From contig NZ_JAANTH010000002.1 in assembly GCF_011734195.1 (NCBI RefSeq), forward strand, positions 186,001 through 250,000: a DNA stretch of 64,000 nt, given 5' to 3'. Position 1 is the stretch's first letter, and every line of letters begins with the position of its first letter. Below, piece after piece: positions 1 through 64,000 of the stretch. The notes beneath the pieces were generated by a model. That model saw nothing but the letters and a program-made list of their open reading frames with translations. It had not been told where the DNA came from and did not search any database. The position numbers and the translations under genes are program-made. Origin of the DNA: Halobacterium sp. R2-5 (GTDB lineage Archaea; Halobacteriota; Halobacteria; Halobacteriales; Halobacteriaceae).

Positions 1-1404
1 GCGTTCCGGGACGCCGTCGTCGACACCCGGGAGGCGATTCCAGACGACACCGCGCTCTACCTCTCCGGGGTAGCGACGCCGCGGAACGTCGCCGTGCTCG
101 TGTACGCGGGCGTCGACCTCGTGGACGCCGACCGCGCAGTGGTCCGCGGGACGCAGGGCCGCTACCTCACGACGGAGGGCGCCTACGACCTCGAAGACCT
201 GAACGAGCTCCCGTGCTCGTGTCCGGCGTGCCAGCAGCCCGTCGCCGAGTTCGACCGCGACGACTGCGTCGACCACAACGTGAACGCGCTGAAAGCCGAG
301 TTGGGGCGGGTGCGCCGCCGGATTCGGGACGGTCGCCTGCGCGACTACGTCGAGGGGCAGTCCCGCCACGAGGCGTGGGTGACCGCGGCGTTCCGCGAGT
401 TCGACCAACAGTACGGCTACCTCGAAGAACGCACGCCCGTGATGCGGGACTCGCTGCTGCTGTCGGCGACCGAGGACGCGCTCCGTCGCGTCGAGATCCA
501 GCGCTTCGCCGAGCGCGTGACGACTCGGTACCGGAAGCGCCTCGACGACCACCCGCTCCTGCTCGTGCCGTGTTCGGCGAAGAAGCCGTACAGCGAGAGC
601 CAGAGCCACCGCCAGTTCCAGGACGCCGCGAACTACCGCGCCCATATGGTGTCGATGACGTCGCCCATCGGCGTCGTCCCGCAGGAACTGGAGCTGACGT
701 ACCCGGCTCAGCACTACGACAGCGTGGTGACGGGCCGCTGGAGCGAGGAGGAGAAGGACTTCGTCGCGCGCGTGCTGCGGCGCTACCTCGACCGGACGGA
801 CTACTCGCGGGTCATTGCGCACGTCCCCGAGGAGGGCTACCGCGACATCTGCGAGCGCGTCGCCGGCGACGTCGACGTCCCCTTCGAGTTCACGGTCGAG
901 GACCACCCGACGACCGACGAGAGCCTCGGCGAGCTGAAGGCGGCGCTCGCGGGCGAGCCCCAGATGTGGGTGGAGGACCGCGAGAAGGCGACGCTGCGCG
1001 CGGTCGCGGACTACTACGTCGGCGACGGCGCGGGCGACGAGCTGTTCGACGACCTCACGGTGCAGGGACGGTACCCGAAGCTGCAGGCCCTGAACGGCGA
1101 CGGCGAGCAGCTCGCGGCGCTGGTCCCCCAGTACGGGACGCTGTCGTTCACGCTCGCCGGCGCGCGCAAGTGGGTGGCCAGCGACGCCCCGACCAAGCGC
1201 GTGGAGATTGACGGCTTCGTTCCGGCGGGCAGCGTGCTCGCGCCGGGCGTCCTCGACGCCAGCGACGACATCCGGGTCGGCGACGAGGTCGTCGTCGAGG
1301 GCCCGAAGGCGTTCGCGGTCGGGCGCGCCGCCATGCCGGGGCCGGCGATGGCCGACGCCACGCGCGGGGTCGCCGTCGACGTGCGCCACACGGAGGAGAC
1401 GTAG
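1..1404 (+). CDS. arcS: Archaeosine synthase ArcS, 5'-truncated by window edge
   Basis: The frame is open from base 1, so the start codon lies before the window; 467 residues are visible. ArcS (a TgtA paralogue) converts preQ0 at tRNA position 15 towards archaeosine. The diagnostic motif PCSAKKPYS lies near nt 568-595, the CxCxxC cluster CSCPAC near nt 214-231, and a PUA RNA-binding domain fills the C-terminus from about nt 1140 (TLAGARKW, then VEIDGFVPAGSV). The partner radical-SAM enzyme RaSEA is at 10298-11377. The identity rests on the PCSAKKPYS motif plus PUA; an ordinary TGT would lack that motif. Confidence 0.9.
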   Translation, partial: AFRDAVVDTREAIPDDTALYLSGVATPRNVAVLVYAGVDLVDADRAVVRGTQGRYLTTEGAYDLEDLNELPCSCPACQQPVAEFDRDDCVDHNVNALKAELGRVRRRIRDGRLRDYVEGQSRHEAWVTAAFREFDQQYGYLEERTPVMRDSLLLSATEDALRRVEIQRFAERVTTRYRKRLDDHPLLLVPCSAKKPYSESQSHRQFQDAANYRAHMVSMTSPIGVVPQELELTYPAQHYDSVVTGRWSEEEKDFVARVLRRYLDRTDYSRVIAHVPEEGYRDICERVAGDVDVPFEFTVEDHPTTDESLGELKAALAGEPQMWVEDREKATLRAVADYYVGDGAGDELFDDLTVQGRYPKLQALNGDGEQLAALVPQYGTLSFTLAGARKWVASDAPTKRVEIDGFVPAGSVLAPGVLDASDDIRVGDEVVVEGPKAFAVGRAAMPGPAMADATRGVAVDVRHTEET

Positions 1405-1450
1405 GCAGTCGGGCGAAAGAGCTACGCCCTTCGTGTGTGAACTACTCTCT

Positions 1451-1873
1451 ATGCGAGTTCGTGACGTGATGACGACCGACGTGCTCGCCGCGGACGCCGA
1501 GGACAGCGTCCGCGCCGCCGTCGGCCGGATGCTCGACGAGGGCACCGGGAGCGTCGTCGTCGAGAAGGACGGCAACCCCGCGGGCATCCTCACGAAGGTG
1601 GACGTGCTGGACGCCGGCCACGAGTACGACCGGCCGCTCAGCGAGATTCCGGTCTACGCGGCCGCTAGCCACCCGCTCATCACCGTCGAGCCGTCGGCGA
1701 CCGTCCGCGCGGCGTCCGCGCGGATGTTCGACTACGGCGTCCACCACCTCCCGGTCGCGGACGGCCTCGACCTCGTCGGCGTCGTCACCGCGACGGACCT
1801 CCTCGAAGCCCAGGACGACCTGCTCGCGGAGGCGCGGGGCGCCGACGAGCGCCGGGAGGAGTGGGAGGAGTAA
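1451..1873 (+). CDS. Two-CBS-domain protein
   Basis: This is a 140-residue protein made almost wholly of two CBS domains (about residues 1-60 and 70-130). Each opens with the usual pattern: MRVRDVMTTDV, and HPLITVEPSATVRAA with SARMFDYGVHHLPV. CBS pairs bind adenosine nucleotides and act as small-molecule sensors; the target here is unknown. The ATG at 1451 is chosen because CBS homology begins at once; the same frame is open upstream as far as 1208, but that part overlaps arcS. It lies 46 bp behind arcS and may be co-transcribed. Confidence 0.88.
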   Translation: MRVRDVMTTDVLAADAEDSVRAAVGRMLDEGTGSVVVEKDGNPAGILTKVDVLDAGHEYDRPLSEIPVYAAASHPLITVEPSATVRAASARMFDYGVHHLPVADGLDLVGVVTATDLLEAQDDLLAEARGADERREEWEE

Positions 1874-1905
1874 CTCACCGCCGCCGTCCGAGGAGAACCC
1901 ACGAC

Positions 1906-1911
1906 GTATAT
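1906..1911 (+). promoter_or_regulatory. TATA-like box for the winged-helix gene
   Basis: The AT-rich hexamer GTATAT sits 26-31 nt before the ATG at 1937, the spacing expected of an archaeal box A driving a leaderless transcript. It overlaps the alternative ATG at 1910 and argues against that start. Confidence 0.6.
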
Positions 1912-1936
1912 GGTGTCCCCGCGGATTCTCCCGCGC

Positions 1937-2221
1937 ATGAGACTCGCCGTCCCCACCGACTTCGAGATTCTCGACGCGCTCGCGGACGGGAAGCGGAACA
2001 ACGCGGTGAACCTCTCGCACGAACTGGACAAGGACCGCGCGTACATCAACACGCGGCTGCCGATGCTCGCGGACTACGGGCTCGTCGAGCGCGTCGGCCC
2101 CGCACCCAACAGCGGGCTCTACGAGATCACGAAGAAGGGACAGATCGTCTTAGACCACCGCGACGTCTACGAGCGCGACGAGGACGACTTCGAGGGGCGC
2201 GTCGAGGCGGCTCTGGAGTAG
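1937..2221 (+). CDS. Winged-helix DNA-binding protein, PhiH1-repressor-like
   Basis: This is a 94-residue protein with a single winged helix-turn-helix fold. LAVPTDFEILDALADG begins the domain, NNAVNLSHELDKDRAYINTR is the recognition region, and GLYEITKKGQ is the wing. Small haloarchaeal regulators of this type resemble the repressor of phage PhiH. The ATG at 1937 is preferred over 1910 because a TATA-like box lies 27 nt before it. No operator or target is visible. It could regulate itself or the neighbouring lipoprotein gene, but that is only a guess from position. Confidence 0.75.
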   Translation: MRLAVPTDFEILDALADGKRNNAVNLSHELDKDRAYINTRLPMLADYGLVERVGPAPNSGLYEITKKGQIVLDHRDVYERDEDDFEGRVEAALE

Positions 2222-2280
2222 CGAGCGCCGCGAGCTCTCGGGACAGCAGTATTAACACGCTACGCGCGGTGGTTGTGGGT

Positions 2281-2832
2281 ATGCGCCGTCGAGCCCTCCT
2301 GTCGTCGCTCGGGGCGGCCGCGGCGGCTGTCGCCGCCGGCTGCCTCGGCGCCGACGACGCCGCGCGGGATTCGCGTTCTCAGACCACGTCGACCACGGGG
2401 ACGACTGAGACCACGCGAACGGCGGCGTCGGTCGATCCGAGCGAGCACACCGTCGAGGTCACGCGCCGCGTGGAGTTCGGGCCGACCGGGCTGACGCGCG
2501 TTCTCCACGCACGCGAGGGCGGTGAGCTGACCGTCGACCTCACGTGTCCGGACGGGTCGGAGCGGTCGGCGGACGCGACCGTCTCCGAGGCGGAGTGGCT
2601 GGCGTTCGAGCGCCGCGTCCTCGCCGCGGACCGCAGCGCGTTCGCCGAGCGCTACGAGTGCGAGGGCGACTGTCCGAGCGACGTGCCGCCGGCGCGCCTG
2701 ACGTTCGACGTCGACGGCTGCACTACGGAGGTGCTCGTCGAGTCGAACGCGGACGTGCCGACCGACCTCGCGGAGATACTCGATTCGCTCGACGGACTCG
2801 CGGAAAGCGTGGCCTACCCGAGCTGCGACTGA
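2281..2832 (+). CDS. Tat-exported lipoprotein, function unknown
   Basis: The 183-residue precursor starts MRRRALLSSLG, a twin-arginine signal, followed by an alanine-rich core and the lipobox AAGC at about residues 18-21. Haloarchaeal lipoproteins of this class are exported folded and anchored through the cysteine. A Thr-rich linker (residues 30-45) leads to a compact domain with four cysteines (CPDG, CEGDC, CTTE) and a final YPSCD. No named family is recognised. A TATTAA box at 2250-2255 fits leaderless initiation at 2281. Confidence 0.75.
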   Translation: MRRRALLSSLGAAAAAVAAGCLGADDAARDSRSQTTSTTGTTETTRTAASVDPSEHTVEVTRRVEFGPTGLTRVLHAREGGELTVDLTCPDGSERSADATVSEAEWLAFERRVLAADRSAFAERYECEGDCPSDVPPARLTFDVDGCTTEVLVESNADVPTDLAEILDSLDGLAESVAYPSCD

Positions 2833-2861
2833 TTCTACGTACTGATAGTAGAAACCGAACG

Positions 2862-2867
2862 TTTATG
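2862..2867 (+). promoter_or_regulatory. TATA-like box for the M6 protease gene
   Basis: TTTATG lies 24-29 nt before the GTG at 2891. This supports GTG 2891 as a leaderless start for a protein whose signal peptide begins exactly there. Confidence 0.6.
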
Positions 2868-2890
2868 CGCACGCTGTCTAAGGCGGTGGT

Positions 2891-5800
2891 GTGTCGGTTA
2901 CGCGCACGTTACCCGCGTCGTTCTTTCTCGTTGTCGTCGTCGTAGGGACCATTTCGCTCGGCGGCGCCGCCACGGCGGCCGCGGTTCCGTCGCCGTCGGA
3001 CGAGCACACGCTCACGCAGCCCGACGGGACGTCCTTCGAGGCGGTCCAGTGGGGCAACGAGTACAACCACGGCTGGGAGACGACCAGCGGCTACACGATC
3101 ACGCGGGGGAGCGACGACTGGTGGTGGTACGCCACCGTCGAGGACGGCGCCGTCGTCCCCACGGACCGGAAGGCGGCCGTCGACAGCCCGCCGGCGTCGG
3201 TGCCGAAGCACGTTCGCGGGGACGCGCAGGGCAGCCCGCAGCTCCAGACGAGCACGTCGGACTCCGACGACGGCCCGTCGCTGTCCTCCTCGGACCCGGA
3301 CTCGGCGAGCGGGATGCCGGCGTCGGGGACGGTGAACATGCCGGTCGTCCTCATCAACTACAGCGACACGGAGACGAGCTACACCACGACCGACTTCCAG
3401 AAGCTCGTGTTCGGCGACGACCCCGCGGTCGCTAGCGGCCCCGGGAGCGTGCGGGACTACTTCCAGGAAGCTTCCTACGGCGAACTCGACATCACTGGCG
3501 GGTCCGCGGGCGTCACCGGCTGGGAGACCGCCGACGAGAGCCACGACTACTACGGCGCCGGGGACATCGACGCCGACGCCGCGCGGCTCGCCCGCGAGGC
3601 CGTCCGGAAGTCCGACGACGAGATGGACTACTCGGAGTACGACAACGACGGCGACGGCGTCGTCGACGGCGTCATCGTCGTCCACCAGGGGGCGGGCGAG
3701 GAGGCGTCCGGCGACCCGGACGACATCTGGTCGCACCGCTGGAGCTTCACGGGCGCCGGCCTCGACGCCTACCACACCGACGACGGCGTCGCGGTGAACT
3801 CCTACTCGCTGCAGCCGGAGACGTACGGCAGCGGCATCACGACCGTCGGCGTCGTCGCCCACGAGACCGGCCACCTCTTCGGAATGACGGACCTCTACGA
3901 CACCACCTACCAGTCCGAGGGCGTCGGCGACTGGGGGCTGATGGGCGGCGGGTCGTGGAACGGCGTGAACCGGCCGGGGGACTCGCCCGCGCACCCGGTC
4001 GCGTTCCACAAGTACCAGCAGGGCTGGCTCTCGCCGTCCGAGCAACCGCTCACCGGACAGATGGGCGTGCTCGCGTCCTACACCACGAACCCGGACGCGT
4101 TCCGCTGGCTGGACAACCCGAACGGCGTCGAAATCGGCGGGAGCGGCGAGTACTTCCTCGCGACGAACCGCCGGCAGACCGGCTTCGACAGCGCGCTCCC
4201 CGGCCAGGGCGTGCTGCTCACGCACGTCGACGAGACGCAGACGGACAACGACGACGCGTCACGCAAGCTCGTCGACATCGAAGCCGCCGACGGCGACCGG
4301 GACCTGGACGAGTCGAACAACCAGGGCGACGCGGGCGACCCGTTCCCCGGGTCCACCGACGCGAGCGCGTTCGACGCCACGACGACGCCGAACTCGCTGC
4401 TGTACGACGGCTCGGCGTCCGGCCTGACAGTCACCGACTTCCTCGTCGACGGGAGCCGGATAGCGCTCAACCCCGCGCCCGACCCGACCGTGACGCCGTC
4501 GCCGGTCGACTACGGCACCGTCCTGTACACGGCGAACGAGTCCGCGACGGTCACCGTCACGAACGAGGGGACGGAGCCGCTGAACGTCACGGACGTCACT
4601 GTCGCGGGCGAGAACGCGAGCGCGTTCGCCCTCGACGACGGCGGCGGCCAGCGCGTCGTCGACCCCGGCGCGTCCACGACGGCGAACGTCACGTTCGAGC
4701 CGTCCGCCCGCGCCGACTACGCCGCGACACTGTCGGTGGCTCACAACGCCTCGACCTCGCCGACGAACGTTTCACTGACCGGGACCGGCGGCGCGCCCGA
4801 CGTCCGCGTGACGCCGTCGTCGACCGTCGACTTCGGGAACGTCAGCCTCGCGGACGGCGGGCGGGCGGACGTCGTCGTCGAGAACGACGGCTCGCTCCCG
4901 CTGAACGTCACCGAGGCCAACGTCACGGGCGCGAACGCCACGGCGTTCTCGCTCGCGAACGACAGCGAGACCCCCCCGAGCACGGTTGCTTCAGGGGAGT
5001 CCGTCACGTACACGCTCGACGCCACCGTGGACGCGCTGGCGGAGTACGACGCCACGCTCGAACTCTCGCACGACGTCCCGGACCGCGACGCCGTGACGCT
5101 CTCGCTGACCGCGACGGGCGTCGACCGCACCCCGCCGACTGTCGGGTCCGCGCGCGCCGTCGCGGCCGGAGACGGCGCGAGCGAGGTCGGCCCCGACGCG
5201 TCCGTCACCGTCTCCGCGAACGTCACGGACAGAATCGGCGTCGAAAGCGTGACCGTGGACGCGGCCGCGCTCGGCGGCGACACGGTCGCGCTCACGGACG
5301 CGGACGGCGACCACGTCTACAACGCGACAGTCGCGGTCGACACCGCGAACGCGACCGGCGGCGTCCACGAGCTTCCCGTCGAGGCAGTGGACACGAGCGG
5401 GAACGCGAACGCGACCCGTGCGGCGCCGCTGACGGTCGACCTCTCGCCGCCCGTCGTCGACGTGACGACGCCCGGTGAGGGCTGGGTCGGGAACGACGCG
5501 AGCGTCGAGACGTCGGGCACGGCCACCGACGACCTGACCGCCGTCACGCTCGTCGAGGTCCGCCTCGACGGCGGCGCGTGGCGGAACGCGACCGTCGACG
5601 GCGACTCGTGGACGGACGCGTTCGGCAGTGTGGGTGAGGGCGAACACACCGTCTCGGTGCGCGCGACGGACAACGTGAGCAACGTCTCGCCCGTCGAAAC
5701 GCGGAACCTGACCGTCGACCGCTCCGCCCCGGTCCTCGCGAACGCCTCGCTCGGGCAGACTGACGACCTCCTCCCCGAGGCGCCGATCGGCGTCGACGTC

Positions 5801-7054
5801 TCGGCGAGCGACGACGTGTCCTCTGTGGCGACGGTGACCGCCGACGAGACCGAACTGCGGGCCGACGGCGGCGAGTGGACCGGGGAGGTGGTGGCCGCGC
5901 CCGGACTCGGCGAGCACGCGGCGACGGTGTCCGTCGTCGACGCGGCGGGCAACCGGAACGAGACCGCGCTCGCGTACGACGTCGGCCGGGACGCGACGCT
6001 CTCCCACGTCGACAACGCGACGTACCGCGCGACACCCGTCGACACGCCGGTCGTCTCGGCGGTCACAGTGAACGCGACGACGAACGCGACCGGCGAGCGC
6101 GTCACCGTCGGGACATCGCTCGCGAACCCGACCGGCGTCTCGGCGAACGACGACACGGCGCTGTACTTCCCGCAGGCCAACGCCTCCGTCGCGAGCGAGA
6201 ACGTCTCGAGCGCGACGCTGTCGCTCCGGCTCTCGAAGCAGCGCTTCGACAGCCTGTACGTCGAGCACGACTCGGCGGCGTTCTGGGCGCTCGAGGACGG
6301 CTCGTGGTCGCGGGTGTCGGCGAACCGGACGGACGTCACGACCGACGCCTACCACTACGACGTCGAGGCGACAGGGCTCTCGGCGTTCGCCGTGACCGGC
6401 GACGTCGAGGACGCGCCGCCGTCGATTACCTCGGTCAGCCCGAGGGACGGCGCGACGACGACGGACACGTCGCCGACGATAGCGGCGGCCTACGAGGACG
6501 GTTACTCGGGCGTCGACGCGTCCTCGGTGACGCTCTCGGTGGACGGCACGCGCGTCGAGAGTGGACTCGCGGTGTCGGCGTCCGGGGTGAGCTACGACGC
6601 CGACCTCGAAACCGGCACGCACTCGGCGACCGTCACCGTGAGCGACGAGGCCGGCAACACCGCGTCCCGGAGCTGGTCGTTCACCGTCGAGGAGGAGACC
6701 GTCGACAGCTTCGGTGGCGGCGGAGGCGGTGGTGGCGGCGGAGGCGGTGGTGGCGGCACGCAGTCGGGCGGCGAGCAGACGACCGCGACGACGGCAGCAC
6801 CGACGACGACGAACACGACGACCGCGAACGCGACGACCACGGCCGACCCCACGACGACCGCGACGACTACGCCGACGACGACTGTCTCGAACGCGACGAC
6901 GCAGGCGACCACCCGAGCGCCGACGGCCAGCGAGACGCCGCAGCCGTCGGCGACGACCGAGGAGACGGCCTCCTCGACGCCCGGGTTCGGCGTCGGCGCG
7001 GCCGTTCTCGCGCTACTCGCCGCGGCGCTGCTCGCGCTCCGGCGCGAGCCCTGA
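2891..7054 (+). CDS. Secreted M6-type metalloprotease with Ig-like repeats and PGF-CTERM anchor
   Basis: This is a 1387-residue surface protein. Residues 1-30 are a Sec signal peptide. The M6 (immune inhibitor A-like) peptidase domain spans roughly 150-530; its zinc motif HETGH is at 324-328, followed by FGMTDLYD. Two anchor-D-type beta domains follow (about 533-742), with NVT-rich sequence suggesting N-glycosylation, then several Ig-like domains to about 1270. A 16-residue poly-Gly hinge and a Thr-rich stretch precede the C-terminal PGF motif, a hydrophobic helix and RREP. That tail is the tripartite PGF-CTERM signal processed by archaeosortase A, so the protein should be lipid-anchored in the S-layer. 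Substrate is unknown. Confidence 0.88.
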   Translation: MSVTRTLPASFFLVVVVVGTISLGGAATAAAVPSPSDEHTLTQPDGTSFEAVQWGNEYNHGWETTSGYTITRGSDDWWWYATVEDGAVVPTDRKAAVDSPPASVPKHVRGDAQGSPQLQTSTSDSDDGPSLSSSDPDSASGMPASGTVNMPVVLINYSDTETSYTTTDFQKLVFGDDPAVASGPGSVRDYFQEASYGELDITGGSAGVTGWETADESHDYYGAGDIDADAARLAREAVRKSDDEMDYSEYDNDGDGVVDGVIVVHQGAGEEASGDPDDIWSHRWSFTGAGLDAYHTDDGVAVNSYSLQPETYGSGITTVGVVAHETGHLFGMTDLYDTTYQSEGVGDWGLMGGGSWNGVNRPGDSPAHPVAFHKYQQGWLSPSEQPLTGQMGVLASYTTNPDAFRWLDNPNGVEIGGSGEYFLATNRRQTGFDSALPGQGVLLTHVDETQTDNDDASRKLVDIEAADGDRDLDESNNQGDAGDPFPGSTDASAFDATTTPNSLLYDGSASGLTVTDFLVDGSRIALNPAPDPTVTPSPVDYGTVLYTANESATVTVTNEGTEPLNVTDVTVAGENASAFALDDGGGQRVVDPGASTTANVTFEPSARADYAATLSVAHNASTSPTNVSLTGTGGAPDVRVTPSSTVDFGNVSLADGGRADVVVENDGSLPLNVTEANVTGANATAFSLANDSETPPSTVASGESVTYTLDATVDALAEYDATLELSHDVPDRDAVTLSLTATGVDRTPPTVGSARAVAAGDGASEVGPDASVTVSANVTDRIGVESVTVDAAALGGDTVALTDADGDHVYNATVAVDTANATGGVHELPVEAVDTSGNANATRAAPLTVDLSPPVVDVTTPGEGWVGNDASVETSGTATDDLTAVTLVEVRLDGGAWRNATVDGDSWTDAFGSVGEGEHTVSVRATDNVSNVSPVETRNLTVDRSAPVLANASLGQTDDLLPEAPIGVDVSASDDVSSVATVTADETELRADGGEWTGEVVAAPGLGEHAATVSVVDAAGNRNETALAYDVGRDATLSHVDNATYRATPVDTPVVSAVTVNATTNATGERVTVGTSLANPTGVSANDDTALYFPQANASVASENVSSATLSLRLSKQRFDSLYVEHDSAAFWALEDGSWSRVSANRTDVTTDAYHYDVEATGLSAFAVTGDVEDAPPSITSVSPRDGATTTDTSPTIAAAYEDGYSGVDASSVTLSVDGTRVESGLAVSASGVSYDADLETGTHSATVTVSDEAGNTASRSWSFTVEEETVDSFGGGGGGGGGGGGGGGTQSGGEQTTATTAAPTTTNTTTANATTTADPTTTATTTPTTTVSNATTQATTRAPTASETPQPSATTEETASSTPGFGVGAAVLALLAAALLALRREP
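6713..6757 (+). repeat. 18-bp tandem repeat encoding the poly-Gly hinge
   Basis: The unit GGTGGCGGCGGAGGCGGT occurs twice in full (6713-6730, 6731-6748) and then for nine more bases. It encodes glycine only and separates the Ig-like region from the Thr-rich wall-spanning segment of the M6 protease. Exact repetition at DNA level suggests slippage-driven length change. Confidence 0.85.
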
Positions 7055-7144
7055 GCTCGGCGCTCTCTCTGTCCGCTTCTGTTCTCGCTGCGCGGTACTG
7101 GTGGCTGCGGCGGTCACTCGTCGAAAGAAGTCGAGCGCTGGCCG

Positions 7145-8158
7145 TTAGTCGTCGGCGGGCGGCGCGTCCACCGGCGTGTCGGGGTTGGCCGCGCTGGCCT
7201 CGTCGGGCATCCCGAACTGGTGGTCGCCGGTGACCTCGACGCTGCCGCGGCGCACGGTGGCGTCGCCCGCGAGGTGGACGCGCACGGCTTCCACGAGCGC
7301 GTCGGCTTCGAGGGGCTGCCCGCGGTCTTTCACGTCCTCGACTGTGGCCGTCGGCGGCACGTCGAACGCGCGCTGCGTGAGAATCGGGCCCTGGTCGAGG
7401 TCCGTGGTGACGTAGTGGGCGGTGACGCCCGCGACGCGAACGCCCTCCTCGACGGCCTGCCGGTAGGCCTGTGCGCCCGGGAACGCGGGCAGCAGGCTCG
7501 GGTGGATGTTGATGATGCGGCCCGCGTACCGGAACACGACGTCCGGGCTGAGGATGCGCATGTACCGCGCGAGCACGACCAGGTCGACGTCGTACTCGTC
7601 GAGGAGGTCGAGCAGGCGCTCCTCGTCGGGCGTGCCGCTGTCGTCGCCGATGTCGTAGAACGGCACGTCGTGCTCGCGCGCGACCGATTCGAGGTCGGGG
7701 TGGTTCCCGACGACCACGCGGATCTCGGCGTCGAGGTCCTCCTCGAGGAGCGCGCGCAGGCAGTGGTCTTCTTTCGTGACGAGGACGGCGACGCCCTCGT
7801 CGCGCTCGTCGGGGAATCGTACGCGTACGTCGACGCCGAGCTGGTCGCCGATGTCGGCGAGGCGCTCGCGGAACGCCGCGCGCGTCGTCGCGTCGCCTGC
7901 GAGGTCCGCGGGCTCGGCCTCGTCCTCGGCCTCCCAGCGGTCGTCGGCGTCGTCGATGGGGGTCGTGTCGGCGAGCAGCGTCATGCGGAAGACGCCGTCG
8001 CGGACGGTCTGCTCGATGTCCTCGATGTTGACCCCGTGTTCGAACAGCAGTCCGGTGACCTCCGCGACGATTCCCGTGCGGTCGGCTCCCACGACCGTGA
8101 TCTCGGTGAGGTCACTCGTCGGCGCTGCCGCCTCCGGACTGCCGTTCGGCTTCGGCAT
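7145..8158 (-). CDS. purU: Formyltetrahydrofolate deformylase / PurU-type protein
   Basis: This is a 337-residue protein with an N-terminal ACT domain (about residues 17-100: LTEITVVGADRTGIVAEVT) and a C-terminal formyltransferase-fold domain. The catalytic region reads INIHPSLLPAFPGAQAYRQA, followed by AGVTAHYVTTDLDQGPI. PurU hydrolyses 10-formyl-THF to formate and THF, which can supply formate for purine synthesis. It is divergent from purS-purQ, in keeping with that role. ATG 8158 is chosen because a minus-strand CTTATA box (8183-8188) lies about 27 nt upstream; the frame is open further up but lacks homology. Confidence 0.9.
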   Translation of the reverse strand: MPKPNGSPEAAAPTSDLTEITVVGADRTGIVAEVTGLLFEHGVNIEDIEQTVRDGVFRMTLLADTTPIDDADDRWEAEDEAEPADLAGDATTRAAFRERLADIGDQLGVDVRVRFPDERDEGVAVLVTKEDHCLRALLEEDLDAEIRVVVGNHPDLESVAREHDVPFYDIGDDSGTPDEERLLDLLDEYDVDLVVLARYMRILSPDVVFRYAGRIINIHPSLLPAFPGAQAYRQAVEEGVRVAGVTAHYVTTDLDQGPILTQRAFDVPPTATVEDVKDRGQPLEADALVEAVRVHLAGDATVRRGSVEVTGDHQFGMPDEASAANPDTPVDAPPADD

Positions 8159-8182
8159 ACAGCCGACAACGACGTCCGAGAG

Positions 8183-8188
8183 TATAAG
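8183..8188 (-). promoter_or_regulatory. TATA-like box for purU in the purU/purS divergent region
   Basis: On the minus strand this reads CTTATA and sits 25-30 nt before the purU ATG. The 134-bp divergent region 8159-8292 must also hold the purS promoter; the only AT-rich candidate on the plus strand is around 8253-8270 (CCAAAAG, then CTTTGA). Confidence 0.6.
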
Positions 8189-8292
8189 CGCCGTCCTTCG
8201 GGCAGACGCCGGCGCGACCGACGGTACGCACGTTCGTGTATCTTCGACCGCTTCCAAAAGAGTCTTTGACCACGGACGCCCACATTACGTCG

Positions 8293-8547
8293 ATGACCGC
8301 GTACACCGCGACGGTGACGGTCCGACTCAAGCACGGGGTCCTCGACCCGGAGGCCGAGACCACTCAGCAGGCGCTCGAACGCCTCGGCTTCGAGCTCGCG
8401 GACCTGCGCTCGGCGGACCGCTTCGAGATCGACCTGGAGGCCGCCGACAGCGACGAGGCGGCCGCCCGCGCGGGCGAGATGGCCGACCGCCTGCTCGCGA
8501 ACCCCACCATCCACGACTACGACGTAACCGTCGAGACCGCCGAATGA
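8293..8547 (+). CDS. purS: Phosphoribosylformylglycinamidine synthase subunit PurS
   Basis: This 84-residue protein has the typical PurS length and sequence (YTATVTVRLKHGVLDPEAET, then LADLRSADRFEIDL). PurS is the small structural subunit that couples PurQ glutaminase to PurL in step four of purine synthesis. Its stop overlaps the purQ start as ATGA, so the two are translationally coupled. purL is not in the window. Confidence 0.95.
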   Translation: MTAYTATVTVRLKHGVLDPEAETTQQALERLGFELADLRSADRFEIDLEAADSDEAAARAGEMADRLLANPTIHDYDVTVETAE

Positions 8548-9218
8548 CCGTTTCCGTAATCCGCTTCGGCGGGTCGAACTGTGACCGTGACGCTGTCCGC
8601 GCGCTCTCCCGGCTCGGCGTCGACGCCGAAATCGTCTGGCACGAGGACGGCCTCCCGGCGGACACGACGGGCGTCGTCCTCCCCGGGGGGTTCTCGTACG
8701 GCGACTACCTCCGCGCCGGCGCGATGGCCGCTCACTCCCCCATCATGGACGAGGTGCGCGACGTCGCCGACGACGGCGTGCCCGTCCTCGGCGTCTGCAA
8801 CGGCGCGCAGATCGGCTGCGAGGCGACGCTCACGCCCGGCGCGTTCACGACGAACGCGAGCGCGCGCTTCCAGTGCGAGCACGTCCACGTCCGCGTGGAG
8901 AACGGCGACACGCCGTTCACGGCCGCCTACGACGAGGGGGACGTGCTCACGCTCCCCATCGCGCACGGCGAGGGGCGCTTCGAAATCGACGCCGAGCGCT
9001 ACGACGACCTGGTCGCCGACGAACGCGTGCTGTTCCGGTACTGCGACGAGCACGGCGAGGTGTCCGACGAGTCGAACCCAAACGGATCGACGGGCGCGGT
9101 CGCCGGCGTGCTCGGCGAGCGCGACTCCGTCGCGGTGCTGATGCCTCACCCCGAGCGCGCGTCCCTCTTCGAACTCGGGCTGACCGACGGGCAGGGCGTG
9201 CTCAGCGCGTTCGCGTAA
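8544..9218 (+). CDS. purQ: Phosphoribosylformylglycinamidine synthase subunit PurQ (glutaminase)
   Basis: This is a 224-residue class I glutamine amidotransferase that releases ammonia from glutamine for FGAM synthase. FGGSNCDRDA is at the N-terminus, the nucleophile elbow is GVCNGAQ, and the catalytic His-Glu pair lies in MPHPERAS near the C-terminus. The ATG at 8544 overlaps the purS stop by four bases and there is no intergenic ribosome-binding site, as is common in coupled haloarchaeal genes. Confidence 0.95.
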   Translation: MTVSVIRFGGSNCDRDAVRALSRLGVDAEIVWHEDGLPADTTGVVLPGGFSYGDYLRAGAMAAHSPIMDEVRDVADDGVPVLGVCNGAQIGCEATLTPGAFTTNASARFQCEHVHVRVENGDTPFTAAYDEGDVLTLPIAHGEGRFEIDAERYDDLVADERVLFRYCDEHGEVSDESNPNGSTGAVAGVLGERDSVAVLMPHPERASLFELGLTDGQGVLSAFA

Positions 9219-9398
9219 CGCGGTCGCGGTCCGGCTGCTCTTCTTGCTCCGGCACGCCGCGCGACTCCGTTTTGTCGTACCGGCGTCGGTGTTTGGGTCA
9301 GTACAACTAGGTCACGCCGCCGTCGCCTGAAGCATATGTGCGCTGGCCTCCAATCGACTGCTGTCGCGGAACGACGTCGCCCTCCGGGACACACGCCA

Positions 9399-10250
9399 AT
9401 GACTACGCACCCAGATTCGGACGCACTCCCGCAGGAGACACGCATCGGCCGGACCGCGCTCCGCGTCGACGACCTCGAAGCGATGACCGAGTTCTACCGG
9501 GACGTCGTCGGCCTCGACGCGCTCCGCCGGTCCGACACCGTCGCCGTGCTCGGGGCCGGGGACGCGCCGCTGCTCGTCCTCGAAGGCGACGAGGACGCAC
9601 CCGAGCGCCCCCAGTCGAGCGCGGGGCTGTTCCACAACGCGTTCAGAGTACCCTCGCGCGCGGCGCTCGGTGACGCGCTCGCCCGTATCCGGGACCGCTG
9701 GGAGCTCACCGGCGCGTCCGACCACGACGTCAGCGAGGCGCTGTACCTCCGCGACCCGGAGGGCAACGGCGTCGAAATCTACCGGGACTTCCCGCGCGAG
9801 GAGTGGCCCCGCGACGGCGACGGGACCGTGCGAATGGGGACGCATCCCCTCGACCTCGAACCGCTGGCAGCCGCCGCTGCGGGCGACTCGACGGTTCCCG
9901 CCGGAACGGACGTGGGCCACGTTCACCTCGAAGCGGCCTCGATGGCGGCGTTCCGGGACTTCTACGTGGACACCGTCGGGTTCGACGTGCAGGTAGACAT
10001 GCCGGCCGCGCTGTTCACGTCCGCCGGCGGCTACCACCACCACGTCGCCGCGAACACGTGGAACCGCCGGGCAGAGCCGGCCGGCGGCAGGGGTCTGTCG
10101 TGGTTCGAACTGCTCGTCCCCGACGCCGCGGCGCTCGACGCGGTTCGAGACCGAATCGCGGACGGCCAGTACGCGGTCACCGACGCGGACGACGGGTTCG
10201 CCGTCGCGGGGCCGGACGGAATCGAGGTCCGATTCAGCGTCGACGCGTAG
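9399..10250 (+). CDS. VOC-superfamily protein, catechol-2,3-dioxygenase-like (CatE type)
   Basis: This 283-residue protein contains two glyoxalase/dioxygenase modules: residues about 15-130 (LRVDDLEAMTEFYRDVVGLD, LYLRDPEGNGVEIYRD) and about 160-283 (VGHVHLEAASMAAFRDFY). The metal ligands expected of the C-terminal module are present (His in VGHVHLE, HHHVAANTW, and the final GIEVRF region). The fold suits an extradiol ring-cleavage or glyoxalase-type enzyme, but the substrate cannot be read from the sequence. An in-frame ATG at 9336 would add 21 unconserved residues; 9399 is preferred. Confidence 0.8.
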   Translation: MTTHPDSDALPQETRIGRTALRVDDLEAMTEFYRDVVGLDALRRSDTVAVLGAGDAPLLVLEGDEDAPERPQSSAGLFHNAFRVPSRAALGDALARIRDRWELTGASDHDVSEALYLRDPEGNGVEIYRDFPREEWPRDGDGTVRMGTHPLDLEPLAAAAAGDSTVPAGTDVGHVHLEAASMAAFRDFYVDTVGFDVQVDMPAALFTSAGGYHHHVAANTWNRRAEPAGGRGLSWFELLVPDAAALDAVRDRIADGQYAVTDADDGFAVAGPDGIEVRFSVDA

Positions 10251-10297
10251 CTGTCGGGTCGAGGGCTCCGGGAGAGAGCAGCCGCGTCGAAAACAGC

Positions 10298-11377
10298 TTA
10301 CTCCGCGAGCGGCAGGTTGTAGCTCGTCTCGCGTTCGATTACTGCGTCCCACGTCGCCTCGCACTCGCAGGACACTTCCGAGAATACGGACGGGTCCTGC
10401 CGGAGGTCGAAGTCCTTGATCGCCTCCTGCACGAGGTCGTCGCACTCGCCGCAGTTGTGCGGCCCGCGGTCGCTGCCGTGGCCCACGGGGTCGGAGACGA
10501 CGATGGCGTCGGCGTCCGCGGTCGACTCCAGCACCTCGGCGACCGACCAGAGCCACGGCGGCCGGTAGCCGCCGCGGAAGTGCAGCTGGTCGACCATCGT
10601 GTACCGCTGGACGTTCGTCGGGTTCATCGACACCGTGTGGCAGCCGTCGACCTCCGCGCACTCCCGCACGGACTGCTTCATGTCCTCGACGGCCTCCGAC
10701 TCCGAGAGGAACGGCGGCTTCATCAGCAGGTACGCCTTCACGCCCGCGTCGGCCTGCCGGGCCTCCTCGCAGGCCGCCTCGAAGTCGCTGAAGTCGAAGT
10801 ACTTGTTCACGCAGTCGTGGCGCACGCGGTCCGTCGCGGTTTCGAGGCCGACCGCGACGTCCGTCTCCAGGCCGACCTCGGTGAAGTCCTCGATCTTCGC
10901 CCGCTCGACGAAGTCCGGCAGGCTCTCGACGACGATGCGCTCGCGGTCCGCGAACGCCTCCGCGATGGCCTGCCGGGTCTCTGCGGGCACCTCGCGCTCG
11001 TCGAGGAACGACCCGCTCGTGTAGATCTTCACGAGGCCGCTGGCCTCGTCGGCCTCCGCCTCCTCGTGTTCGAGGCAGGCGTCGATTTGCGCCATCAGGT
11101 CCTCGTGGGCGACCGTCCCGCCCTCCACGGACTCGGCGACGTACCCGCACATCGTACAGCCGCCCGCACGCGCCCACCGGCAGCCGCCGGTGTTGAGGAT
11201 GATGGTGAGGCTCTGGTAGACGCCGTCCGGCGTGTTGTCCTCGTCCAGCCAGACCCGGGTCGGCTCGTCGGGCGCGTAGTCCTTGCTCCCCTTCTCCGCG
11301 CGCAGCTCCCGCATCACCTGGTTGTGGGCGTCCATCCCACGCCCCCGCTCGTAGACCTCCGCGCTCGGCTCGCTCAT
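10298..11377 (-). CDS. raSEA: RaSEA, radical SAM enzyme for archaeosine formation
   Basis: This 359-residue radical-SAM protein has cysteines C66, C74 and C77 (CRWARAGGCTMC), the wider C-x7-C-x2-C spacing of the Elp3-like/TIGR01210 group rather than the usual CxxxCxxC. RaSEA pairs with ArcS to cleave the lysine-preQ0 adduct and give the archaeosine amidine. A late CGEC and a CEC near the C-terminus may bind a second cofactor or zinc. A minus-strand CTTTACG box at 11401-11407 fits leaderless initiation at 11377. arcS lies 9 kb away on the other strand. Confidence 0.85.
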   Translation of the reverse strand: MSEPSAEVYERGRGMDAHNQVMRELRAEKGSKDYAPDEPTRVWLDEDNTPDGVYQSLTIILNTGGCRWARAGGCTMCGYVAESVEGGTVAHEDLMAQIDACLEHEEAEADEASGLVKIYTSGSFLDEREVPAETRQAIAEAFADRERIVVESLPDFVERAKIEDFTEVGLETDVAVGLETATDRVRHDCVNKYFDFSDFEAACEEARQADAGVKAYLLMKPPFLSESEAVEDMKQSVRECAEVDGCHTVSMNPTNVQRYTMVDQLHFRGGYRPPWLWSVAEVLESTADADAIVVSDPVGHGSDRGPHNCGECDDLVQEAIKDFDLRQDPSVFSEVSCECEATWDAVIERETSYNLPLAE

Positions 11378-11480
11378 TGGGTAGTTGGAGTCGACGCGGG
11401 CGTAAAGCGGCTTCGTCTAGGCGTCGCGCTCGCAGGAATAGCACCGGGCTGGCGCCGATTCGCGGATCTCCGGGACGCCC

Positions 11481-11630
11481 TCAGAAGCCGAGGCGGCGCC
11501 GCCACGCCAGCAGCCGGGCGAACCCGGTCGCCCGCTGCTCCTCCTCGTCTTCGTCCTCGTCGGGCGTCGAGACGCTGATTCGCGAGCTGTGGCCGACAGT
11601 GGCGTCGATGGTCGTTGCGTGCTTCAGCAT
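11481..11630 (-). CDS. Small acidic hypothetical protein (49 aa)
   Basis: Read on the minus strand, an ATG at 11630 opens a 49-residue frame beginning MLKHATTIDATVGHSSRIS, continuing with a DEDEDEEEQ acidic run and ending in WRRRLGF. Third positions are strongly G/C and the acidic run is typical of haloarchaeal proteins, which argues for a real gene. No family is recognised. It fills most of an otherwise empty 350-bp gap between raSEA and the VanZ-like gene. Confidence 0.55.
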   Translation of the reverse strand: MLKHATTIDATVGHSSRISVSTPDEDEDEEEQRATGFARLLAWRRRLGF

Positions 11631-11730
11631 CTGTCTCCACGTCGGGGATTCGCGCTGATGTACTTCCCGGTGGCGGCCACGACGGACGCGGAACGAACCG
11701 CCGATAGCGTGGCGCGTCGAGAAGCGGCTG

Positions 11731-12069
11731 TCAGCTCGCGGTCCGCCACCGGACGGCCGCTCCCGCCGTCGCGCCTAGTAGATTGGCGAGCGCGTCGAGG
11801 AGACTGGCGGTCCGCCCGACTGTCGGCTGGACGAGTTCGACGGCCGCGCCGAACAGCGCGACGGCGAGCACGACTGCGGCGAGCGCTCGGAGCGCTCGCG
11901 CGCGTCTCGCGGCGGCGACGGCGAACGCGATAGTCGCGTAGCCGGCAGCGTGCAGGAGCTTGTCCGCGCCCGCGGGCAGCCCGCCGGCTGTCGAACCCGG
12001 GGCGAGCGATCCCGCGAGGACTGCGACGATTGCGGCGACCGCGACGACGCGCCAGCGCTGCGGGGTCAC
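11731..12069 (-). CDS. VanZ-like small membrane protein
   Basis: This 112-residue protein has three or four predicted hydrophobic helices. The VanZ-family signature region is [18 protein letters not shown], followed by [23 protein letters not shown]. The GTG start overlaps the purC stop as GTGA, so it is coupled to purC. The name comes from a teicoplanin-resistance protein, but most family members have no known function and no resistance role should be inferred. Confidence 0.75.
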
Positions 12070-13103
12070 TCCTCGAACGCGGCGAGCGCGTCGGCGAGCG
12101 GGGGCGCGTCGAACCATTCGTCGCCCGTGTAGCGGTTCGCGCCGGCGGCGTACATGTCCGCCGTCGCCTGCACGATTTCCGCGGGGAGCGAGTCCGGCGA
12201 CGCCTCGCAGAGGGACTTCCAGTCCGCGACGCCGCGGTCGTCGGCCTCCTGCTTGGCGTCGCCGACGGCCTCGACCCACTCGGGGTCGGTGCGTTTGTAG
12301 AACTGCCGCACGACTTCCTTGGAGACCTCGCGGCCGTCGTACGCGAAGCGGTTCTCGTCGAACGTCCCGACGACGTCCGCGACGCGCACCTCGCCGTCGA
12401 CGTACAGGCACTCGATTTTGCCGTCCTCGTGCGTGAACCCGGCGTCCGCGGCGCGCTCGGTGACGACCTCGTTCACGCGGCGCGCGACGGCTTCCAGTTC
12501 CTCGATGCCCGCCTCGCCGGCGACCTCGTCGGCCTCCTCGCGGGAGAGGTAGCGGTCCCGCTCCTCGTACTTCGTGGAGAACTCCACCACGGGCTCGGGG
12601 AGGTCGACGGGCTCGTCGGGCCACTCGCCGAAGTCGAGGTCGAAGGCCGCGGGGTCGCGGCGCTTCCGCAGGCTCGACCCGACCGGGACGCTGTTCCGGA
12701 AGACGACTTCCAGCGGCACGAGGTAGTTCCCGTCCGCGTCGGCGTGGTAGGCGTCGTAGTCGTAGCCGCCGTGCGTGCCCGCGTCCTCGCCCACGAACGG
12801 GAGGTCGGGGACCTGCGTGAGCGCGATCGCCATCTCCGTCGGCGGCTCGTCGGCGTCAGCGAGCGCGACCGTCTCGCCCTCACTATCCCGAACACCGAGG
12901 TAGTGCGTCGGGACGCCCTCGGTTTCGAGGAGTTCGAAGTTGAACGCGCCCATCGTGCAGAGGCTCGCGCCCTTCCCCGGAATCAGGTCGGGCATCTCCC
13001 CCCAGTCGAAGACCGAGTAGCGGTCGCTGAACGCGAACACACCCCGGCCGAGCGACTCCCCGGTCGGCTCGGCCTCGACCCGGAAGTCCTTGACGCTCGT
13101 CAT
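12066..13103 (-). CDS. purC: SAICAR synthase PurC (large haloarchaeal form)
   Basis: This 345-residue protein joins CAIR and aspartate with ATP in purine synthesis. Family features include [23 protein letters not shown] near the N-terminus, [13 protein letters not shown] and [11 protein letters not shown]. It is longer than bacterial PurC (about 240 aa), as usual in haloarchaea. ATG 13103 is favoured over 13127 because the AT-rich GATTCAT sequence at about 13127-13138 would then serve as box A. It is divergent from cofH. Confidence 0.9.
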
Positions 13104-13248
13104 GGCTGTACGCGCGGCGCCGACCACAATGAATCTTTCACTCTCGTGCCCACAACCCCTACTCTTCGAGTGGAGATGTACACGTTCGCGTATTTCGAAG
13201 GTGGCCGCTGTGCCAGCCTTTTTGCTGGTGGCGGTGGTGGCTGACAGT

Positions 13249-14622
13249 ATGACCGACGCCGCCAGTGAGTTCGACTACGACGTGGTCCCCGTCACCGACC
13301 AGTCGTTCGAGAACGCGCTGGCGAACGCCCGCGACGGCCGCCGGCTCTCCGTCGCGGACGGCATCGAGCTCATCACCACCGGCACAGACACGGAAGGAAT
13401 CGACCCGCGGCGAAAGGAACTCGTCCTCGAGGCCGCCGACCGCCGCCGCGCCGAGGTCGTCGGCGACGAGGTGACCTTCGTCGCGAACGTCAACAACAAC
13501 GTCACCACGGCCTGCAACACCGGCTGTCTGTTCTGCAACTTCAAGGACACCGCGCACAACTTCGAAGTCGACGCGCCCGACGACCACGCCGGCTTCACGA
13601 AGACGCCCGAGGAGTCCCACGACGTCGTGAAGGATGCCGTCGAGCGCGGCGTCTACGAGGTCACCTCCGTCTCGGGCCTCCACCCCGCGTTCGGCCTGAA
13701 CGGCGAGCACCGCGAGGCCCTCGACCCCGAGAACCCCGAGCACAACTACAAGCCGCCCGAGCGGTACACCACCGACCCGCACACGTACGTCGAACAGATC
13801 GCGGCGATGAGCGACGCCGGCGCGCACGTCCACTCGATGACCCCCGAGGAAGCCCACCACGCCCAGCGCGGCGTCGACTGGGGGTACCGCGAGGTGTACG
13901 AGACGCTCGCGGACGCCGGCCTCGACACCGTCCCGGGGACGGCCGCCGAAATCCTCGTCGACGAAGTCCGCGAGGTCATCTGCCCCGGGAAGATCGACAC
14001 CGGCGAGTGGGTCGCCGCGATGGAGGCCGCCGCCGACGCCGGCCTCCCGATGACCTCGACGATGATGTACGGCCACGTCGAAAACGCTGCCCACCGCGTC
14101 CGCCACCTCGACGTGATTCGGGACCTCCAGGACCGCACCGACAACATCACCGAGTTCGTCCCCCTATCCTTCGTTCACCAGGAGACGCCGCTGTATGACC
14201 GCGGCGTCGTCGAGACGGGCGCCAGCGACGCCGAGGACGAACTCCTCGTCGCGGTCGCGCGGCTCTACCTCGACAACGTCGAGCACATCCAGTCGTCGTG
14301 GGTGAAGTTCGGGAACGCGAAGGGGCTCAAGCTCCTGAACTGCGGCGCCGACGACTTCATGGGCACCATCCTCAGCGAGGAGATCACGAAGCGCGCGGGC
14401 GGCGGGCACGGCGAGTTCCGCTCGGTCGCCGACTACGCGGACATGATTTCGGCTATCGGTCGCACGCCGGTCGAGCGCTCGACGGACTACGCGCAGCGCC
14501 GCGTCGTCGACCCGGACGCCGACTCCCCGGGACCGCGCCTCGGCCCGCAGGCCGACGGCACGCCGCTGCTTCCCGACGCCGACGGCGACGGTACGCGCGG
14601 CGCCGCGAGCGCCGACGACTGA
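13249..14622 (+). CDS. cofH: FO synthase subunit 2 CofH
   Basis: This 457-residue radical-SAM protein has C89, C93 and C96 in CNTGCLFC. CofH joins the tyrosine-derived radical to 5-amino-6-ribitylaminouracil in making FO, the deazaflavin of coenzyme F420. Other family signatures are [23 protein letters not shown] and [26 protein letters not shown] box near 13220-13226 supports the ATG at 13249. cofG and cofC lie within 3 kb, so much of F420 synthesis clusters here. Confidence 0.93.
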
Positions 14623-14641
14623 TGGCAGGAGGTACCCGACC

Positions 14642-15190
14642 GTGATGGCGACCACCCACGCCGCGATGGGCGTGCTGCTCGCGACGCCGCTGCTGTGGGT
14701 CGCGCCCGAGTACGCGGTGCCCGCCGCGCTCGGCGCGCTCGCCGGCGGCGTGTTCCCGGACCTCGACCTGGGCGTGCTCGAACACCGCAAGACCCTGCAC
14801 TACCCCGAGCACTACTGGCCGCTCGCCGCCGCCGCGTTCGGCGCCGCCGTAGCCGCCACGGCGCCGCTCACCGTCGCTGCCGCGTTCTTCTTCCTGTCGG
14901 CGGCCGTCCACTCCGTCACCGACGCGCTCGGCGGCGGCCTCGGTAAGCGGCCGTGGATCGAAGACGACCACCGCGGCGTCTACTCGCACTGCCGCGACCG
15001 GTGGGTCCGCCCGCGGCGCTGGATCCGCTACGACGGCGCGCCCGAGGACCTCGCGGCAGCCGCCGTGCTCTCCGCCCCGGGGCTGGCGCTGTACGGCGGG
15101 CTCGTGCGCCGGCTCACGCTCGCGATGCTCGCGGTGTCGGTCGTCTACACGCTCGCCAGAAAGCGGCTCCCCGACCTCGACCCGACCTGA
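14642..15190 (+). CDS. Membrane-bound metal-dependent hydrolase-like protein (YdjM/LexA-binding family)
   Basis: This 182-residue protein starts MMATTHAAMGVLL and carries the family's His/Asp residues (TTHAAMG, GGVFPDLDLGVLEHRKTLHYPEH, and HSVTDALGGG) among four or five hydrophobic helices. The family is annotated as membrane-bound metal hydrolase, but the reaction is unknown. A strong Shine-Dalgarno AGGAGGT at 14627-14633 stands 8 nt before GTG 14642 and 11 nt before ATG 14645. It follows cofH by 19 bp and is probably in its operon. Confidence 0.8.
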   Translation: MMATTHAAMGVLLATPLLWVAPEYAVPAALGALAGGVFPDLDLGVLEHRKTLHYPEHYWPLAAAAFGAAVAATAPLTVAAAFFFLSAAVHSVTDALGGGLGKRPWIEDDHRGVYSHCRDRWVRPRRWIRYDGAPEDLAAAAVLSAPGLALYGGLVRRLTLAMLAVSVVYTLARKRLPDLDPT

Positions 15191-16300
15191 CTACGGCCGC
15201 GGCGCCGTACCGTCGAGCACCGACTGGAACCGCTCGCCGTCCGCGACGGCGCGTCCGACGCGCTCGGAGACCCACTCGTTCTCGTCGCCGTCGTCCGGGA
15301 GGAAGCGCTCGTAGACCGGGAGGCGCTCGCGCAGCGGGACGCCGCCGTGCTCGGCGATGTCTTCGAGTTCGCGGAGCGCCGGCCACGCGTAGTCGGGGTT
15401 GATGTGGTCTCTCGTCACCGGGGAGACGCCGCCGAGGTCCTCGACGCCGCAGTCGAGGAGTGCGCGGGCGTCCACGAGGTTCGGCGGCACCTGCACGGCG
15501 ATGTCGTCGGGGAGGACGGCCCGCGCCATCGCTACCACCCGCCGCATCGTCTCTCTGTCGGGTGGTTCCTCCGTCCAGCGCTCGTTCGGGCTGACGGGCT
15601 GGACGATGACCTCCTGGACGTGGCCGTGGCGCTCGTGGAGGTCCCGAATCGCGAGCAGGCTGTCCGCGCGGTCGGCCCACCCCTCGCCGATGCCGACGAG
15701 GACGCCAGTGGTGAACGGCACGCCGAGTTCGCCCGCCACGTCGATGGTGTGCAGGCGCTGTCCGGGGTTCTTCGCGCGCGGGCCGCCGTGGGCCCGCACG
15801 TCAGCTGTCGTCTCCAGCATCACGCCCATCGAGGCGTTCACGTCCGCGACGCGGCCCAGCTGCTCGCGGGTCTGGTCGCCCGGGTTCGCGTGCGGCAGCA
15901 GCCCCTCCTCTAAGGCGATCTCGCAGGCGCGCCGGAGGTAGTCGTGGATGGAGTCGAACCCCCACTCCGCGAGCTGGTCGTGGACCGCGGTGTAGCGGTC
16001 GTCGGGGTCGTCGCCGAACGTGAACAGCGCCTCCGTGCAGCCAGCGTCCGCGCCCCGACGGCACGTCTCCCGGACCGCTTCGGGACTCAGCAGTTCGGCT
16101 TCCCCGGGCGGGTCGTAGTACGTGCAGTACGTGCACGTGTACCGGCAGGCCGTCGTCAGCGGCACGAAGACGTTCCGCGCGAACGTCAGCTCCTCGGCGG
16201 GGTCGACGTCTTCGGGGTGGACCGCCAGCGCAGCCTCCCGGTCGGCGTCCCGGATCTCGACGTCCACGCCGTACTCCTCGACGCCCGGAATCGAGCTCAC
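15191..16300 (-). CDS. cofG: FO synthase subunit 1 CofG
   Basis: This 369-residue radical-SAM protein has C52, C56 and C59 in CRYTCTYC. CofG completes the deazaflavin ring after CofH. Signatures are LTFARNVFVPLTTAC, LPHANPGDQ, TTADVRAHGG and VQPVSPNERW. The GTG start overlaps the stop of the upstream membrane-protein gene (GTGA), so the two are coupled. Its stop abuts the stop of the convergent gene at 15190. Confidence 0.93.
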   Translation of the reverse strand: MSSIPGVEEYGVDVEIRDADREAALAVHPEDVDPAEELTFARNVFVPLTTACRYTCTYCTYYDPPGEAELLSPEAVRETCRRGADAGCTEALFTFGDDPDDRYTAVHDQLAEWGFDSIHDYLRRACEIALEEGLLPHANPGDQTREQLGRVADVNASMGVMLETTADVRAHGGPRAKNPGQRLHTIDVAGELGVPFTTGVLVGIGEGWADRADSLLAIRDLHERHGHVQEVIVQPVSPNERWTEEPPDRETMRRVVAMARAVLPDDIAVQVPPNLVDARALLDCGVEDLGGVSPVTRDHINPDYAWPALRELEDIAEHGGVPLRERLPVYERFLPDDGDENEWVSERVGRAVADGERFQSVLDGTAPRP

Positions 16301-16743
16301 GGCCCCACCTCTCCGTCCTCGGCCGGCTCCGTGACCCCGTACGCACCGAAGTTCCGCGCGACGAACGTCGCGTACCCCGCCAGCGACGCCGCCGACACCA
16401 CCACGAGCTCCCGGAGGCTGCTCGCGTCCGGCGAGAGGAGCACGTAACTGCCGGCGAATCCGACGAGAGCGCCGACGGCCGCCGCCAGCACCGCGTCCGC
16501 CGCGAGCCCGGCGGTCGACCGCTCGCGGAGCGCCGCCGTGCGGTCGTGGTTGCTCAGCGGCGTGTACGCGTCCGCGAGCGCGAGCACCGGCGGCAGCACC
16601 GCACCCACCGCCGTCGGGAACGCCACCCAGTACGGCACGCCGGCGGCCGCCAGCGCCGCCAGCACCCCCTGGAACAGCGCCGCCGCGAGCACCGCCAGCC
16701 CGAGCAGCGCCGCGGTCGCTCGCGCCAGTCGCTTCAGTTCCAT
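16297..16743 (-). CDS. Four-helix membrane protein between cofC and cofG
   Basis: This 148-residue protein has four hydrophobic segments (about residues 10-33, 38-58, 82-105 and 115-132). No family is recognised. A CCTAAGC box at 16768-16774 gives it its own promoter, and its stop overlaps the cofG start. The tight coupling to cofG suggests co-expression with F420 synthesis, but no catalytic residues are evident. Confidence 0.75.
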   Translation of the reverse strand: MELKRLARATAALLGLAVLAAALFQGVLAALAAAGVPYWVAFPTAVGAVLPPVLALADAYTPLSNHDRTAALRERSTAGLAADAVLAAAVGALVGFAGSYVLLSPDASSLRELVVVSAASLAGYATFVARNFGAYGVTEPAEDGEVGP

Positions 16744-16784
16744 ACCAGTGCGGTCGGCTGGCCCGCGCTTAGGCGTTGGGTTCG

Positions 16785-17510
16785 CTAGGCACGGACTACC
16801 TCGGGCGCGCCGCCCTCGACGACCACGCGGAACCCCGCGTCGCGGAGCCAGTCGGCGGCCGCGCTCGCGCTGCTCGCGGGTCGTTCCTCCCCGTCTTCTC
16901 GCGGGCTCCGCCCGCTCGAACGGTCCGAGGGACCCTGTCCCTCGCTACTCGCTCGGTCCGCGGCCTCCCGTCGGTCGGCCGCGCTGTCCCCGTGCACGAG
17001 CACGTCGAGGAGGTCGGCGCGCTCGTCGACGTCGATTGCGAGCCGGAACGAGTCGACTGTCTCGACGGACGCGCCCACGTCCTCCGCGGCGGCGACGTGG
17101 TCGAGGAAGGACGTGCCGTGGTAGTCGACGCGAAAATCAGCGTCCCGGACGACCAGGGCGTTCGTCCCGCCGCCCCGCCCGGGCGCGATGGCGACGTCGG
17201 CGTCGGACTCGAACAGCCGCGAGACCGCTTCTGGGGTCGCGAGCGCGAGGTCCGCCATCACGACGGCCGCTGGCAGTTCACCGAGCGCGTCGTTCACCGC
17301 GTCGGTCAGCGACCGGTCGTCGACCGTCACGGGCGCGTCGACGTCGACGGGCGCGCTCGCCAGCACGGTCGGCGCGCCGCCGGCGCCGCGGACGGCGTCG
17401 AGGACGTCGGACAGCATCGCCGCCGCGAACTCGCGCCGCTCGTCGGCGGACAACAGAGAAGCGAGCCGCGTGTTCGGGTTCGTCGCGTCGAACGGGACGA
17501 GGGTCCGCAT
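16785..17510 (-). CDS. cofC: 2-phospho-L-lactate guanylyltransferase CofC, with an inserted low-complexity loop
   Basis: This 241-residue protein activates 2-phospholactate (or a relative) with GTP for F420 side-chain assembly. CofC hallmarks are MRTLVPFDATNPNTRLASLLS at the start, VVMADLAL, and APGRGGGTNALVVR. Residues about 176-209 form a hydrophilic insert rich in Arg, Ser and Glu. It is encoded by GC-rich hairpin-forming DNA unlike the rest of the gene, and it makes the protein longer than the 205-215 residues usual for the family. The gene starts three bases after the stop of the CetZ1-linked membrane protein, so it probably belongs to the cetZ1 transcript. Confidence 0.9.
   Translation of the reverse strand: MRTLVPFDATNPNTRLASLLSADERREFAAAMLSDVLDAVRGAGGAPTVLASAPVDVDAPVTVDDRSLTDAVNDALGELPAAVVMADLALATPEAVSRLFESDADVAIAPGRGGGTNALVVRDADFRVDYHGTSFLDHVAAAEDVGASVETVDSFRLAIDVDERADLLDVLVHGDSAADRREAADRASSEGQGPSDRSSGRSPREDGEERPASSASAAADWLRDAGFRVVVEGGAPEVVRA
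16885..16985 (-). repeat. GC-rich repeat-like segment embedded in cofC
   Basis: Within cofC lies a patch with two strong short hairpins: GCGGG/CCCGC (16901-16915) and CGAGGGA/TCCCTCG (16926-16944). Its flavour (GGTCC..GGACCG, GCTCG runs) is that of the intergenic elements at 24.3, 29.0 and 41.0 kb. The coding frame is preserved through it. Confidence 0.5.
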
Positions 17511-17513
17511 TCC

Positions 17514-18293
17514 TCAGCCGAGCTTGTCGTGGGTGTCCCGCTGCTGGAGGTACCAGTAGACGCCGCCCGCGATCAGCAGCAGGACGACCAGCGCCGCCGC
17601 GACCATCATGATGAGGTCGGTGCGCTCGGCCGACGAGGCGGCGTCGTTGGCGGTCGACTCGGCCTCCTCGGCGTTGCTGATGGCCTGCTCGAAGTTGCCG
17701 CTGTTGTAGAACTCGACGGCGTCGTCGAGGTCGCCCTCGGCGCCGCTGACGCTCGCGCCGCTGGACTGCGCCGACTCGATGGCGGACTCAGCGTCGCTGA
17801 TGGCAGTGCGGGCCTCGTCGCTGGCCTGCGTGTACGGCCGCGTCTCGTAGGTCGTTAGCGTCGTCGACGTGCCGCCCTCCTGGACCTGCGCGAACGACGC
17901 GAGCGTCATCGACTGCGCGGGGTCGTAGGAGTACGACTCCACAGCCGGCACGGTGCCTTCGAGTCGCACCGTGACGCTGTTGACGTCCTCACTCGCGTCG
18001 ATAGACTGCTCGAATTGCTGGCCGTTGTACGTCAGCCGGTCGATCTGGGCGCCGGTCTGGTCGTACAGCGTGACCGTCCACGAGACGCCCGTGAGTTCGG
18101 TCTCCCCTTGCAGCGTCCACTGGTCGTAGTCCGTGTAGAGGTCCGTAACCTCGTAACTGAGGTCCTTGCTGGCGTCGACTTCGACGCTGTCCGGGTTGTC
18201 GCCGCTGACCGAGACGGCCGCGGCTGGCACGGCCACGGTGGCGAGCACGACGACGAGAGCGACCGCTAGTTTAGAACAGCGGTTCAAGTTCAT
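17514..18293 (-). CDS. Exported, C-terminally membrane-anchored protein in the cetZ1 operon
   Basis: This 259-residue protein has a Sec-type signal (residues 1-27, LAVALVVVLATVAVPAAA), a beta-rich extracytoplasmic region to about residue 140, and an Ala/Glu/Ser-rich helical region (about 150-225, RTAISDAESAIESAQSS, with a TPR-like repeat). One TM helix (LIMMVAAALVVLLLIAGGVYW) and a short basic tail QQRDTHDKLG follow. Its start overlaps the cetZ1 coding end by 23 bp and its stop is three bases before cofC. No named family is recognised. The topology puts a short tail in the cytoplasm, where CetZ1 acts. Confidence 0.8.
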   Translation of the reverse strand: MNLNRCSKLAVALVVVLATVAVPAAAVSVSGDNPDSVEVDASKDLSYEVTDLYTDYDQWTLQGETELTGVSWTVTLYDQTGAQIDRLTYNGQQFEQSIDASEDVNSVTVRLEGTVPAVESYSYDPAQSMTLASFAQVQEGGTSTTLTTYETRPYTQASDEARTAISDAESAIESAQSSGASVSGAEGDLDDAVEFYNSGNFEQAISNAEEAESTANDAASSAERTDLIMMVAAALVVLLLIAGGVYWYLQQRDTHDKLG

Positions 18294-19449
18294 CGTCGTC
18301 GTCTTCCACCAGGTCCTGCAAGTTCTCTTCGCTTTCGTCGCGGATGTCGTCGATGTTCTCCTGCGCCTCGATGGCGACTTCCTGCAGCTCCTTGACCCGG
18401 GGGACGTTGTTCACGCCCGACAGCAGGACGACGGAGGCGACCTGCTGGGAGTTCGGGACCGGGTAGTCGCCGCCCCGGACCTCCATCGAGCCGGTCTGCT
18501 CCTCGAGCCACTTCCGCCCGCGCTCGATGCCCTTCCGGTTGAGGAACTTCGGCGGGCCGGCGGTGACCAGCAGCGCGCGCTCGGTGCCCTCGATCTCACA
18601 GGGGAGCGTGAGACGGCCGAGCGCCGCCTTCCGGACGAGGCTCGTGATGCGGTTCGTGGTGGACGCGGAGTCCTCCATGGCGTCGTCGTCGCCCGTGAAC
18701 CGCGACAGCAGGCCGCTGCCGGAGGTGTCGTTCTCGACGGTCTCGGAGGCGTAGCCGACCGTGGAGACGCCGCCGCCGGCGAGCGTGTTGATGATCTCGC
18801 TGGAGTCGACGACGGACTCGGCGACGTCGCCGCCCTGCTCGACCTCGCCGGCGCCGAAGAGGATGCCGAAGCGGGTGACGATCTCCTCGTTGATCTCGTC
18901 GTAGCCGCCCTGCACTGACTCGCCGGACTTCCGCCAGGCGTCGTTGTCGAAGACGAGGAGGTTGTCGACCTCGCGGACGAACGTCTGGAACGACCGCGCG
19001 GCGTTCAGCGTGTAGATGCCGCCCTCGTCGCTGCCGGGCAGCACGCCCAGGCCGTAGACGGGTTCGGTGTAGATGCGCTTGAGGTGTTTGGCGATGACCG
19101 GGGAGCCGCCGGAGCCCGTACCGCCGCCGAGCCCGGAGATGACGAGGAACGCGTCGACCTCGTGGACCGGGATGGAGTCGATTGCGCCCTGCACCTCGTC
19201 GATGTCCTCCTCGGCGATCTCCGCGCCGAGCTCGTTGTCGGCGCCGACGCCGTGCCCCTTCACTCGGGACTGCCCGATGAGGACGCGATTCTCCTGCGGA
19301 ACGTGCTCCAGACCCATGAGGTCGGCTTTGGCGGTGTTGACGGCGACCGCGGCACGCACGATGTTGGAGTCGTGCCGCTTGTCGTACTCGAGGAACTTGT
19401 CGAGTATTTTACCGCCCGCCTGGCCGAACCCGATCATTGCCAGTTTCAT
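18271..19449 (-). CDS. cetZ1: Tubulin-like cytoskeletal GTPase CetZ1
   Basis: This 392-residue protein belongs to the CetZ branch of the tubulin/FtsZ superfamily. The GTP-binding P-loop-like GFGQAGGK is at residues 7-14, the tubulin signature GGGTGSG at 108-114, and the nucleotide-contacting NTAKADL near 38-44. The acidic tail DDDDELEPLF is typical. In Haloferax, CetZ1 controls rod-shape development and motility rather than division. The ATG at 19449 is preceded by a TATA box on the minus strand (TTATAC, 19484-19490) about 40 nt away, implying a short 5' UTR. It is the first gene of an apparent operon with the anchored protein and cofC. Confidence 0.93.
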   Translation of the reverse strand: MKLAMIGFGQAGGKILDKFLEYDKRHDSNIVRAAVAVNTAKADLMGLEHVPQENRVLIGQSRVKGHGVGADNELGAEIAEEDIDEVQGAIDSIPVHEVDAFLVISGLGGGTGSGGSPVIAKHLKRIYTEPVYGLGVLPGSDEGGIYTLNAARSFQTFVREVDNLLVFDNDAWRKSGESVQGGYDEINEEIVTRFGILFGAGEVEQGGDVAESVVDSSEIINTLAGGGVSTVGYASETVENDTSGSGLLSRFTGDDDAMEDSASTTNRITSLVRKAALGRLTLPCEIEGTERALLVTAGPPKFLNRKGIERGRKWLEEQTGSMEVRGGDYPVPNSQQVASVVLLSGVNNVPRVKELQEVAIEAQENIDDIRDESEENLQDLVEDDDDELEPLF

Positions 19450-19638
19450 ACGGAACCCTTTGCACAGTTAGAGTAGAAACGAGGGTATAAGGCTTTTGCA
19501 GACGCGTGTCGGACGGTTCAGCGTCGTTACCCGTTTTCGCAGCGCGGCCCCGCAGTCGGCCGTTATGCACTGGTTACTCGGGCGGGAAGTGGGCTCGGGC
19601 TACTTACGTCTGGTGCGTCGTGTACGATAGATTACTGT

Positions 19639-20529
19639 TCAGCTCCGGGCGCCGAGGTACGCCGTCAGCGACGTCAGCTCCGAGGGGTCGACGCCGAACG
19701 CCTCGACGTCGTTGTCGGCGACGGTGTTGTCGAACTTCAGCGACCGGTACTGGTCGGTGCCGAACGGCACGAACGGCAGCGGGTCCGCGAGCCGCATCCC
19801 GACGCCGGCCAACGGCATCGGCACCGAGAGCACGCGCACGGACTTCCCCTCTGCTCGGTAGACCAGCCGCGTCACGTCGCCCAGCGTCAGCACCTCGGGT
19901 CCGCCGAGTTCGTACGTCTCCCCCCAGTGGTTGTCGTCTCCCACGGCGTCCGCGAGCATCCCTACGAGGTCCTCGACCCAGATGGGCTGGAACTTCGTTC
20001 GGCCGCCGCCCGGCAGCCCCGTGACGTACGGCGTCGTGAGCTGCTTCGTGAACGAGACGAACTCGCCGCCCTCTCCGAACACGACGGACGGCCGAACGAT
20101 GGTGTACGACAGCTCGGAGTTCCGCACAACTTCCTCGGCGCGGCCCTTCGCGCGGATGTACGCCGTCGGCCCGTCCGGGTCGGCGCCGAGCGCGGACAGC
20201 TGGAGCACGTACTCCACGCCCGCGTCCTCGGCGGCCGAGACGACGTTCTCCGTGCCCCCGAGGTGGACCTCGTAGTGGCGTTCGTCGCCGCCCGTCGGCT
20301 TGAAAAGCGGCGACAGCGCCACCAGGTTCACGACCGCGTCCTGTCCCTCGACCGCGCTCCGGATGGAGTCCTCCGCTGTGACGTCCCCGACGTGGGTCGC
20401 CACGGACTCCGGCAGGTCGCCGTCCTCCGGGTGCCGCGACAGCGCGGTCACGTCGTGTCCGCGCTCGTCGAGTTCCCGGCAGAGGCACGTCCCGATGAAT
20501 CCCGTTCCGCCCGTGACGAGTACGTCCAT
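19639..20529 (-). CDS. NAD(P)-binding epimerase-like protein (atypical SDR, NDUFA9-like)
   Basis: This 296-residue Rossmann protein begins MDVLVTGGTGFIGT, with the dinucleotide motif TGGTGFIG at 6-13. The usual YxxxK of classical SDRs is replaced by an atypical arrangement (TAYIRAKGRAEE), which places it with the complex I NDUFA9-like/NmrA-like group. Substrate is unknown. Candidates include lipid or quinone metabolism, or a non-catalytic NAD(P) sensor. A minus-strand CTTTTA box at 20556-20561 supports the leaderless start. Confidence 0.82.
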   Translation of the reverse strand: MDVLVTGGTGFIGTCLCRELDERGHDVTALSRHPEDGDLPESVATHVGDVTAEDSIRSAVEGQDAVVNLVALSPLFKPTGGDERHYEVHLGGTENVVSAAEDAGVEYVLQLSALGADPDGPTAYIRAKGRAEEVVRNSELSYTIVRPSVVFGEGGEFVSFTKQLTTPYVTGLPGGGRTKFQPIWVEDLVGMLADAVGDDNHWGETYELGGPEVLTLGDVTRLVYRAEGKSVRVLSVPMPLAGVGMRLADPLPFVPFGTDQYRSLKFDNTVADNDVEAFGVDPSELTSLTAYLGARS

Positions 20530-20636
20530 GGCCCCGAAGAGGGACGGGAGCGCCCTAAAAGTATGGCCGGGAGCGAGCGCGGCCGCGAGCGCCCCGAACC
20601 CGAAGCCGTTAGTACGCCCGTCGCCGTCTCTCCGAC

Positions 20637-21236
20637 ATGCTCGTCACGCTGGAGGGCATCGACGGCAGCGGCAAGACCACGGTCTGGGAGGCCCTGCGAG
20701 ACGCCCGCGGCGACGGCTACACGTTCACCCGCGAGCCCACGAACTCGTGGTACGGCGACGCCGTCCGCCGGTCAATCGGGGAGGACGACGCCGACCCCGT
20801 CGCCGAGCTGTTCCTCTACACCGCCGACCACGCCGACCACCTCTCGCGAGTGATCGAGCCCGCGCTCGCGGACGGCGACGTCGTGGTCTCGGACCGCTAC
20901 TCGGACTCCCGGTACGCCTACCAGGGCGTCGCCCTCGACGGCGTCGTCGACCGCCCGATGGAGTACGTCCGCGGCGTCCACCAGCCGTGGACGCGCCCGC
21001 CGGACCTCACGCTGTTCTTCGACGTCGACCCCGAGACCGGCGCCGCGCGCTCGGGTGCGACGAACAAGTTCGAGCAGGTGGAGTTCCTCTCCCGGGTCCG
21101 CGAGAACTACGAGCAGCTCGCCGAGTACGAGCCCGAGCGCTTCGTCCGCATCGACGCCACCAACTCCCCCGAGGAGGTGCTCGCGGACGCCGAGGACGTC
21201 CTCGACCGCGTGCTCGCCGACCAGCGCGATGCCTGA
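20637..21236 (+). CDS. tmk: Thymidylate kinase
   Basis: This 199-residue dTMP kinase has its P-loop GIDGSGKTT at residues 7-15, the DR(Y/S) motif [14 protein letters not shown], and [13 protein letters not shown] near the N-terminus. It phosphorylates dTMP to dTDP for DNA synthesis. Its end overlaps the start of the next gene by eight bases. Confidence 0.93.
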
Positions 21237-21594
21237 CGACGACGACGGCTTCTCTCTGAAACTGCCGCCGATCCGCCTGCCGTCGCTGTTCCCCGAGAAC
21301 TTCCGCGTGCTGTGGCCCGCGGCCGGCGACGGCCCCGACAGCCGTCCCTCGCCCTGGACTATCTTCGCGGCCCTGCTCCTCTTCGACGTCGCGGACGCCG
21401 CGCTCGCGCTCTTCGTCGACAGCGCCGCCGTCACGGTCGTTCGCGTGGTCGGCGGCGCGCTCGTCGCCGCGACCGCCTTCGGCACGCTCGGGACTGTCTA
21501 CGTCTGGGAGGCGGTCGCGGCGCTCGCCGGCTTCGGAGACCTTACCGTCGTTCCGACGCTCACTGTGCTAGCACTCCTCCGGCTACTCCGGTAG
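21229..21594 (+). CDS. Small membrane protein downstream of tmk
   Basis: This 121-residue protein has a charged N-terminus ([13 protein letters not shown]) and three hydrophobic segments after residue 45. No family is recognised. The ATG at 21229 overlaps the last codons of tmk. It overlaps the convergent gene 21583-21897 by 12 bp at its 3' end. Confidence 0.65.
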
Positions 21595-21897
21595 CTCCTC
21601 TACTTCCTCGGGCGGGGGAATCCAGAACAGGTCGATGGACCACCCGAGGAAGAACGGGAACGCCCACGTCACGACGATGAGCCGGCCGGCGTCGTCGAAC
21701 GCCCCAGCGCCGAGGCCGAGCGCGCCGAACGCCAGCGTCGTGACGACGTACACGAGCGGAATCAGCACCACGGTGTACAGCACCGACCCCCAGCGCGTCG
21801 ACAGCGTGATGCGGAAGTAGCGGGCGCCCACGGCGGCGATAGCGGTGTGCACGAGGACGATGATGCCGACGCCCGCGGCGGTGACGGCCGAGACCAT
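21583..21897 (-). CDS. Three-helix membrane protein, unknown
   Basis: This 104-residue protein has three hydrophobic helices (about residues 5-25, 37-62 and 74-92) and a proline/glutamate-rich tail, [13 protein letters not shown]. It looks like a conserved haloarchaeal membrane protein but no named family is recognised. It is divergent from the E1-alpha gene, with 65 bp between starts. Confidence 0.65.
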   Translation of the reverse strand: MVSAVTAAGVGIIVLVHTAIAAVGARYFRITLSTRWGSVLYTVVLIPLVYVVTTLAFGALGLGAGAFDDAGRLIVVTWAFPFFLGWSIDLFWIPPPEEVEELPE

Positions 21898-21962
21898 ACC
21901 CGGGGGTTCGTCCCGGGGCCGCTTTTCGCTATCGGTAAGTGACTGTGCGGCGACGGGGCTGT

Positions 21963-23009
21963 ATGCACCGTGCTATCGGGGAGCGGGACCTCGCCGACAC
22001 GGCCGTCGACGAGGCGACCGCACGCGACGTGTTCCGCGACATGGTTCTCGCCAGGGAGTTCGACGAGCGCGCGCTGTCCCTCCAGCGCCGCGGCTGGATG
22101 CCCGGCTACCCGCCGTTCCGCGGGCAGGAGGGGTCGCAGGTCGGCGCCGCGCACGCGATGGCGGACGACGACTGGCTGTTCCCGACGTACCGCTCGAACG
22201 CGATGCAGCTCGCGCGCGGCGTCCCCGCCAGCGACATTCTCCTCTTCCGCCGGGGGTACGCGGAGTACCACTCCGACCACGACGTCGACAACTTCCCGCA
22301 GGCCATCCCCATCGCGAGCCAGATTCCACACGCCGTCGGCGCCGGCATGGCGATGGACTACACGAGCGACGACAACGCCGCCATCGCGTACTTCGGGGAC
22401 GGCGCGACCAGCGAGGGCGACTTCCACGAGGCGATGAACTTCGCGGGCGTCTTCGACGCGCCCGTCGTCTTCCTCTGCGAGAACAACAACTGGGCCATCT
22501 CGCTGCCGCGCGAGAAGCAGACCGCCAGCGACTCCATCGCCGTCAAGGCCGAGGCGTACGGCTTCGAGGGCGTCCAAGTGGACGGCAACGACCCGGTCGC
22601 CGTCTACGAGACTATCACGGACGCGCTGGAGGACGCCCGTAGCGGCAGTCCCGTACTCGTCGAGAGCCTCACCTACCGGCAGGGCGCGCACACCACTAGC
22701 GACGACCCCGACCGCTACCGGCCCGAGGAGGAAGACCTCCCAGAGTGGCGGACCGCCGACCCGCTCGACCGCTTCGAGGCGTACCTCCGCGAGCAGGGCG
22801 TAATCGACGACGAGTTCGTCGAGGAGTGCCGCGAGGACGCCGAGGCCGAGCTTTCTGCTGCCATCGACGCCGCCGAGGAGGTCGGCGAGCCCGACGTCGA
22901 CGAGCTCTTCGACTACGCGTACGCCGAACGCACCCCCCGCATCGGCGACCAGAAGCAGTGGCTGGAGTCGTACCTCGACGACCACGACCCGCAGGAACAG
23001 GAGTTCTGA
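21963..23009 (+). CDS. Orphan thiamine-diphosphate dehydrogenase E1 component, alpha subunit
   Basis: This 348-residue protein belongs to the 2-oxoacid dehydrogenase E1-alpha family. The ThDP/Mg motif begins GDGATSEGDFHEA and closes with ENNNWAIS. E1-alpha normally pairs with an E1-beta subunit, an E2 acyltransferase and an E3; none follows here. The next gene on this strand is a TrkA-like protein. Another complete alpha/beta pair is at 56.7-58.7 kb. ATG 21963 is preferred over GTG 21939 because an AT-rich TATCGGTAAG box lies 25-32 nt before it. The 2-oxoacid used cannot be told from the sequence. Confidence 0.88.
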   Translation: MHRAIGERDLADTAVDEATARDVFRDMVLAREFDERALSLQRRGWMPGYPPFRGQEGSQVGAAHAMADDDWLFPTYRSNAMQLARGVPASDILLFRRGYAEYHSDHDVDNFPQAIPIASQIPHAVGAGMAMDYTSDDNAAIAYFGDGATSEGDFHEAMNFAGVFDAPVVFLCENNNWAISLPREKQTASDSIAVKAEAYGFEGVQVDGNDPVAVYETITDALEDARSGSPVLVESLTYRQGAHTTSDDPDRYRPEEEDLPEWRTADPLDRFEAYLREQGVIDDEFVEECREDAEAELSAAIDAAEEVGEPDVDELFDYAYAERTPRIGDQKQWLESYLDDHDPQEQEF

Positions 23010-23012
23010 GCG

Positions 23013-23249
23013 CTACGCCGCGGACAGAGAGATGTACGTCTTCGTCTCCGTGACGCCCGCGACCGTGCCGATGCGGTTCGACACCGTCCCGAGGACGTCC
23101 TCGACCTGACTGCCGTCGACCTCCGCGATGACGTCGTACTGGCCGGCGACCACGTGCGCAGCGACGACGCCGTCGAGGTCGGCGACCCGGTCCCGGGCGT
23201 CCGAGGACGCGCCCGCGCCGGTCCGCACCATGATGAACGCGTGAACCAT
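23013..23249 (-). CDS. Stand-alone Lrp/AsnC ligand-binding (RAM) domain protein
   Basis: This 78-residue protein consists solely of an alpha-beta RAM domain (MVHAFIMVRTGAG, VVAAHVVAGQYDVIAEVDG, VTETKTYISL) and has no helix-turn-helix. Such domains bind amino acids or other effectors and form oligomers. A close relative lies at 24027-24254 on the other side of the TrkA-like gene. The minus-strand box at 23273-23278 (GCTTTT) fits a leaderless start. Confidence 0.85.
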   Translation of the reverse strand: MVHAFIMVRTGAGASSDARDRVADLDGVVAAHVVAGQYDVIAEVDGSQVEDVLGTVSNRIGTVAGVTETKTYISLSAA

Positions 23250-23336
23250 ACCCGGAGTTCGCCCGCCGCCACCAAAAGCATTGCTGCGTGATAACGCGGC
23301 ACAAACCTATTTGACGGGTCCCGGCGTACTACCCGT
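23250..23336. promoter_or_regulatory. Divergent promoter region between RAM gene and trkA-like gene
   Basis: This 87-bp region carries CCTATTT at 23308-23314 for the plus-strand gene (start 23337) and GCTTTT on the minus strand at about 23273-23278 for the gene starting at 23249. The two boxes are about 30 bp apart, so the two genes could share a regulator. Confidence 0.5.
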
Positions 23337-24026
23337 ATGCGCATCGTCATCGTCGGCGCCGGCCGCGTCGGCCTCCGAACCGCCCGCATCACCGCCAGCG
23401 AGGGCCACGACGTCACGCTCGTCGAGCGCGACCACGACAAAGTCGACCGCGCGAACAACGAGGGATTCGGCGTCGTCGAAGGCGACGGCTCCAACGAAGA
23501 CGTCCTCGAGAAAGCCGGCATCGACGACGCCAACGCCATCGGCGCGCTCACCGGCGACCTCAACACCAACTTCGTCGCCTGCATGGTCGGCAAACACCAC
23601 GGCTGCCGCACCGTCATGCGAATCGACGAGGACTACCGCGAGAACATCTACCGCAAGTACGCCGAGGAGGTCGACGAAATCGTCTACCCCGAACGCCTCG
23701 GCGCCATCGGCGCGAAGAACGCCCTCCTGGGCGGCAACGTCACCGCCATCGCCGACGTCGCCGAGAGCCTCCAGGTCGTCCAGTTCACCGTCACCCGCGA
23801 CGCGCCCATGCACGGCTACACCCTCAGCGAACTCGAACTCCCCTCCGGCACCCGCCTGCTCGCGTTCGGCAAACAGGACGAACCCGTCGGCCTCCCGCTC
23901 CCCGACGACACCCTCGAAGTCGGCGACCGCATCGCCGTCCTCACCGAATTCGACGCGCTCGACGGCGTCCGCCAGATTCTCGTCGGCGACGACGAGAGCG
24001 CCGACACCGCAACGGAGGTGCTGTAG
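23337..24026 (+). CDS. TrkA-type NAD-binding regulatory protein (RCK_N + RCK_C)
   Basis: This 229-residue protein has a Rossmann TrkA-N domain (MRIVIVGAGRVGLRTA, then the acidic strand end VTLVERD) and a TrkA-C domain (about residues 140-220, LELPSGTRLLAFGKQ). TrkA proteins gate potassium-uptake channels such as TrkH in response to NAD(H) or ATP. No TrkH gene is in the window, so its partner is elsewhere or is not Trk. It is followed with no gap by a RAM-domain gene. Confidence 0.85.
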   Translation: MRIVIVGAGRVGLRTARITASEGHDVTLVERDHDKVDRANNEGFGVVEGDGSNEDVLEKAGIDDANAIGALTGDLNTNFVACMVGKHHGCRTVMRIDEDYRENIYRKYAEEVDEIVYPERLGAIGAKNALLGGNVTAIADVAESLQVVQFTVTRDAPMHGYTLSELELPSGTRLLAFGKQDEPVGLPLPDDTLEVGDRIAVLTEFDALDGVRQILVGDDESADTATEVL

Positions 24027-24254
24027 ATGGTCACCGCCTACGTCCTCGTCAAAGCCAACACCGGCGAAGCGGACCGCCTCCTCGACGAAATCGCCAGCGT
24101 CGACGGCGTCACCGACGCCCACATCGTCGCCGGCGACGTCGACGTCATCGCCAAACTCGACGTCGAATCCCCCACCGACGTCAAAGACATCGCCGCCAAC
24201 ACCATCCAGCACACCGACGGCGTCGAAGACACCGAGACGTACATCTCCATGTAG
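24027..24254 (+). CDS. Stand-alone Lrp/AsnC ligand-binding (RAM) domain protein
   Basis: This 75-residue RAM domain (MVTAYVLVKANTGEADRLLDE, DAHIVAGDVDVIAKLDV, VEDTETYISM) parallels the protein at 23013-23249. Its ATG follows the trkA-like stop directly, and a Shine-Dalgarno GGAGGTG (24014-24020) lies within the end of that gene, so the two are co-translated. It may sense a ligand and act with the TrkA-like protein, but this rests on position only. Confidence 0.85.
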   Translation: MVTAYVLVKANTGEADRLLDEIASVDGVTDAHIVAGDVDVIAKLDVESPTDVKDIAANTIQHTDGVEDTETYISM

Positions 24255-24440
24255 TACCTTTTGCTGCGCTCGCGGCGGCGAAGCCGCCGCTCGCTGGCAA
24301 AAGCTACGCTAAAAGCACTCGTCGCTCCCGTCGCGCCCTACGGGCGCGGTGGTCGCTCCTCGGCCTGCGCTCCCTGCGGTCGCGCAGTGAACCGCCGCCC
24401 TCGGGTTCTTCGAACCGCTCGGTCGGCGGATGCTACTGGT
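24255..24440 (+). repeat. 3'-end-associated GC-rich element, copy A
   Basis: The element starts at the RAM gene stop with CTTTTGCTGCGCTCG and a GCGGCGGC-GAA-GCCGCCGC hairpin. A 39-nt block at 24292-24330 is repeated perfectly, inverted, at 29049-29087. GGTCGCTCCTCGGCCTGCGC, GCGCAGTGAACCGC and a GGATGCTAC tail near 24427-24436 follow. With copy D this fills the 380-bp gap 24255-24634, in which no protein gene is seen. Confidence 0.8.
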
Positions 24441-24634
24441 CGGAGCGTTTACTTCACTGAGTAGCATTCGCGGCGCGAACGGTCCGGAGGTCCTGAGCGC
24501 CGCGATTCACCGCGGGTGAGCGAAGCGAACGAGCGGGCCGACGACTGAGGGACGCGAAGCGGATTGAAGGAGGAGTGCTTTTTCCGCAAGTTTTTGCCGA
24601 GGGCGCGCGGAGCGCGCCCGCAGCGCAAAAAGTG
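24441..24634 (-). repeat. 3'-end-associated GC-rich element, copy D (reversed)
   Basis: Read on the minus strand from the stop of the gene at 24635, it gives CACTTTTTGCGCTGCGGGCG, a GC hairpin, GGCAAAAAC, AAAAAGCACTCCT, GTCGGCC, a GGACCTCCGGACCG hairpin and GCGAATGCTAC. This order matches copies A, B and C. Copies A and D meet tail to tail around 24430-24475 (GGATGCTAC and GTAGCATTC). Confidence 0.7.
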
Positions 24635-25108
24635 CTAGAGTGGCGTTCCTTCCGTGCTTTCGGCGTTCTCGGCTGCTTGCTGGCGCATCGACTCGACCTT
24701 CTCGACGTAGTCGTAGCCGGGGATGACGCCCTGGAACCACGTGCCTTCGACGTAGTTCACGAGCGCGAGCGCGTCGTCGTCGGCCTTCCCTCGGCGGGGT
24801 GTGAACGTGATTTCGACGGTGATGTCGCCGTCCTCGCGGCTGACGGACGCGACGTCGACGTCTTCGGCGAGCGTGACGCTGTCGGCGTCGCCGACGCGGC
24901 GCTCGAACGTGTCGTACCAGCCGTCCTCGACGACGTCCGCGACGTCGTCGTTCGTCGCGGCGTCCAGTGTCGGCACGACGACCTCGATTTCGACGGTGTC
25001 GCCGTCCACGGCGACGGCGGCGTCCCAGTCGTTCGTCGTGGGGGCGAACCCGCCGTCCTCGGGCTCGAATTTCCCGCTGCCGGCGAACTCCCGCTCGGTG
25101 TCGGTCAT
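24635..25108 (-). CDS. DUF5813-like haloarchaeal protein
   Basis: This is a 157-residue acidic soluble protein. The central VVPTLDAATNDDVADVVEDG and GWYDTFERRV blocks and the late ALALVNYVEGTWFQGVIPGYDYVEKV match, as far as I recall, the haloarchaeal DUF5813 family. No function is known. ATG 25108 is chosen because it opens the acidic N-terminus MTDTEREFAGSGKFEPEDGG; upstream sequence in frame is non-coding in character. Confidence 0.75.
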   Translation of the reverse strand: MTDTEREFAGSGKFEPEDGGFAPTTNDWDAAVAVDGDTVEIEVVVPTLDAATNDDVADVVEDGWYDTFERRVGDADSVTLAEDVDVASVSREDGDITVEITFTPRRGKADDDALALVNYVEGTWFQGVIPGYDYVEKVESMRQQAAENAESTEGTPL

Positions 25109-25165
25109 TACGACAGAGAAGGCGACCCGCGAAGTTGGGTGTTGCGCTCCGGGACTTCGACGCCC

Positions 25166-25339
25166 GTGAGTGACGCTGCCGCGGACGCTCCGGTAGAGTC
25201 GGAACGCCGGCCGCGCCGCGTTCTCGTCGTCGCTGCGCTCGTCGAGAACGAGCGCTTCGGCGCGGCTGCCGGGCACGTGCTGGGGAACCTCGCCGGCGCG
25301 AGCGTCGGCGTCTGGACGGCGTGGCCGCTGTTCGGGTAG
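25166..25339 (+). CDS. Small hypothetical protein (57 aa)
   Basis: A GTG at 25166 opens a frame reading VSDAAADAPVESERRPRR, then a hydrophobic LVVAALVENERFGAAAGHVLG and WTAWPLFG before TAG. Composition is coding-like but no clear TATA box is seen. It sits between a divergent gene and the membrane-protein gene at 25378. It may be spurious. Confidence 0.4.
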   Translation: MSDAAADAPVESERRPRRVLVVAALVENERFGAAAGHVLGNLAGASVGVWTAWPLFG

Positions 25340-25377
25340 CAGTCCGGTTATGACGCTGCGGGGTCTACGTCCGGCCG

Positions 25378-25617
25378 ATGGACGACCGGCCGGCGATCGA
25401 GTCGCGGAGCGGGCGGCTGCTCGCGTACCTCCGGCACAACCGCGACCAGCTCGTCGTCGACGCCGCCGTGTTGCTGTCGTGGGTGGTCGTCTCCGCCGCG
25501 CTGTTCCGCTGGCTCGCCCTTCCCCAGTGGCTGCACTACCTCGTGCTGTTCTTCGGCATCGCGGTCTACAGCAAGCTGACGCCGGACTGGGAGCGGCCGT
25601 ACCGCCCCGGGGACTGA
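25378..25617 (+). CDS. Small membrane protein (79 aa)
   Basis: The protein has a cationic N-terminus (RLLAYLRHNRDQ) and two hydrophobic helices (about residues 27-45 and 52-66). A GGTTATG box at 25347-25353 lies 25-31 nt before the ATG, supporting a leaderless gene. The stop is directly followed by the stop of the convergent gene at 25618. Family unknown. Confidence 0.7.
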   Translation: MDDRPAIESRSGRLLAYLRHNRDQLVVDAAVLLSWVVVSAALFRWLALPQWLHYLVLFFGIAVYSKLTPDWERPYRPGD

Positions 25618-26874
25618 CTACACCGGCAGCGGCGTGTGCCGCAGCAGCGGGAGCACCGTCGCGACGAGCCACAGCAGTACGCCGATCCGGACGTGGTCGG
25701 GGCTGTCGACGGGGCGTTCGGCCCGGCAGCCCCCGACCGCGACGAGGCCGAGCGCGACCGCGAGCGTGCCGCGGTGGACGAGCACGTCCAGCGGGATATT
25801 GGTGACGCCGAGGTACGAGTAGTCCACGAGAATGCCGGCGAGGAAGCCGACGGACGCGCCGACGAACGCCCGCGTCCTGTCGAGCTGCTGGGCGAGCAGG
25901 TACGCGGTGGCAGGCAGCCCCGCGAACAGCACCGGGTAGAGCGCGAACGCGAACGCCTTCGGCGGCAGGTCCAGGGACTGTTCGAGCGAGATGCCCGCGA
26001 TTCGGACGAACGACAGCACGCCGACGACGCTCGCCGCGAGCAGGAACGCGCGCGCGTCGGCCTCCGGGAAGTGCTTCCGGAACGCGGACTCCACGTCCTC
26101 GGCGCGCGAGCCGACAGCGCCGAGGACGAGCAGGATTGCGGCGGCCGCGGCCTGCGACGACGAGCCGCGGAAGTCCACGACGGTCAGCCACTTGTCGAAG
26201 CCTGGCCGGTTCTGCCCGCGGACCGGCTGTCGCGTGATCTCTGGGCCGGTCGCGCCGTTAGCGAACTCCCGTTCGACGTACGACTGCGAGGCCTCGACGC
26301 TCGTGACGATGTGCCGGCCCATGAACCAGTCCCAGTGCTCGTGGTGGGCCTGCATCGCGGTCCACTCGCCGCCGTCCTCGGGCGACGTGTACGCGCGGAT
26401 GTGGTGGCGGCTCCCCAGGTAGGCGCCGTCGTGGACCTGGTAGGACTCCGCGAGCCACTGCCCGCCCTGCAGGCCCGTGAGGTAGACGTACCGGTTCGAG
26501 CCGTCCGCTGTCTCCCACTCGACGGTCGTCGCGTTCAGCACGCCCGTGCGCTCGTCCGGCGCGACCTCCTGCTCGTCGTCCTCGGTCGCCGTCCAGTTTC
26601 CGCGCCCGCTCTCCAGGAGCCGGCGGTGGACGTCGTCGGGGTCGCCGTAGACGACCACGTTGATGGCGAGTGTCCCCTCCTGGAAGGACAGTCCGCGGCT
26701 CGTGTACAGCCACAGCTGTCGGTCGTCGCCCTCCAGCGTGATCATCCGCAGCCCGCTCTCGGGGCCGGCGTCGTCCCCGGTAGCCTCGGTGAGGGCGAGC
26801 GAGCCGAACGACCCCGCGACCAGCACGGCTACCAGCACCAGCACCGCCGTCGCCGGACGGAGTTCGACGGCCAT
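25618..26874 (-). CDS. Membrane protein with LssY_C-like exterior domain
   Basis: This 418-residue protein has an N-terminal helix (residues 7-30), a soluble domain to about residue 235, and five or six C-terminal TM helices. The soluble part shows the order of LssY C-terminal domains: LAINVVVYGDPDDVHRRLLE, a YVYLTGLQGG block, SRHHIRAYTS, and ending near SYVEREF. LssY_C domains are common in membrane-bound phosphatase-like proteins, but their role is not established. The domain call is by eye and the multi-TM C-terminus is unusual for the family. Confidence 0.6.
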   Translation of the reverse strand: MAVELRPATAVLVLVAVLVAGSFGSLALTEATGDDAGPESGLRMITLEGDDRQLWLYTSRGLSFQEGTLAINVVVYGDPDDVHRRLLESGRGNWTATEDDEQEVAPDERTGVLNATTVEWETADGSNRYVYLTGLQGGQWLAESYQVHDGAYLGSRHHIRAYTSPEDGGEWTAMQAHHEHWDWFMGRHIVTSVEASQSYVEREFANGATGPEITRQPVRGQNRPGFDKWLTVVDFRGSSSQAAAAAILLVLGAVGSRAEDVESAFRKHFPEADARAFLLAASVVGVLSFVRIAGISLEQSLDLPPKAFAFALYPVLFAGLPATAYLLAQQLDRTRAFVGASVGFLAGILVDYSYLGVTNIPLDVLVHRGTLAVALGLVAVGGCRAERPVDSPDHVRIGVLLWLVATVLPLLRHTPLPV

Positions 26875-26901
26875 CGTTGGACGGGATAGGTCGCGAACGA
26901 A

Positions 26902-28809
26902 CTAATACGTGTCCGCTACCGCCGCGGCCTCGTCCTCGTTCGCGTCGACCGCGCAGTCGAAGGCGTCGAGCTGGTCCTGGAGGCTCGCAGTCTGGCCCGC
27001 GAGCTCGTCGAGCTGGACGCGGATCTCGGAGACGGTGGTCGCACCGGTCTCCGCGCGGTCGGCCAGCGATTCGCTGCGCTCGGCGACCGTTCGCGACCGC
27101 TCGGCCACCCGCGAGATGGCGTCGACGACTTCTTCGGTCGTCCGCGCGCCGTCGTCGGTCGCGGCCGCGACCTCGTCGACGGACGCGTCGACCTCGCTGA
27201 CGGTCCCGGTGAGGTCGCGGAACGCCTCGCCGGCGTGGGTCATCGTCTCCTCGCCGGTCGCGATCCGCGCTTTCGTCTGCTCCATCTCGGCCTGCACGCG
27301 GTCGACGTCCGCGACGGTCTGCTCGATGGTGCCCTCGATGGCGTCCGAGTGCTCGCGGGTCTCCTCCGCGAGGGCCTTGACCTCGTCGGCGACCACCGCG
27401 AAGCCGTCGCCCTCCTCGCCGGCGCGCGCGGCCTCGATGTTGGCGTTCAGCGCGAGCAGGTTCGTCTGCTCGGCGATGTCGTCGATGAGGCCGGTGCTCT
27501 CGGCGACGTCGTCCATCCGGCTGTCCAGCGACTCCACGAGCGCGGCGAGCTCCCCGACGCTCTCCTCGATGGCCTCGATGGCCTCGATGGCCTCGTTCGC
27601 GGTCTGCGTGCCCGCCTCCGCGGCGTCCGCCGCGGTGCTCGCCTCCGCCGAGACCTCCTCCGCGTTCGCGGCGATCTCCTCGATGGTCGCGGATAGGTTC
27701 GTCAGGTCGTCTGCGGTCGCCTCCAGGTCGTCGGCCTGTCCGCGGATGTCGGTCGCGAACTCGCGGATGTCGGTAGCCAGCTCCTGCTGGGTGTCTTCGA
27801 GGGACTCGGCGTCGTCGTGGACGGACTGGGTGGTGTCCTCGACGGTCGCGGCGAACGCCCGGAGGTCCGCGATGGTCGCCGACAGCTCCCGGGTCATCTC
27901 CCCGTACGCCGCGCCGATCTCCTCGATGGCCTCGATGTCGGTCCCCTCGGGCGGGTCGACGGTGAAGTCGCCGTCCGAGACGGCGTCCATCGCCGTCGCG
28001 AGCTCGTCCGCGCGCGCCAGCAGCTGCTCGTTCAGCCGCTCGACGTCCTGCTGGCGGGCCTCCGCGTTCGCCTTCGCCTCTTGGGCTTCGGCCCTCGCGG
28101 CCTCCAGTTCCGCGCGCTTCTCCTGGAGCTTCTCGACCTGCTCGTCGCTCTGTTCGGCGTTCTCCATCTGGAGGCGCGCCTCCTCGCGGGAGCGCTCGAT
28201 GGACATCCAGTGGGAGACCAGCGCGCCCGCGAGCGCGAGCACGAACACCGCGTGCACGAGTGCCCACCCCCAGGGGTTCGCGAGCGCGTCCGGGTGGTTG
28301 TACACCGCGCCCGGCGCCACCATCCCGAAGTAGCTGTGTTCGAGCGCGACGTACAGAATCGCCACGAGGAAGGGGAGCCAGTCCTCGTACACCGCGACCA
28401 CGCCGACCATCACGAAGAAGTGGAAGTGCGCCTCGATGAACCCGCCCGAGAAGTGCGCGAGCACCGCCGAGCACGTCAACAGCCCGAGAGCGACGAACGC
28501 GGTCCGCGCGCGCCGCCCGAGCCGCGGCCAGCTCGCCAGCAGCGCGAACACGACGATGGCGCCGACCTCGACGACGACGAGGTTCATCGGCACCGCCGTG
28601 AACGACGCGCCCGTGACGTACGGTTCCGTGCCCGTGAACCGCCCGAGCGCGAACAGGAACGGCACGTGCGCGAACAGCAACACGAGGATGTTCCGGTGGC
28701 GACTCCGCCACGCCTCGTCGGGGATGGAATCCCCGCTCGGCGTGTACTTGACGACGTCCCGGAGCGTCCCGCGTAGACCGCCCGCTGACTCCCTTGCTGC
28801 CCCTGACAT
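26902..28809 (-). CDS. Methyl-accepting chemotaxis transducer with multi-TM sensor
   Basis: This 635-residue Htr-type transducer has five or six TM helices in the N-terminal 210 residues, including the conserved [17 protein letters not shown] segment found in membrane sensors of bacterial and archaeal transducers. A coiled coil (210-270) and a HAMP-like [12 protein letters not shown] region lead to the long helical signalling domain. Its hairpin tip reads [24 protein letters not shown]. It should pass signals to CheA/CheW. The signal is unknown and no large extracellular domain exists. ATG 28809 fits a TATA-like CTTTTACG at 28834-28840. Confidence 0.9.
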
Positions 28810-28924
28810 ATCACCTCCCGGAACGCTCACCCGTAAAAGAGATTGCCCCGCACCTCTCAAGAGTAATAATTAGCGGCGTGTTTTACGTGGTCTCAGGGTC
28901 CGGTCGCTCGATTCATGAGTGATT

Positions 28925-29124
28925 CTAGCCAGGGCTGCCGAGAAAACTCTCGGCGGGCATCCGCGAGCGAGCGGTCCGGAGGACCCGAGCGAAGCGGTTC
29001 ACTGCGCGAACGAGCGAAGCGAGTGAGCGCAGGCCGAGGAGCGACCGTCGGGAGCGACGAGTGCTTTTAGCGTAGCTTTTGCCAGCGAAGGAGCGGAGCG
29101 ACTGAGCGCAGCAAAAGCTACGAG
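28925..29124 (-). repeat. 3'-end-associated GC-rich element, copy B (reversed, behind tRNA-Leu)
   Basis: Read on the minus strand directly from the tRNA-Leu 3' end, it gives TAGCTTTTGCTGCGCTC, the 39-nt block identical to copy A (29087 to 29049), GGTCGCTCCTCGGCCTGCGC, and a 46-nt tail (29002 to 28957) matching copy C at 41067-41112 with two differences seen. The remaining 28810-28924 holds the AT-rich promoter region of the transducer gene and nothing else recognised. Confidence 0.8.
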
Positions 29125-29207
29125 TGCGAGGGGCGGGATTCGAACCCACGTACCCCTACGGGAGCGGGTCTTAAGCCCGCCGCCTTTGGCCGCTCGGCCA
29201 CCCTCGC
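29125..29207 (-). tRNA. tRNA-Leu (anticodon TAA)
   Basis: The minus strand reads from GCGAGGG to CCCTCGCA, with a 7-bp acceptor stem, D region GGCCGAGCGG, anticodon loop CTTAAGA closed by GCGGG/CCCGC, a long class-II variable arm and the T loop GGTTCGAATCC. The length of 83 nt fits tRNA-Leu. CCA is not encoded and no intron is seen. Confidence 0.95.
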
Positions 29208-29250
29208 ATTGAGTCGTGGTGGCCGCGGGGAGAAGTCGGTTACGGTGTGT

Positions 29251-29589
29251 TCACCAGTCGACGGAGAGCGTGCCGTCGCCGTGGGGGTCGGGCGCGATCT
29301 CCTCGTCGGTGCGACGGTCGACGACGTGGATGACGCCGTCGCCCTTCTTCGCGGGGCAGGCGTCGGCGGCGGCGACGTTGTGGTCGAGGTCGTCCTCGTC
29401 GAAGAAGTACGAGACGGGTTTCGCCATGCCGGACGTGATGTCCATCTCCCAGTTGTCGGAGACTTCCGCGCACTTGCCCGCGCCGAAGCACTTGTTCGCC
29501 TCGAAGACGAGCTTGTACGGCTTCTCCTCGACTGGCGGGGCGTCGGCTTCGCCGATTTCGCTGGGGTCGACAGTGTCCGCGTCGGTCAT
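29251..29589 (-). CDS. Small ferredoxin of the single-cluster (3Fe-4S type) family
   Basis: This 112-residue acidic protein has the core cysteine pattern KCFGAGKC (C-x5-C) and a distal ACPAKKG. It therefore has fewer ligands than a classical 4Fe-4S CxxCxxC site and resembles the 3Fe-4S ferredoxins often partnered with P450s or oxidoreductases. The acidic C-terminal extension suits high salt. The minus-strand CAAAGC box at about 29613-29619 fits the start at 29589. The redox partner is unknown. Confidence 0.8.
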   Translation of the reverse strand: MTDADTVDPSEIGEADAPPVEEKPYKLVFEANKCFGAGKCAEVSDNWEMDITSGMAKPVSYFFDEDDLDHNVAAADACPAKKGDGVIHVVDRRTDEEIAPDPHGDGTLSVDW

Positions 29590-29664
29590 CGCGTCGTGGT
29601 TGGTGCCGGAGTGCTTTGAACTACTCGGAGACGGTCCGCTCGCTCGGCTTGCGGCTGCGACTCC

Positions 29665-29685
29665 CGGCAGAGCAAAGCTCTGCCG
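29665..29685 (-). terminator. Hairpin behind the cyclophilin gene
   Basis: A perfect 9-bp inverted repeat CGGCAGAGC / GCTCTGCCG closes on a three-base loop, 35 bp past the cyclophilin stop. Archaeal termination depends mainly on T tracts, which are weak here, so this may be a 3'-end or processing structure instead. Confidence 0.4.
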
Positions 29686-29719
29686 ACGTTTCGCTCACTC
29701 CGTTCGCAAAACTACCGGG

Positions 29720-30262
29720 TCAGTCGTGAATCTCGACGGATTCGAGGACGACCTCGCGCTTCGGCTGGTCGTTGCGGTCGGTGTCGACGCTGCCGATCTC
29801 CTCGACGACGTCCATGCCGTCCGTGACCTTGCCGAAGACCGCGTGGCGGTCGTCGAGGTGGGGCTGGGCGTCGAGGGTGATGAAGAACTGGCTGCCGTTC
29901 GTGTCCGGGCCGGAGTTCGCCATCGAGAGCACGCCGGCGTCGTCGTGGCGGAGGTCGTCGTGGAACTCGTCCTCGAACTCGTAGCCGGGGCCGCCGCGGC
30001 CGGTCTCCGTCGGGTCGCCGCCCTGAATCATGAAGTCATCGATGACGCGGTGGAACGCGACGTCCCGGTACAGCGAGTCGCCGCGAACCTCGCCGCTCTC
30101 GGGGTCCTCCCACGTCTTCGTGTCGGGCGCGGGGTCGGCGCCGGCGGCTGGGTCGTCCTCGGCGAGCTTGACGAAGTTCTCGACCGTCGTCGGCGCTCTC
30201 TCGTCGTACAGCTCGACCTCGATGTCGCCCTCGCTCGTGTGGAGGGTCGCCTGCTTGGTCAT
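29720..30262 (-). CDS. Cyclophilin-type peptidyl-prolyl isomerase
   Basis: This 180-residue protein catalyses cis-trans isomerisation at proline. Active-site sequence: FHRVIDDFMIQGGDPTETGRGGPGY, with NGSQFFITL and HLDDRHAVFGKV further on. No signal peptide is present, so it is cytoplasmic. ATG 30262 is chosen rather than GTG 30268; a minus-strand GTTATC box at about 30284-30290 lies 27 nt before it. An acidic loop between residues 38 and 60 is larger than in bacterial homologues. Confidence 0.93.
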   Translation of the reverse strand: MTKQATLHTSEGDIEVELYDERAPTTVENFVKLAEDDPAAGADPAPDTKTWEDPESGEVRGDSLYRDVAFHRVIDDFMIQGGDPTETGRGGPGYEFEDEFHDDLRHDDAGVLSMANSGPDTNGSQFFITLDAQPHLDDRHAVFGKVTDGMDVVEEIGSVDTDRNDQPKREVVLESVEIHD

Positions 30263-30307
30263 ACCCACAAGGAGGCCGTCGTGTCGGATAACGCTACCTA
30301 CTCGCGG

Positions 30308-31366
30308 CTAGAACGAGCAGAGGTCCGCGAGCAGGCTCTCGGCGCGCCCGCTGGCGATGACCTCGTCGGCGGCGTCGATGCCCTCGTCGAGGGAGTCGAC
30401 GTCCTCGCCGGCGTACATGCGGAGCGCGGCGTTGAGCCTGATGGCGTCCGCGAACTGGTCCGTGCGGTCGCCCGCGAGCACGTCCGCCGTAATCTCGGCG
30501 GAGTCCGCGGCGACGTCCTCGACTTCGAGGTCCGCGCTCTCGATGTCCATGCCGTAGTCGTCGGTCTCGATGGTGAAGTCCTCGAGTTCGGCGCCCTCGG
30601 ACCACTCCGCGACGGTCGTGGAGCCGGGGCGGACGTCGTCGTAGCCCTCCATCCCCTGGAACATGAGCACGCGGTCGAAGCCGACGTCCTCGCTCTCGCG
30701 GGCGGTCTCGACGATCTTCTTCGCGAACGCGAGGTGGTAGAACGAGCCGAGGTGGGTGTCGGCGTTCGCGGGGTTCGCGAGCGTCTCGACGGTGTTCACG
30801 AACGTCCGCACGCCCATGTTGTCGCGGCGGTCCCAGAGGGCGTCCACGACGGGGTTGAAGTTCGGCTGGTAGTAGAAGCCGAAGCCGTGCTCGTCGACCA
30901 TCTCGGCGGACTCCGCGGGTTCGAGGTCGGTGCGTACGCCGAGTTCGTCGAGGACGTGCTTGTAGGCGTCCTGCTTCTGCGTGGGCACGCGGTCGCCGGA
31001 GTGGACGACGACGGGCGTGCCCGCGGCCGCGGCGACGACGCCCGCTGCGACACCCAGAATTGCGGAGTCGCCCTTGCCGTCGTAGTTCGCGCCGCAGTCC
31101 ACGGGGTCGGCGTCGGGCTCCGCGGCGACGACGCTCTCCCGGCGCATCGCGTCGACGTACGCGCCGAGCTCCTCGCCGTTGTTGCGCTTCCAGCGGTTCG
31201 CCAGCCAGAACGCGCCGAGCGTCGTCGGGTCGGGCTGCAGGTCGAGGATGCGTTCGAAGGCCTCCGTCGCTTGCTCGCGGGACATGTCCTCGGCGGACTT
31301 CGGCCCCGAGCCGACGACCTCCGTCATCAGGCGCTGCAACGGCCACTCGTCGTGCGAATCGCTCAT
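30308..31366 (-). CDS. TrpD2-like protein (glycosyltransferase family 3 fold)
   Basis: This 352-residue protein has the anthranilate phosphoribosyltransferase fold: helical N-terminal domain (residues 10-75), then NYDGKGDSAILGVAAG and VVVHSGDRVPTQ. The PRPP motif of true TrpD (GTGGD, KHGNR) is replaced by these TrpD2-like variants, so anthranilate transfer is doubtful. TrpD2 members bind nucleic acid in bacteria, but the role here is unknown. It is divergent from the siroheme decarboxylase gene. A GGATTTAGG box at about 31389-31397 supports the start. Confidence 0.8.
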   Translation of the reverse strand: MSDSHDEWPLQRLMTEVVGSGPKSAEDMSREQATEAFERILDLQPDPTTLGAFWLANRWKRNNGEELGAYVDAMRRESVVAAEPDADPVDCGANYDGKGDSAILGVAAGVVAAAAGTPVVVHSGDRVPTQKQDAYKHVLDELGVRTDLEPAESAEMVDEHGFGFYYQPNFNPVVDALWDRRDNMGVRTFVNTVETLANPANADTHLGSFYHLAFAKKIVETARESEDVGFDRVLMFQGMEGYDDVRPGSTTVAEWSEGAELEDFTIETDDYGMDIESADLEVEDVAADSAEITADVLAGDRTDQFADAIRLNAALRMYAGEDVDSLDEGIDAADEVIASGRAESLLADLCSF

Positions 31367-31470
31367 GGCCGCTCGTTGTGATTCCACCCGCCTAAATCCA
31401 CCCATTGCGCGCGCGAAGAACCACCAGCAAACCGGTAAACAGTAGCCCCCGCAGTCCCAACGGGCGGGCA

Positions 31471-32502
31471 ATGGCCGCGGCCGACTGGCGCGAACGCGTC
31501 GACGACGTGGACGCACGCCTCATCGACGAGTACCAGAGCGGGTTCCCGATTCGAGAGCGCCCCTTCGAATCCGTCGCCGACGAGCTCGGTGTCAGCGAAG
31601 CCGAGGCGCTCGAACGCGTCGAGCGCCTCCGCGAAGAGGGCGTCTTCCGGCGGTTCGGCGCCGTTCTAAACCCCCCTGTCATCGGCTCCTCGACGCTCGC
31701 GGCGGTGCGAGCGCCCGAGGACCGCTACGACGAAATTGCGGAGACCATCAACGGCTACCGGCAGGTCAACCACAACTACCGACGCGACCACGAGTACAAC
31801 CAGTGGTTCGTCGTCACCGCCGGCAGCCGCGAGAAGCGCGACGAGATCCTCGCCGACATCGAGGACCGGACGGGCTGCGAGGTGCTCGCCCTCCCGATGC
31901 TCACGGACTACTACATCGACCTGGAGTTCCCGGTCGTGAACGGCGACAGATTTGCTCGAGAGTCCCTGGACAGCACGGACGTCTCCGCGACCCGCATCAG
32001 CGAGGACGCCGCCGGCGACCTCTCGGCGCTGGACGCCGACCTCCTGCTCGCGATTCAGGACGGCTTCCCGCTGTCTGCGACGCCGTACCGGGACGTCGCG
32101 AACGCCATCGGCGCGCCTGTCGAGGACGTGCTCGACGCCACGAAGCGCCTGCTCGCGGACGGCTGCATCAAGCGCGTCGGCTGCGTCGTCAACCACGTCG
32201 TCACCGGCTTCGACGCGAACTGCATGGTCGTCTGGGACGTCCCCGACGACGAGCTCGACGAGCGCGGCGTCAGCGTCGGCGAACTCCCGTACGTGACGCT
32301 GTGCTACCACCGTCCGCGCCGCCCCGAACAGGACTGGCCGTACAACCTCTTCACGATGATTCACGGCCGCGAGAGCGACGCCGTCGACGAGAAAATCGAC
32401 GAGCTCGCGGCCGACCACTTGCCGTTCGAGCACGAGCGCCTCTACTCCGAAGCGACGCTGAAACAGACGGGCGCGCGGTACGACGACCTGGTCGGCGAGT
32501 AG
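31471..32502 (+). CDS. Fused siroheme decarboxylase AhbA-AhbB (NirDL-like)
   Basis: This 343-residue protein is a tandem of two Lrp/AsnC-like halves. Each has a winged helix (about residues 10-60 and 185-235) followed by a RAM-like ligand domain. Family marks are FRRFGAVLNPPVIG and VNHNYRRDHEYNQWFV in half one, and IKRVGCVVNH and TLCYHRPRRPEQDWPYNLFTMIHG in half two. AhbA/B removes the acetate side chains of siroheme to give didecarboxysiroheme in the alternative haem pathway. The two subunits are usually separate in bacteria. Confidence 0.85.
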   Translation: MAAADWRERVDDVDARLIDEYQSGFPIRERPFESVADELGVSEAEALERVERLREEGVFRRFGAVLNPPVIGSSTLAAVRAPEDRYDEIAETINGYRQVNHNYRRDHEYNQWFVVTAGSREKRDEILADIEDRTGCEVLALPMLTDYYIDLEFPVVNGDRFARESLDSTDVSATRISEDAAGDLSALDADLLLAIQDGFPLSATPYRDVANAIGAPVEDVLDATKRLLADGCIKRVGCVVNHVVTGFDANCMVVWDVPDDELDERGVSVGELPYVTLCYHRPRRPEQDWPYNLFTMIHGRESDAVDEKIDELAADHLPFEHERLYSEATLKQTGARYDDLVGE

Positions 32503-32585
32503 CGCGAAGCCGGCGCTGTCGCGTCGTGCGTCGGCCGCGAGAAGCGAGTGGCGTCCGGCGTCGACGGTGCCTCGGAACTATCGGA

Positions 32586-32852
32586 CTACTCGCGCGCGGT
32601 CGTGAACAGGACCGGCGCGATGACGAGCAGCGCGACGCCGAGGACCCGGTACGTGAACGGGTCGTTGCCGAGTTGGGTCGCCGGCGTCACGAAGAAGACG
32701 ACGCCGAACAGCGACGCGTTCAACGCCACGACTTTCCGGGAGTCCAGGGGGATGGTGCCGACGACGGACAGCGCGAACAGCACGAGCAGTGCGTGCCCGA
32801 GGTGGTAGTTCACGAGGAAGTCGTCGACGAGGGGCAGCGGTGTGAACGCCAT
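32586..32852 (-). CDS. Small membrane protein (88 aa)
   Basis: The protein has three hydrophobic segments with a short conserved-looking start MAFTPLPLVDDFLVNYHLGH. A CTTAAAG box at about 32880-32887, inside the end of the upstream gene, gives it its own promoter. No family is recognised. It probably belongs to a two-gene membrane-protein unit with 32883-33089. Confidence 0.65.
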   Translation of the reverse strand: MAFTPLPLVDDFLVNYHLGHALLVLFALSVVGTIPLDSRKVVALNASLFGVVFFVTPATQLGNDPFTYRVLGVALLVIAPVLFTTARE

Positions 32853-32882
32853 TGCTGGCTGGATTTCGCCGCGAAATCCCCT

Positions 32883-33089
32883 TTAAGGTTCCGTTCCGCC
32901 GCCCGGCCCCGTTAAGTCGAGGGGGCGAATCCACCCGTACCACACCACGAGCACCATCGACGCGTAGCCGACCGCCCACACCGCCGTGCCCGCGGTCGGC
33001 GCGCCCGCCTGGTTCAGGAGGTAGTTCGCGACGCCGGGGAGCACGATTCCCGCGGCGACGACGAGCCCGAGCGTCACGCGTGAGTCCAT
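32883..33089 (-). CDS. Small two-helix membrane protein (68 aa)
   Basis: Two TM helices (about residues 7-25 and 36-55) are followed by WIRPLDLTGPGGGTEP. It lies 30 bp upstream of the 88-residue membrane protein on the same strand. Function unknown. The region before its start (33090 onward) lacks a clear TATA box. Confidence 0.6.
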   Translation of the reverse strand: MDSRVTLGLVVAAGIVLPGVANYLLNQAGAPTAGTAVWAVGYASMVLVVWYGWIRPLDLTGPGGGTEP

Positions 33090-33436
33090 ACTGGGCGTTC
33101 GCGCTCCGGGCGCGTCAAACCCTCGATTCGGCGCTCGCCGCGAGCGGAGCGAGTGGCGTGAGAAGGCGCTGTCGCGTCCGGCCGCGACGAGTCAGCGGGG
33201 ACTGTAGTTCGGCGGCGTCCTCAGAACGCTGCGAGTTCTGATGGCTACGGAAGACGACCGTGTCGTCTTCCGAACGTCGAGGCCGCGGTCGAGGGGAGGG
33301 TTCAGGGGCAGGCGGCCTCGGCGCCGCGCAGTGGGACCAATCGGGGCGCCGGGGGTGGGGTACGGCGCCCAGTTCGTCTATCGGCGCCGTCCCTACTCAA
33401 GGCTGCGCGCAGTCGCAGCGCGTGCAAAAACCCCCC
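33090..33436. other. 347-bp non-coding stretch with six consecutive hairpins; candidate structured RNA
   Basis: No convincing protein frame is seen. From 33221 there are successive inverted repeats: TCAGAAC/GTTCTGA (33221-33241), a perfect 11-bp stem CGGAAGACGAC/GTCGTCTTCCG (33248-33272), a 9-bp stem (33278-33320), CGGCGCC/GGCGCCG (33319-33351), ACGGCGCC/GGCGCCGT (33362-33390) and CTGCG/CGCAG (33403-33418). No core motif of RNase P or SRP RNA was found. The strand is undecided. T5 on the minus strand at 33425-33429 is probably the terminator of the next gene. Confidence 0.45.
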
Positions 33437-33739
33437 CTACTCGACGAGCTGGCGCGCCATCCACTCCTCGCTCGCCTGCCCGAGCATCGACTCCCAGTCC
33501 GGGAAGGCCGTCCGCGCCGCGACGTACTCGTCGAACGCCGCCTCGTCGATGGCCGCGAAGTCCGACCGCGTCGCCACGTCCCACTCGCTGTCGTCCAGAA
33601 ACCCCCGGAACGTCGCCGCGTCCGTGTGCCGCCGCATGAAGTTCGCCGTGAACAGCTCGCCGAGCGCCGCCCGGTCGTCGCTCAGCGCCGCCGCGCGCTC
33701 GTGGAGGTCGTCCACGAGCTCGGTTACGTCGTCGGTCAT
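33437..33739 (-). CDS. Acidic helical protein, unknown (100 aa)
   Basis: This is a soluble, mostly helical protein (MTDDVTELVDDLHERAAALS, then LGELFTANFMRRHTDAATFRGF). It has no cysteine, signal or TM segment. A minus-strand TTGTTATCC box at about 33765-33772 lies 27-33 nt before the ATG. After the stop the minus strand runs into GGGGGG and TTTTT, a plausible terminator. No family is recognised. Confidence 0.7.
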   Translation of the reverse strand: MTDDVTELVDDLHERAAALSDDRAALGELFTANFMRRHTDAATFRGFLDDSEWDVATRSDFAAIDEAAFDEYVAARTAFPDWESMLGQASEEWMARQLVE

Positions 33740-33792
33740 TGGTGGTCAGTGGCGGGCAGCGAGGATAACAATTTGGAAGGGTAGTGCACCCC

Positions 33793-34092
33793 ATGTCGGA
33801 CCCGCCCGAAACTACAGGTCTCCGGCCGCAGAAGATGTGTATAATTTGGCCTTTTTGTGGGGTTATGTCGTTTGATTACATTAGCTCTGGAGAATTCCTG
33901 AAATCATATCTGTACCTGCTTATAGGGACTTCCGTGCTAAGCACGATTCTCGGTGTAGGAATCCAGCACGGAGACCCTCTTTACTCGGCAAAACAGTCAA
34001 TTGTGGAGATCTATCCTATGATTATCGGACTGATTCTGGCTATCCCTGTGATGGGACTAGTTATACTTAATGAATTGACTGATGAAGTCTGA
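33793..34092 (+). CDS. AT-rich two-helix membrane protein, probably acquired
   Basis: From about 33835 the DNA becomes far richer in A/T than anywhere else in the window. The protein uses codons rare in its neighbours (ATA, AAA, TTT, AGA-like). Two TM helices (YLYLLIGTSVLSTILGVGI, and MIIGLILAIPVMGLVIL) are predicted. ATG 33793 gives 99 residues with a GC-rich 5' part; ATG 33865 gives 75 residues and lies 18 nt after the TATAATTT box, slightly closer than usual. The shift in composition within the frame suggests a fusion at an insertion junction. Function unknown. Confidence 0.55.
   Translation: MSDPPETTGLRPQKMCIIWPFCGVMSFDYISSGEFLKSYLYLLIGTSVLSTILGVGIQHGDPLYSAKQSIVEIYPMIIGLILAIPVMGLVILNELTDEV
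33840..33847 (+). promoter_or_regulatory. TATAATTT box in the AT-rich island
   Basis: This is one of the best TATA matches in the window. It is centred about 21 nt before ATG 33865, somewhat too close for a leaderless start there, so either a few bases of spacing are unusual or the box is fortuitous in AT-rich DNA. Confidence 0.4.
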
Positions 34093-34192
34093 AATGCGTT
34101 CCCGAGATACTAGATTCACGCGTCTTGATGATGGTTCTCGTATTGGCTGCTACGAAAGCATCAAAGACCAAATGTACAGCAGGAAACGGAAG

Positions 34193-34266
34193 TGGGCCAG
34201 TCCGGATTTGAACCGGAAGCTTCCACCTTATCAGAGTGGCGCTCTACCTAATTGAGCTACTGGCCC
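34193..34266 (-). tRNA. tRNA-Ile (anticodon GAT)
   Basis: The minus strand reads GGGCCAGTAGCTCAATTAGG at the 5' end, anticodon loop CTGATAA, T loop GGTTCAAATCC and closes with CTGGCCCA. The 74-nt length and all stems are standard. The AT-rich island lies directly past its 3' end. Confidence 0.95.
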
Positions 34267-34332
34267 GAACGCATCCCGACGTTTGCCGCTGGTACAATTA
34301 AGGGTTTCCTTTCTACGGTGCGCCGTCCTGCG

Positions 34333-34935
34333 TTACCGGCTGTCGTCGTCCTCGAACTCGACGTCGTAGGCGTCCTCGTCGAGGTCGATGGTGTCGTCGT
34401 CGCGGCTGGCGCCCCCGGAGCCGAAGCCAGGGCCGCTGCCGCCGCTGCTGCCACCGCTGCCGCCACCGCCGCCTGTGGCGTCGAACGGGCCGGCGCCGCT
34501 GTCGTCGTCGCCCGGGAAGCCGAACGTGTAGACGTTCCCAGTGGCGAAGCCGCCGATCTTCGCGTCGAGTTTGGGCTTGATGACCCACTCCTTGACGACG
34601 TAGCGGAACGGGTACCGCGTCACCGGGAACACGAGCAGGAAGCCGAGCGCGTCCGTGAGGAGGCCGGGCGTGAGGAGGAACGCGCCGGCGGCGATGAGCA
34701 GACCGCCGTCGACGAGCTCGTCCGTCGGGGTCTCCCCGCGCGCCAGCGAGCGCTGGATGCGCCGGAGCGTGTTCCGTCCCTCCGCGCGCACGAACAGCGT
34801 GCCGAGCAGCGCGGTGAGGACGACGAGCGCGACTGTCACCTGCCAGCCGACCTGGCCCGCGACGAACACCAGGAAGAGGGCGTCCGCCAGCGGGACGACC
34901 AGCAGCGCGAGGAACAGCCACCGGAGTCGGGGCAT
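34333..34935 (-). CDS. fxsA: FxsA-family membrane protein
   Basis: This 200-residue protein has the FxsA core (residues 1-125: LRWLFLALLVVPLADALFLV, a TALLGTLFVRAEG segment and GGLLIAAGAFLLTPGLLTDALG). A C-terminal cytoplasmic tail is rich in glycine and serine and then strongly acidic. FxsA relieves phage exclusion in E. coli when overproduced; its native role is unknown. A minus-strand CTATGGG box at 34959-34966 fits the start. Confidence 0.88.
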   Translation of the reverse strand: MPRLRWLFLALLVVPLADALFLVFVAGQVGWQVTVALVVLTALLGTLFVRAEGRNTLRRIQRSLARGETPTDELVDGGLLIAAGAFLLTPGLLTDALGFLLVFPVTRYPFRYVVKEWVIKPKLDAKIGGFATGNVYTFGFPGDDDSGAGPFDATGGGGGSGGSSGGSGPGFGSGGASRDDDTIDLDEDAYDVEFEDDDSR

Positions 34936-35035
34936 GTGTCACGGAGTTGCGTCCCGCGACCCATAGCCTTTCTGTTGGGCGAGCCCGACTCGCCCGTGTC
35001 GAAACGGTTTCCCGGGTTCGCCGCGCAGCGAACGT

Positions 35036-36661
35036 ATGGACGAGTCCGGTGACGCGACGCGCGTGGAGTGGCGCGAGTGGGGCGCGGCGGCGTTCGAGGA
35101 GGCCGCCGAGCGCGACGTGCCAGTGCTGGTGTCACTGGTGGCGTCGTGGAGCGACTGGTGCCGGCAGATGGACGAGCGCACGTTCGCGGAGCCGCGCATC
35201 GCGGCGAACGTCAACGACGACTTCGTGCCGGTGCGCGTGGACGCCGACCGCCACCCGCGCGTGCGGGAGCGGTACAACATGGGCGGGTTCCCGTCGACGG
35301 TGTTCGTGACGCCGTCGGGCGACCACATCGCGGGCGCGACGTTCCTCGAACCCGAGGGCTTCCGGGGAATTCTCCAGCGCGTCCGCGAGACGTACGACGA
35401 GCGCGGCGAGGACGCGGGGAGCGTACCGCGCGCGCTCGCTGGTGGCGAACCGCCCGCGGGAACGGTCGACGCTGACATCGAGCGCCTGCTCGCGGGCCAG
35501 CTCGGCGAGCAGTACGACGCCGACTACGCTGGCTGGGGGACCGACGAGAAGTTCCCGCTGCCCGCCACAATCGAGTTCGCGCTGAAGCGCGAGCGCGACC
35601 AGGCGCTGCGGACGCTCGACGCGATCCGCCGGAACCTCACGGACGACGTCGACGGCGGCTTCTTCCGGTTCGCGCACGGCCGTGACTGGTCGGACGTCCA
35701 GCGCGAGAAGGTGCTCGCGGAGAACGCCAGCCTGCTCCGGGCGTTCGCGTCGGCGTACCTCCACACGGGCAGCGAGGAGTACCGGGAGCCCGCCGAGCAC
35801 ACCATCGAGTACGCGACGGGGACCCTGTGGACGGGGGAGGCGTTCGGCGGCAGTCAGGTCGCCGGCGAGTACTTCGACGCGTCCGCCGACGAGCGCGCGA
35901 GCCACGAGGAGCCACCGGTTGACGAGACAGCGTACGCGGACGTGAACGCGCTCGCGGCGGACGCGCTGTTGTCCTTCGCGGCGTACACGGACGACGACAC
36001 CGCGACGCGGTACGCCGAGCGCACGCTCGACTACCTCCGTGAGACGCTCGTCGACGGCGGGACCGTCCGGCACTTCGACGACGAGCGCGCGCCCACTGGC
36101 TTGCTCGCGGACCGCGCGCGCGTCGTGCAGGCGTTCGCGACGGCGGCGCAGGTGCTCGACGGCGACTACCTCGACACCGCGGTCGCGGTCGCGGACGCCG
36201 CCATCGACGACTTGCAGGACGCGACGGGCGCGTTCCAGGACGGCCCCGCGGAGGGCGCCGGCCTGCTGGACAGGCCGCTGCGCCCCATCGACGACACCGC
36301 GGTGATGGCGAACGCGCTCGTGGACCTCCACTACCTCACGCGGGAGTCGCGCTACCACGAGGTCGCGTCGGACGCGGTCGGCGCGTTCGCTGGCGCCGCC
36401 GAGCGCATGGGCGTGCAGGTCGCGACGTACGGCACTGCCGCCTCGCGGATCGTCGACCGGCCGCTCGTCGTCGAGGTCGCCGACGAGGCGGGCAGCGACC
36501 TCCATCGCGCCGCGCTCCGGATGGCCGACCACGAGAAGGTCGTCGTCCCGGACGCCGACGGCGAACCGGGGACCGCGTGGCTCGTGGAGGCCGACGGCAC
36601 CAGCGAGGGCGTCGACTCCCCAGAGGCGCTCGCGGACCTCGTCGCGCAGTCGACGCAGTGA
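35036..36661 (+). CDS. DUF255 thioredoxin-like / AGE-barrel protein (YyaL/SSP411 family)
   Basis: This 541-residue protein has an N-terminal thioredoxin-like DUF255 domain (residues 8-125) and a long alpha/alpha-barrel resembling N-acylglucosamine epimerase. The usual CHWCHVM redox site reads SDWCRQM here, so the first cysteine is lost and only Cys43 remains. The downstream YNMGGFPSTVFVTPSG, which carries the cis-proline (FPST), is intact. Bacterial and eukaryotic homologues are linked to spermatogenesis or spore functions without a defined reaction. It is shorter than the usual ~680 residues. Confidence 0.82.
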   Translation: MDESGDATRVEWREWGAAAFEEAAERDVPVLVSLVASWSDWCRQMDERTFAEPRIAANVNDDFVPVRVDADRHPRVRERYNMGGFPSTVFVTPSGDHIAGATFLEPEGFRGILQRVRETYDERGEDAGSVPRALAGGEPPAGTVDADIERLLAGQLGEQYDADYAGWGTDEKFPLPATIEFALKRERDQALRTLDAIRRNLTDDVDGGFFRFAHGRDWSDVQREKVLAENASLLRAFASAYLHTGSEEYREPAEHTIEYATGTLWTGEAFGGSQVAGEYFDASADERASHEEPPVDETAYADVNALAADALLSFAAYTDDDTATRYAERTLDYLRETLVDGGTVRHFDDERAPTGLLADRARVVQAFATAAQVLDGDYLDTAVAVADAAIDDLQDATGAFQDGPAEGAGLLDRPLRPIDDTAVMANALVDLHYLTRESRYHEVASDAVGAFAGAAERMGVQVATYGTAASRIVDRPLVVEVADEAGSDLHRAALRMADHEKVVVPDADGEPGTAWLVEADGTSEGVDSPEALADLVAQSTQ

Positions 36662-36719
36662 CCCGCGCCGTCTAAACCGTCGGAGCGTTTTTCACCTCGG
36701 GTACGCAAGCGACAACGAG

Positions 36720-37520
36720 ATGGCTGACTTGCGGGACCTCGGCCTCTCGGAGTACGAAGCCAGCGCGTACCGCGCGCTCCTCCGAACCGGGCCGGCAACT
36801 GCCAAGGAGTTGTCCGAGGAGAGCGGCGTGCCGATGGGCCGCGTCTACGACGTGCTCGGGAGCATCGAGTCCCAGCACCTCGTGCGCAGCCAGGCCGCCA
36901 GCCGCCCGAAGAAGTACGTCGCCGTCGAGCCCGACACCGCTCTCGGCAGGCTGCTGGAGGACCGCAAACGCGAACTCCACGAGAAAGCCGACCAGTACGA
37001 GGCCGTCGTCGACGAACTGGAGTCGTCCCTCCAGACGCCCTCTCAGCCCGAGGAGGGGTTCTGGACGGCCGCGCTCGGGCCCGCGGACTCCCTGGACCTC
37101 CTCTTAGAGCGCATCGACACCGCGGACGACTCGGTGCGCCTGCTCGCCGGGTTCGAGTCGTCGAGTTTCGACGTCGCGGACACCACCAGCCGCATCGTCG
37201 ACCACCTCGAGGACGCGCTCGAACGCGGCGTCGACGTCTCCGTGCTCATCTCCCAGGAGCTCTCCGCGAAGCTCCCCCGGGAGGTCAACGAGCGCTACGT
37301 CGCCGTGCTCGCCGAACACCCCGGCTACGAGGTGCGCATCGGGCCCGTCGTCGAGGGCAACGTCACCATCGTCGACGACGCCGAGGTCTGCCTGGAAGTC
37401 ACGAACCCGGTCGAGCCCGACGAGACGTTCGCGATGATCGACCTCCACGACTCCACGTTCGCCGCCGACGTCTCCGAGGTGTTCGCGGAGACGTGGGGCG
37501 AGGCCGCGACGCTCGACTGA
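36720..37520 (+). CDS. TrmB-family transcriptional regulator
   Basis: This 266-residue protein has an N-terminal winged helix (LGLSEYEASAYRALLRTGPA, then GVPMGRVYDVLGSIE) typical of TrmB, a coiled coil (ELHEKADQYEAVVDELE) and a C-terminal effector domain with similarity to phospholipase-D-like TrmB domains. TrmB proteins control sugar uptake or glycolysis/gluconeogenesis by binding sugars. No sugar transporter is adjacent, so it may act globally. A GTTTTTC sequence at about 36687-36692 could be its box A. Confidence 0.88.
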   Translation: MADLRDLGLSEYEASAYRALLRTGPATAKELSEESGVPMGRVYDVLGSIESQHLVRSQAASRPKKYVAVEPDTALGRLLEDRKRELHEKADQYEAVVDELESSLQTPSQPEEGFWTAALGPADSLDLLLERIDTADDSVRLLAGFESSSFDVADTTSRIVDHLEDALERGVDVSVLISQELSAKLPREVNERYVAVLAEHPGYEVRIGPVVEGNVTIVDDAEVCLEVTNPVEPDETFAMIDLHDSTFAADVSEVFAETWGEAATLD

Positions 37521-37523
37521 CCC

Positions 37524-37778
37524 CTACAGGGCGTCCGCGCGGTCGCCGAACCGCTCGGCGAACGCCTCGCCGAGCATGTCCGCGAGTTCGTCCTCCGTCG
37601 CGCGCGTGTGGAGCTCCTCGATGCGCTCCTCGCTGATGTCCGCGAAAATCGGGACGACCTTCCTGATTACGACGTAGGACGCGCCCAACGCGACGGCGGC
37701 GGCGACCGCGCCCCGCGGGCCGTAGCGGTCGTAGCCGAACTTGACTGCGTTGACGACGATCGTGGAGACACCGACCAT
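37524..37778 (-). CDS. Small haloarchaeal membrane-associated protein (84 aa)
   Basis: One hydrophobic helix (AVAAAVALGASYVVIRKVVP, near residues 24-43) precedes an acidic amphipathic C-terminal half (ISEERIEELHTRATEDELAD). Its stop is three bases from that of the convergent TrmB gene. No family name is recalled; it looks like a conserved haloarchaeal small protein. Confidence 0.65.
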   Translation of the reverse strand: MVGVSTIVVNAVKFGYDRYGPRGAVAAAVALGASYVVIRKVVPIFADISEERIEELHTRATEDELADMLGEAFAERFGDRADAL

Positions 37779-37871
37779 ACGGGACGTTCGCCGACCGCGC
37801 TCAAGTCGCTTTCTCAGCCGGTCACCTGTTGGTCGCTAATTCGCATGCTGCCGCCCGAAAACAGACGCCTG

Positions 37872-38810
37872 CTACTCGGCGGTCGCGTCGACTTCCTCGC
37901 GCAGCGCGCCGAACTCGGCGATGCGTTCGGCGTGGGCGTTGTGCTGGTGGATGGACTCGTCGTTGGACTGCTTCATCGTCACGACCGCGTCGTCGTCGAG
38001 GTGGTCGAACTCGGAGACGACGCCCTCGGCCATCGAGCGCACGCAGTCCTCGACGAACTTCGCGTTCGCGTGGGCGGCGTACGTCATCGCGTCCTCGTCC
38101 GGGCGCTTCGCGAGGTTGTAGATGCGCGCGCTCATCGAGTCCCGCGCGACGTCCACGACGTCCATCAGGTCGACCTCGGGGTCGCCCGAGGTCTCGATGG
38201 TGAGCGTGGCGTGCCCGCGCTGGCTGTGGCCGGCCTGCGGGACTTCCTGGAGGAACTCGCGGACGTCGCCTTCGCCGACGCCGAGGTCGCGGAGCTTCTC
38301 GCGGGCGTGCTGGCCCATCATCTGCTGGCTGCACGGGCAGACGGTCATGCCGACGACGCGCGCGCCGATCTCCTCGCGGGTCGCCTCGCCCTCCTCGGCG
38401 GTCGCGGACGCGAGGATGTCGACGGTGCCCTGCGTCGGCAGGCCGCTCGCGGGCGTCTCGTCCTGAATCATCAGCTCCGCCTCCATCTCCACGGTGGCGG
38501 TCGTCGTGTACTCGTGTTTCTCGAGGAGCCGCTCGGCGGCCTCCCCGCACATCTCCTCGACCTGGTAGACGGGCTCGGAGACGGCTTCTTCGAGGGTCTC
38601 GTCGATGACTTCCATGTTCCGGCTCATGTCGATGCCCTTCCGGCCTTGCGGGAGGTCGACGTACACCTCGAACTCCGCGGTCAACACGATGGGGCGCTTG
38701 TCCTCGCGGGCGATCTTCACGAGCTTCTCGACGCCCGTCACCCCGACCTGACTCAGACCGACCGCGACGTCCGGCTCGGTCGCCTGTACGTCCGGTAGCT
38801 GCTGGCTCAT
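37872..38810 (-). CDS. mptA: GTP cyclohydrolase MptA (type IV, Fe(II)-dependent)
   Basis: This 312-residue protein of the FolE2/MptA family makes 7,8-dihydroneopterin 2',3'-cyclic phosphate from GTP, the first step of archaeal pterin synthesis. Signatures are [16 protein letters not shown] near residues 54-69, the metal-site CPCSQQMM, and [15 protein letters not shown] 38810 is chosen because residues 1-10 are acidic and unstructured and a minus-strand GGTTAGTGA box at 38829-38837 lies upstream. Confidence 0.92.
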
Positions 38811-38865
38811 TGCGGCGGCATAGGGGTGGTGGCTCACTAACCCTTTCCGTTCCGGCGACCGCCTC

Positions 38866-39693
38866 TCACTCCAGTTTGTTCAGCGCCTGGAAGAAGTCCG
38901 CGTTCGGGCCGGCGACCCGCGCCGGCTCGTCGGCCGCCTCGAGCGTGATCACCTCGGGAGTCCGCACGCGCTGGCTGTTCGAGCCGTCGCTGGACACCAC
39001 CGCGTGCTCCGGACCGTCGACCCGCACCGTCACCTCGCCGCCGACGGGCGTCAGCAGCGGCGGCATCGCGTCCCGCGAGCACATCCCCGTCACGACGAAC
39101 GCGCCGACCCCGGGCTGCACGAGCGGCCCGCCCTCGCTGAGGTTGTACGCCGTGCTCCCGGTCTGGGTCGCGACGATGACGCCGTCGGCGTGCGTCGCCT
39201 CGAACAGCGAGCCGTCCACGCGCACCTCCACGTCGACGCCGTGGCCGTGCCCGCGCTGTTCGCCCTGAATCACGACCTCGTTCAGCGCGGGCGTCAGCGA
39301 CCACCCCCGCTCGCCGGACGCCACCACGCGGGCGGCCTCGCGGTGACGGACCTCGCCGCGCTCCCGGTAGCGCTCGACCTCCTCGCGGACCGCCGCCACC
39401 GCGTCCTCGGGCGCGACCGCGTTCAGGAACCCGACCTCGCCGAGGTTCACGCCGAGCACTGGCGTCGACCCCGCGCCCCGTGCCGTGAACAGAAAGGTTC
39501 CGTCCCCGCCGATACTCACGACGAGGTCGCAGGCGTCGAACTCGCCGACATCGTAGCCGTTGCCGTCGAGGGCGTCCGCCGTCGCCGAGTCCAGCCACAC
39601 CGTCACGTCCTCGCCAGCGAGCATCTCCCGGACGTCCGCCGCGAGATACGCCGCTCGCGAGTTCCCCCGCTGTGCGACGATTCCAACGCGCAT
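38866..39693 (-). CDS. nadK: NAD kinase
   Basis: This 275-residue ATP-NAD kinase has the GGDGT motif at residues 62-66, followed by NLGEVGFLN and [17 protein letters not shown]. It produces NADP. A GTTTTTC box near 39713-39721 supports the start at 39693. It is divergent from the KaiC-like gene, with 120 bp between starts. Confidence 0.93.
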
Positions 39694-39740
39694 ACCTCCA
39701 CTCGGGGGCCGCGCTTGAAAAACCCGCGGGCGGCGGAAAC

Positions 39741-39747
39741 TACTTTT
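39741..39747 (+). promoter_or_regulatory. TATA-like box upstream of the KaiC-like gene
   Basis: TACTTTT lies 24-30 nt before an ATG at 39771 and 67-73 nt before the GTG start of the KaiC-like gene. Transcription is therefore expected to begin near 39771, giving the gene a 5' leader of about 43 nt. Confidence 0.5.
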
Positions 39748-39770
39748 CGCTGTGCCACCACCGCCGACAC

Positions 39771-39821
39771 ATGCAACCGACGGCGCCGGGCGCCGCGGGA
39801 CGGAGGCGACACCGTGGCTGA
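39771..39821 (+). CDS. Possible 16-codon upstream ORF overlapping the KaiC-like start
   Basis: ATG 39771 sits at the predicted transcription start and opens a 16-residue frame ([16 protein letters not shown]) whose TGA at 39819-39821 overlaps the GTG start (39814) of the next gene by eight bases. A GGAGG at 39802-39806 stands 7 nt before that GTG. It may serve translational coupling, or may be chance. Confidence 0.3.
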
Positions 39822-40962
39822 CGAGGACGACGACTGGTTCGAACGCGCCTTCGAGGACGAGGAGCCGGAAGACTCCGAGCGGCCGACGGACGCCGAGCGG
39901 GACGCCGACAGCGGCGCAGACGACGAGGAAACCGATAGCGAGGACGACGAGTCGCCGGCGAGCGAGACGCCCGACGAGCAGTTCGACTCGGACCAACCCA
40001 CGGGCTTCGGCGACACCGACGTGTCCGCGTCCGACGAAAGCGAGGTCGACAACTTCGCCGCGGCGTTCGGCGGCGCCGACTCCGGCGGCGAGGACGACGA
40101 CCTCTTCGAGGACGACTTCGCGTCCGCGTTCGGCGGCGGTGGCGGAGGCGGCCCCGGCGCGGCCCCCAGCGGTGGCGGCGAGGAGGACTTCGGCTTCGAC
40201 CTCGACGGCGACGTCGGCGCCGGCGGCCCCGGCGGCTTCGAGGAGGACGAGGAGTACGAGTCCGACATCCCGCGTATCGACTTCGGCATCGAAGGCCTCG
40301 ACGAGATGGTGCAGGGCGGCGTCCCCGAGCGCTCGCTCATCGTCGCCATCGGCGGCGCCGGCACCGGGAAGACCACGTTCGGCCTCCAGTTCCTCCACGA
40401 GGCCATCGAGAACGGCGAACGCGCCGTCTACATCACGCTCGAGGAGTCCCGCAGGCGCGTCGTCCAGAGCGCCACCGACAAAGGCTGGGAGTTCGACCGC
40501 CACACCGACGAGGGCAACCTCGCCGTCATCGACATCGACCCCATCGAGATGGCGAACTCCCTCACCAGCATCCGCAACGAACTCCCGCGGCTCGTCGAGG
40601 AGTTCGGCGCCAGCCGCCTCGTCCTCGACTCCGTCTCCCTGCTGGAGATGATGTACGACGACCAGTCGGTCCGCCGCACCGAAATCTACGACTTCACCAA
40701 GGCGCTCAAGGAAGCCGGCGTCACCACGATGCTCACCAGCGAAGCCTCCGAGGACAACCCCTTCGCCTCCCGCCACGGCATCATTGAGTACCTCACCGAC
40801 GCCGTCGTCGTCCTCCGCTACATCCGCCCCGAGGACTTCCGCGAGACCCGTCTGGCCGTCGAGATTCAGAAGATCCGCGACGCCAACCACTCCCGCGAGA
40901 CCAAGCCCTACGAGATCACTCACCAGGGCATCTCCGTCTACCGGCAAGCGAATATCTTCTAG
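39814..40962 (+). CDS. KaiC-like RecA-fold ATPase with long acidic N-terminal tail
   Basis: This 382-residue protein has residues 1-150 disordered and extremely acidic, with FGG/FGGG and Gly-rich clusters ([16 protein letters not shown]). A single KaiC domain follows (about 155-382) with Walker [10 protein letters not shown] at 180-188, [10 protein letters not shown] and the Walker B strand [11 protein letters not shown]. Archaeal KaiC-like ATPases are thought to act in signalling or motility control; the target here is unknown. The GTG start is supported by a Shine-Dalgarno GGAGG 7 nt upstream. Confidence 0.85.
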
Positions 40963-41118
40963 GGCGCTTTTGCGCTGCGCGCGCCTCCGGCGCGCTCGGC
41001 AAAACCGACACCAAAAGCACTCCTCGCGCCCTCCGGTCGCTCGTCGGCCTCGCGGCTTCGCCGCGAGTAAACCGCTTCGCTCGGGTCCTTCGGACCGCTC
41101 GCTCGCGGATGCTAGCTC
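40963..41118 (+). repeat. 3'-end-associated GC-rich element, copy C
   Basis: The element starts at the KaiC-like stop: GCGCTTTTGCGCTGCGCGCG, GGCAAAACC, AAAAGCACTCCTCG, GTCGGCC, a GCGGCTTCGCCGC hairpin, then GTAAACCGCTTCGCTCGGG and the GGTCC-TTC-GGACC hairpin, ending GCTCGCGGATGCTAGC. The tail 41067-41112 matches copy B. The rest of the 307-bp gap (41119-41269) holds GC-rich sequence behind the UspA gene in which nothing is recognised. Confidence 0.8.
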
Positions 41119-41269
41119 GTCGGTTGTTCGATTGGCAGAGACCTCCCCAGCTGCGTAGGTTCAAGTAAGAGACCGGGACCAACCCGAGCCGTGATCTGAA
41201 TCTGGCCCGGGTCGGCCGAGACGGGAGTGCGGCGCACCGGCCCGCGCACGTTCGCGCCGCCTGTCAGCC

Positions 41270-41695
41270 CTACCTGACGATGGTGACCGGCACCGGCGAG
41301 CGTCGGACGACGCTCTCGGCGACGCTGCCGAGGAGGATGCGGGAGACGCCCGAGCGGCCGTGACTCCCCATCACGATGTGGTCGATGTCGTTCTCGTCCG
41401 CGTAGTCCACGATAGCGCGGCTCGGCCGCCCGACCTCGGTCGTCGTGTCGAGGCCGTGGCCGTACTCGTCGGCGGTCTCCTGGGCTTCCTCGAACAGCTC
41501 GTCGGCGCTCTCTTTGGCCTGCTCGAACCACTCCTCGGAGTACCCCGGGACCGTCGCCTGCGCCGTGTACCCGGCCTCGATCGGGTCGATGACGTTGATG
41601 GCCGTGATGTCGGCGTCCTTGAACTGTTCGAGGGCGTACTCGAGGGCTTCCTTCGACTGCTCGGAGCCGTCGACGGGAACGAGAATCTTCGTCAT
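41270..41695 (-). CDS. Universal stress protein (UspA family)
   Basis: This 141-residue single-domain Usp protein reads MTKILVPVDGSEQSKEALEYA at the start and GSHGRSGVSRILLGSVAESV at the end, the ATP-binding G-x2-G-x9-G-S pattern. Such proteins bind ATP and respond to stress. The minus strand has AT-rich boxes TTTTTAACC (about 41721-41728) and GGATAAATC (about 41706-41714). The former fits leaderless spacing. Confidence 0.93.
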   Translation of the reverse strand: MTKILVPVDGSEQSKEALEYALEQFKDADITAINVIDPIEAGYTAQATVPGYSEEWFEQAKESADELFEEAQETADEYGHGLDTTTEVGRPSRAIVDYADENDIDHIVMGSHGRSGVSRILLGSVAESVVRRSPVPVTIVR

Positions 41696-41762
41696 GTCCG
41701 AGTATGGATTTATCCGCCCGGTTAAAAATTGTGTGGGCCGATTCTCCCGCAGTGGGTGACCG

Positions 41763-43547
41763 TCAGTCTCGGCCGTGCCGCGTCAGGCACGTCGGCAGCC
41801 CCTGAATCTCGACGGGTTCGGAGTTGTCCGGCGAGTAGACGACCATCTGGCCTTTCTCCATGTAGGGGACTTTCGACTGCAGCGACGACGGGATGTTCAC
41901 GGCGTTGATGGCGTCCTCGTCGCCGAGGTTCAAGACGACCGTCGTGTTCACCTGCTTGAACACGGGGTCGGCGATGTCCTGGGGGTCCTGCGTGATGAGG
42001 AAGAGGCCGAGGCGCTCCTTGCGGCCCTGCTTGGCGGCCTCCGTGAACTTCCCGACGACCTTGTTCGCCTGCACGCTGTCGGCGTCGGCGAGGAAGTTGT
42101 GCGCCTCGTCCATCCCGACGACCAGCGGCGTCTCCTTGATGGACTCGTACCGCGGGTCGTTCGAGAGCTTCTGGTCGACCAGCAGGCTCGACACCGCGAG
42201 CACCACCGTCTCGGCCGCCCGCGAGTTGCTGATGTGGTAGGTCGGCACCACCGACAGCCGGCCCGGCCGGACGAACTGGCGGTTCTCCACGAGCTCCGTG
42301 ATCGAGCGCGCGTCCTGGTCGAACAGCCCCGACGGCATCCCGTGGACGCGCCGCAGCACGGCCTCGTAGGTCGCCTCGTGGACGCGCCCGGACTCGTCGA
42401 GCTCCTCCTTCAGCGCGGGGTCGTCGAGGAACGAGCAGAACTCCCGGTACGTACCGCCAGCGCCGTAGTTGTCGAAGAACCGGTCGAGCAGCAGGCGGAG
42501 CGCGCCGTACTGGTTGTCGTTGAGGCCGCTGGACGCGACCAGCCACGGGTTGTCCCGGACCATCGAGAACGGCACCGTGAACTCCACGCGCTCGGCGTCG
42601 TGGTGGGCGGCCGCGTACGACGCCGAGCCGACCTTCGGCACGAACGCGACGGTGTCGTCGTGGCCGCCGTGGGCGAGCCCCTGGGTCTCCCAGCGGCGCT
42701 CGTCGCCGGCGTCGGCCTCGGGGTTGTCGTCGTGCATCTGGGCGTACTCGTCCTGCGGGTCGAACTGGACGACCGCGAGCCGGCGCTCCGCGCCGCCCGC
42801 GTCCACGGGGTAGCGGCGGTCCTCGTGGAGGTACTGCCGGAGCACGTTCTTCGCGGAGTGCGTCTTCCCGGAGCCGGTGCCGCCCGCGACGAGCGTGTGC
42901 CGGAAGACCAGCGGGTCGCCGGCCTCGTAGTCGTCTTTCACGCGGTAGTCGATGGTCGGCGGCTCCGCGGCGGTCCGGACCTTCTCGCCGCCCACGGAGA
43001 GGTGGCCGAGGAAGACGCCGTCCTCCGGGATTTTGAGTCCGGTCTTGATCTCGGTGGCGTCGTCGGCCGCGCGCACGACCGTCTCGGGCTTGGGGACGCG
43101 GTCGGCCATCCGGCGCTTGAGGTCGTCCCCATCACGGTAGAGGACCGCGACGGGGTCCAGTTCTGCGAGGAACTTGTAGTCCTGCTCGTCGACGCTTTCG
43201 GAGCGCATCGCGCGTCGGGCGTGAATCTCGGTGGCGTCGTCGCTCTGGAACGCCTGCACGTACTCCAGACCGGTGATCTTGCAGAACAGCTTCTCGCCGC
43301 CCGGGTACGGCGCGACGAGGTACGTGCCGAGCCGGACCGCCGAGCGGTTGCCCGCGGTGACGTACGCCTTCAGCGTGGTCTCCTGGCCGTCCTCGTGGAT
43401 GCGGAGCCCCTCCGAGACGGCGAGCGCGCCGAGCCCGTCGTCGCTGCCGGTGTCGTCGAGGTCCGGCCGCTCGAAGTCGGCGTCGTCGTCGGCGGCGTCC
43501 GCGTCGTCGCCGCGGTCGTGGTCCGCGAAGTCCCCGAGGTCGCTCAT
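41763..43547 (-). CDS. herA: HerA-type FtsK/HerA-superfamily ATPase
   Basis: This 594-residue protein has a very acidic N-terminal 45 residues, then a HAS-barrel-like region. The ATPase core carries Walker A GGTGSGKT at 222-229 and Walker B LVVGMDEAHNF near 475-485, followed by GLFLITQDPQDI (sensor). HerA hexamers pump DNA and work with NurA nuclease in 5'-end resection. NurA is encoded at 47200-48447 on the same strand, four genes upstream. Haloarchaea carry several HerA-like ATPases, so pairing with this NurA is likely but not certain. Confidence 0.82.
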   Translation of the reverse strand: MSDLGDFADHDRGDDADAADDDADFERPDLDDTGSDDGLGALAVSEGLRIHEDGQETTLKAYVTAGNRSAVRLGTYLVAPYPGGEKLFCKITGLEYVQAFQSDDATEIHARRAMRSESVDEQDYKFLAELDPVAVLYRDGDDLKRRMADRVPKPETVVRAADDATEIKTGLKIPEDGVFLGHLSVGGEKVRTAAEPPTIDYRVKDDYEAGDPLVFRHTLVAGGTGSGKTHSAKNVLRQYLHEDRRYPVDAGGAERRLAVVQFDPQDEYAQMHDDNPEADAGDERRWETQGLAHGGHDDTVAFVPKVGSASYAAAHHDAERVEFTVPFSMVRDNPWLVASSGLNDNQYGALRLLLDRFFDNYGAGGTYREFCSFLDDPALKEELDESGRVHEATYEAVLRRVHGMPSGLFDQDARSITELVENRQFVRPGRLSVVPTYHISNSRAAETVVLAVSSLLVDQKLSNDPRYESIKETPLVVGMDEAHNFLADADSVQANKVVGKFTEAAKQGRKERLGLFLITQDPQDIADPVFKQVNTTVVLNLGDEDAINAVNIPSSLQSKVPYMEKGQMVVYSPDNSEPVEIQGLPTCLTRHGRD

Positions 43548-43628
43548 GCTCCCGTGGTGGCGGGCCGCGCACTAACCGCTTTCCCTCGAACCGGAAGGGC
43601 TTAGGGACTGGTCGGCCGCCGTCCGACG

Positions 43629-44384
43629 ATGCTCTCCACGGTCGAGAATACGGCAGTTCGAGCGTGTCTCGCTGGCGGCCGCCACCTCCGCGAGCGCTTC
43701 GGCCGCGAGGTCGACGCGGAGTTCTCCCGCTACGACGTGAAGTCCGCCGCGGACCGCGCGAGCGAGGAACGGATGCTCGACGTGATTCGCGACTCGCACC
43801 CCGACCACGCGGTGTACGCCGAGGAGTCCGGGGACGTCTCCGTCGGCGGCGAGTACCGCTGGGTGGTCGACCCGCTCGACGGCACGAACAACTTCGTCTC
43901 GGGGCTGCCGTCGTTCGCGACTGCGGCCGCGGTCCTCGACGACGACGGGCCGGCGATCGGCTGCGTCTACGTGCCGGTGAGCGACGACCTCTACGTCGCG
44001 CGCCGCGGCGGCGGCGTCCGCTACGACGGCGACTACGTCTCCGCCGACGGGGACGTGCCGACGGAGAAGGCGACGGTGGCGTTCGTCATCGGGCACGACG
44101 TGAAACGCGACGGGCGGCTGGACGACGCTGCGGCGATGCAGGCGGCGCTCGGCGACGCCACCAAGCGCGTCGTCGAGAGCTGGTCGCCGTGCGTCCACTG
44201 GGGCGCGCTGGCGCGCGGCCGCCTCGACGGCGTCGTCTGCTTCCACCCGGACGACGAGGAGCAGCACGTCGGCGAACTGCTCGCGTCGGAGGCCGGCGCG
44301 TCGACCGCGCGACCCGGCGACGGTGTCTACGTCGCGGCGACGACGCCGGCTGTCCGCGACGACCTGATAGCAGCGGTCCGGTAG
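43629..44384 (+). CDS. Inositol monophosphatase-family phosphatase
   Basis: This 251-residue Mg-dependent, Li-sensitive-type phosphatase has metal motifs AEES (64-67) and DPLDGTNNF (81-89). The third motif (usually WDxAAG) is degenerate: SWSPCVHWGALARGRLDG, then VGELLASEAG. Substrate may be inositol phosphate, fructose-1,6-bisphosphate or 3'-phosphoadenosine phosphate; archaeal members are often dual IMPase/FBPase. A GCTTAGGG box at 43599-43606 fits leaderless initiation at 43629. Confidence 0.87.
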   Translation: MLSTVENTAVRACLAGGRHLRERFGREVDAEFSRYDVKSAADRASEERMLDVIRDSHPDHAVYAEESGDVSVGGEYRWVVDPLDGTNNFVSGLPSFATAAAVLDDDGPAIGCVYVPVSDDLYVARRGGGVRYDGDYVSADGDVPTEKATVAFVIGHDVKRDGRLDDAAAMQAALGDATKRVVESWSPCVHWGALARGRLDGVVCFHPDDEEQHVGELLASEAGASTARPGDGVYVAATTPAVRDDLIAAVR

Positions 44385-44398
44385 CTCGCGTCAGCGCG

Positions 44399-44404
44399 CT
44401 TATG
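44399..44404 (+). promoter_or_regulatory. TATA-like box deciding the start at 44429
   Basis: CTTATG lies 25-30 nt before ATG 44429. It overlaps the alternative ATG at 44402, which would place the box inside the coding sequence, so 44429 is preferred. Confidence 0.5.
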
Positions 44405-44428
44405 GCAGTCGCGCCCGTACCACCGGGC

Positions 44429-44770
44429 ATGTTGCTGGTCCGGGGCTCGGCGGGCGGGACGGCGCTGACGGGGACGCTGTACGAGCGCGGCGAGGAGCCG
44501 CCGTCGTTCAAGGGCGCGCCCGACGAGGCGGCGCCGTACGTCTGGGTCTGCGACGAGTTCTACGCGGTCGAGAGCGGTGGGAGCGTCCAGCAGGTCGGCG
44601 GCCAGGACGTCAACGTGGCGTTCGAGTCGCCGATGCCCCGGGGGTTCGACACTCGCGACCAGGCCCTGGAGGCGGCCCGCGAGCACGTCCGTACGCAGTT
44701 CGCGCGCATCGGCGTCGACCCCGCGGACGTCGACATCGAGGTCGAACCCGAGCACGAAGCCCGGGCTTAG
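44429..44770 (+). CDS. Conserved haloarchaeal protein, unknown (113 aa)
   Basis: This soluble acidic protein reads MLLVRGSAGGTALTGTLYERG, continues with APYVWVCDEFYAVESGG and ends in an acidic helix (DPADVDIEVEPEHE). No TM or signal is seen and no family is recalled with confidence. Its TAG overlaps the stop of the convergent permease gene within a shared TTAG. Confidence 0.7.
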   Translation: MLLVRGSAGGTALTGTLYERGEEPPSFKGAPDEAAPYVWVCDEFYAVESGGSVQQVGGQDVNVAFESPMPRGFDTRDQALEAAREHVRTQFARIGVDPADVDIEVEPEHEARA

Positions 44771-46377
44771 GGGTCGGTGTAGTCGTCGAACGCTCGCACG
44801 GCGACGCGCGCGGAGACGGCGGCGAGGATTCCCGCGAGGAGCACGCCGACAGCGAACGCGCCGACGTGGACGCCGGTGGTCGTGACGCCGAGCGGGTTCG
44901 CGAGCGCGCCGGCCGCTCCGGGTGATTGGGCGCCGGTCGCGATGCCCGCGGTGAGGAGGAAGGCGAGCGTGTAGACGCCGAACGCCCACATCGAGGGGAC
45001 GACGACTTCGCGGTTCCGGGTGACGTTCGTGGCGTCGTGTTTCGGGTACGTGGTGCCGACGCCCGTCGCGAGTGCGGCCGCGAGCACCGGGAGGACGGCG
45101 GCCGCGGCGACGGTGCACGCGAGCGCGACGGGCGGCAGCGGGCTGAGGACTGCGAGTCCACCAGCGACGGCGAGCGTGAGCGGGACGCCGAACGCGGCGC
45201 TGGCGACGACGAGGCCGCCGACGAACTCGCGGCCGGAGACGCCGGAGGTGGCGGTCACGGGGAGGACGGCGCCCTCGTCGCCGAGCGGGTTGAGCGTGAA
45301 CGCGGCGCCGGTCATCCACGCGCCGTACAGCGCGACCGAGGGCGGGAGGGAGGCGGTGACGCGGCCGGCTTCGACGCTCGCCTGCACGGGCGTCACGAGC
45401 AGGAACGCGGGGTACGCGACGAACACGAGCTTGATGGGGGCGCGGCGGGCGCGCAGCCAGCTCTTGCGCGCGACCCACGCGGCGCGCCGGCCGACGAGGC
45501 CGTCGAGGCGGCCGCCGGAGACCGAACCCGTTTCGCGCTCGCTCGCGGTGACGCGCTCGCTGTACCAGCGGCGCTCGGAGAGCCGGACGCTCGCGAGCAC
45601 GCCGCCGAGCGAGAAGACGACGGAGCCCGCGAGGACCGCGGCGGCCTGCAGCGCGCTCGCGGACGGGACGACCGCGAGCACCGCGAGGTCGGCGTACCAC
45701 GAGATCGGGGACGCCGCGGCGACGTCGAGGATGGGCGCGATGGCCTCGTCGAACGTGCCGGAGACGATGAGCCCGAAGTACGCGAGGAACGCGGCCGCGC
45801 CGATGAGCGTCTTGAAGCGGTCGACGAGCGCGGACCGGCTGCCGAGGTAGGCGACGCCGACGCCGACCGGGAACCCGACGAGGAACGCGGTGGTGGTGAG
45901 CGCGACGGTGGCGAGCGCGGCGAGCGGGAACGCCAGCGGCGATCCCGCGCCGAGCGCGAACGCGGCCGAGGCGACGACCAGCGGGACGACGAACAGGCCA
46001 GCGGCGCGCACGTAGCCCGCGAGCAGGAGGCCGCCGACGACGTCGCGGGCGGGGACGGTGGTGAGGTAGCCGTCGCGGGCGTCGATGTCGCCGAGCTGGA
46101 CGAGCGTCATGTACGCCGCCATGAACAGCACGGCGGTGGCGAGCGCGGCGGGGACGAGGTCGACGAGCAGCCCCGCTCCGTCGGGGTCTTCGGCGAACCC
46201 CCTCCCCGCGAGGTACGCGCCGTAGCTCGCCGCCACGGTGAACGCGGCGCCGAAGGCGACGACGAGGGCGACCGCGGCGATCTGGGCGGTGCTCTTCCCG
46301 CGGAACTTCCGCCAGCCGACGCGGAGCTCGTTGGCGGCGATGCTGACCGCGTGGCCGGCGTCCGGGAGCGCGGGCAT
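44767..46377 (-). CDS. ABC-2-type transporter permease
   Basis: This 536-residue protein has about 12 hydrophobic segments in two groups separated by a cytoplasmic loop (about residues 265-325). It follows the ATP-binding subunit by one base, so the pair forms an exporter. A Shine-Dalgarno-like GGAGG precedes the ATG at 46377. Haloarchaeal exporters of this type have unknown substrates; drugs, lipids or polysaccharides are possible. Confidence 0.83.
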   Translation of the reverse strand: MPALPDAGHAVSIAANELRVGWRKFRGKSTAQIAAVALVVAFGAAFTVAASYGAYLAGRGFAEDPDGAGLLVDLVPAALATAVLFMAAYMTLVQLGDIDARDGYLTTVPARDVVGGLLLAGYVRAAGLFVVPLVVASAAFALGAGSPLAFPLAALATVALTTTAFLVGFPVGVGVAYLGSRSALVDRFKTLIGAAAFLAYFGLIVSGTFDEAIAPILDVAAASPISWYADLAVLAVVPSASALQAAAVLAGSVVFSLGGVLASVRLSERRWYSERVTASERETGSVSGGRLDGLVGRRAAWVARKSWLRARRAPIKLVFVAYPAFLLVTPVQASVEAGRVTASLPPSVALYGAWMTGAAFTLNPLGDEGAVLPVTATSGVSGREFVGGLVVASAAFGVPLTLAVAGGLAVLSPLPPVALACTVAAAAVLPVLAAALATGVGTTYPKHDATNVTRNREVVVPSMWAFGVYTLAFLLTAGIATGAQSPGAAGALANPLGVTTTGVHVGAFAVGVLLAGILAAVSARVAVRAFDDYTDP

Positions 46378-46378
46378 C

Positions 46379-47140
46379 TCAGGCCTCCCCGGTTGCTTCG
46401 TCGCCGATGCCGCCGGTGACTTCGAGGAAGACGTCTTCGAGCGTGCGCTCGTCGCCGGACTCCGCGCGGGTCTTGAGGTGGTCGGGCGACCCCTCGGTGA
46501 CGAGGCGGCCGTCGTAGAGCACGCCGACGGTGTCCGCGAGCTCGTCGACGACCGGGAGGATGTGCGTCGAGAGGAACACCGTGGCGTCGCCCTCGGTGAG
46601 GTCCGCGATGGTGTCACGGACGGTGCGGGCGGCCCGCGGGTCCAGGCCCGACGTGGGTTCGTCGAGGAAGAGCACGTCGGGGTCGTGGAGCATCGCCTGG
46701 ATGATGCCGACCTTCTGTTTCATCCCCTTCGAGTACGCGCCGATGCGCTTGTCGGCGTCACCGGCGAGCGAGAACCGCCCGAGCAGGTCGTCGATGCGGG
46801 CCTCGGCGTCGGCCTCGGGGAGGTCGCGGAGGCCGGCGATGTACCGCAGTTGCTCGCGGCCGGTGAGCTCGGCGTGCAGCGGCGGCTCCTCGGGGAGGTA
46901 GCCGATGTTGGAGACGACGGAATCGCGGTCTTCGATGTTAGCGCCGGCGACCGTGCCGGTGCCGTCGCTCGGCTTCGTGAGCGTCGTGAGCATCCGCATC
47001 GTGGTCGTCTTCCCGGCGCCGTTCGGCCCGAGGAAGCCGTAGACGTTGCCCTCGGGGATGGCGAGGCTGAGCCCCTCGACGGCGGTCTCGTCGCCGTACC
47101 GCTTCGTGAGGTCGCGCGTTTCGATGGCGCGGTCGGTCAT
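46379..47140 (-). CDS. ABC transporter ATP-binding protein
   Basis: This 253-residue ATPase has Walker A GPNGAGKT at 38-45, the signature YSKGMKQKV, Walker B VLFLDEPTSGLDP and the switch His in STHILP. It drives the adjacent permease. A CTTTAAG box on the minus strand (47164-47170) lies about 27 nt before the ATG. The sequence belongs to the CcmA/NatA-like export group. Confidence 0.93.
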   Translation of the reverse strand: MTDRAIETRDLTKRYGDETAVEGLSLAIPEGNVYGFLGPNGAGKTTTMRMLTTLTKPSDGTGTVAGANIEDRDSVVSNIGYLPEEPPLHAELTGREQLRYIAGLRDLPEADAEARIDDLLGRFSLAGDADKRIGAYSKGMKQKVGIIQAMLHDPDVLFLDEPTSGLDPRAARTVRDTIADLTEGDATVFLSTHILPVVDELADTVGVLYDGRLVTEGSPDHLKTRAESGDERTLEDVFLEVTGGIGDEATGEA

Positions 47141-47199
47141 TGCCGAAAATTGCCCGCTCCCCGGTCTTAAAGGTGGACGCGGGTTCGCTGCGCGCGCAA

Positions 47200-48447
47200 T
47201 CAGGCGTCCGGCCAGCGCTGGTCGTCGTAGTTCTCGTCGCGCCGGCTGTCGAAGGACTGCTCGAGCTTGCGGACGAGTTCCGCCTTCTCGGTGGCGCCGA
47301 TGCGCGCGAGCTCGTCGGCTTTCGCGACGGGCTTGGGCGGGCCGGCCTCGGCGGCGACCTGGCTCGTGACGTAGCGCTCGACGGCGTCCCGGCAGTCCTC
47401 GTCCTCGGCGAACGCGCACGGTAGCTCGACCTTGTGCACGAGGTCCGTGCGGGGGTCGTAGACGACGAAGAACGCGACCTCGTAGCACTCCGCGGGGAGC
47501 TCGCGCTCGACGCCGAGTTCGCTGGCGTCCGCGAACACGCCGTCCGCGCCGAGCGTGGACGTGAACCAGCCCGTCCACGCGAGGTCGTCGGTGACGCGCT
47601 CGTAGTCGTCGCCGTCGAACTCGCGGCGTTCGAGCACCTGCGAGAAGAACGCGGCGTCGCTGGCCCACGGCGTCGGCCGGCCGCGGTCGCGGAGCGCGCG
47701 CACGAGCGCCTGACTCGCCGGGCTCTTCACGAACCCCGCGAGCGGCACGTCCTTCTCGGCGAAGCGCTCGACGAGCCGGACGTAGTTCTCCAGGACTTCC
47801 GCCACCAGTTCGTTCTCGGTGACGAGGTCCGCGAGACTGGCGTGGCGGTCCGCCCAGTTCACGAGCTGCTTCGGGTAGACCGGACCGTCCAGTAGCAGCA
47901 AGTCGTCGACTTCGCCGGCGTGTTCGAGGGCGTGGTGGCTCTCCGCGAGGTAGAGCGCGAGCCCGTGGACGACGCGCTCCTGGTCGCGGGCGAGCGGCGC
48001 GGTGTGGACGATGCGGCCGCGCCAGTACCCCTCGTCGCGTTTGCGCCAGTCGGTGCCCATCTTCACGGTGGCGTCGTTGGAGTGGACGCTCGTGATGGTG
48101 GTGCGGGAGCGGTGGAGGTCGAGGTCGCTGGGGGTCGCGCTCATCGCGGCCTGCGCGAGGTCGAGCACCAGGCCGTTCTTGAACGTCTTCGGGTTGATGG
48201 TGCCGGAGTCGAGGCCGTGGGCGGTGTCGAACGGCGACGGCTGGAGCGCGAGTTCCTCGACGTCGGCGACGCAGCGGCGCTGTTCGCCGAGCGGTTCGAG
48301 CACGGGGCCGTCGTCGCCGTAGAGGGGGTCGAGGTAGTTCGCCCACGTCTCCTCGGCGACGTCGCGGTGCTCCTCGGCGTCCACCTCGTGGCGAATCTGG
48401 CTGGCGAGGTCCGCGATGCCGTCGAAGTGGACGGGGTCGAGGGTCAT
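47200..48447 (-). CDS. nurA: NurA-domain 5'-3' nuclease
   Basis: This 415-residue protein belongs to the NurA family, which acts with HerA and Mre11-Rad50 to resect DNA ends. Catalytic-site candidates are the acidic residues in the HGLDSGTINPK region and in LLLLDGPVYPKQ; the C-terminal part carries AFFVVYDPRTD. Start ATG 48447 agrees with a CTATTTG box at about 48471-48477. The gene is not adjacent to herA, unlike in Sulfolobus or Pyrococcus. Confidence 0.87.
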   Translation of the reverse strand: MTLDPVHFDGIADLASQIRHEVDAEEHRDVAEETWANYLDPLYGDDGPVLEPLGEQRRCVADVEELALQPSPFDTAHGLDSGTINPKTFKNGLVLDLAQAAMSATPSDLDLHRSRTTITSVHSNDATVKMGTDWRKRDEGYWRGRIVHTAPLARDQERVVHGLALYLAESHHALEHAGEVDDLLLLDGPVYPKQLVNWADRHASLADLVTENELVAEVLENYVRLVERFAEKDVPLAGFVKSPASQALVRALRDRGRPTPWASDAAFFSQVLERREFDGDDYERVTDDLAWTGWFTSTLGADGVFADASELGVERELPAECYEVAFFVVYDPRTDLVHKVELPCAFAEDEDCRDAVERYVTSQVAAEAGPPKPVAKADELARIGATEKAELVRKLEQSFDSRRDENYDDQRWPDA

Positions 48448-48562
48448 GGCCGTGCCTGCGAGGCGGAGGGTCAAATAGGCCGCCGGTCTCGGGCGGTTTA
48501 CTCGCGACCGAGCGAACTTTTGTCAGAATAGTTAAATTGCTGTGCGTGGTAGGTAGTCGTAG

Positions 48563-48826
48563 ATGTCGCAGGGCGACTCCGCGGTCAACTGGCGGCGCAC
48601 CGACGACGGCGTCGAACTGTACGACGAGACGAACCCCGACGCGTGGATCCGGATGGCGGTCGAACCCGGCGCGCCCGCCGAGGAGCGGCCGTACAGCGTC
48701 TGCCCGGAGTGCGGGCTCGTCGCCGCCCAGCGCACCGTCCCCGGCCGGCACATGGCGTGCGCGGACTGCGGCGCCGAGTTCGACGTCGACGCGGCGACCG
48801 ACGCCCGCGCGCCCGACGGCGACTGA
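48563..48826 (+). CDS. Small zinc-ribbon protein (87 aa)
   Basis: Two cysteine pairs, CPEC and CADC, 16 residues apart form a zinc ribbon (SVCPECGLVAAQRTVPGRHMACADCG). The flanks are acidic. GTTAAATT at 48531-48538 lies 25-32 nt before the ATG and is a strong box A. Function is unknown; such proteins often bind nucleic acid. Confidence 0.78.
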   Translation: MSQGDSAVNWRRTDDGVELYDETNPDAWIRMAVEPGAPAEERPYSVCPECGLVAAQRTVPGRHMACADCGAEFDVDAATDARAPDGD

Positions 48827-48883
48827 CGCGGGCGGCGTGCCGCGGACGACACCTAAATACGGACGGCCGCCGCACTCTCGACC

Positions 48884-50460
<1,577 letters not shown>

Positions 50461-50464
<4 letters not shown>

Positions 50465-50616
50465 CTGTCGTCCCGTCTCCCGGACACGCGCTCTCGCGCT
50501 TCTTCGCGGCTCATTCGCTCGGTGTTCTCGGCCTCCGAGCGCACCAGCGAGTACAGCACGAGCCCCGCGACTACCGCGAAGAGGGCGAACAGTCCAAACA
50601 GGGCGGCAGCGGACAT
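50461..50616 (-). CDS. Small single-TM protein (51 aa)
   Basis: On the minus strand ATG 50616 opens MSAAALFGLFALFAVVAGLV, one TM helix, then a charged tail (LVRSEAENTERMSREEARER) and ends at TAA. A GAATACG box at about 50642-50648 is correctly placed. The stop shares TTAG with gpmI. The charged tail and promoter make it a likely real small membrane protein. Confidence 0.65.
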
Positions 50617-50653
50617 ACTCGGCCGTAGCCCGCCCAGCCACGTATTCGTTGTG

Positions 50654-52171
50654 TCAGTCCGCGGTGTAGACGACGTCGCCGTCCACGACGGTCGCCGCCA
50701 CGTCGATGTCCCGGATTTCGCCGGGAGACTCCCACGGCGACTCGCCGAGCACCACGAGGTCCGCGAGCGCGCCGTCCTCGAGCACTCCCTGTTCGTCCTC
50801 CCGGAAGCCGGCGTACGCGCCGCCGCTCGTGTACGCGCGCAGCGCGTCCGTAACCGAGAGTTCCTGTGCTTCCGTCGGCGGGTTCACCGCGCAGTGGACG
50901 CCGAGCAGCGGGTCGAGGGGCATGCAGTCGCTGCCGAACGCCAGCGGCACGCCCGCCTCGCGGTAGGCCGGGAAGCGGTTGCTCGCCTCGCGGCGCTCCG
51001 TCCCGAGGCGGTCCTCGTAGAGACCCTCGCTGCCCGCCCACTTCAGGAAGTTCGGCTGCATCGACGCCACCACGCCCAGGTCGCTCATACGCTCGATGGC
51101 GTCGTCGCTCGCGAGCTCGACGTGTTCGATGCGGTGGCGGCTCGCGCCCGCGTCCGCGCAGTCCTCGTAGGCGTCGAGCACCGCGTCGATTGCCTCGTCG
51201 CCGATTGCGTGCGCGGTCACCTGCAGGCCGGCGTCGTCGGCGCGCGCCACGAGGTCAGCGAGCTCGTCGGGGCCGACGACCCACTGCCCGGTCTCCTCGG
51301 GCGCGTCCGCGTACGGCTCCGAGAGCTTGGCGGTGTGGCCGCCGAGGCTGCCGTCCGTGAACGTCTTCACGCCGCCGACCTCGACCATCCCGGAGCCGTG
51401 GTTCGTGCGCAGTCCCGTCTCTACGAGGGCGTCGAGGTGGTCGCTCCAGTAGTTCAGGCGCACGCGCACCGACAGCTCGCCCGCGCGGTCGAGTTCGCGG
51501 AACGCCCGCGGCGAGTGCGACTGCCGCACCATGTCGTGGACGGCGGTGACGCCGTTCTCGTTGGCCTCGCGCTGGGCCGCGCGCAGCAGCGACTTCGTCT
51601 CCTCGGGGCCGGCGTCGCCCGCGTCGTGGACGACTTCCACGGCGTCCTCGACGATGCGGCCGTCGCCGACCACGTCGCTGTCGGGCAGCTCGTCGCCGTA
51701 CTCGTTGAGGACGACCGCGTTCACGGTCGCCGTGTGCATGTCCTCGCGGACGGCCGCCACCGGCCGGTCCTCGCTGACCGCGTCGAGGTCGGACTGCCGG
51801 AGGTCCTCGCCGCCCCACGCGGACTCGTCGTACCCGAACCCGAGCACCCACTCGTCGTCCGTTTCGGCGGCCCGCTCCCGGAGGCGCTCGGTGACTTCCT
51901 CGGGCGACGACGCGCCGCGGAGGTCGGCGTGGACGCCGTACCGCCCCACCATCTCCATGTGCGTGTGCGCGTCCACGAACCCCGGGAGGACGACGCGCCC
52001 GTCGAGGTCGACGACCTCCGTGCCGGTGCCGACGAGGAACCCGACGTCGTAGTCGTTGGCGAGCTGGACGACGCGCCCGTCCCGGACCGCGAGCGCGTCG
52101 TAGGTCTCGTCCGGGTCGCCGAGCGTGTGGACCTCGCCGTTCCGCAGCACGAGGTCGGCTGCCGCAGTCAT
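50654..52171 (-). CDS. YtcJ-type amidohydrolase
   Basis: This 505-residue metal-dependent hydrolase has the metal motif PGFVDAHTHMEM near residues 62-73, a TDGSLGGHTAKLSEPY motif typical of the YtcJ/amidohydrolase-3 group, HAIGDEAID, RIEHVE and GSDCMPLDP (catalytic Asp). No signal peptide is present, so it is cytoplasmic. Substrate cannot be deduced; N-substituted formamides and related amides are used by relatives. The CGTCTAAG box at about 52196-52203 supports ATG 52171. Confidence 0.88.
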   Translation of the reverse strand: MTAAADLVLRNGEVHTLGDPDETYDALAVRDGRVVQLANDYDVGFLVGTGTEVVDLDGRVVLPGFVDAHTHMEMVGRYGVHADLRGASSPEEVTERLRERAAETDDEWVLGFGYDESAWGGEDLRQSDLDAVSEDRPVAAVREDMHTATVNAVVLNEYGDELPDSDVVGDGRIVEDAVEVVHDAGDAGPEETKSLLRAAQREANENGVTAVHDMVRQSHSPRAFRELDRAGELSVRVRLNYWSDHLDALVETGLRTNHGSGMVEVGGVKTFTDGSLGGHTAKLSEPYADAPEETGQWVVGPDELADLVARADDAGLQVTAHAIGDEAIDAVLDAYEDCADAGASRHRIEHVELASDDAIERMSDLGVVASMQPNFLKWAGSEGLYEDRLGTERREASNRFPAYREAGVPLAFGSDCMPLDPLLGVHCAVNPPTEAQELSVTDALRAYTSGGAYAGFREDEQGVLEDGALADLVVLGESPWESPGEIRDIDVAATVVDGDVVYTAD

Positions 52172-52224
52172 GTCTCGAAGGCGGGCGGCCGGGCGCTTAG
52201 ACGTTCGGGAAGCGGCCGACGGCG

Positions 52225-53391
52225 CTACTGCGTGGCGACGAGCCGGGAGACCTGCTCGCGCCACTCGTCGGCGCTGTCACGGAGCGTCTCGTAGCCGTAC
52301 TGTAGCGTCTCCTCGGGGACGTGGGCGTACTGCTGCATGTCCTCGGGGAGGCTGGCGTCCGAGACGGTCGGGATGCCGACGTTCTTCACGGCGACCTCGC
52401 GCTGGGTCTCGGCCTCCAGCATGAAGTCCGCGAACGTGTGCAGGAAGTCGTCGTTGTCGCTGCCCGCGAACCCCGCGACGCCGGAGACGTACGCGTACCC
52501 CTGGTCGTTCGGGAACGCGATCTGGTGGCGGGACATGTCGGTGTCCTCGCTCTGGGAGGCGTACACCTGGTCGGTGCTGTAGGAGACGACCATCGCGGCC
52601 TCCTCGTTGGAGTACGCGCTGTACGCGGCGTTCCACGACCCCGACGTGCGGAGGCCGTTGTCGACGAGGCGTTCCCAGTAGTCGAGGAAGCCGTCCTCGC
52701 CGTACTGTTTGACCGTCCACAGCAGGAAGCTCAGCCCCGTCACCGTGTTCTGCGGGTTCGCGAGGATGAGCTCGTCCGCCCACGCGTCCTCCGTGAGGTC
52801 GTCGAGCGTCTCCGGGGCGTCGACTGCGTTCTCGTCGTAGACGATGCAGACGTACGACGACCCCGTGGGGAGCACGCGCTGCTGGGGGTCGAACCGGTAG
52901 GCGTCCACGACGTCTTCGCTGTTCGAGATGCGCGAGGTGTCGAACCCCTGGAACAGCGACTCGTCGAGGTTGCGGTCCGCGCGCACCAGTCCGGTCGGCG
53001 TGACGCCGACGTAGCCGTCCGCGCCGAGGTCGACGCCCTGCTGTTTCCGCTGGATGAAGTCGTTCAGCTCGTTCTCGCGGACGTCCCACTCGAAGTCGAC
53101 GTCGTACTCGGACTCGAAGGCCTCCTTTACCCAGTCGCCCGCGCTCGTCGAGACGGCGTCGACGTACGCCTGCGTCGTCCCCATCGTCAGCGACTGCGGC
53201 TCGCCGCTCGTCGTCGCGGTCGTGCCGCCGGTGGTCGTGGTCGTCCCCTCCGTGGTCGCCGCTGTCGTCGAGTCGCCGCCCGTACTCGTGGTCTCGATGC
53301 AGCCCGCGAGCCCGAGCGCGGTCGTCGTCCCGACCGCAGCGACGAACCGGCGCCGGGAAGTCGAGCGCTCGCCGTCGCTCGCGTCGGTCAC
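52225..53391 (-). CDS. Thiamine-type ABC substrate-binding lipoprotein (TbpA-like)
   Basis: This 388-residue Tat lipoprotein (STSRRRFVAAVG, lipobox LAGC at about residue 31) has a Thr-rich linker and a periplasmic-binding-protein fold. The region TTQAYVDAVSTSAG to DVDFEWDV matches the thiamine-binding group. Its GTG start overlaps the stop of the thiamine-binding YkoF-like gene (GTGA), supporting thiamine or its precursor as ligand. The permease and ATPase genes are not adjacent in the window. Confidence 0.82.
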   Translation of the reverse strand: MTDASDGERSTSRRRFVAAVGTTTALGLAGCIETTSTGGDSTTAATTEGTTTTTGGTTATTSGEPQSLTMGTTQAYVDAVSTSAGDWVKEAFESEYDVDFEWDVRENELNDFIQRKQQGVDLGADGYVGVTPTGLVRADRNLDESLFQGFDTSRISNSEDVVDAYRFDPQQRVLPTGSSYVCIVYDENAVDAPETLDDLTEDAWADELILANPQNTVTGLSFLLWTVKQYGEDGFLDYWERLVDNGLRTSGSWNAAYSAYSNEEAAMVVSYSTDQVYASQSEDTDMSRHQIAFPNDQGYAYVSGVAGFAGSDNDDFLHTFADFMLEAETQREVAVKNVGIPTVSDASLPEDMQQYAHVPEETLQYGYETLRDSADEWREQVSRLVATQ

Positions 53392-53717
53392 TGCTCGCTC
53401 ACCTCCTCGCTGGCGGCCGTCCGGCCGAGGTGTGTCTCCACGCGGTCGACCTTCTCCTCGACGGCGAGGTCCTCCTCGCGGAAGTGATCGATTTTGAGCT
53501 TCGTGCTGACCCGGCCGGCGTCCACGGCCTCCGTCGCCCCCTTCGCGGCCGCGAACACCTCGTCGAGGCTATCGGCCTCGATGGTCGTCTCCATCGGGTG
53601 GGTCTCGTAGCGCACGTCGTACTCCTCCAGGGCGTCGATTGCTTTCGCGATCTCCGCGTCGAAGTCGACGTCCGGGCTGTCCAGCGGTGCGACCGACAGC
53701 ATCGCGGTGACGGTCAT
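53388..53717 (-). CDS. MTH1187/YkoF-like thiamine-binding protein
   Basis: This 109-residue ferredoxin-like-fold protein reads MTVTAMLSVAPLDSPDVDFD, with a YDVRYETHPMETTIEAD segment in the ligand-binding position. The family binds thiamine or hydroxymethylpyrimidine. It leads a two-gene unit with the TbpA-like lipoprotein. A minus-strand TATA (ATTATATTA, about 53739-53748) lies 22-31 nt before the ATG, with a palindrome adjoining it. Confidence 0.85.
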   Translation of the reverse strand: MTVTAMLSVAPLDSPDVDFDAEIAKAIDALEEYDVRYETHPMETTIEADSLDEVFAAAKGATEAVDAGRVSTKLKIDHFREEDLAVEEKVDRVETHLGRTAASEEVSEQ

Positions 53718-53730
53718 ACCACCACTTGCG

Positions 53731-53750
53731 ATTACTCAGTAATATAATCG
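53731..53750. promoter_or_regulatory. Palindromic operator candidate and TATA box of the thiamine unit
   Basis: ATTACT-C-AGTAAT (53731-53743) is a perfect 6-bp-arm palindrome lying immediately downstream of the TATA box, at roughly -14 to -26 from the start. A second nested pair CGATTA/TAATCG (53729-53750) overlaps it. A repressor bound here would block transcription. The transcript has no leader, so a TPP riboswitch is not possible. Confidence 0.55.
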
Positions 53751-53829
53751 ACTATTCACGCACCGAGTGCGTCGAACACCGCCGCTCGGGAAGGACAACC
53801 TTCAGGACGCCCCGCGAGTACCGACCTGT

Positions 53830-55041
53830 ATGACCGACGCCAGCGACCTCGCCGACCGCGTGCAGGCCGGCGACCTCCGGCTCTACGAACTCGAGGACCA
53901 CGCGGACGCCGACACCGCGGCCGCGGCGCGACGCGAACTCCTCGAACGCGAGACCGACGCGGACACGGACGCCCTCGGCGCGTTCGCGTTCGACGCCGAC
54001 GAGGTCGACCCGAACATCGAGAACCTCGCGGGCGGCACCCAGCTCCCGCTCGGCGTTGCCGGCCCCATCGCGGTCGACGGCGGCGCCGCGGACGACGAGT
54101 TCTACCTGCCGCTGGCGACCACGGAGGGCGCGCTCGTCGCCTCCGTCAACCGCGGCTGCTCGGCGATTACGGCTGCCGGCGGCGCGAACGCCCGCGTGAC
54201 GAAGGTCGGGATGACGCGCGCGCCCGTCTTCCGCGTCGAGGACGTCACCGAGGGCGCCGAGGTCGCGGAGTGGGTCGAGGAGCACTTCGACGCGCTCCGC
54301 GAGGCCGCCGAGAGCACGACGAGCCACGGCGAACTCACCGAGGTGACGCCGTACGTCGTCGGCGACAGCGTCTTCCTGCGATTCGCCTACGACACGAAGG
54401 ACGCGATGGGGATGAACATGGCCACCATCGCCACCGAGGCCGCGGCCGACGTCGTCGAATCGGAGACGCCCGCCGAACTGGTCGCGCTCTCCGGGAACCT
54501 CTGCTCGGACAAGAAGCCCGCCGCCATCAACGCCGTGGAGGGCCGCGGCCGCACCGTCACTGCGGACGTCACCATCCCCCGGGACGTCGTCGAGGAGCGC
54601 TTCGACACCACGCCGGAGGCCATCGCGGAGGCGAACACGCGGAAGAACCTCGTCGGCTCCGCGAAGGCCGGCAGCCTCGGATTCAACGCGCACGCCGCCA
54701 ACACCGTCGCCGCCGTCTTCCTCGCGACCGGGCAGGACGCCGCGCAGGTCGTCGAGGGGTCGAACGCCATCACGACCGTCGAGGACAGGGGCGACGAACT
54801 GTACGCCTCCGTGAACTTCGCGAGCCTCGAAGTCGGGACGGTCGGCGGCGGCACGAAACTCCCCACGCAGCGCGAGGCCCTCGACGTGCTCGGCGTGCGC
54901 GGCGGCGGCGACCCCGCCGGTTCGAACGCGGACGCGCTCGCGGAGATCATCGCGGCCGGCGCGCTCGCCGGCGAACTCAGCCTGCTCGCGGCGCTTGCCT
55001 CCCGGCACCTCTCCTCGGCCCACGCGGAACTCGGCCGCTGA
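53830..55041 (+). CDS. hmgA: HMG-CoA reductase
   Basis: This 403-residue class I HMG-CoA reductase uses NADPH to make mevalonate for archaeal isoprenoid lipids. Signatures are ATTEGALVASVNRGCSAI (catalytic Glu), GDSVFLRFAYDTKDAMGMNM (catalytic Asp), NLCSDKKPAAIN (Lys) and GTVGGGTKLPTQ. ATG 53830 is favoured; the frame extends upstream to 53767 without homology. It is divergent from the thiamine unit. Confidence 0.95.
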   Translation: MTDASDLADRVQAGDLRLYELEDHADADTAAAARRELLERETDADTDALGAFAFDADEVDPNIENLAGGTQLPLGVAGPIAVDGGAADDEFYLPLATTEGALVASVNRGCSAITAAGGANARVTKVGMTRAPVFRVEDVTEGAEVAEWVEEHFDALREAAESTTSHGELTEVTPYVVGDSVFLRFAYDTKDAMGMNMATIATEAAADVVESETPAELVALSGNLCSDKKPAAINAVEGRGRTVTADVTIPRDVVEERFDTTPEAIAEANTRKNLVGSAKAGSLGFNAHAANTVAAVFLATGQDAAQVVEGSNAITTVEDRGDELYASVNFASLEVGTVGGGTKLPTQREALDVLGVRGGGDPAGSNADALAEIIAAGALAGELSLLAALASRHLSSAHAELGR

Positions 55042-55080
55042 GCCGGCCACTTTCACTTTCGCCCCGCGGCAGACACGGAG

Positions 55081-55088
55081 TTATTTTA
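55081..55088 (+). promoter_or_regulatory. TATA box of the 47-residue TM protein gene
   Basis: TTATTTTA stands 22-29 nt before ATG 55110 in otherwise GC-rich DNA. A well-placed box of this quality is the main evidence that the small gene is expressed. Confidence 0.6.
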
Positions 55089-55109
55089 CTGTCGGCCGTG
55101 GACTGGAAT

Positions 55110-55253
55110 ATGAACGCACACTCGGGCGACGAGCCGGACGGACAGCCGCGAGCGAGGTGGATCGTGTTGGCGCTCCGGGTGCTGAAGCTCCTGCTCACGG
55201 TGCTCGTGCTCGCGCTGACGCTGCTGCGCGGGCTCGCCGGCGGGCCGCTCTAG
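55110..55253 (+). CDS. Small single-TM protein (47 aa)
   Basis: The protein reads MNAHSGDEPDGQPRARWIV, then a leucine-rich helix (LKLLLTVLVLALTLLRGLAG). A hydrophilic start, one TM helix and a strong TATTTTA box support it. Its TAG shares CTAG with the stop of the convergent gene. No family is known. Confidence 0.6.
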   Translation: MNAHSGDEPDGQPRARWIVLALRVLKLLLTVLVLALTLLRGLAGGPL

Positions 55254-55588
55254 TCGACGGCGAGCCACGCGAGGTACGCGCCCGCCGCCAGCACCACGAC
55301 GACGCCGCCAGCGGTCAGGGCTCTGTTCTCCAGTTGCTCCCCAGCGAGCAACAGCAGCCAGCCGCCGACCGCGAGCAGGTTCCCGACGCCGGCCGCCGGC
55401 TCGCCCGCGAGCACGCGCAGCACCGCCGCGAGCGCGAACCCCGCTGCGAACACGCCGGCGAGCGCCGCGAGCAGCGACACGCCGACGAGCGGCCACGACG
55501 CGGCGCTCGCCAGGACCACGACGACCGCAGCGCTCACCAACGTCGCGCCGACGAGCAGCCGCCACGCCCGCACCTCCCGTCTACCCAT
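55250..55588 (-). CDS. Four-helix membrane protein (112 aa)
   Basis: Four hydrophobic helices follow a basic N-terminus (MGRREVRAWR). No charged or catalytic residues are seen in the helices apart from the loop AGEQLENRAL. No family is recognised. Low sequence complexity (Ala/Leu/Val) makes homology calls unsafe. Confidence 0.65.
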   Translation of the reverse strand: MGRREVRAWRLLVGATLVSAAVVVVLASAASWPLVGVSLLAALAGVFAAGFALAAVLRVLAGEPAAGVGNLLAVGGWLLLLAGEQLENRALTAGGVVVVLAAGAYLAWLAVD

Positions 55589-55636
55589 CGTGCTGACGTG
55601 GCGGGGCCACCGCCAAGAGCGTGGCGGGTGACCGGG

Positions 55637-56161
55637 CTACAGCAGCCGGTAGCCGTCGCCGGTCTCGGTCACGTCGCCGGCGCGCCGCAACTTCTCCAGC
55701 GCGCGCTCGACGTACTCGCCGTCGACGCCGTGCTCGGCCGCGAACGCCTTCACCTCGGCCCCGGTGGGCTCGTCGAGTTCGCGCAGCGCCGTTCGCACGG
55801 CCTCGCGCTTCCCGAGGCTGCGCCCGGACTGCTCGACGCGGTCCTCGACGGCGGACACCTCGTCGACGTCGACGCCCGCCGAGTCGAGGAATTCCTCGTC
55901 GCTCATCCCCGCGTCCTCGGCGAAGTCCCCGAGCGTCGTGAAGTCCTCCAGCTCCGCGAACGCGTCGCCGTGGCCCGCGCGGTTCGCGAGCATCGACGCC
56001 CGCACCTCGCGAGCGTGGTCCTCGTCGTCGGTCTGCACGAACTTCCGGAGCTTCGAGAACTGGTGGCGGGTCTCGCAGCGCGGGCACCCCGACGTGTCGG
56101 GCCGCCCCTCCAGCACCCAGAGCCCGCCGCAGTTCGAGCAGCCGACGACAGCGTACGTCAT
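55637..56161 (-). CDS. DUF5817-like protein (zinc ribbon plus winged helix)
   Basis: This 174-residue protein has an N-terminal zinc ribbon with CSNC and CPRC about 15 residues apart, followed by TRHQFSKLRKFVQTDD. An acidic linker and a C-terminal winged-helix-like region (GKREAVRTALRELDEPTGAEV, ALEKLRRAGDV) complete it. It matches, from memory, the haloarchaeal DUF5817 family. The architecture suggests nucleic-acid binding. GTTTATGC at about 56188-56195 is an excellent box A. Confidence 0.78.
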   Translation of the reverse strand: MTYAVVGCSNCGGLWVLEGRPDTSGCPRCETRHQFSKLRKFVQTDDEDHAREVRASMLANRAGHGDAFAELEDFTTLGDFAEDAGMSDEEFLDSAGVDVDEVSAVEDRVEQSGRSLGKREAVRTALRELDEPTGAEVKAFAAEHGVDGEYVERALEKLRRAGDVTETGDGYRLL

Positions 56162-56237
56162 CGTCGTTCGCTCGGGCGTCGTCGTGCATAAACGTCCCGT
56201 CCCGGGGTCGCTCGCCGCGCGAACGGGGCGAACGTTG

Positions 56238-56609
56238 ATGGCGCCTCCGCCTGTCGGTCTCGACGTGACCGACGCCGACCGCAGCGACCGCTGGTGGCTA
56301 CCGATAGCCGCGCTCGCCGCGACGCTCCCCGTGCTCGCCGTGTTCGCGCTCGTGCTGCCGCCGGACCCGGCCGCGATGCTGCCCGCGTTCGCCGTCGCCC
56401 TGCTCGGGTTCGCGCTCTCGCTGTCCTCGCCCGTGTTCCGCTACTTCGACAGGCGCTTCCTCGCCGCCGCGAGCGCGTGGACGCCCTCGGTCTGGTACTA
56501 CCTGATGGCCGTCACCGCAGTCGCACCGCTGGTCGCCGCCGCGTACGTCTACCGCCGCAACCAGCGCGTCGGCGTTCCCGCGAACCCGTTCGCGGCCCGC
56601 CGCGGATAA
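56238..56609 (+). CDS. Membrane protein, unknown (123 aa)
   Basis: Three hydrophobic segments and a short charged tail (YVYRRNQRVGVPANPFAARRG) are seen. ATG 56238 gives 123 residues. GTG 56265, preceded by a weak ACGTTGATG box at the right distance, would give 114. No family is recognised. Confidence 0.6.
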   Translation: MAPPPVGLDVTDADRSDRWWLPIAALAATLPVLAVFALVLPPDPAAMLPAFAVALLGFALSLSSPVFRYFDRRFLAAASAWTPSVWYYLMAVTAVAPLVAAAYVYRRNQRVGVPANPFAARRG

Positions 56610-56665
56610 CCGACCGTTGTGCTTTCGCGCTAACTTTTATCGTCGTCGCCGTCACACCCACAACC

Positions 56666-57679
56666 ATGGTTGGTGTCAACACACTACTATCGATGTACGA
56701 GAACGTGGTGACGGCGCGGCACTACGAGGAGCGACTGCAGGAAGTGTACCTCGAGGGCAAACAGCCCGCGTTCGACATCTCCGCCGGGACGATCCCCGGC
56801 GAACTCCACCTCGCGGCCGGCCACGAGGCAGCGGCCGCGGGCGTCTGCGCGCACCTCCGCGAGGAGGACACCGTGACCGCGCCCCACCGCCCGCACCACG
56901 TCGCCATCGCGAAGGGCGTCGACCTGCGACGGATGACTGCGGAGATTCTCGGCCGCGAGACCGGGCTCTGCAGGGGGAAGGGCGGCCACATGCACCTCTT
57001 CGACCCGGACGTGAACTTCGCGTGCAGCGGCATCATCGCGCAGGGCTGCCCGCCCGCGGTAGGCGCCGCGATGGCCGCCGACAAGCGCAACGAGGACAGC
57101 GTCGCCGTCGCCTACCTCGGCGAGGGCGCCGTCGACCAGGGCGCGTTCCTCGAGTCGCTGAACCTCGCGGCCGTCCAGAACCTCCCCGTGGTGTTCGTCG
57201 TCGAGGACAACGACTGGGCCATCAGCATGCCCCAGGAGCGGGTCACCGACGTCCACACACCCGCCGAACGGGCCGACGGCTTCGACATGCCGGGCGTGCG
57301 CGTCGACCACGACGACGCCGTCGCCGTCTACGAGGCGGCCCGCGACGCAGTCGGCCGTGCGCGAAACGGCAACGGCCCGACGCTGCTCGACGTACAGGTC
57401 CACCGCCGGATGGGTCACTTCATGGGGGACGCCGAGAGCTACCGACCCGACGAGGACAGCGAGCGCGCCCAGCGCCTCGACGCCATCGAGCGCCTCGCCG
57501 AGGATCTCCGGGAGCACGGCGTCGAGGACGCCGAACTGAACGAGATTCGGGAAGACGCCGAGGAGCGCGTCGAGGACGCCATCGAGTGGGCGCGTGACCA
57601 GCCCGAACCCGACCCGGAAGACGCCTACGAGGACGTGTTCGTGGACGAAACGGCCGCCGCCAGCGGGGGTGACGACTGA
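56666..57679 (+). CDS. 2-oxoacid (pyruvate/acetoin-type) dehydrogenase E1-alpha
   Basis: This 337-residue E1-alpha subunit has the ThDP motif GEGAVDQGAFLESLNLAAVQN closed by EDNDWAIS, and GKGGHMHLFDP, a block typical of acetoin/pyruvate dehydrogenases. CTTTTATC at 56634-56641 is a strong TATA box 25-32 nt before the ATG. It is translationally coupled to E1-beta (TGATG) and then to a mini-lipoyl protein. The substrate could be pyruvate, acetoin or a branched-chain 2-oxoacid. Confidence 0.88.
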   Translation: MVGVNTLLSMYENVVTARHYEERLQEVYLEGKQPAFDISAGTIPGELHLAAGHEAAAAGVCAHLREEDTVTAPHRPHHVAIAKGVDLRRMTAEILGRETGLCRGKGGHMHLFDPDVNFACSGIIAQGCPPAVGAAMAADKRNEDSVAVAYLGEGAVDQGAFLESLNLAAVQNLPVVFVVEDNDWAISMPQERVTDVHTPAERADGFDMPGVRVDHDDAVAVYEAARDAVGRARNGNGPTLLDVQVHRRMGHFMGDAESYRPDEDSERAQRLDAIERLAEDLREHGVEDAELNEIREDAEERVEDAIEWARDQPEPDPEDAYEDVFVDETAAASGGDD

Positions 57680-58710
57680 TGTCCAAGCCCGCCAGCGACC
57701 CCGGTGAGGGGAGCGCCGACCGCGAGCTCACGATGAGCCGCGCGATGGTCGACGCGATCGCCTCGGAGATGCGCGAGAGCGAGGACGTCTTCTACATGGG
57801 CGAGGACGTCCAGGACTACGGCGGCATCTTCGACTCCACGGAGGGCCTGCTCGACGAGTTCGGGCGGGACCGAATTATGGACGTCCCCATCAGCGAGACG
57901 GCGTACGTCGGCGCGGCCGTCGGCGCCGCCCAGTCCGGGATGCGGCCCATCGCGGAGATCATGTTCGCTGACTTCGTCGGCGTCTGCCTCGACCAGGTGT
58001 ACAACCAGATGGCGAAGAACACGTACATGAGCGGCGGCAGCGTCAACGTCCCGATGGTGCTGACGACCGCGGTCGGCGGCACGTACAACGACGCCGCCCA
58101 GCACTCGCAGACGCTGTACGGGCTGTTCGCGCACCTCCCCGGGATGAAGGTGGTCGTCCCGTCGACGGCGTACGACGCGAAGGGCCTGATGCACGCCGCC
58201 GTCCGCGACGACGACCCCGTCGTCTACATGTTCCACAAGCGCCTGATGGGCATCGGCTGGATGCCCGCGCCCGAGGGACCGAAGACACCCGTCCCGGACG
58301 AGGACTACACGATCCCGCTCGGCGAGGCGAACGTGAAACGCGAGGGCGACGACGTCACTGTGGTCACACTCGGCCTGCACGTCCACCGCGCACTCGAAGC
58401 CGCCGACGAACTCGAGGGCGACGTGGACGTCGAAGTGATCGACCTCCGGACGCTCGTCCCGTTCGACACCGAGACGGTCGTCGACTCCGTGCGGAAGACC
58501 GGGAACCTCGTGGTCGTCGACGAAGACTACGAGTCGTTCGGCGTGACCAGCGAAGTCACCGCGCGCGTCGCCGAGCGCGCTCCCGAGGCCTTGGAGGCGG
58601 TCGAGCGCGTCGCGGTGCCGGACGTCCCCATCCCGTACTCGCGGCCGCTGGAGAACGAGGTCAACCCAGACAGCGACGACATCGTCGAGGCCGTCGAGTC
58701 CCTCAAATGA
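57679..58710 (+). CDS. 2-oxoacid dehydrogenase E1-beta
   Basis: This 343-residue transketolase-like beta subunit reads LTMSRAMVDAIASEM, MGEDVQDYGGIF, DVPISETAYVGAAVGAA and QHSQTLYGLFAHLPGMKVV (active-site His). Its start overlaps the E1-alpha stop by one base, with a GGGGGTGA Shine-Dalgarno-like stretch upstream. Together the two form the alpha2-beta2 decarboxylase. Confidence 0.9.
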   Translation: MSKPASDPGEGSADRELTMSRAMVDAIASEMRESEDVFYMGEDVQDYGGIFDSTEGLLDEFGRDRIMDVPISETAYVGAAVGAAQSGMRPIAEIMFADFVGVCLDQVYNQMAKNTYMSGGSVNVPMVLTTAVGGTYNDAAQHSQTLYGLFAHLPGMKVVVPSTAYDAKGLMHAAVRDDDPVVYMFHKRLMGIGWMPAPEGPKTPVPDEDYTIPLGEANVKREGDDVTVVTLGLHVHRALEAADELEGDVDVEVIDLRTLVPFDTETVVDSVRKTGNLVVVDEDYESFGVTSEVTARVAERAPEALEAVERVAVPDVPIPYSRPLENEVNPDSDDIVEAVESLK

Positions 58711-58961
58711 GCGTGGACATCGACTCTGCCGACGTCTGGCCCGAGGACGCCGACGACGTCGACGAGGCCGTCGTCTCGAACTGGTTCGTCCGCGAGGGCG
58801 GCAGCGTCGAGGAAGGCGAGACGGTCTGCGAGATCCAGATCGAGAAGGTCAGCGTCGACGTCCCCGCGCCGGCCGGCGGCACGCTCGCGGAGCGAACAGT
58901 CCCGGAGAACGGCGAGTTCGCACGCGGCGACGTCCTCGGCCGCATCGAAGCACTCGACTGA
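58707..58961 (+). CDS. Stand-alone lipoyl-domain protein (84 aa)
   Basis: The whole protein is one lipoyl/biotinyl domain: VSNWFVREGGSVEEGETVCEI, then the lipoylation hairpin QIEKVSVDV with the target lysine, and GGTLAERTVPENGEF. It overlaps the E1-beta stop (ATGA). No E2 acyltransferase domain is attached and no E2 or E3 follows, so it may act as a mobile carrier like glycine-cleavage H protein, or feed an E2 encoded elsewhere. Confidence 0.85.
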   Translation: MSVDIDSADVWPEDADDVDEAVVSNWFVREGGSVEEGETVCEIQIEKVSVDVPAPAGGTLAERTVPENGEFARGDVLGRIEALD

Positions 58962-59005
58962 GGCGAGTTCTTCGGGCCCTCGGCTTCCGCCGACGACATC
59001 GACAC

Positions 59006-59296
59006 CTAGCGCTCGACCGCGAACCCTTCGTCTTCGAGGACGTCTTTCACGCGGTCCTCGTGGTCGCCCTGCACCTCGACGCTGGTCTCCTTGGCGGTGC
59101 CGCCGGCGCCGAGGCGCTTCTTCAGCGTCGTCGCCACGTCACCGACGTCCGTGGCGTCCGGGTCGAACCCCTCCACGACAGTGACCGGTTTGTCGTACGT
59201 GCGCCGCTCGACGCGGACCGACAGCTCCTGCTCGGCGCGCGCGAGGTCGTCCATTCCCGGTACGTCGGCTCCCTCGAACGGGTCGTCGTCTGACAC
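59006..59296 (-). CDS. Translation initiation factor SUI1/eIF1 homologue
   Basis: This 96-residue SUI1-domain protein reads VRVERRTYDKPVTVVEGFDP and LKKRLGAGGTAKETSVEVQGDH, the eIF1 core that helps start-codon selection on the 30S subunit. GTG 59296 is chosen because it gives the usual haloarchaeal length and an AT-containing GTACTT box lies about 27 nt upstream; ATG 59323 would add nine residues of no homology. Confidence 0.9.
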   Translation of the reverse strand: MSDDDPFEGADVPGMDDLARAEQELSVRVERRTYDKPVTVVEGFDPDATDVGDVATTLKKRLGAGGTAKETSVEVQGDHEDRVKDVLEDEGFAVER

Positions 59297-59387
59297 ACTA
59301 CAGCGTACGCCGTCGAGACGCAAGTACGTTGCCGCCGCAGCGCTGTCGGCCGGTAGCGCGCCGAAAGAAAACAGGCGTGAAAGCGAC

Positions 59388-60647
<1,260 letters not shown>

Positions 60648-60724
60648 AGTCGTATGAAGGTCACCCGATACGCCTAAAAGAACTGCTGTTTCCGCCCGCC
60701 ACGTCAACAATTACCGCGTCTCGG

Positions 60725-61498
60725 TCAGTCTCCCGTCTCGGGGGCCGGACGGACGAAGTCCGCGAGCGCGACGAGCAGTCCGAGCGTCCAGCCGACGGGC
60801 ACCGCGAGCCCGAACCACATCCCGACGTAGGCGGCGCCCGCGAGCGTGAACCGCGAGCGCAGCGTCTCGGCGACGCCCGCGACCGAGAGCGGGTTGTCGA
60901 GCAGCCACACCGCGAACGTGTAGCTGCTCGGGAACACCCACTCGCCGAGCGTCGGCGAGTACAGCGCGGCGACGACGGGCGGCAGGAACACCGCGGTGAC
61001 GCCGAACGGGTACGCGAGGAGTACGGTCGTCGCGCGGCCGCCCCAGCGCGCGAACGCCGTCGCGAGCGCCGCCGACACCACTGCGACCCCGCCGCCCGCG
61101 GCCACCGCGAACACGCCCTCGCGGGAGAACTCCAGCAGGTAGACGCCGACGGTCAGCCCCGCCCAGACGACCGTCGAGAGCCCGACGACGCCGAGGATGC
61201 CGAGCGCGAGCGCGGTGCCGTACAGCCGCCGCGCGTAGAACCGCACGGTGAATCCGGCGAGCGCGAGCGGGTAGCCGACCGCGAGCGCGAGCACGCCGAG
61301 CAGCGCCCACAGGCCGAACGCGACCCGCTGGGGGATCGTCTCGGGCTCCCAGCGTCCGAGCGTCGGGTGGGGGTCGCGCTGGCGCGGGAACGCGACGTCC
61401 ATCCAGCCGACGTGCAGCCGCCCCAGGTCCGTGCGGAGCTGCTGCCACAGGCTCGGCGACGCCGCCTCCCGGCGGTCGGTGCGTTGCTCCTGCGCCAT
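60725..61498 (-). CDS. Six-TM membrane protein next to the second cetZ
   Basis: This 257-residue protein has a hydrophilic N-terminal 55 residues (LHVGWMDVAFPRQRDPHPTLG) and six hydrophobic helices. No family is recognised. It starts 59 bp after the CetZ paralogue and on the same strand, so it is probably co-transcribed. The N-terminal part with conserved-looking Trp/Pro residues would be cytoplasmic and could contact CetZ. Confidence 0.7.
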   Translation of the reverse strand: MAQEQRTDRREAASPSLWQQLRTDLGRLHVGWMDVAFPRQRDPHPTLGRWEPETIPQRVAFGLWALLGVLALAVGYPLALAGFTVRFYARRLYGTALALGILGVVGLSTVVWAGLTVGVYLLEFSREGVFAVAAGGGVAVVSAALATAFARWGGRATTVLLAYPFGVTAVFLPPVVAALYSPTLGEWVFPSSYTFAVWLLDNPLSVAGVAETLRSRFTLAGAAYVGMWFGLAVPVGWTLGLLVALADFVRPAPETGD

Positions 61499-61557
61499 TT
61501 ATGCCTCGCGAGCCCGCGTGCTGGCTCGCCGTCCGCGCCACGCCCGTGCTAGCTCGG

Positions 61558-62739
61558 TCATATCGGGTCGAGGCGGTCCTCGTCGTCCGTGATGAGTTCC
61601 GAGATTTCGTCCTGACGGCCGGCGGCCTGCTGTTCGATGTTCGACTGGGCGTCCACGGCCTGCTCCTGGAGTCGGTCGATGCGGGGCACGTCGGTCACGT
61701 TCGACAGCAGTACGGTCGCCGACAGCACGTCGCTGCCCGGTCGCGGGTCGTCGCCCGCGAGCACCTCCACGCTCCCAATTTCGCCCTCCAGCCACTGCCG
61801 CGCGCGGACGAGCCCCTTCTGGGCGAGCTCCGTCGGCGGTCCGGAAACGACGACGAGCGCGCGCTCCGTCGAGTGGACCTGTGCGGGGCAGGTGAGCCGC
61901 GACTGGACCGCGCGCCGGACGAGGCTGTGGACCTTCGTCGCGGCGTCGACGTCGTCGCCGTCGCTCGACCCGCCCGAGCGCACGCGGCTCAACAGCCCCT
62001 GCTGGCGGCGCGTGGACTGGTCGACGTCCGTCTCCGCGAACGCGATGGAGCTGACGCCGCCGACCGCCAGCGTCCGGTTGATGTCGCTGGAGTCCATCGC
62101 GTTCTCCGAGACGGTCGTGCCGTCGTACTCGCCCGCTCCCAGCAGCGTCACCACGCGCTTGGCGATCTCGTAGTTCGTGCGCTCGTAGCCGTCCTCGATG
62201 GTGTCGCCGCCGTCCTTCCAGGCGTTGTTGTCGAAGACTATCAGGCCGTCAGTCTCCTCGGTGTACGACTGCACGGAGCGAGCGGCGTTCAGCGACGCCC
62301 GCCCGCCCTCGTCGCGGCTCGGGAGGATGCCGAGGCCGTAGACCGGTTCGTCGTAGCGGTCGGCGAGGATCTCCGCGAGCACCGGTCCCCCACCGCTGCC
62401 CGTGCCGCCGCCGAGGCCGCCGATGACGAGGAACGCGTCGATGTCGTGGAGCGGGACGCTGTCGAGGAAGCGCGCGAGCTCCGGACGGTCCTGCCGTGTC
62501 AGCTCCGAGCCGAGCTCGGGGTCGGCGCCCGCGCCGTGGCCCTTCGAGCGCTCGTCGGTCTGCCCGATGAGCACCCGGTTCTGTCGCGGGATGTGCGTGA
62601 TCTTCTCCAGGTCGACGCTCGCGGTGTTGACCACCGCGGAGAACCGACAGAGCGACCGGCCCGTCTCCCCCTCGTACTCCACGATTCTGTCGGCGATCTT
62701 CCCTCCCGCGTTCCCGAACCCGATTACGGCCAACTTCAT
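61558..62739 (-). CDS. cetZ2: CetZ paralogue (CetZ2-like tubulin-family GTPase)
   Basis: This 393-residue protein is clearly related to CetZ1 at 18271-19449: GFGNAGGK at 7-14, VNTASVDL near 38, GGGTGSGG at 110-117, and the same domain order with an acidic C-terminus (ITDDEDRLDPI). The assignment to CetZ2 rather than another paralogue is a guess. The upstream TATA-like box (TATAGC, near 62771-62776) implies a short 5' leader, as with cetZ1. Confidence 0.9.
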   Translation of the reverse strand: MKLAVIGFGNAGGKIADRIVEYEGETGRSLCRFSAVVNTASVDLEKITHIPRQNRVLIGQTDERSKGHGAGADPELGSELTRQDRPELARFLDSVPLHDIDAFLVIGGLGGGTGSGGGPVLAEILADRYDEPVYGLGILPSRDEGGRASLNAARSVQSYTEETDGLIVFDNNAWKDGGDTIEDGYERTNYEIAKRVVTLLGAGEYDGTTVSENAMDSSDINRTLAVGGVSSIAFAETDVDQSTRRQQGLLSRVRSGGSSDGDDVDAATKVHSLVRRAVQSRLTCPAQVHSTERALVVVSGPPTELAQKGLVRARQWLEGEIGSVEVLAGDDPRPGSDVLSATVLLSNVTDVPRIDRLQEQAVDAQSNIEQQAAGRQDEISELITDDEDRLDPI

Positions 62740-62896
62740 GGGTTCCCACGGGTGGGCACAACCTTTTGCTATACAGTGACTACCACTACCGTTTGAAGTG
62801 TAACGACCGTGTAAAAACAGCCTAACGACCGTGGCCGTCCGGCTCCGTTCCCGCGAAAACCCCACCACTAAGAATTCGGCGCCGGAAGATTCGGTC

Positions 62897-63838
62897 ATGA
62901 ACGTAATCGTACACGGCGGCGCGGGTTCGACCCCGGACGAACCGGTCCCGCGACGGGCGACGCTCGACGAGGCCGCGAACGCGGGCGCCTCCGAGTCCGA
63001 CCCCGTAGACGCAGTCGAGGCCGCGATTCGCGTCCTCGAAGCCGACACGCGGTTCAACGCCGGGACGGGCGGCGCGGTGCAGTCCGACGGCGTGATTCGG
63101 ACCGACGCCGGCGTGATGACCAGCGACCGCGAGGCCGGCGCCGCGGCGTCGATGCCCGGCGTCGAGGCCGCGGTCCCCGTCGCGCGGGCGGTGATGGAGG
63201 AGACGCCCCACGTCCTCCTGAACGGCGTCCACGCCGTCGACTTCGCCGCGGACGTCGGCGTGGACGTGGAGTGCGACCTCTGGAGCGAGGACACCCGACA
63301 GCGCTGGGACGACCTCGACGACCACCCCGAGGGGAGCCCGCTCGACCACCTCGATTGGATTCGCGACAAGTTCGGACAGCGCGTGGCCGAGCGTAGCGAG
63401 GCCACGGAACGAGCGAGCGGCGAAGCCGCGAGCAAGGACCCCGAGGGACGCGCCCGGAAGGACCACGACACGGTCGGTGCCGTGGCGTTCGACGGGGAGA
63501 AACTGGCCGCGGCGACGTCGACGGGCGGCCGCTGGCTCGCGCTCGCGGGCCGCGTCGGCGACGTCCCCCAGATCGGCTCGGGGTTCTACGCCGCGCCCGC
63601 TGGCGCCGCGTCCGCGACGGGCGCCGGCGAGGACATCGCGAAAGCCACGCTGACGCGCCGCGCCGTCCGCCACCTCGAAGACGGGCTGGACGCGCAGGAA
63701 GCCGCCGACCGCGCAATCGCGGAGTTCGGCGAGCTCACCGGGTCGTCGGCGGGCGTCGTCGTGCTCGACAGCGACGGCGGGTTCGGGGAGGCGTTCAACT
63801 CCGAGGAGATGCAGACGGCGAGGGCTCGAATGGAGTGA
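62897..63838 (+). CDS. Isoaspartyl peptidase / type 2 L-asparaginase (Ntn hydrolase)
   Basis: This 313-residue precursor is cleaved to alpha and beta chains before Thr192 (HDTVGAVAFDG), the catalytic nucleophile. Other marks are VIVHGGAG at the start, NAGTGGAV and VGDVPQIGSGFYA. It removes isoaspartyl dipeptides or asparagine. The loop before the cleavage site (residues about 163-185) is an Arg/Glu/Ser-rich stretch from repeat-like DNA. A CTAAGAATT box near 62868-62876 supports ATG 62897. Confidence 0.88.
   Translation: MNVIVHGGAGSTPDEPVPRRATLDEAANAGASESDPVDAVEAAIRVLEADTRFNAGTGGAVQSDGVIRTDAGVMTSDREAGAAASMPGVEAAVPVARAVMEETPHVLLNGVHAVDFAADVGVDVECDLWSEDTRQRWDDLDDHPEGSPLDHLDWIRDKFGQRVAERSEATERASGEAASKDPEGRARKDHDTVGAVAFDGEKLAAATSTGGRWLALAGRVGDVPQIGSGFYAAPAGAASATGAGEDIAKATLTRRAVRHLEDGLDAQEAADRAIAEFGELTGSSAGVVVLDSDGGFGEAFNSEEMQTARARME
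63385..63450 (+). repeat. Repeat-like GC segment within the isoaspartyl peptidase gene
   Basis: This short patch (GTGGCCGAGCGTAGCGAGGC, then GAACGAGCGAGCGGCGAAGC) has the GAGCG/GAAGC flavour of the intergenic elements and keeps the reading frame. It encodes the linker just before the autocleavage Thr. Confidence 0.4.
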
Positions 63839-64000
63839 GAGCCCTCGGAATCGCGAACGGCGAACGCAGTGGGCCGTGAGCGGCGAGGAAGTGAGCGGAG
63901 CGAACTCCCGCGGAATCAGCGAACGCCGATAGTCCAGTAGCACGCAACCGCTCGGTCGTCGAGCCACGCCAAACCGCCCCAGCGTTCTTAACCGACCGCG
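63839..64000. other. Window-end intergenic stretch
   Basis: No gene is seen after the asparaginase-type gene. A TTCTTAACC box at 63984-63992 probably belongs to a gene beyond the window. The preceding sequence is GC-rich with GAGCG runs similar in flavour to the intergenic elements. Confidence 0.5.

Follow-up and report, generated by a model that had tools for sequence, protein, structure and literature searches.

The E1-alpha, E1-beta and lipoyl protein genes of Halobacterium sp. R2-5 (hereafter, the trio) probably encode the E1 heterotetramer of a split-E2 acetoin/2-oxoacid dehydrogenase together with its detached lipoyl domain, and this enzyme would pass its acyl group to an E2 in trans. 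The operon lies on contig C2 of the 2.98 Mb genome (G000) and within the window, that is, the whole stretch of 64,000 nucleotides analyzed here, whose numbering is used below. Judged by the gene content of its relatives, the trio is a split-E2 system that is without its own E2 gene here, and thus an enzyme of a known kind rather than new chemistry.

Organization of the operon

The features of the operon are as follows.

56635–56640, + strand: TATA-like TTTTAT, read from the sequence, 26 bases 5' of the E1-alpha start codon; a possible leaderless promoter
56666–57679, + strand: E1-alpha, 337 aa (PF00676, E = 4.6e-69)
57679–58710, + strand: E1-beta, 343 aa (PF02779/PF02780)
58707–58961, + strand: free-standing lipoyl protein, 84 aa (PF00364, E = 5.8e-13)
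58845–58847, + strand: Lys47 codon AAG, for the residue expected to be lipoylated, within E-K-V at the turn of the hairpin
58962–59005, no strand: 44-base gap after the lipoyl gene, where relatives carry a free E2 catalytic gene

The E1-alpha and E1-beta genes overlap by 1 base, the E1-beta start sitting inside the E1-alpha stop codon, and the E1-beta and lipoyl genes by 4 bases; the downstream neighbor (59006–59323) is convergent and begins 44 bases past the lipoyl gene. Matches to PF00676, PF02779, and PF02780, all above cut-offs, identify the trio E1-alpha and E1-beta as those of a heterotetrameric 2-oxoacid/acetoin dehydrogenase E1, and the sequence-only reading was thus right in seeing a complete E1 encoded by coupled genes. 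The E1-alpha belongs to a subfamily with the GEG...EDND signature, and the HRPH motif is present in all 83 E1 rows.

Compared with two Halobacterium relatives, dN/dS is 0.11–0.16 for E1-alpha, 0.15–0.22 for E1-beta, and 0.25–0.26 for the lipoyl gene. According to these ratios, the three genes are under purifying selection, and hence all of them look functional; due to the same ratios and to the conservation across haloarchaea, the trio is not a chance arrangement.

The free lipoyl protein

The 84-residue product had been read as a free lipoyl carrier, and both the PF00364 match and the structural model bear this out. The Lys residue of the QIEKVSV motif is Lys47, which does not vary across an alignment of 17 free lipoyl proteins; the predicted structure (15 relatives) is a confident lipoyl fold with mean pLDDT 96, and in it Lys47 occupies the turn between strands 39–45 and 48–53. 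The top PDB matches of the sequence are E2 lipoyl domains, and the top fold matches of the model are lipoyl domains of E2/2-oxoacid dehydrogenases. As far as sequence and model can tell, the protein is an E2-type lipoyl domain and a predicted carrier with Lys47 as the attachment residue.

We rejected its identity as a biotin carrier or GcvH, since E2 lipoyl domains are the best match in both sequence and fold; in the Pfam scan the protein gave no GCV_H match that would place it by sequence with GcvH or LbpA. An H-protein-like partner, suggested earlier, finds no support. The GCV_H matches of the genome lie elsewhere than the lipoyl gene. Two of them are strong (contig C3, 4970–5326, and contig C2, 491022–491363), the second one within a 407-aa open frame.

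Distribution of the trio

Searched for in other genomes, as had been proposed from the sequence, the same trio is found repeatedly. The E1-alpha ortholog occurs in 54 of the 195 genomes of the order (71–100% identity, one ortholog being split; paralogs do not exceed 46%), and the lipoyl gene adjoins E1-beta in all 30 orthologous loci fetched from these genomes, while 294 genomes of the phylum yielded 15 matches, all 15 within the same order. The loci from named genomes are the best 80 of 579 candidates; in 77 of these 80, a free lipoyl ORF of 77–95 aa directly follows E1-beta. Among the three loci with no such call, L123 and L124 run into contig ends, and Haloquadratum L112 is without the carrier; L113 and L114 are duplicates from one genome. 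Two trios, L091 and L108, belong to bacterial MAGs that carry the labels Opitutae and Gammaproteobacteria, and have bacterial-looking neighbors. Taken together, these comparisons mark the trio as an operon of long standing in haloarchaea.

A conserved partner gene beside the trio other than E2 was considered and rejected, as the only widely recurring genes are the three themselves. Some genera share synteny, namely, icd in 19 of 81 loci, asparaginase in 16, and HMG-CoA reductase in 11 (the best 80 of 579 plus the window).

Split-E2 operons in relatives

Downstream sequence of at least 1000 bases was available for 75 loci (from the best 80 of 579; L097 and L099 have too little for this count). 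In 17 of the 75, a free-standing E2 catalytic domain gene comes next after the lipoyl gene, two of the 17 copies being broken (L090 and L105), and in the remaining 58 the next gene is not E2. The haloarchaeal free E2 is a catalytic domain of approximately 230–280 aa with no lipoyl domain, and its DHRxxDG catalytic motif is intact in all 13 aligned copies. In Natrialba magadii, the same four genes are annotated, with the free E2 after the lipoyl gene; PF00198 is the sole domain of this protein, the one free E2 scanned, and as it has no E3-binding domain, no tethered complex is predicted. One haloarchaeal operon (G138) has a ligase-type fifth gene.

Five bacterial plasmid records, from Gemmobacter, Phaeobacter, Roseibium, Rhodococcus opacus, and Sphingomonas, have the order E1-alpha, E1-beta, lipoyl protein (77 aa), E2 catalytic domain, with E1-alpha 51–54% identical to that of the trio. 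They resemble the trio in the first three genes, their order, the GEG motif, and the separate lipoyl protein, but differ from it in having kept the free E2 catalytic gene and, in four out of five cases, in having a ligase, ligase-like or lipA fifth gene: the latter is annotated as lipoate ligase in Phaeobacter, as lipA in Rhodococcus, and as hypothetical in Gemmobacter and Roseibium, where its sequence reads ligase-like, whereas in Sphingomonas other genes follow the free E2 of a four-gene operon. A record from Erwinia, at 42% identity, has E1-alpha and E1-beta and no annotated lipoyl gene. Since the free E2 follows the lipoyl gene in relatives, the free lipoyl protein can be regarded as the lipoyl half of a split E2. 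Our literature search in a limited library found no description of the four-gene operon or of the link to an acetoin-type E2.

An E2 remnant downstream, which the sequence-only reading had named as evidence that would count against it, was rejected here: when three free E2 proteins were used as tblastn queries, no E2 sequence was found in 47666–64000 at E ≤ 1e-3. In the relatives, on the other hand, an intact or broken free E2 does stand at this place in the 17 of 75 loci (from the best 80 of 579), so that the counter-evidence named beforehand is largely present, in relatives but not in this genome.

The same counts bear on the possibility that the carrier works independently of any E2, that is, that E1 reduces or acylates it for use in another reaction or by another electron acceptor, much like GcvH or LbpA. 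In the window lineage the trio is under purifying selection even though 58 of the 75 loci (from the best 80 of 579) have no E2 next to it, as one would expect in that case; however, the carrier is an E2-type lipoyl domain by PDB sequence and fold matches, the genome has separate GCV_H matches, and relatives pair the carrier with an E2 gene, no other neighbor being widely conserved, so we consider E2-independent use improbable. The earlier proposal of a non-canonical reaction for the free carrier is likewise not supported, given that in relatives the lipoyl gene can be followed by a free E2 catalytic gene.

It is less probable still that the operon has lost its E2 and is on its way out. This would agree with the broken E2 genes in L090 and L105, with stops inside the E2 gene in two further sampled genomes (G043 and G121), and with E1 genes truncated beside a transposase-like (G114, L153) or an integrase-like gene (G054, L154), but the trio of the window lineage is intact, with dN/dS of 0.11–0.26. 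At the truncated loci of G114 and G054, the lipoyl gene and the free E2 are intact next to the truncated E1 genes.

E2, E3, and lipoylation genes of the genome

The absence of E2 and E3 noted from the sequence holds for the surroundings of the trio and does not hold for the genome, which contains all the needed partners. A genome check for E2, E3, and ligase genes, proposed at the same time, identified three E2 genes, two E3 genes, LipA, and two LplA/LipB-type proteins. Each E2 shares its open frame with a lipoyl domain, and none lies beside the trio; two of them, on contigs C1 and C2, belong to complete clusters with E3, one of which is adjoined by lipA. Both E3 dihydrolipoyl dehydrogenases match TIGR01350 above the cut-off, and neither lies beside the trio. 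The third E2 belongs to an acetoin-type cluster on contig C3, with an NAD-kinase-like gene that resembles AcoX.

The C3 protein (L146:4686–6563) is a 625-aa fusion of a lipoyl domain, an E3-binding domain (two stretches), the E2 catalytic domain, and a C-terminal OsmC domain.

The E2 catalytic domain of the C3 protein shares 60% identity with the N. magadii free E2, compared with approximately 36.5% for the other two E2s of the genome, and a free-E2 profile matches only the C3 protein at E ≤ 1e-75. The nearest paralog of the trio E1-alpha is the C3 acetoin-type E1-alpha (46%), the four others being 28–35% identical. Due to these three observations, the C3 E2 is the best candidate, and by sequence similarity the most likely partner of the carrier.

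Further E1 genes of the genome include a second E1-alpha in the window (21939–23009, + strand; TIGR03181 above the cut-off), with no E1-beta recognized adjoining it and a next gene that reads TrkA-like, and an E1-alpha/E1-beta pair (L149:5118–7709, near 1022 kb of contig C2), with no lipoyl or E2 gene recognized beside it and a next ORF of 135 aa that looks like a thioesterase.

Proposed mechanism and co-occurrence with E2

A split-E2 dehydrogenase acting in trans would work as follows. Lys47 would be lipoylated by a lipoate ligase or octanoyltransferase together with LipA; E1 would cleave an alpha-hydroxyketone or a 2-oxoacid on thiamine diphosphate, and the free carrier would be reductively acylated. 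The carrier would then diffuse to the E2 core of another locus, the acetoin-type E2 of C3 being the likeliest, where the acyl group would be transferred to CoA, and an E3 of the genome would reoxidize the dihydrolipoyl arm with NAD.

The distribution of E2 domains agrees with a requirement for E2 and restricts the choice of the partner. An E2 domain is present in 53 of the 54 trio genomes, the exception (G089) being 70% complete, and both bacterial MAGs contain E2s; as E2 is found in 175 of the 195 genomes of the order, the co-occurrence is weak (Fisher p = 0.016, phylogeny ignored). Acetoin-type E2s were found in 18 of 41 trio genomes without the free E2, in 11 of 141 genomes without the trio, and in none of 13 genomes with the trio and the free E2, in counts that ignore phylogeny and genome size and with an E-value cut that misses other acetoin-like clusters (in G050, a free E2 occurs along with an E1 paralog of 40% identity). 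By the same search, neither a free nor an acetoin-type E2 turned up in 23 of the 54 trio genomes, and therefore a C3-type partner cannot be general. Most of these 23 have exactly one E2 match (e.g., G072, G129, and G175). The most economical explanation is that the carrier can generally work with an E2 in trans.

Two readings arise from these data. The carrier may serve the E2/E3 of a housekeeping 2-oxoacid dehydrogenase, encoded on C1 or C2, in which case the trio would be an alternative E1 plus a lipoyl plug-in for a common core. In trio genomes with a single non-acetoin E2, any E2 used must be that one; however, the C1 and C2 E2 domains are only approximately 36.5% identical to the free E2 of the trio operons, while the acetoin-type E2 reaches 60%, and we regard the housekeeping partner as unlikely. 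A wider reading, to which we give slightly less than an even chance, is that haloarchaea perform an oxidative acyl transfer in which the lipoyl protein is diffusible and, like an acyl carrier protein, takes acyl groups from its own E1 and delivers them to the E2 cores of other complexes, so that one E2/E3 set serves several E1s. A dedicated E2 would then be dispensable, which would explain both the scattered presence and the decay of the E2 gene.

The case of Haloquadratum walsbyi J07HQW1 (G197; L112:8908–11315) points the same way as a carrier that needs E2, as far as one MAG can. The E1 pair is retained there, on a long branch, with no lipoyl gene; no E2 domain was found in the genome, and its only biotin/lipoyl domain is part of a 630-aa frame.

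Evolution of the split system

In the E1 tree, the haloarchaeal trio has the five bacterial split operons as its sister group (support 100/99), and the acetoin clusters branch apart; L049 and L096 (short E1-beta match) and L123 and L124 (no E1-beta match) were left out of this tree. The bacterial MAG trios L091 and L108 fall inside haloarchaea or at their base, depending on the tree. The presence of the E2 catalytic gene is scattered on the E1 tree, with 9–10 changes by a quick method. In the E2 tree, built without L087, L090, L105, and some near-copies, haloarchaeal free E2s intermingle with fused acetoin-type E2s, and the bacterial free E2s are not their nearest relatives.

Thus the split lipoyl protein looks old in these phylogenies, while the haloarchaeal E2 catalytic gene, being nearest to the fused acetoin-type E2s, may be a later recruit from acetoin clusters rather than ancestral, subsequently lost in places. 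Due to the same grouping, the E2 gene may have been either lost or never gained in the window lineage.

Comparison with known systems

An unattached lipoic-acid-binding domain was reportedly described in the OADHC2 operon as early as a 2002 paper, and archaeal single-domain lipoyl proteins were noticed in 2014. HMG-CoA reductase and icd flank the trio both in the window and in the Haloferax loci L056–L058 and L065.

According to a 2021 review, which cites work of 2002, 2007, and 2010 for oadhAB2, HVO_2595/HVO_2596 of Haloferax volcanii is an E1 pair for which no substrate was found, pyruvate and 2-oxoglutarate being excluded (PMC8305020). A table there gives the OADHC2 E1 pair as approximately 40% identical to the acetoin E1 and marks it "no" for equivalence to the Pelobacter acetoin E1 (PMC8305020). 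In locus numbering, HmgR (HVO_2583; PMC6282799) and isocitrate dehydrogenase (HVO_2588; PMC9051519) are near OADHC2. Since the synteny with the Haloferax loci and the published identities agree, the trio is taken to be the probable ortholog, in a different species, of H. volcanii OADHC2.

The acetoin dehydrogenase clusters (AcoABC-like, including that on C3) provide both the nearest E1 paralog and the E2 domain nearest to the free E2, but there a single polypeptide unites the lipoyl, E3-binding, and catalytic domains of E2, and the E1-alpha has GDG, not GEG. LbpA and GcvH are, like the trio carrier, small free lipoyl proteins encoded outside E2; the trio carrier, in contrast, matches E2 lipoyl domains and sits behind E1 genes. 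LbpA resembles GcvH and functions in sHdr sulfur oxidation (PMC10332631).

The OADHC2-type trio is thus already known, and the four-gene relatives and the link to an acetoin-type E2 are useful additions to it. OADHC2 of Haloferax has been without a substrate for two decades, and the split-E2 placement, together with a candidate acetoin-type E2, offers a testable way to find what it catalyzes. Should the carrier prove to act in trans, covalent tethering of lipoyl domains would be optional in a working dehydrogenase.
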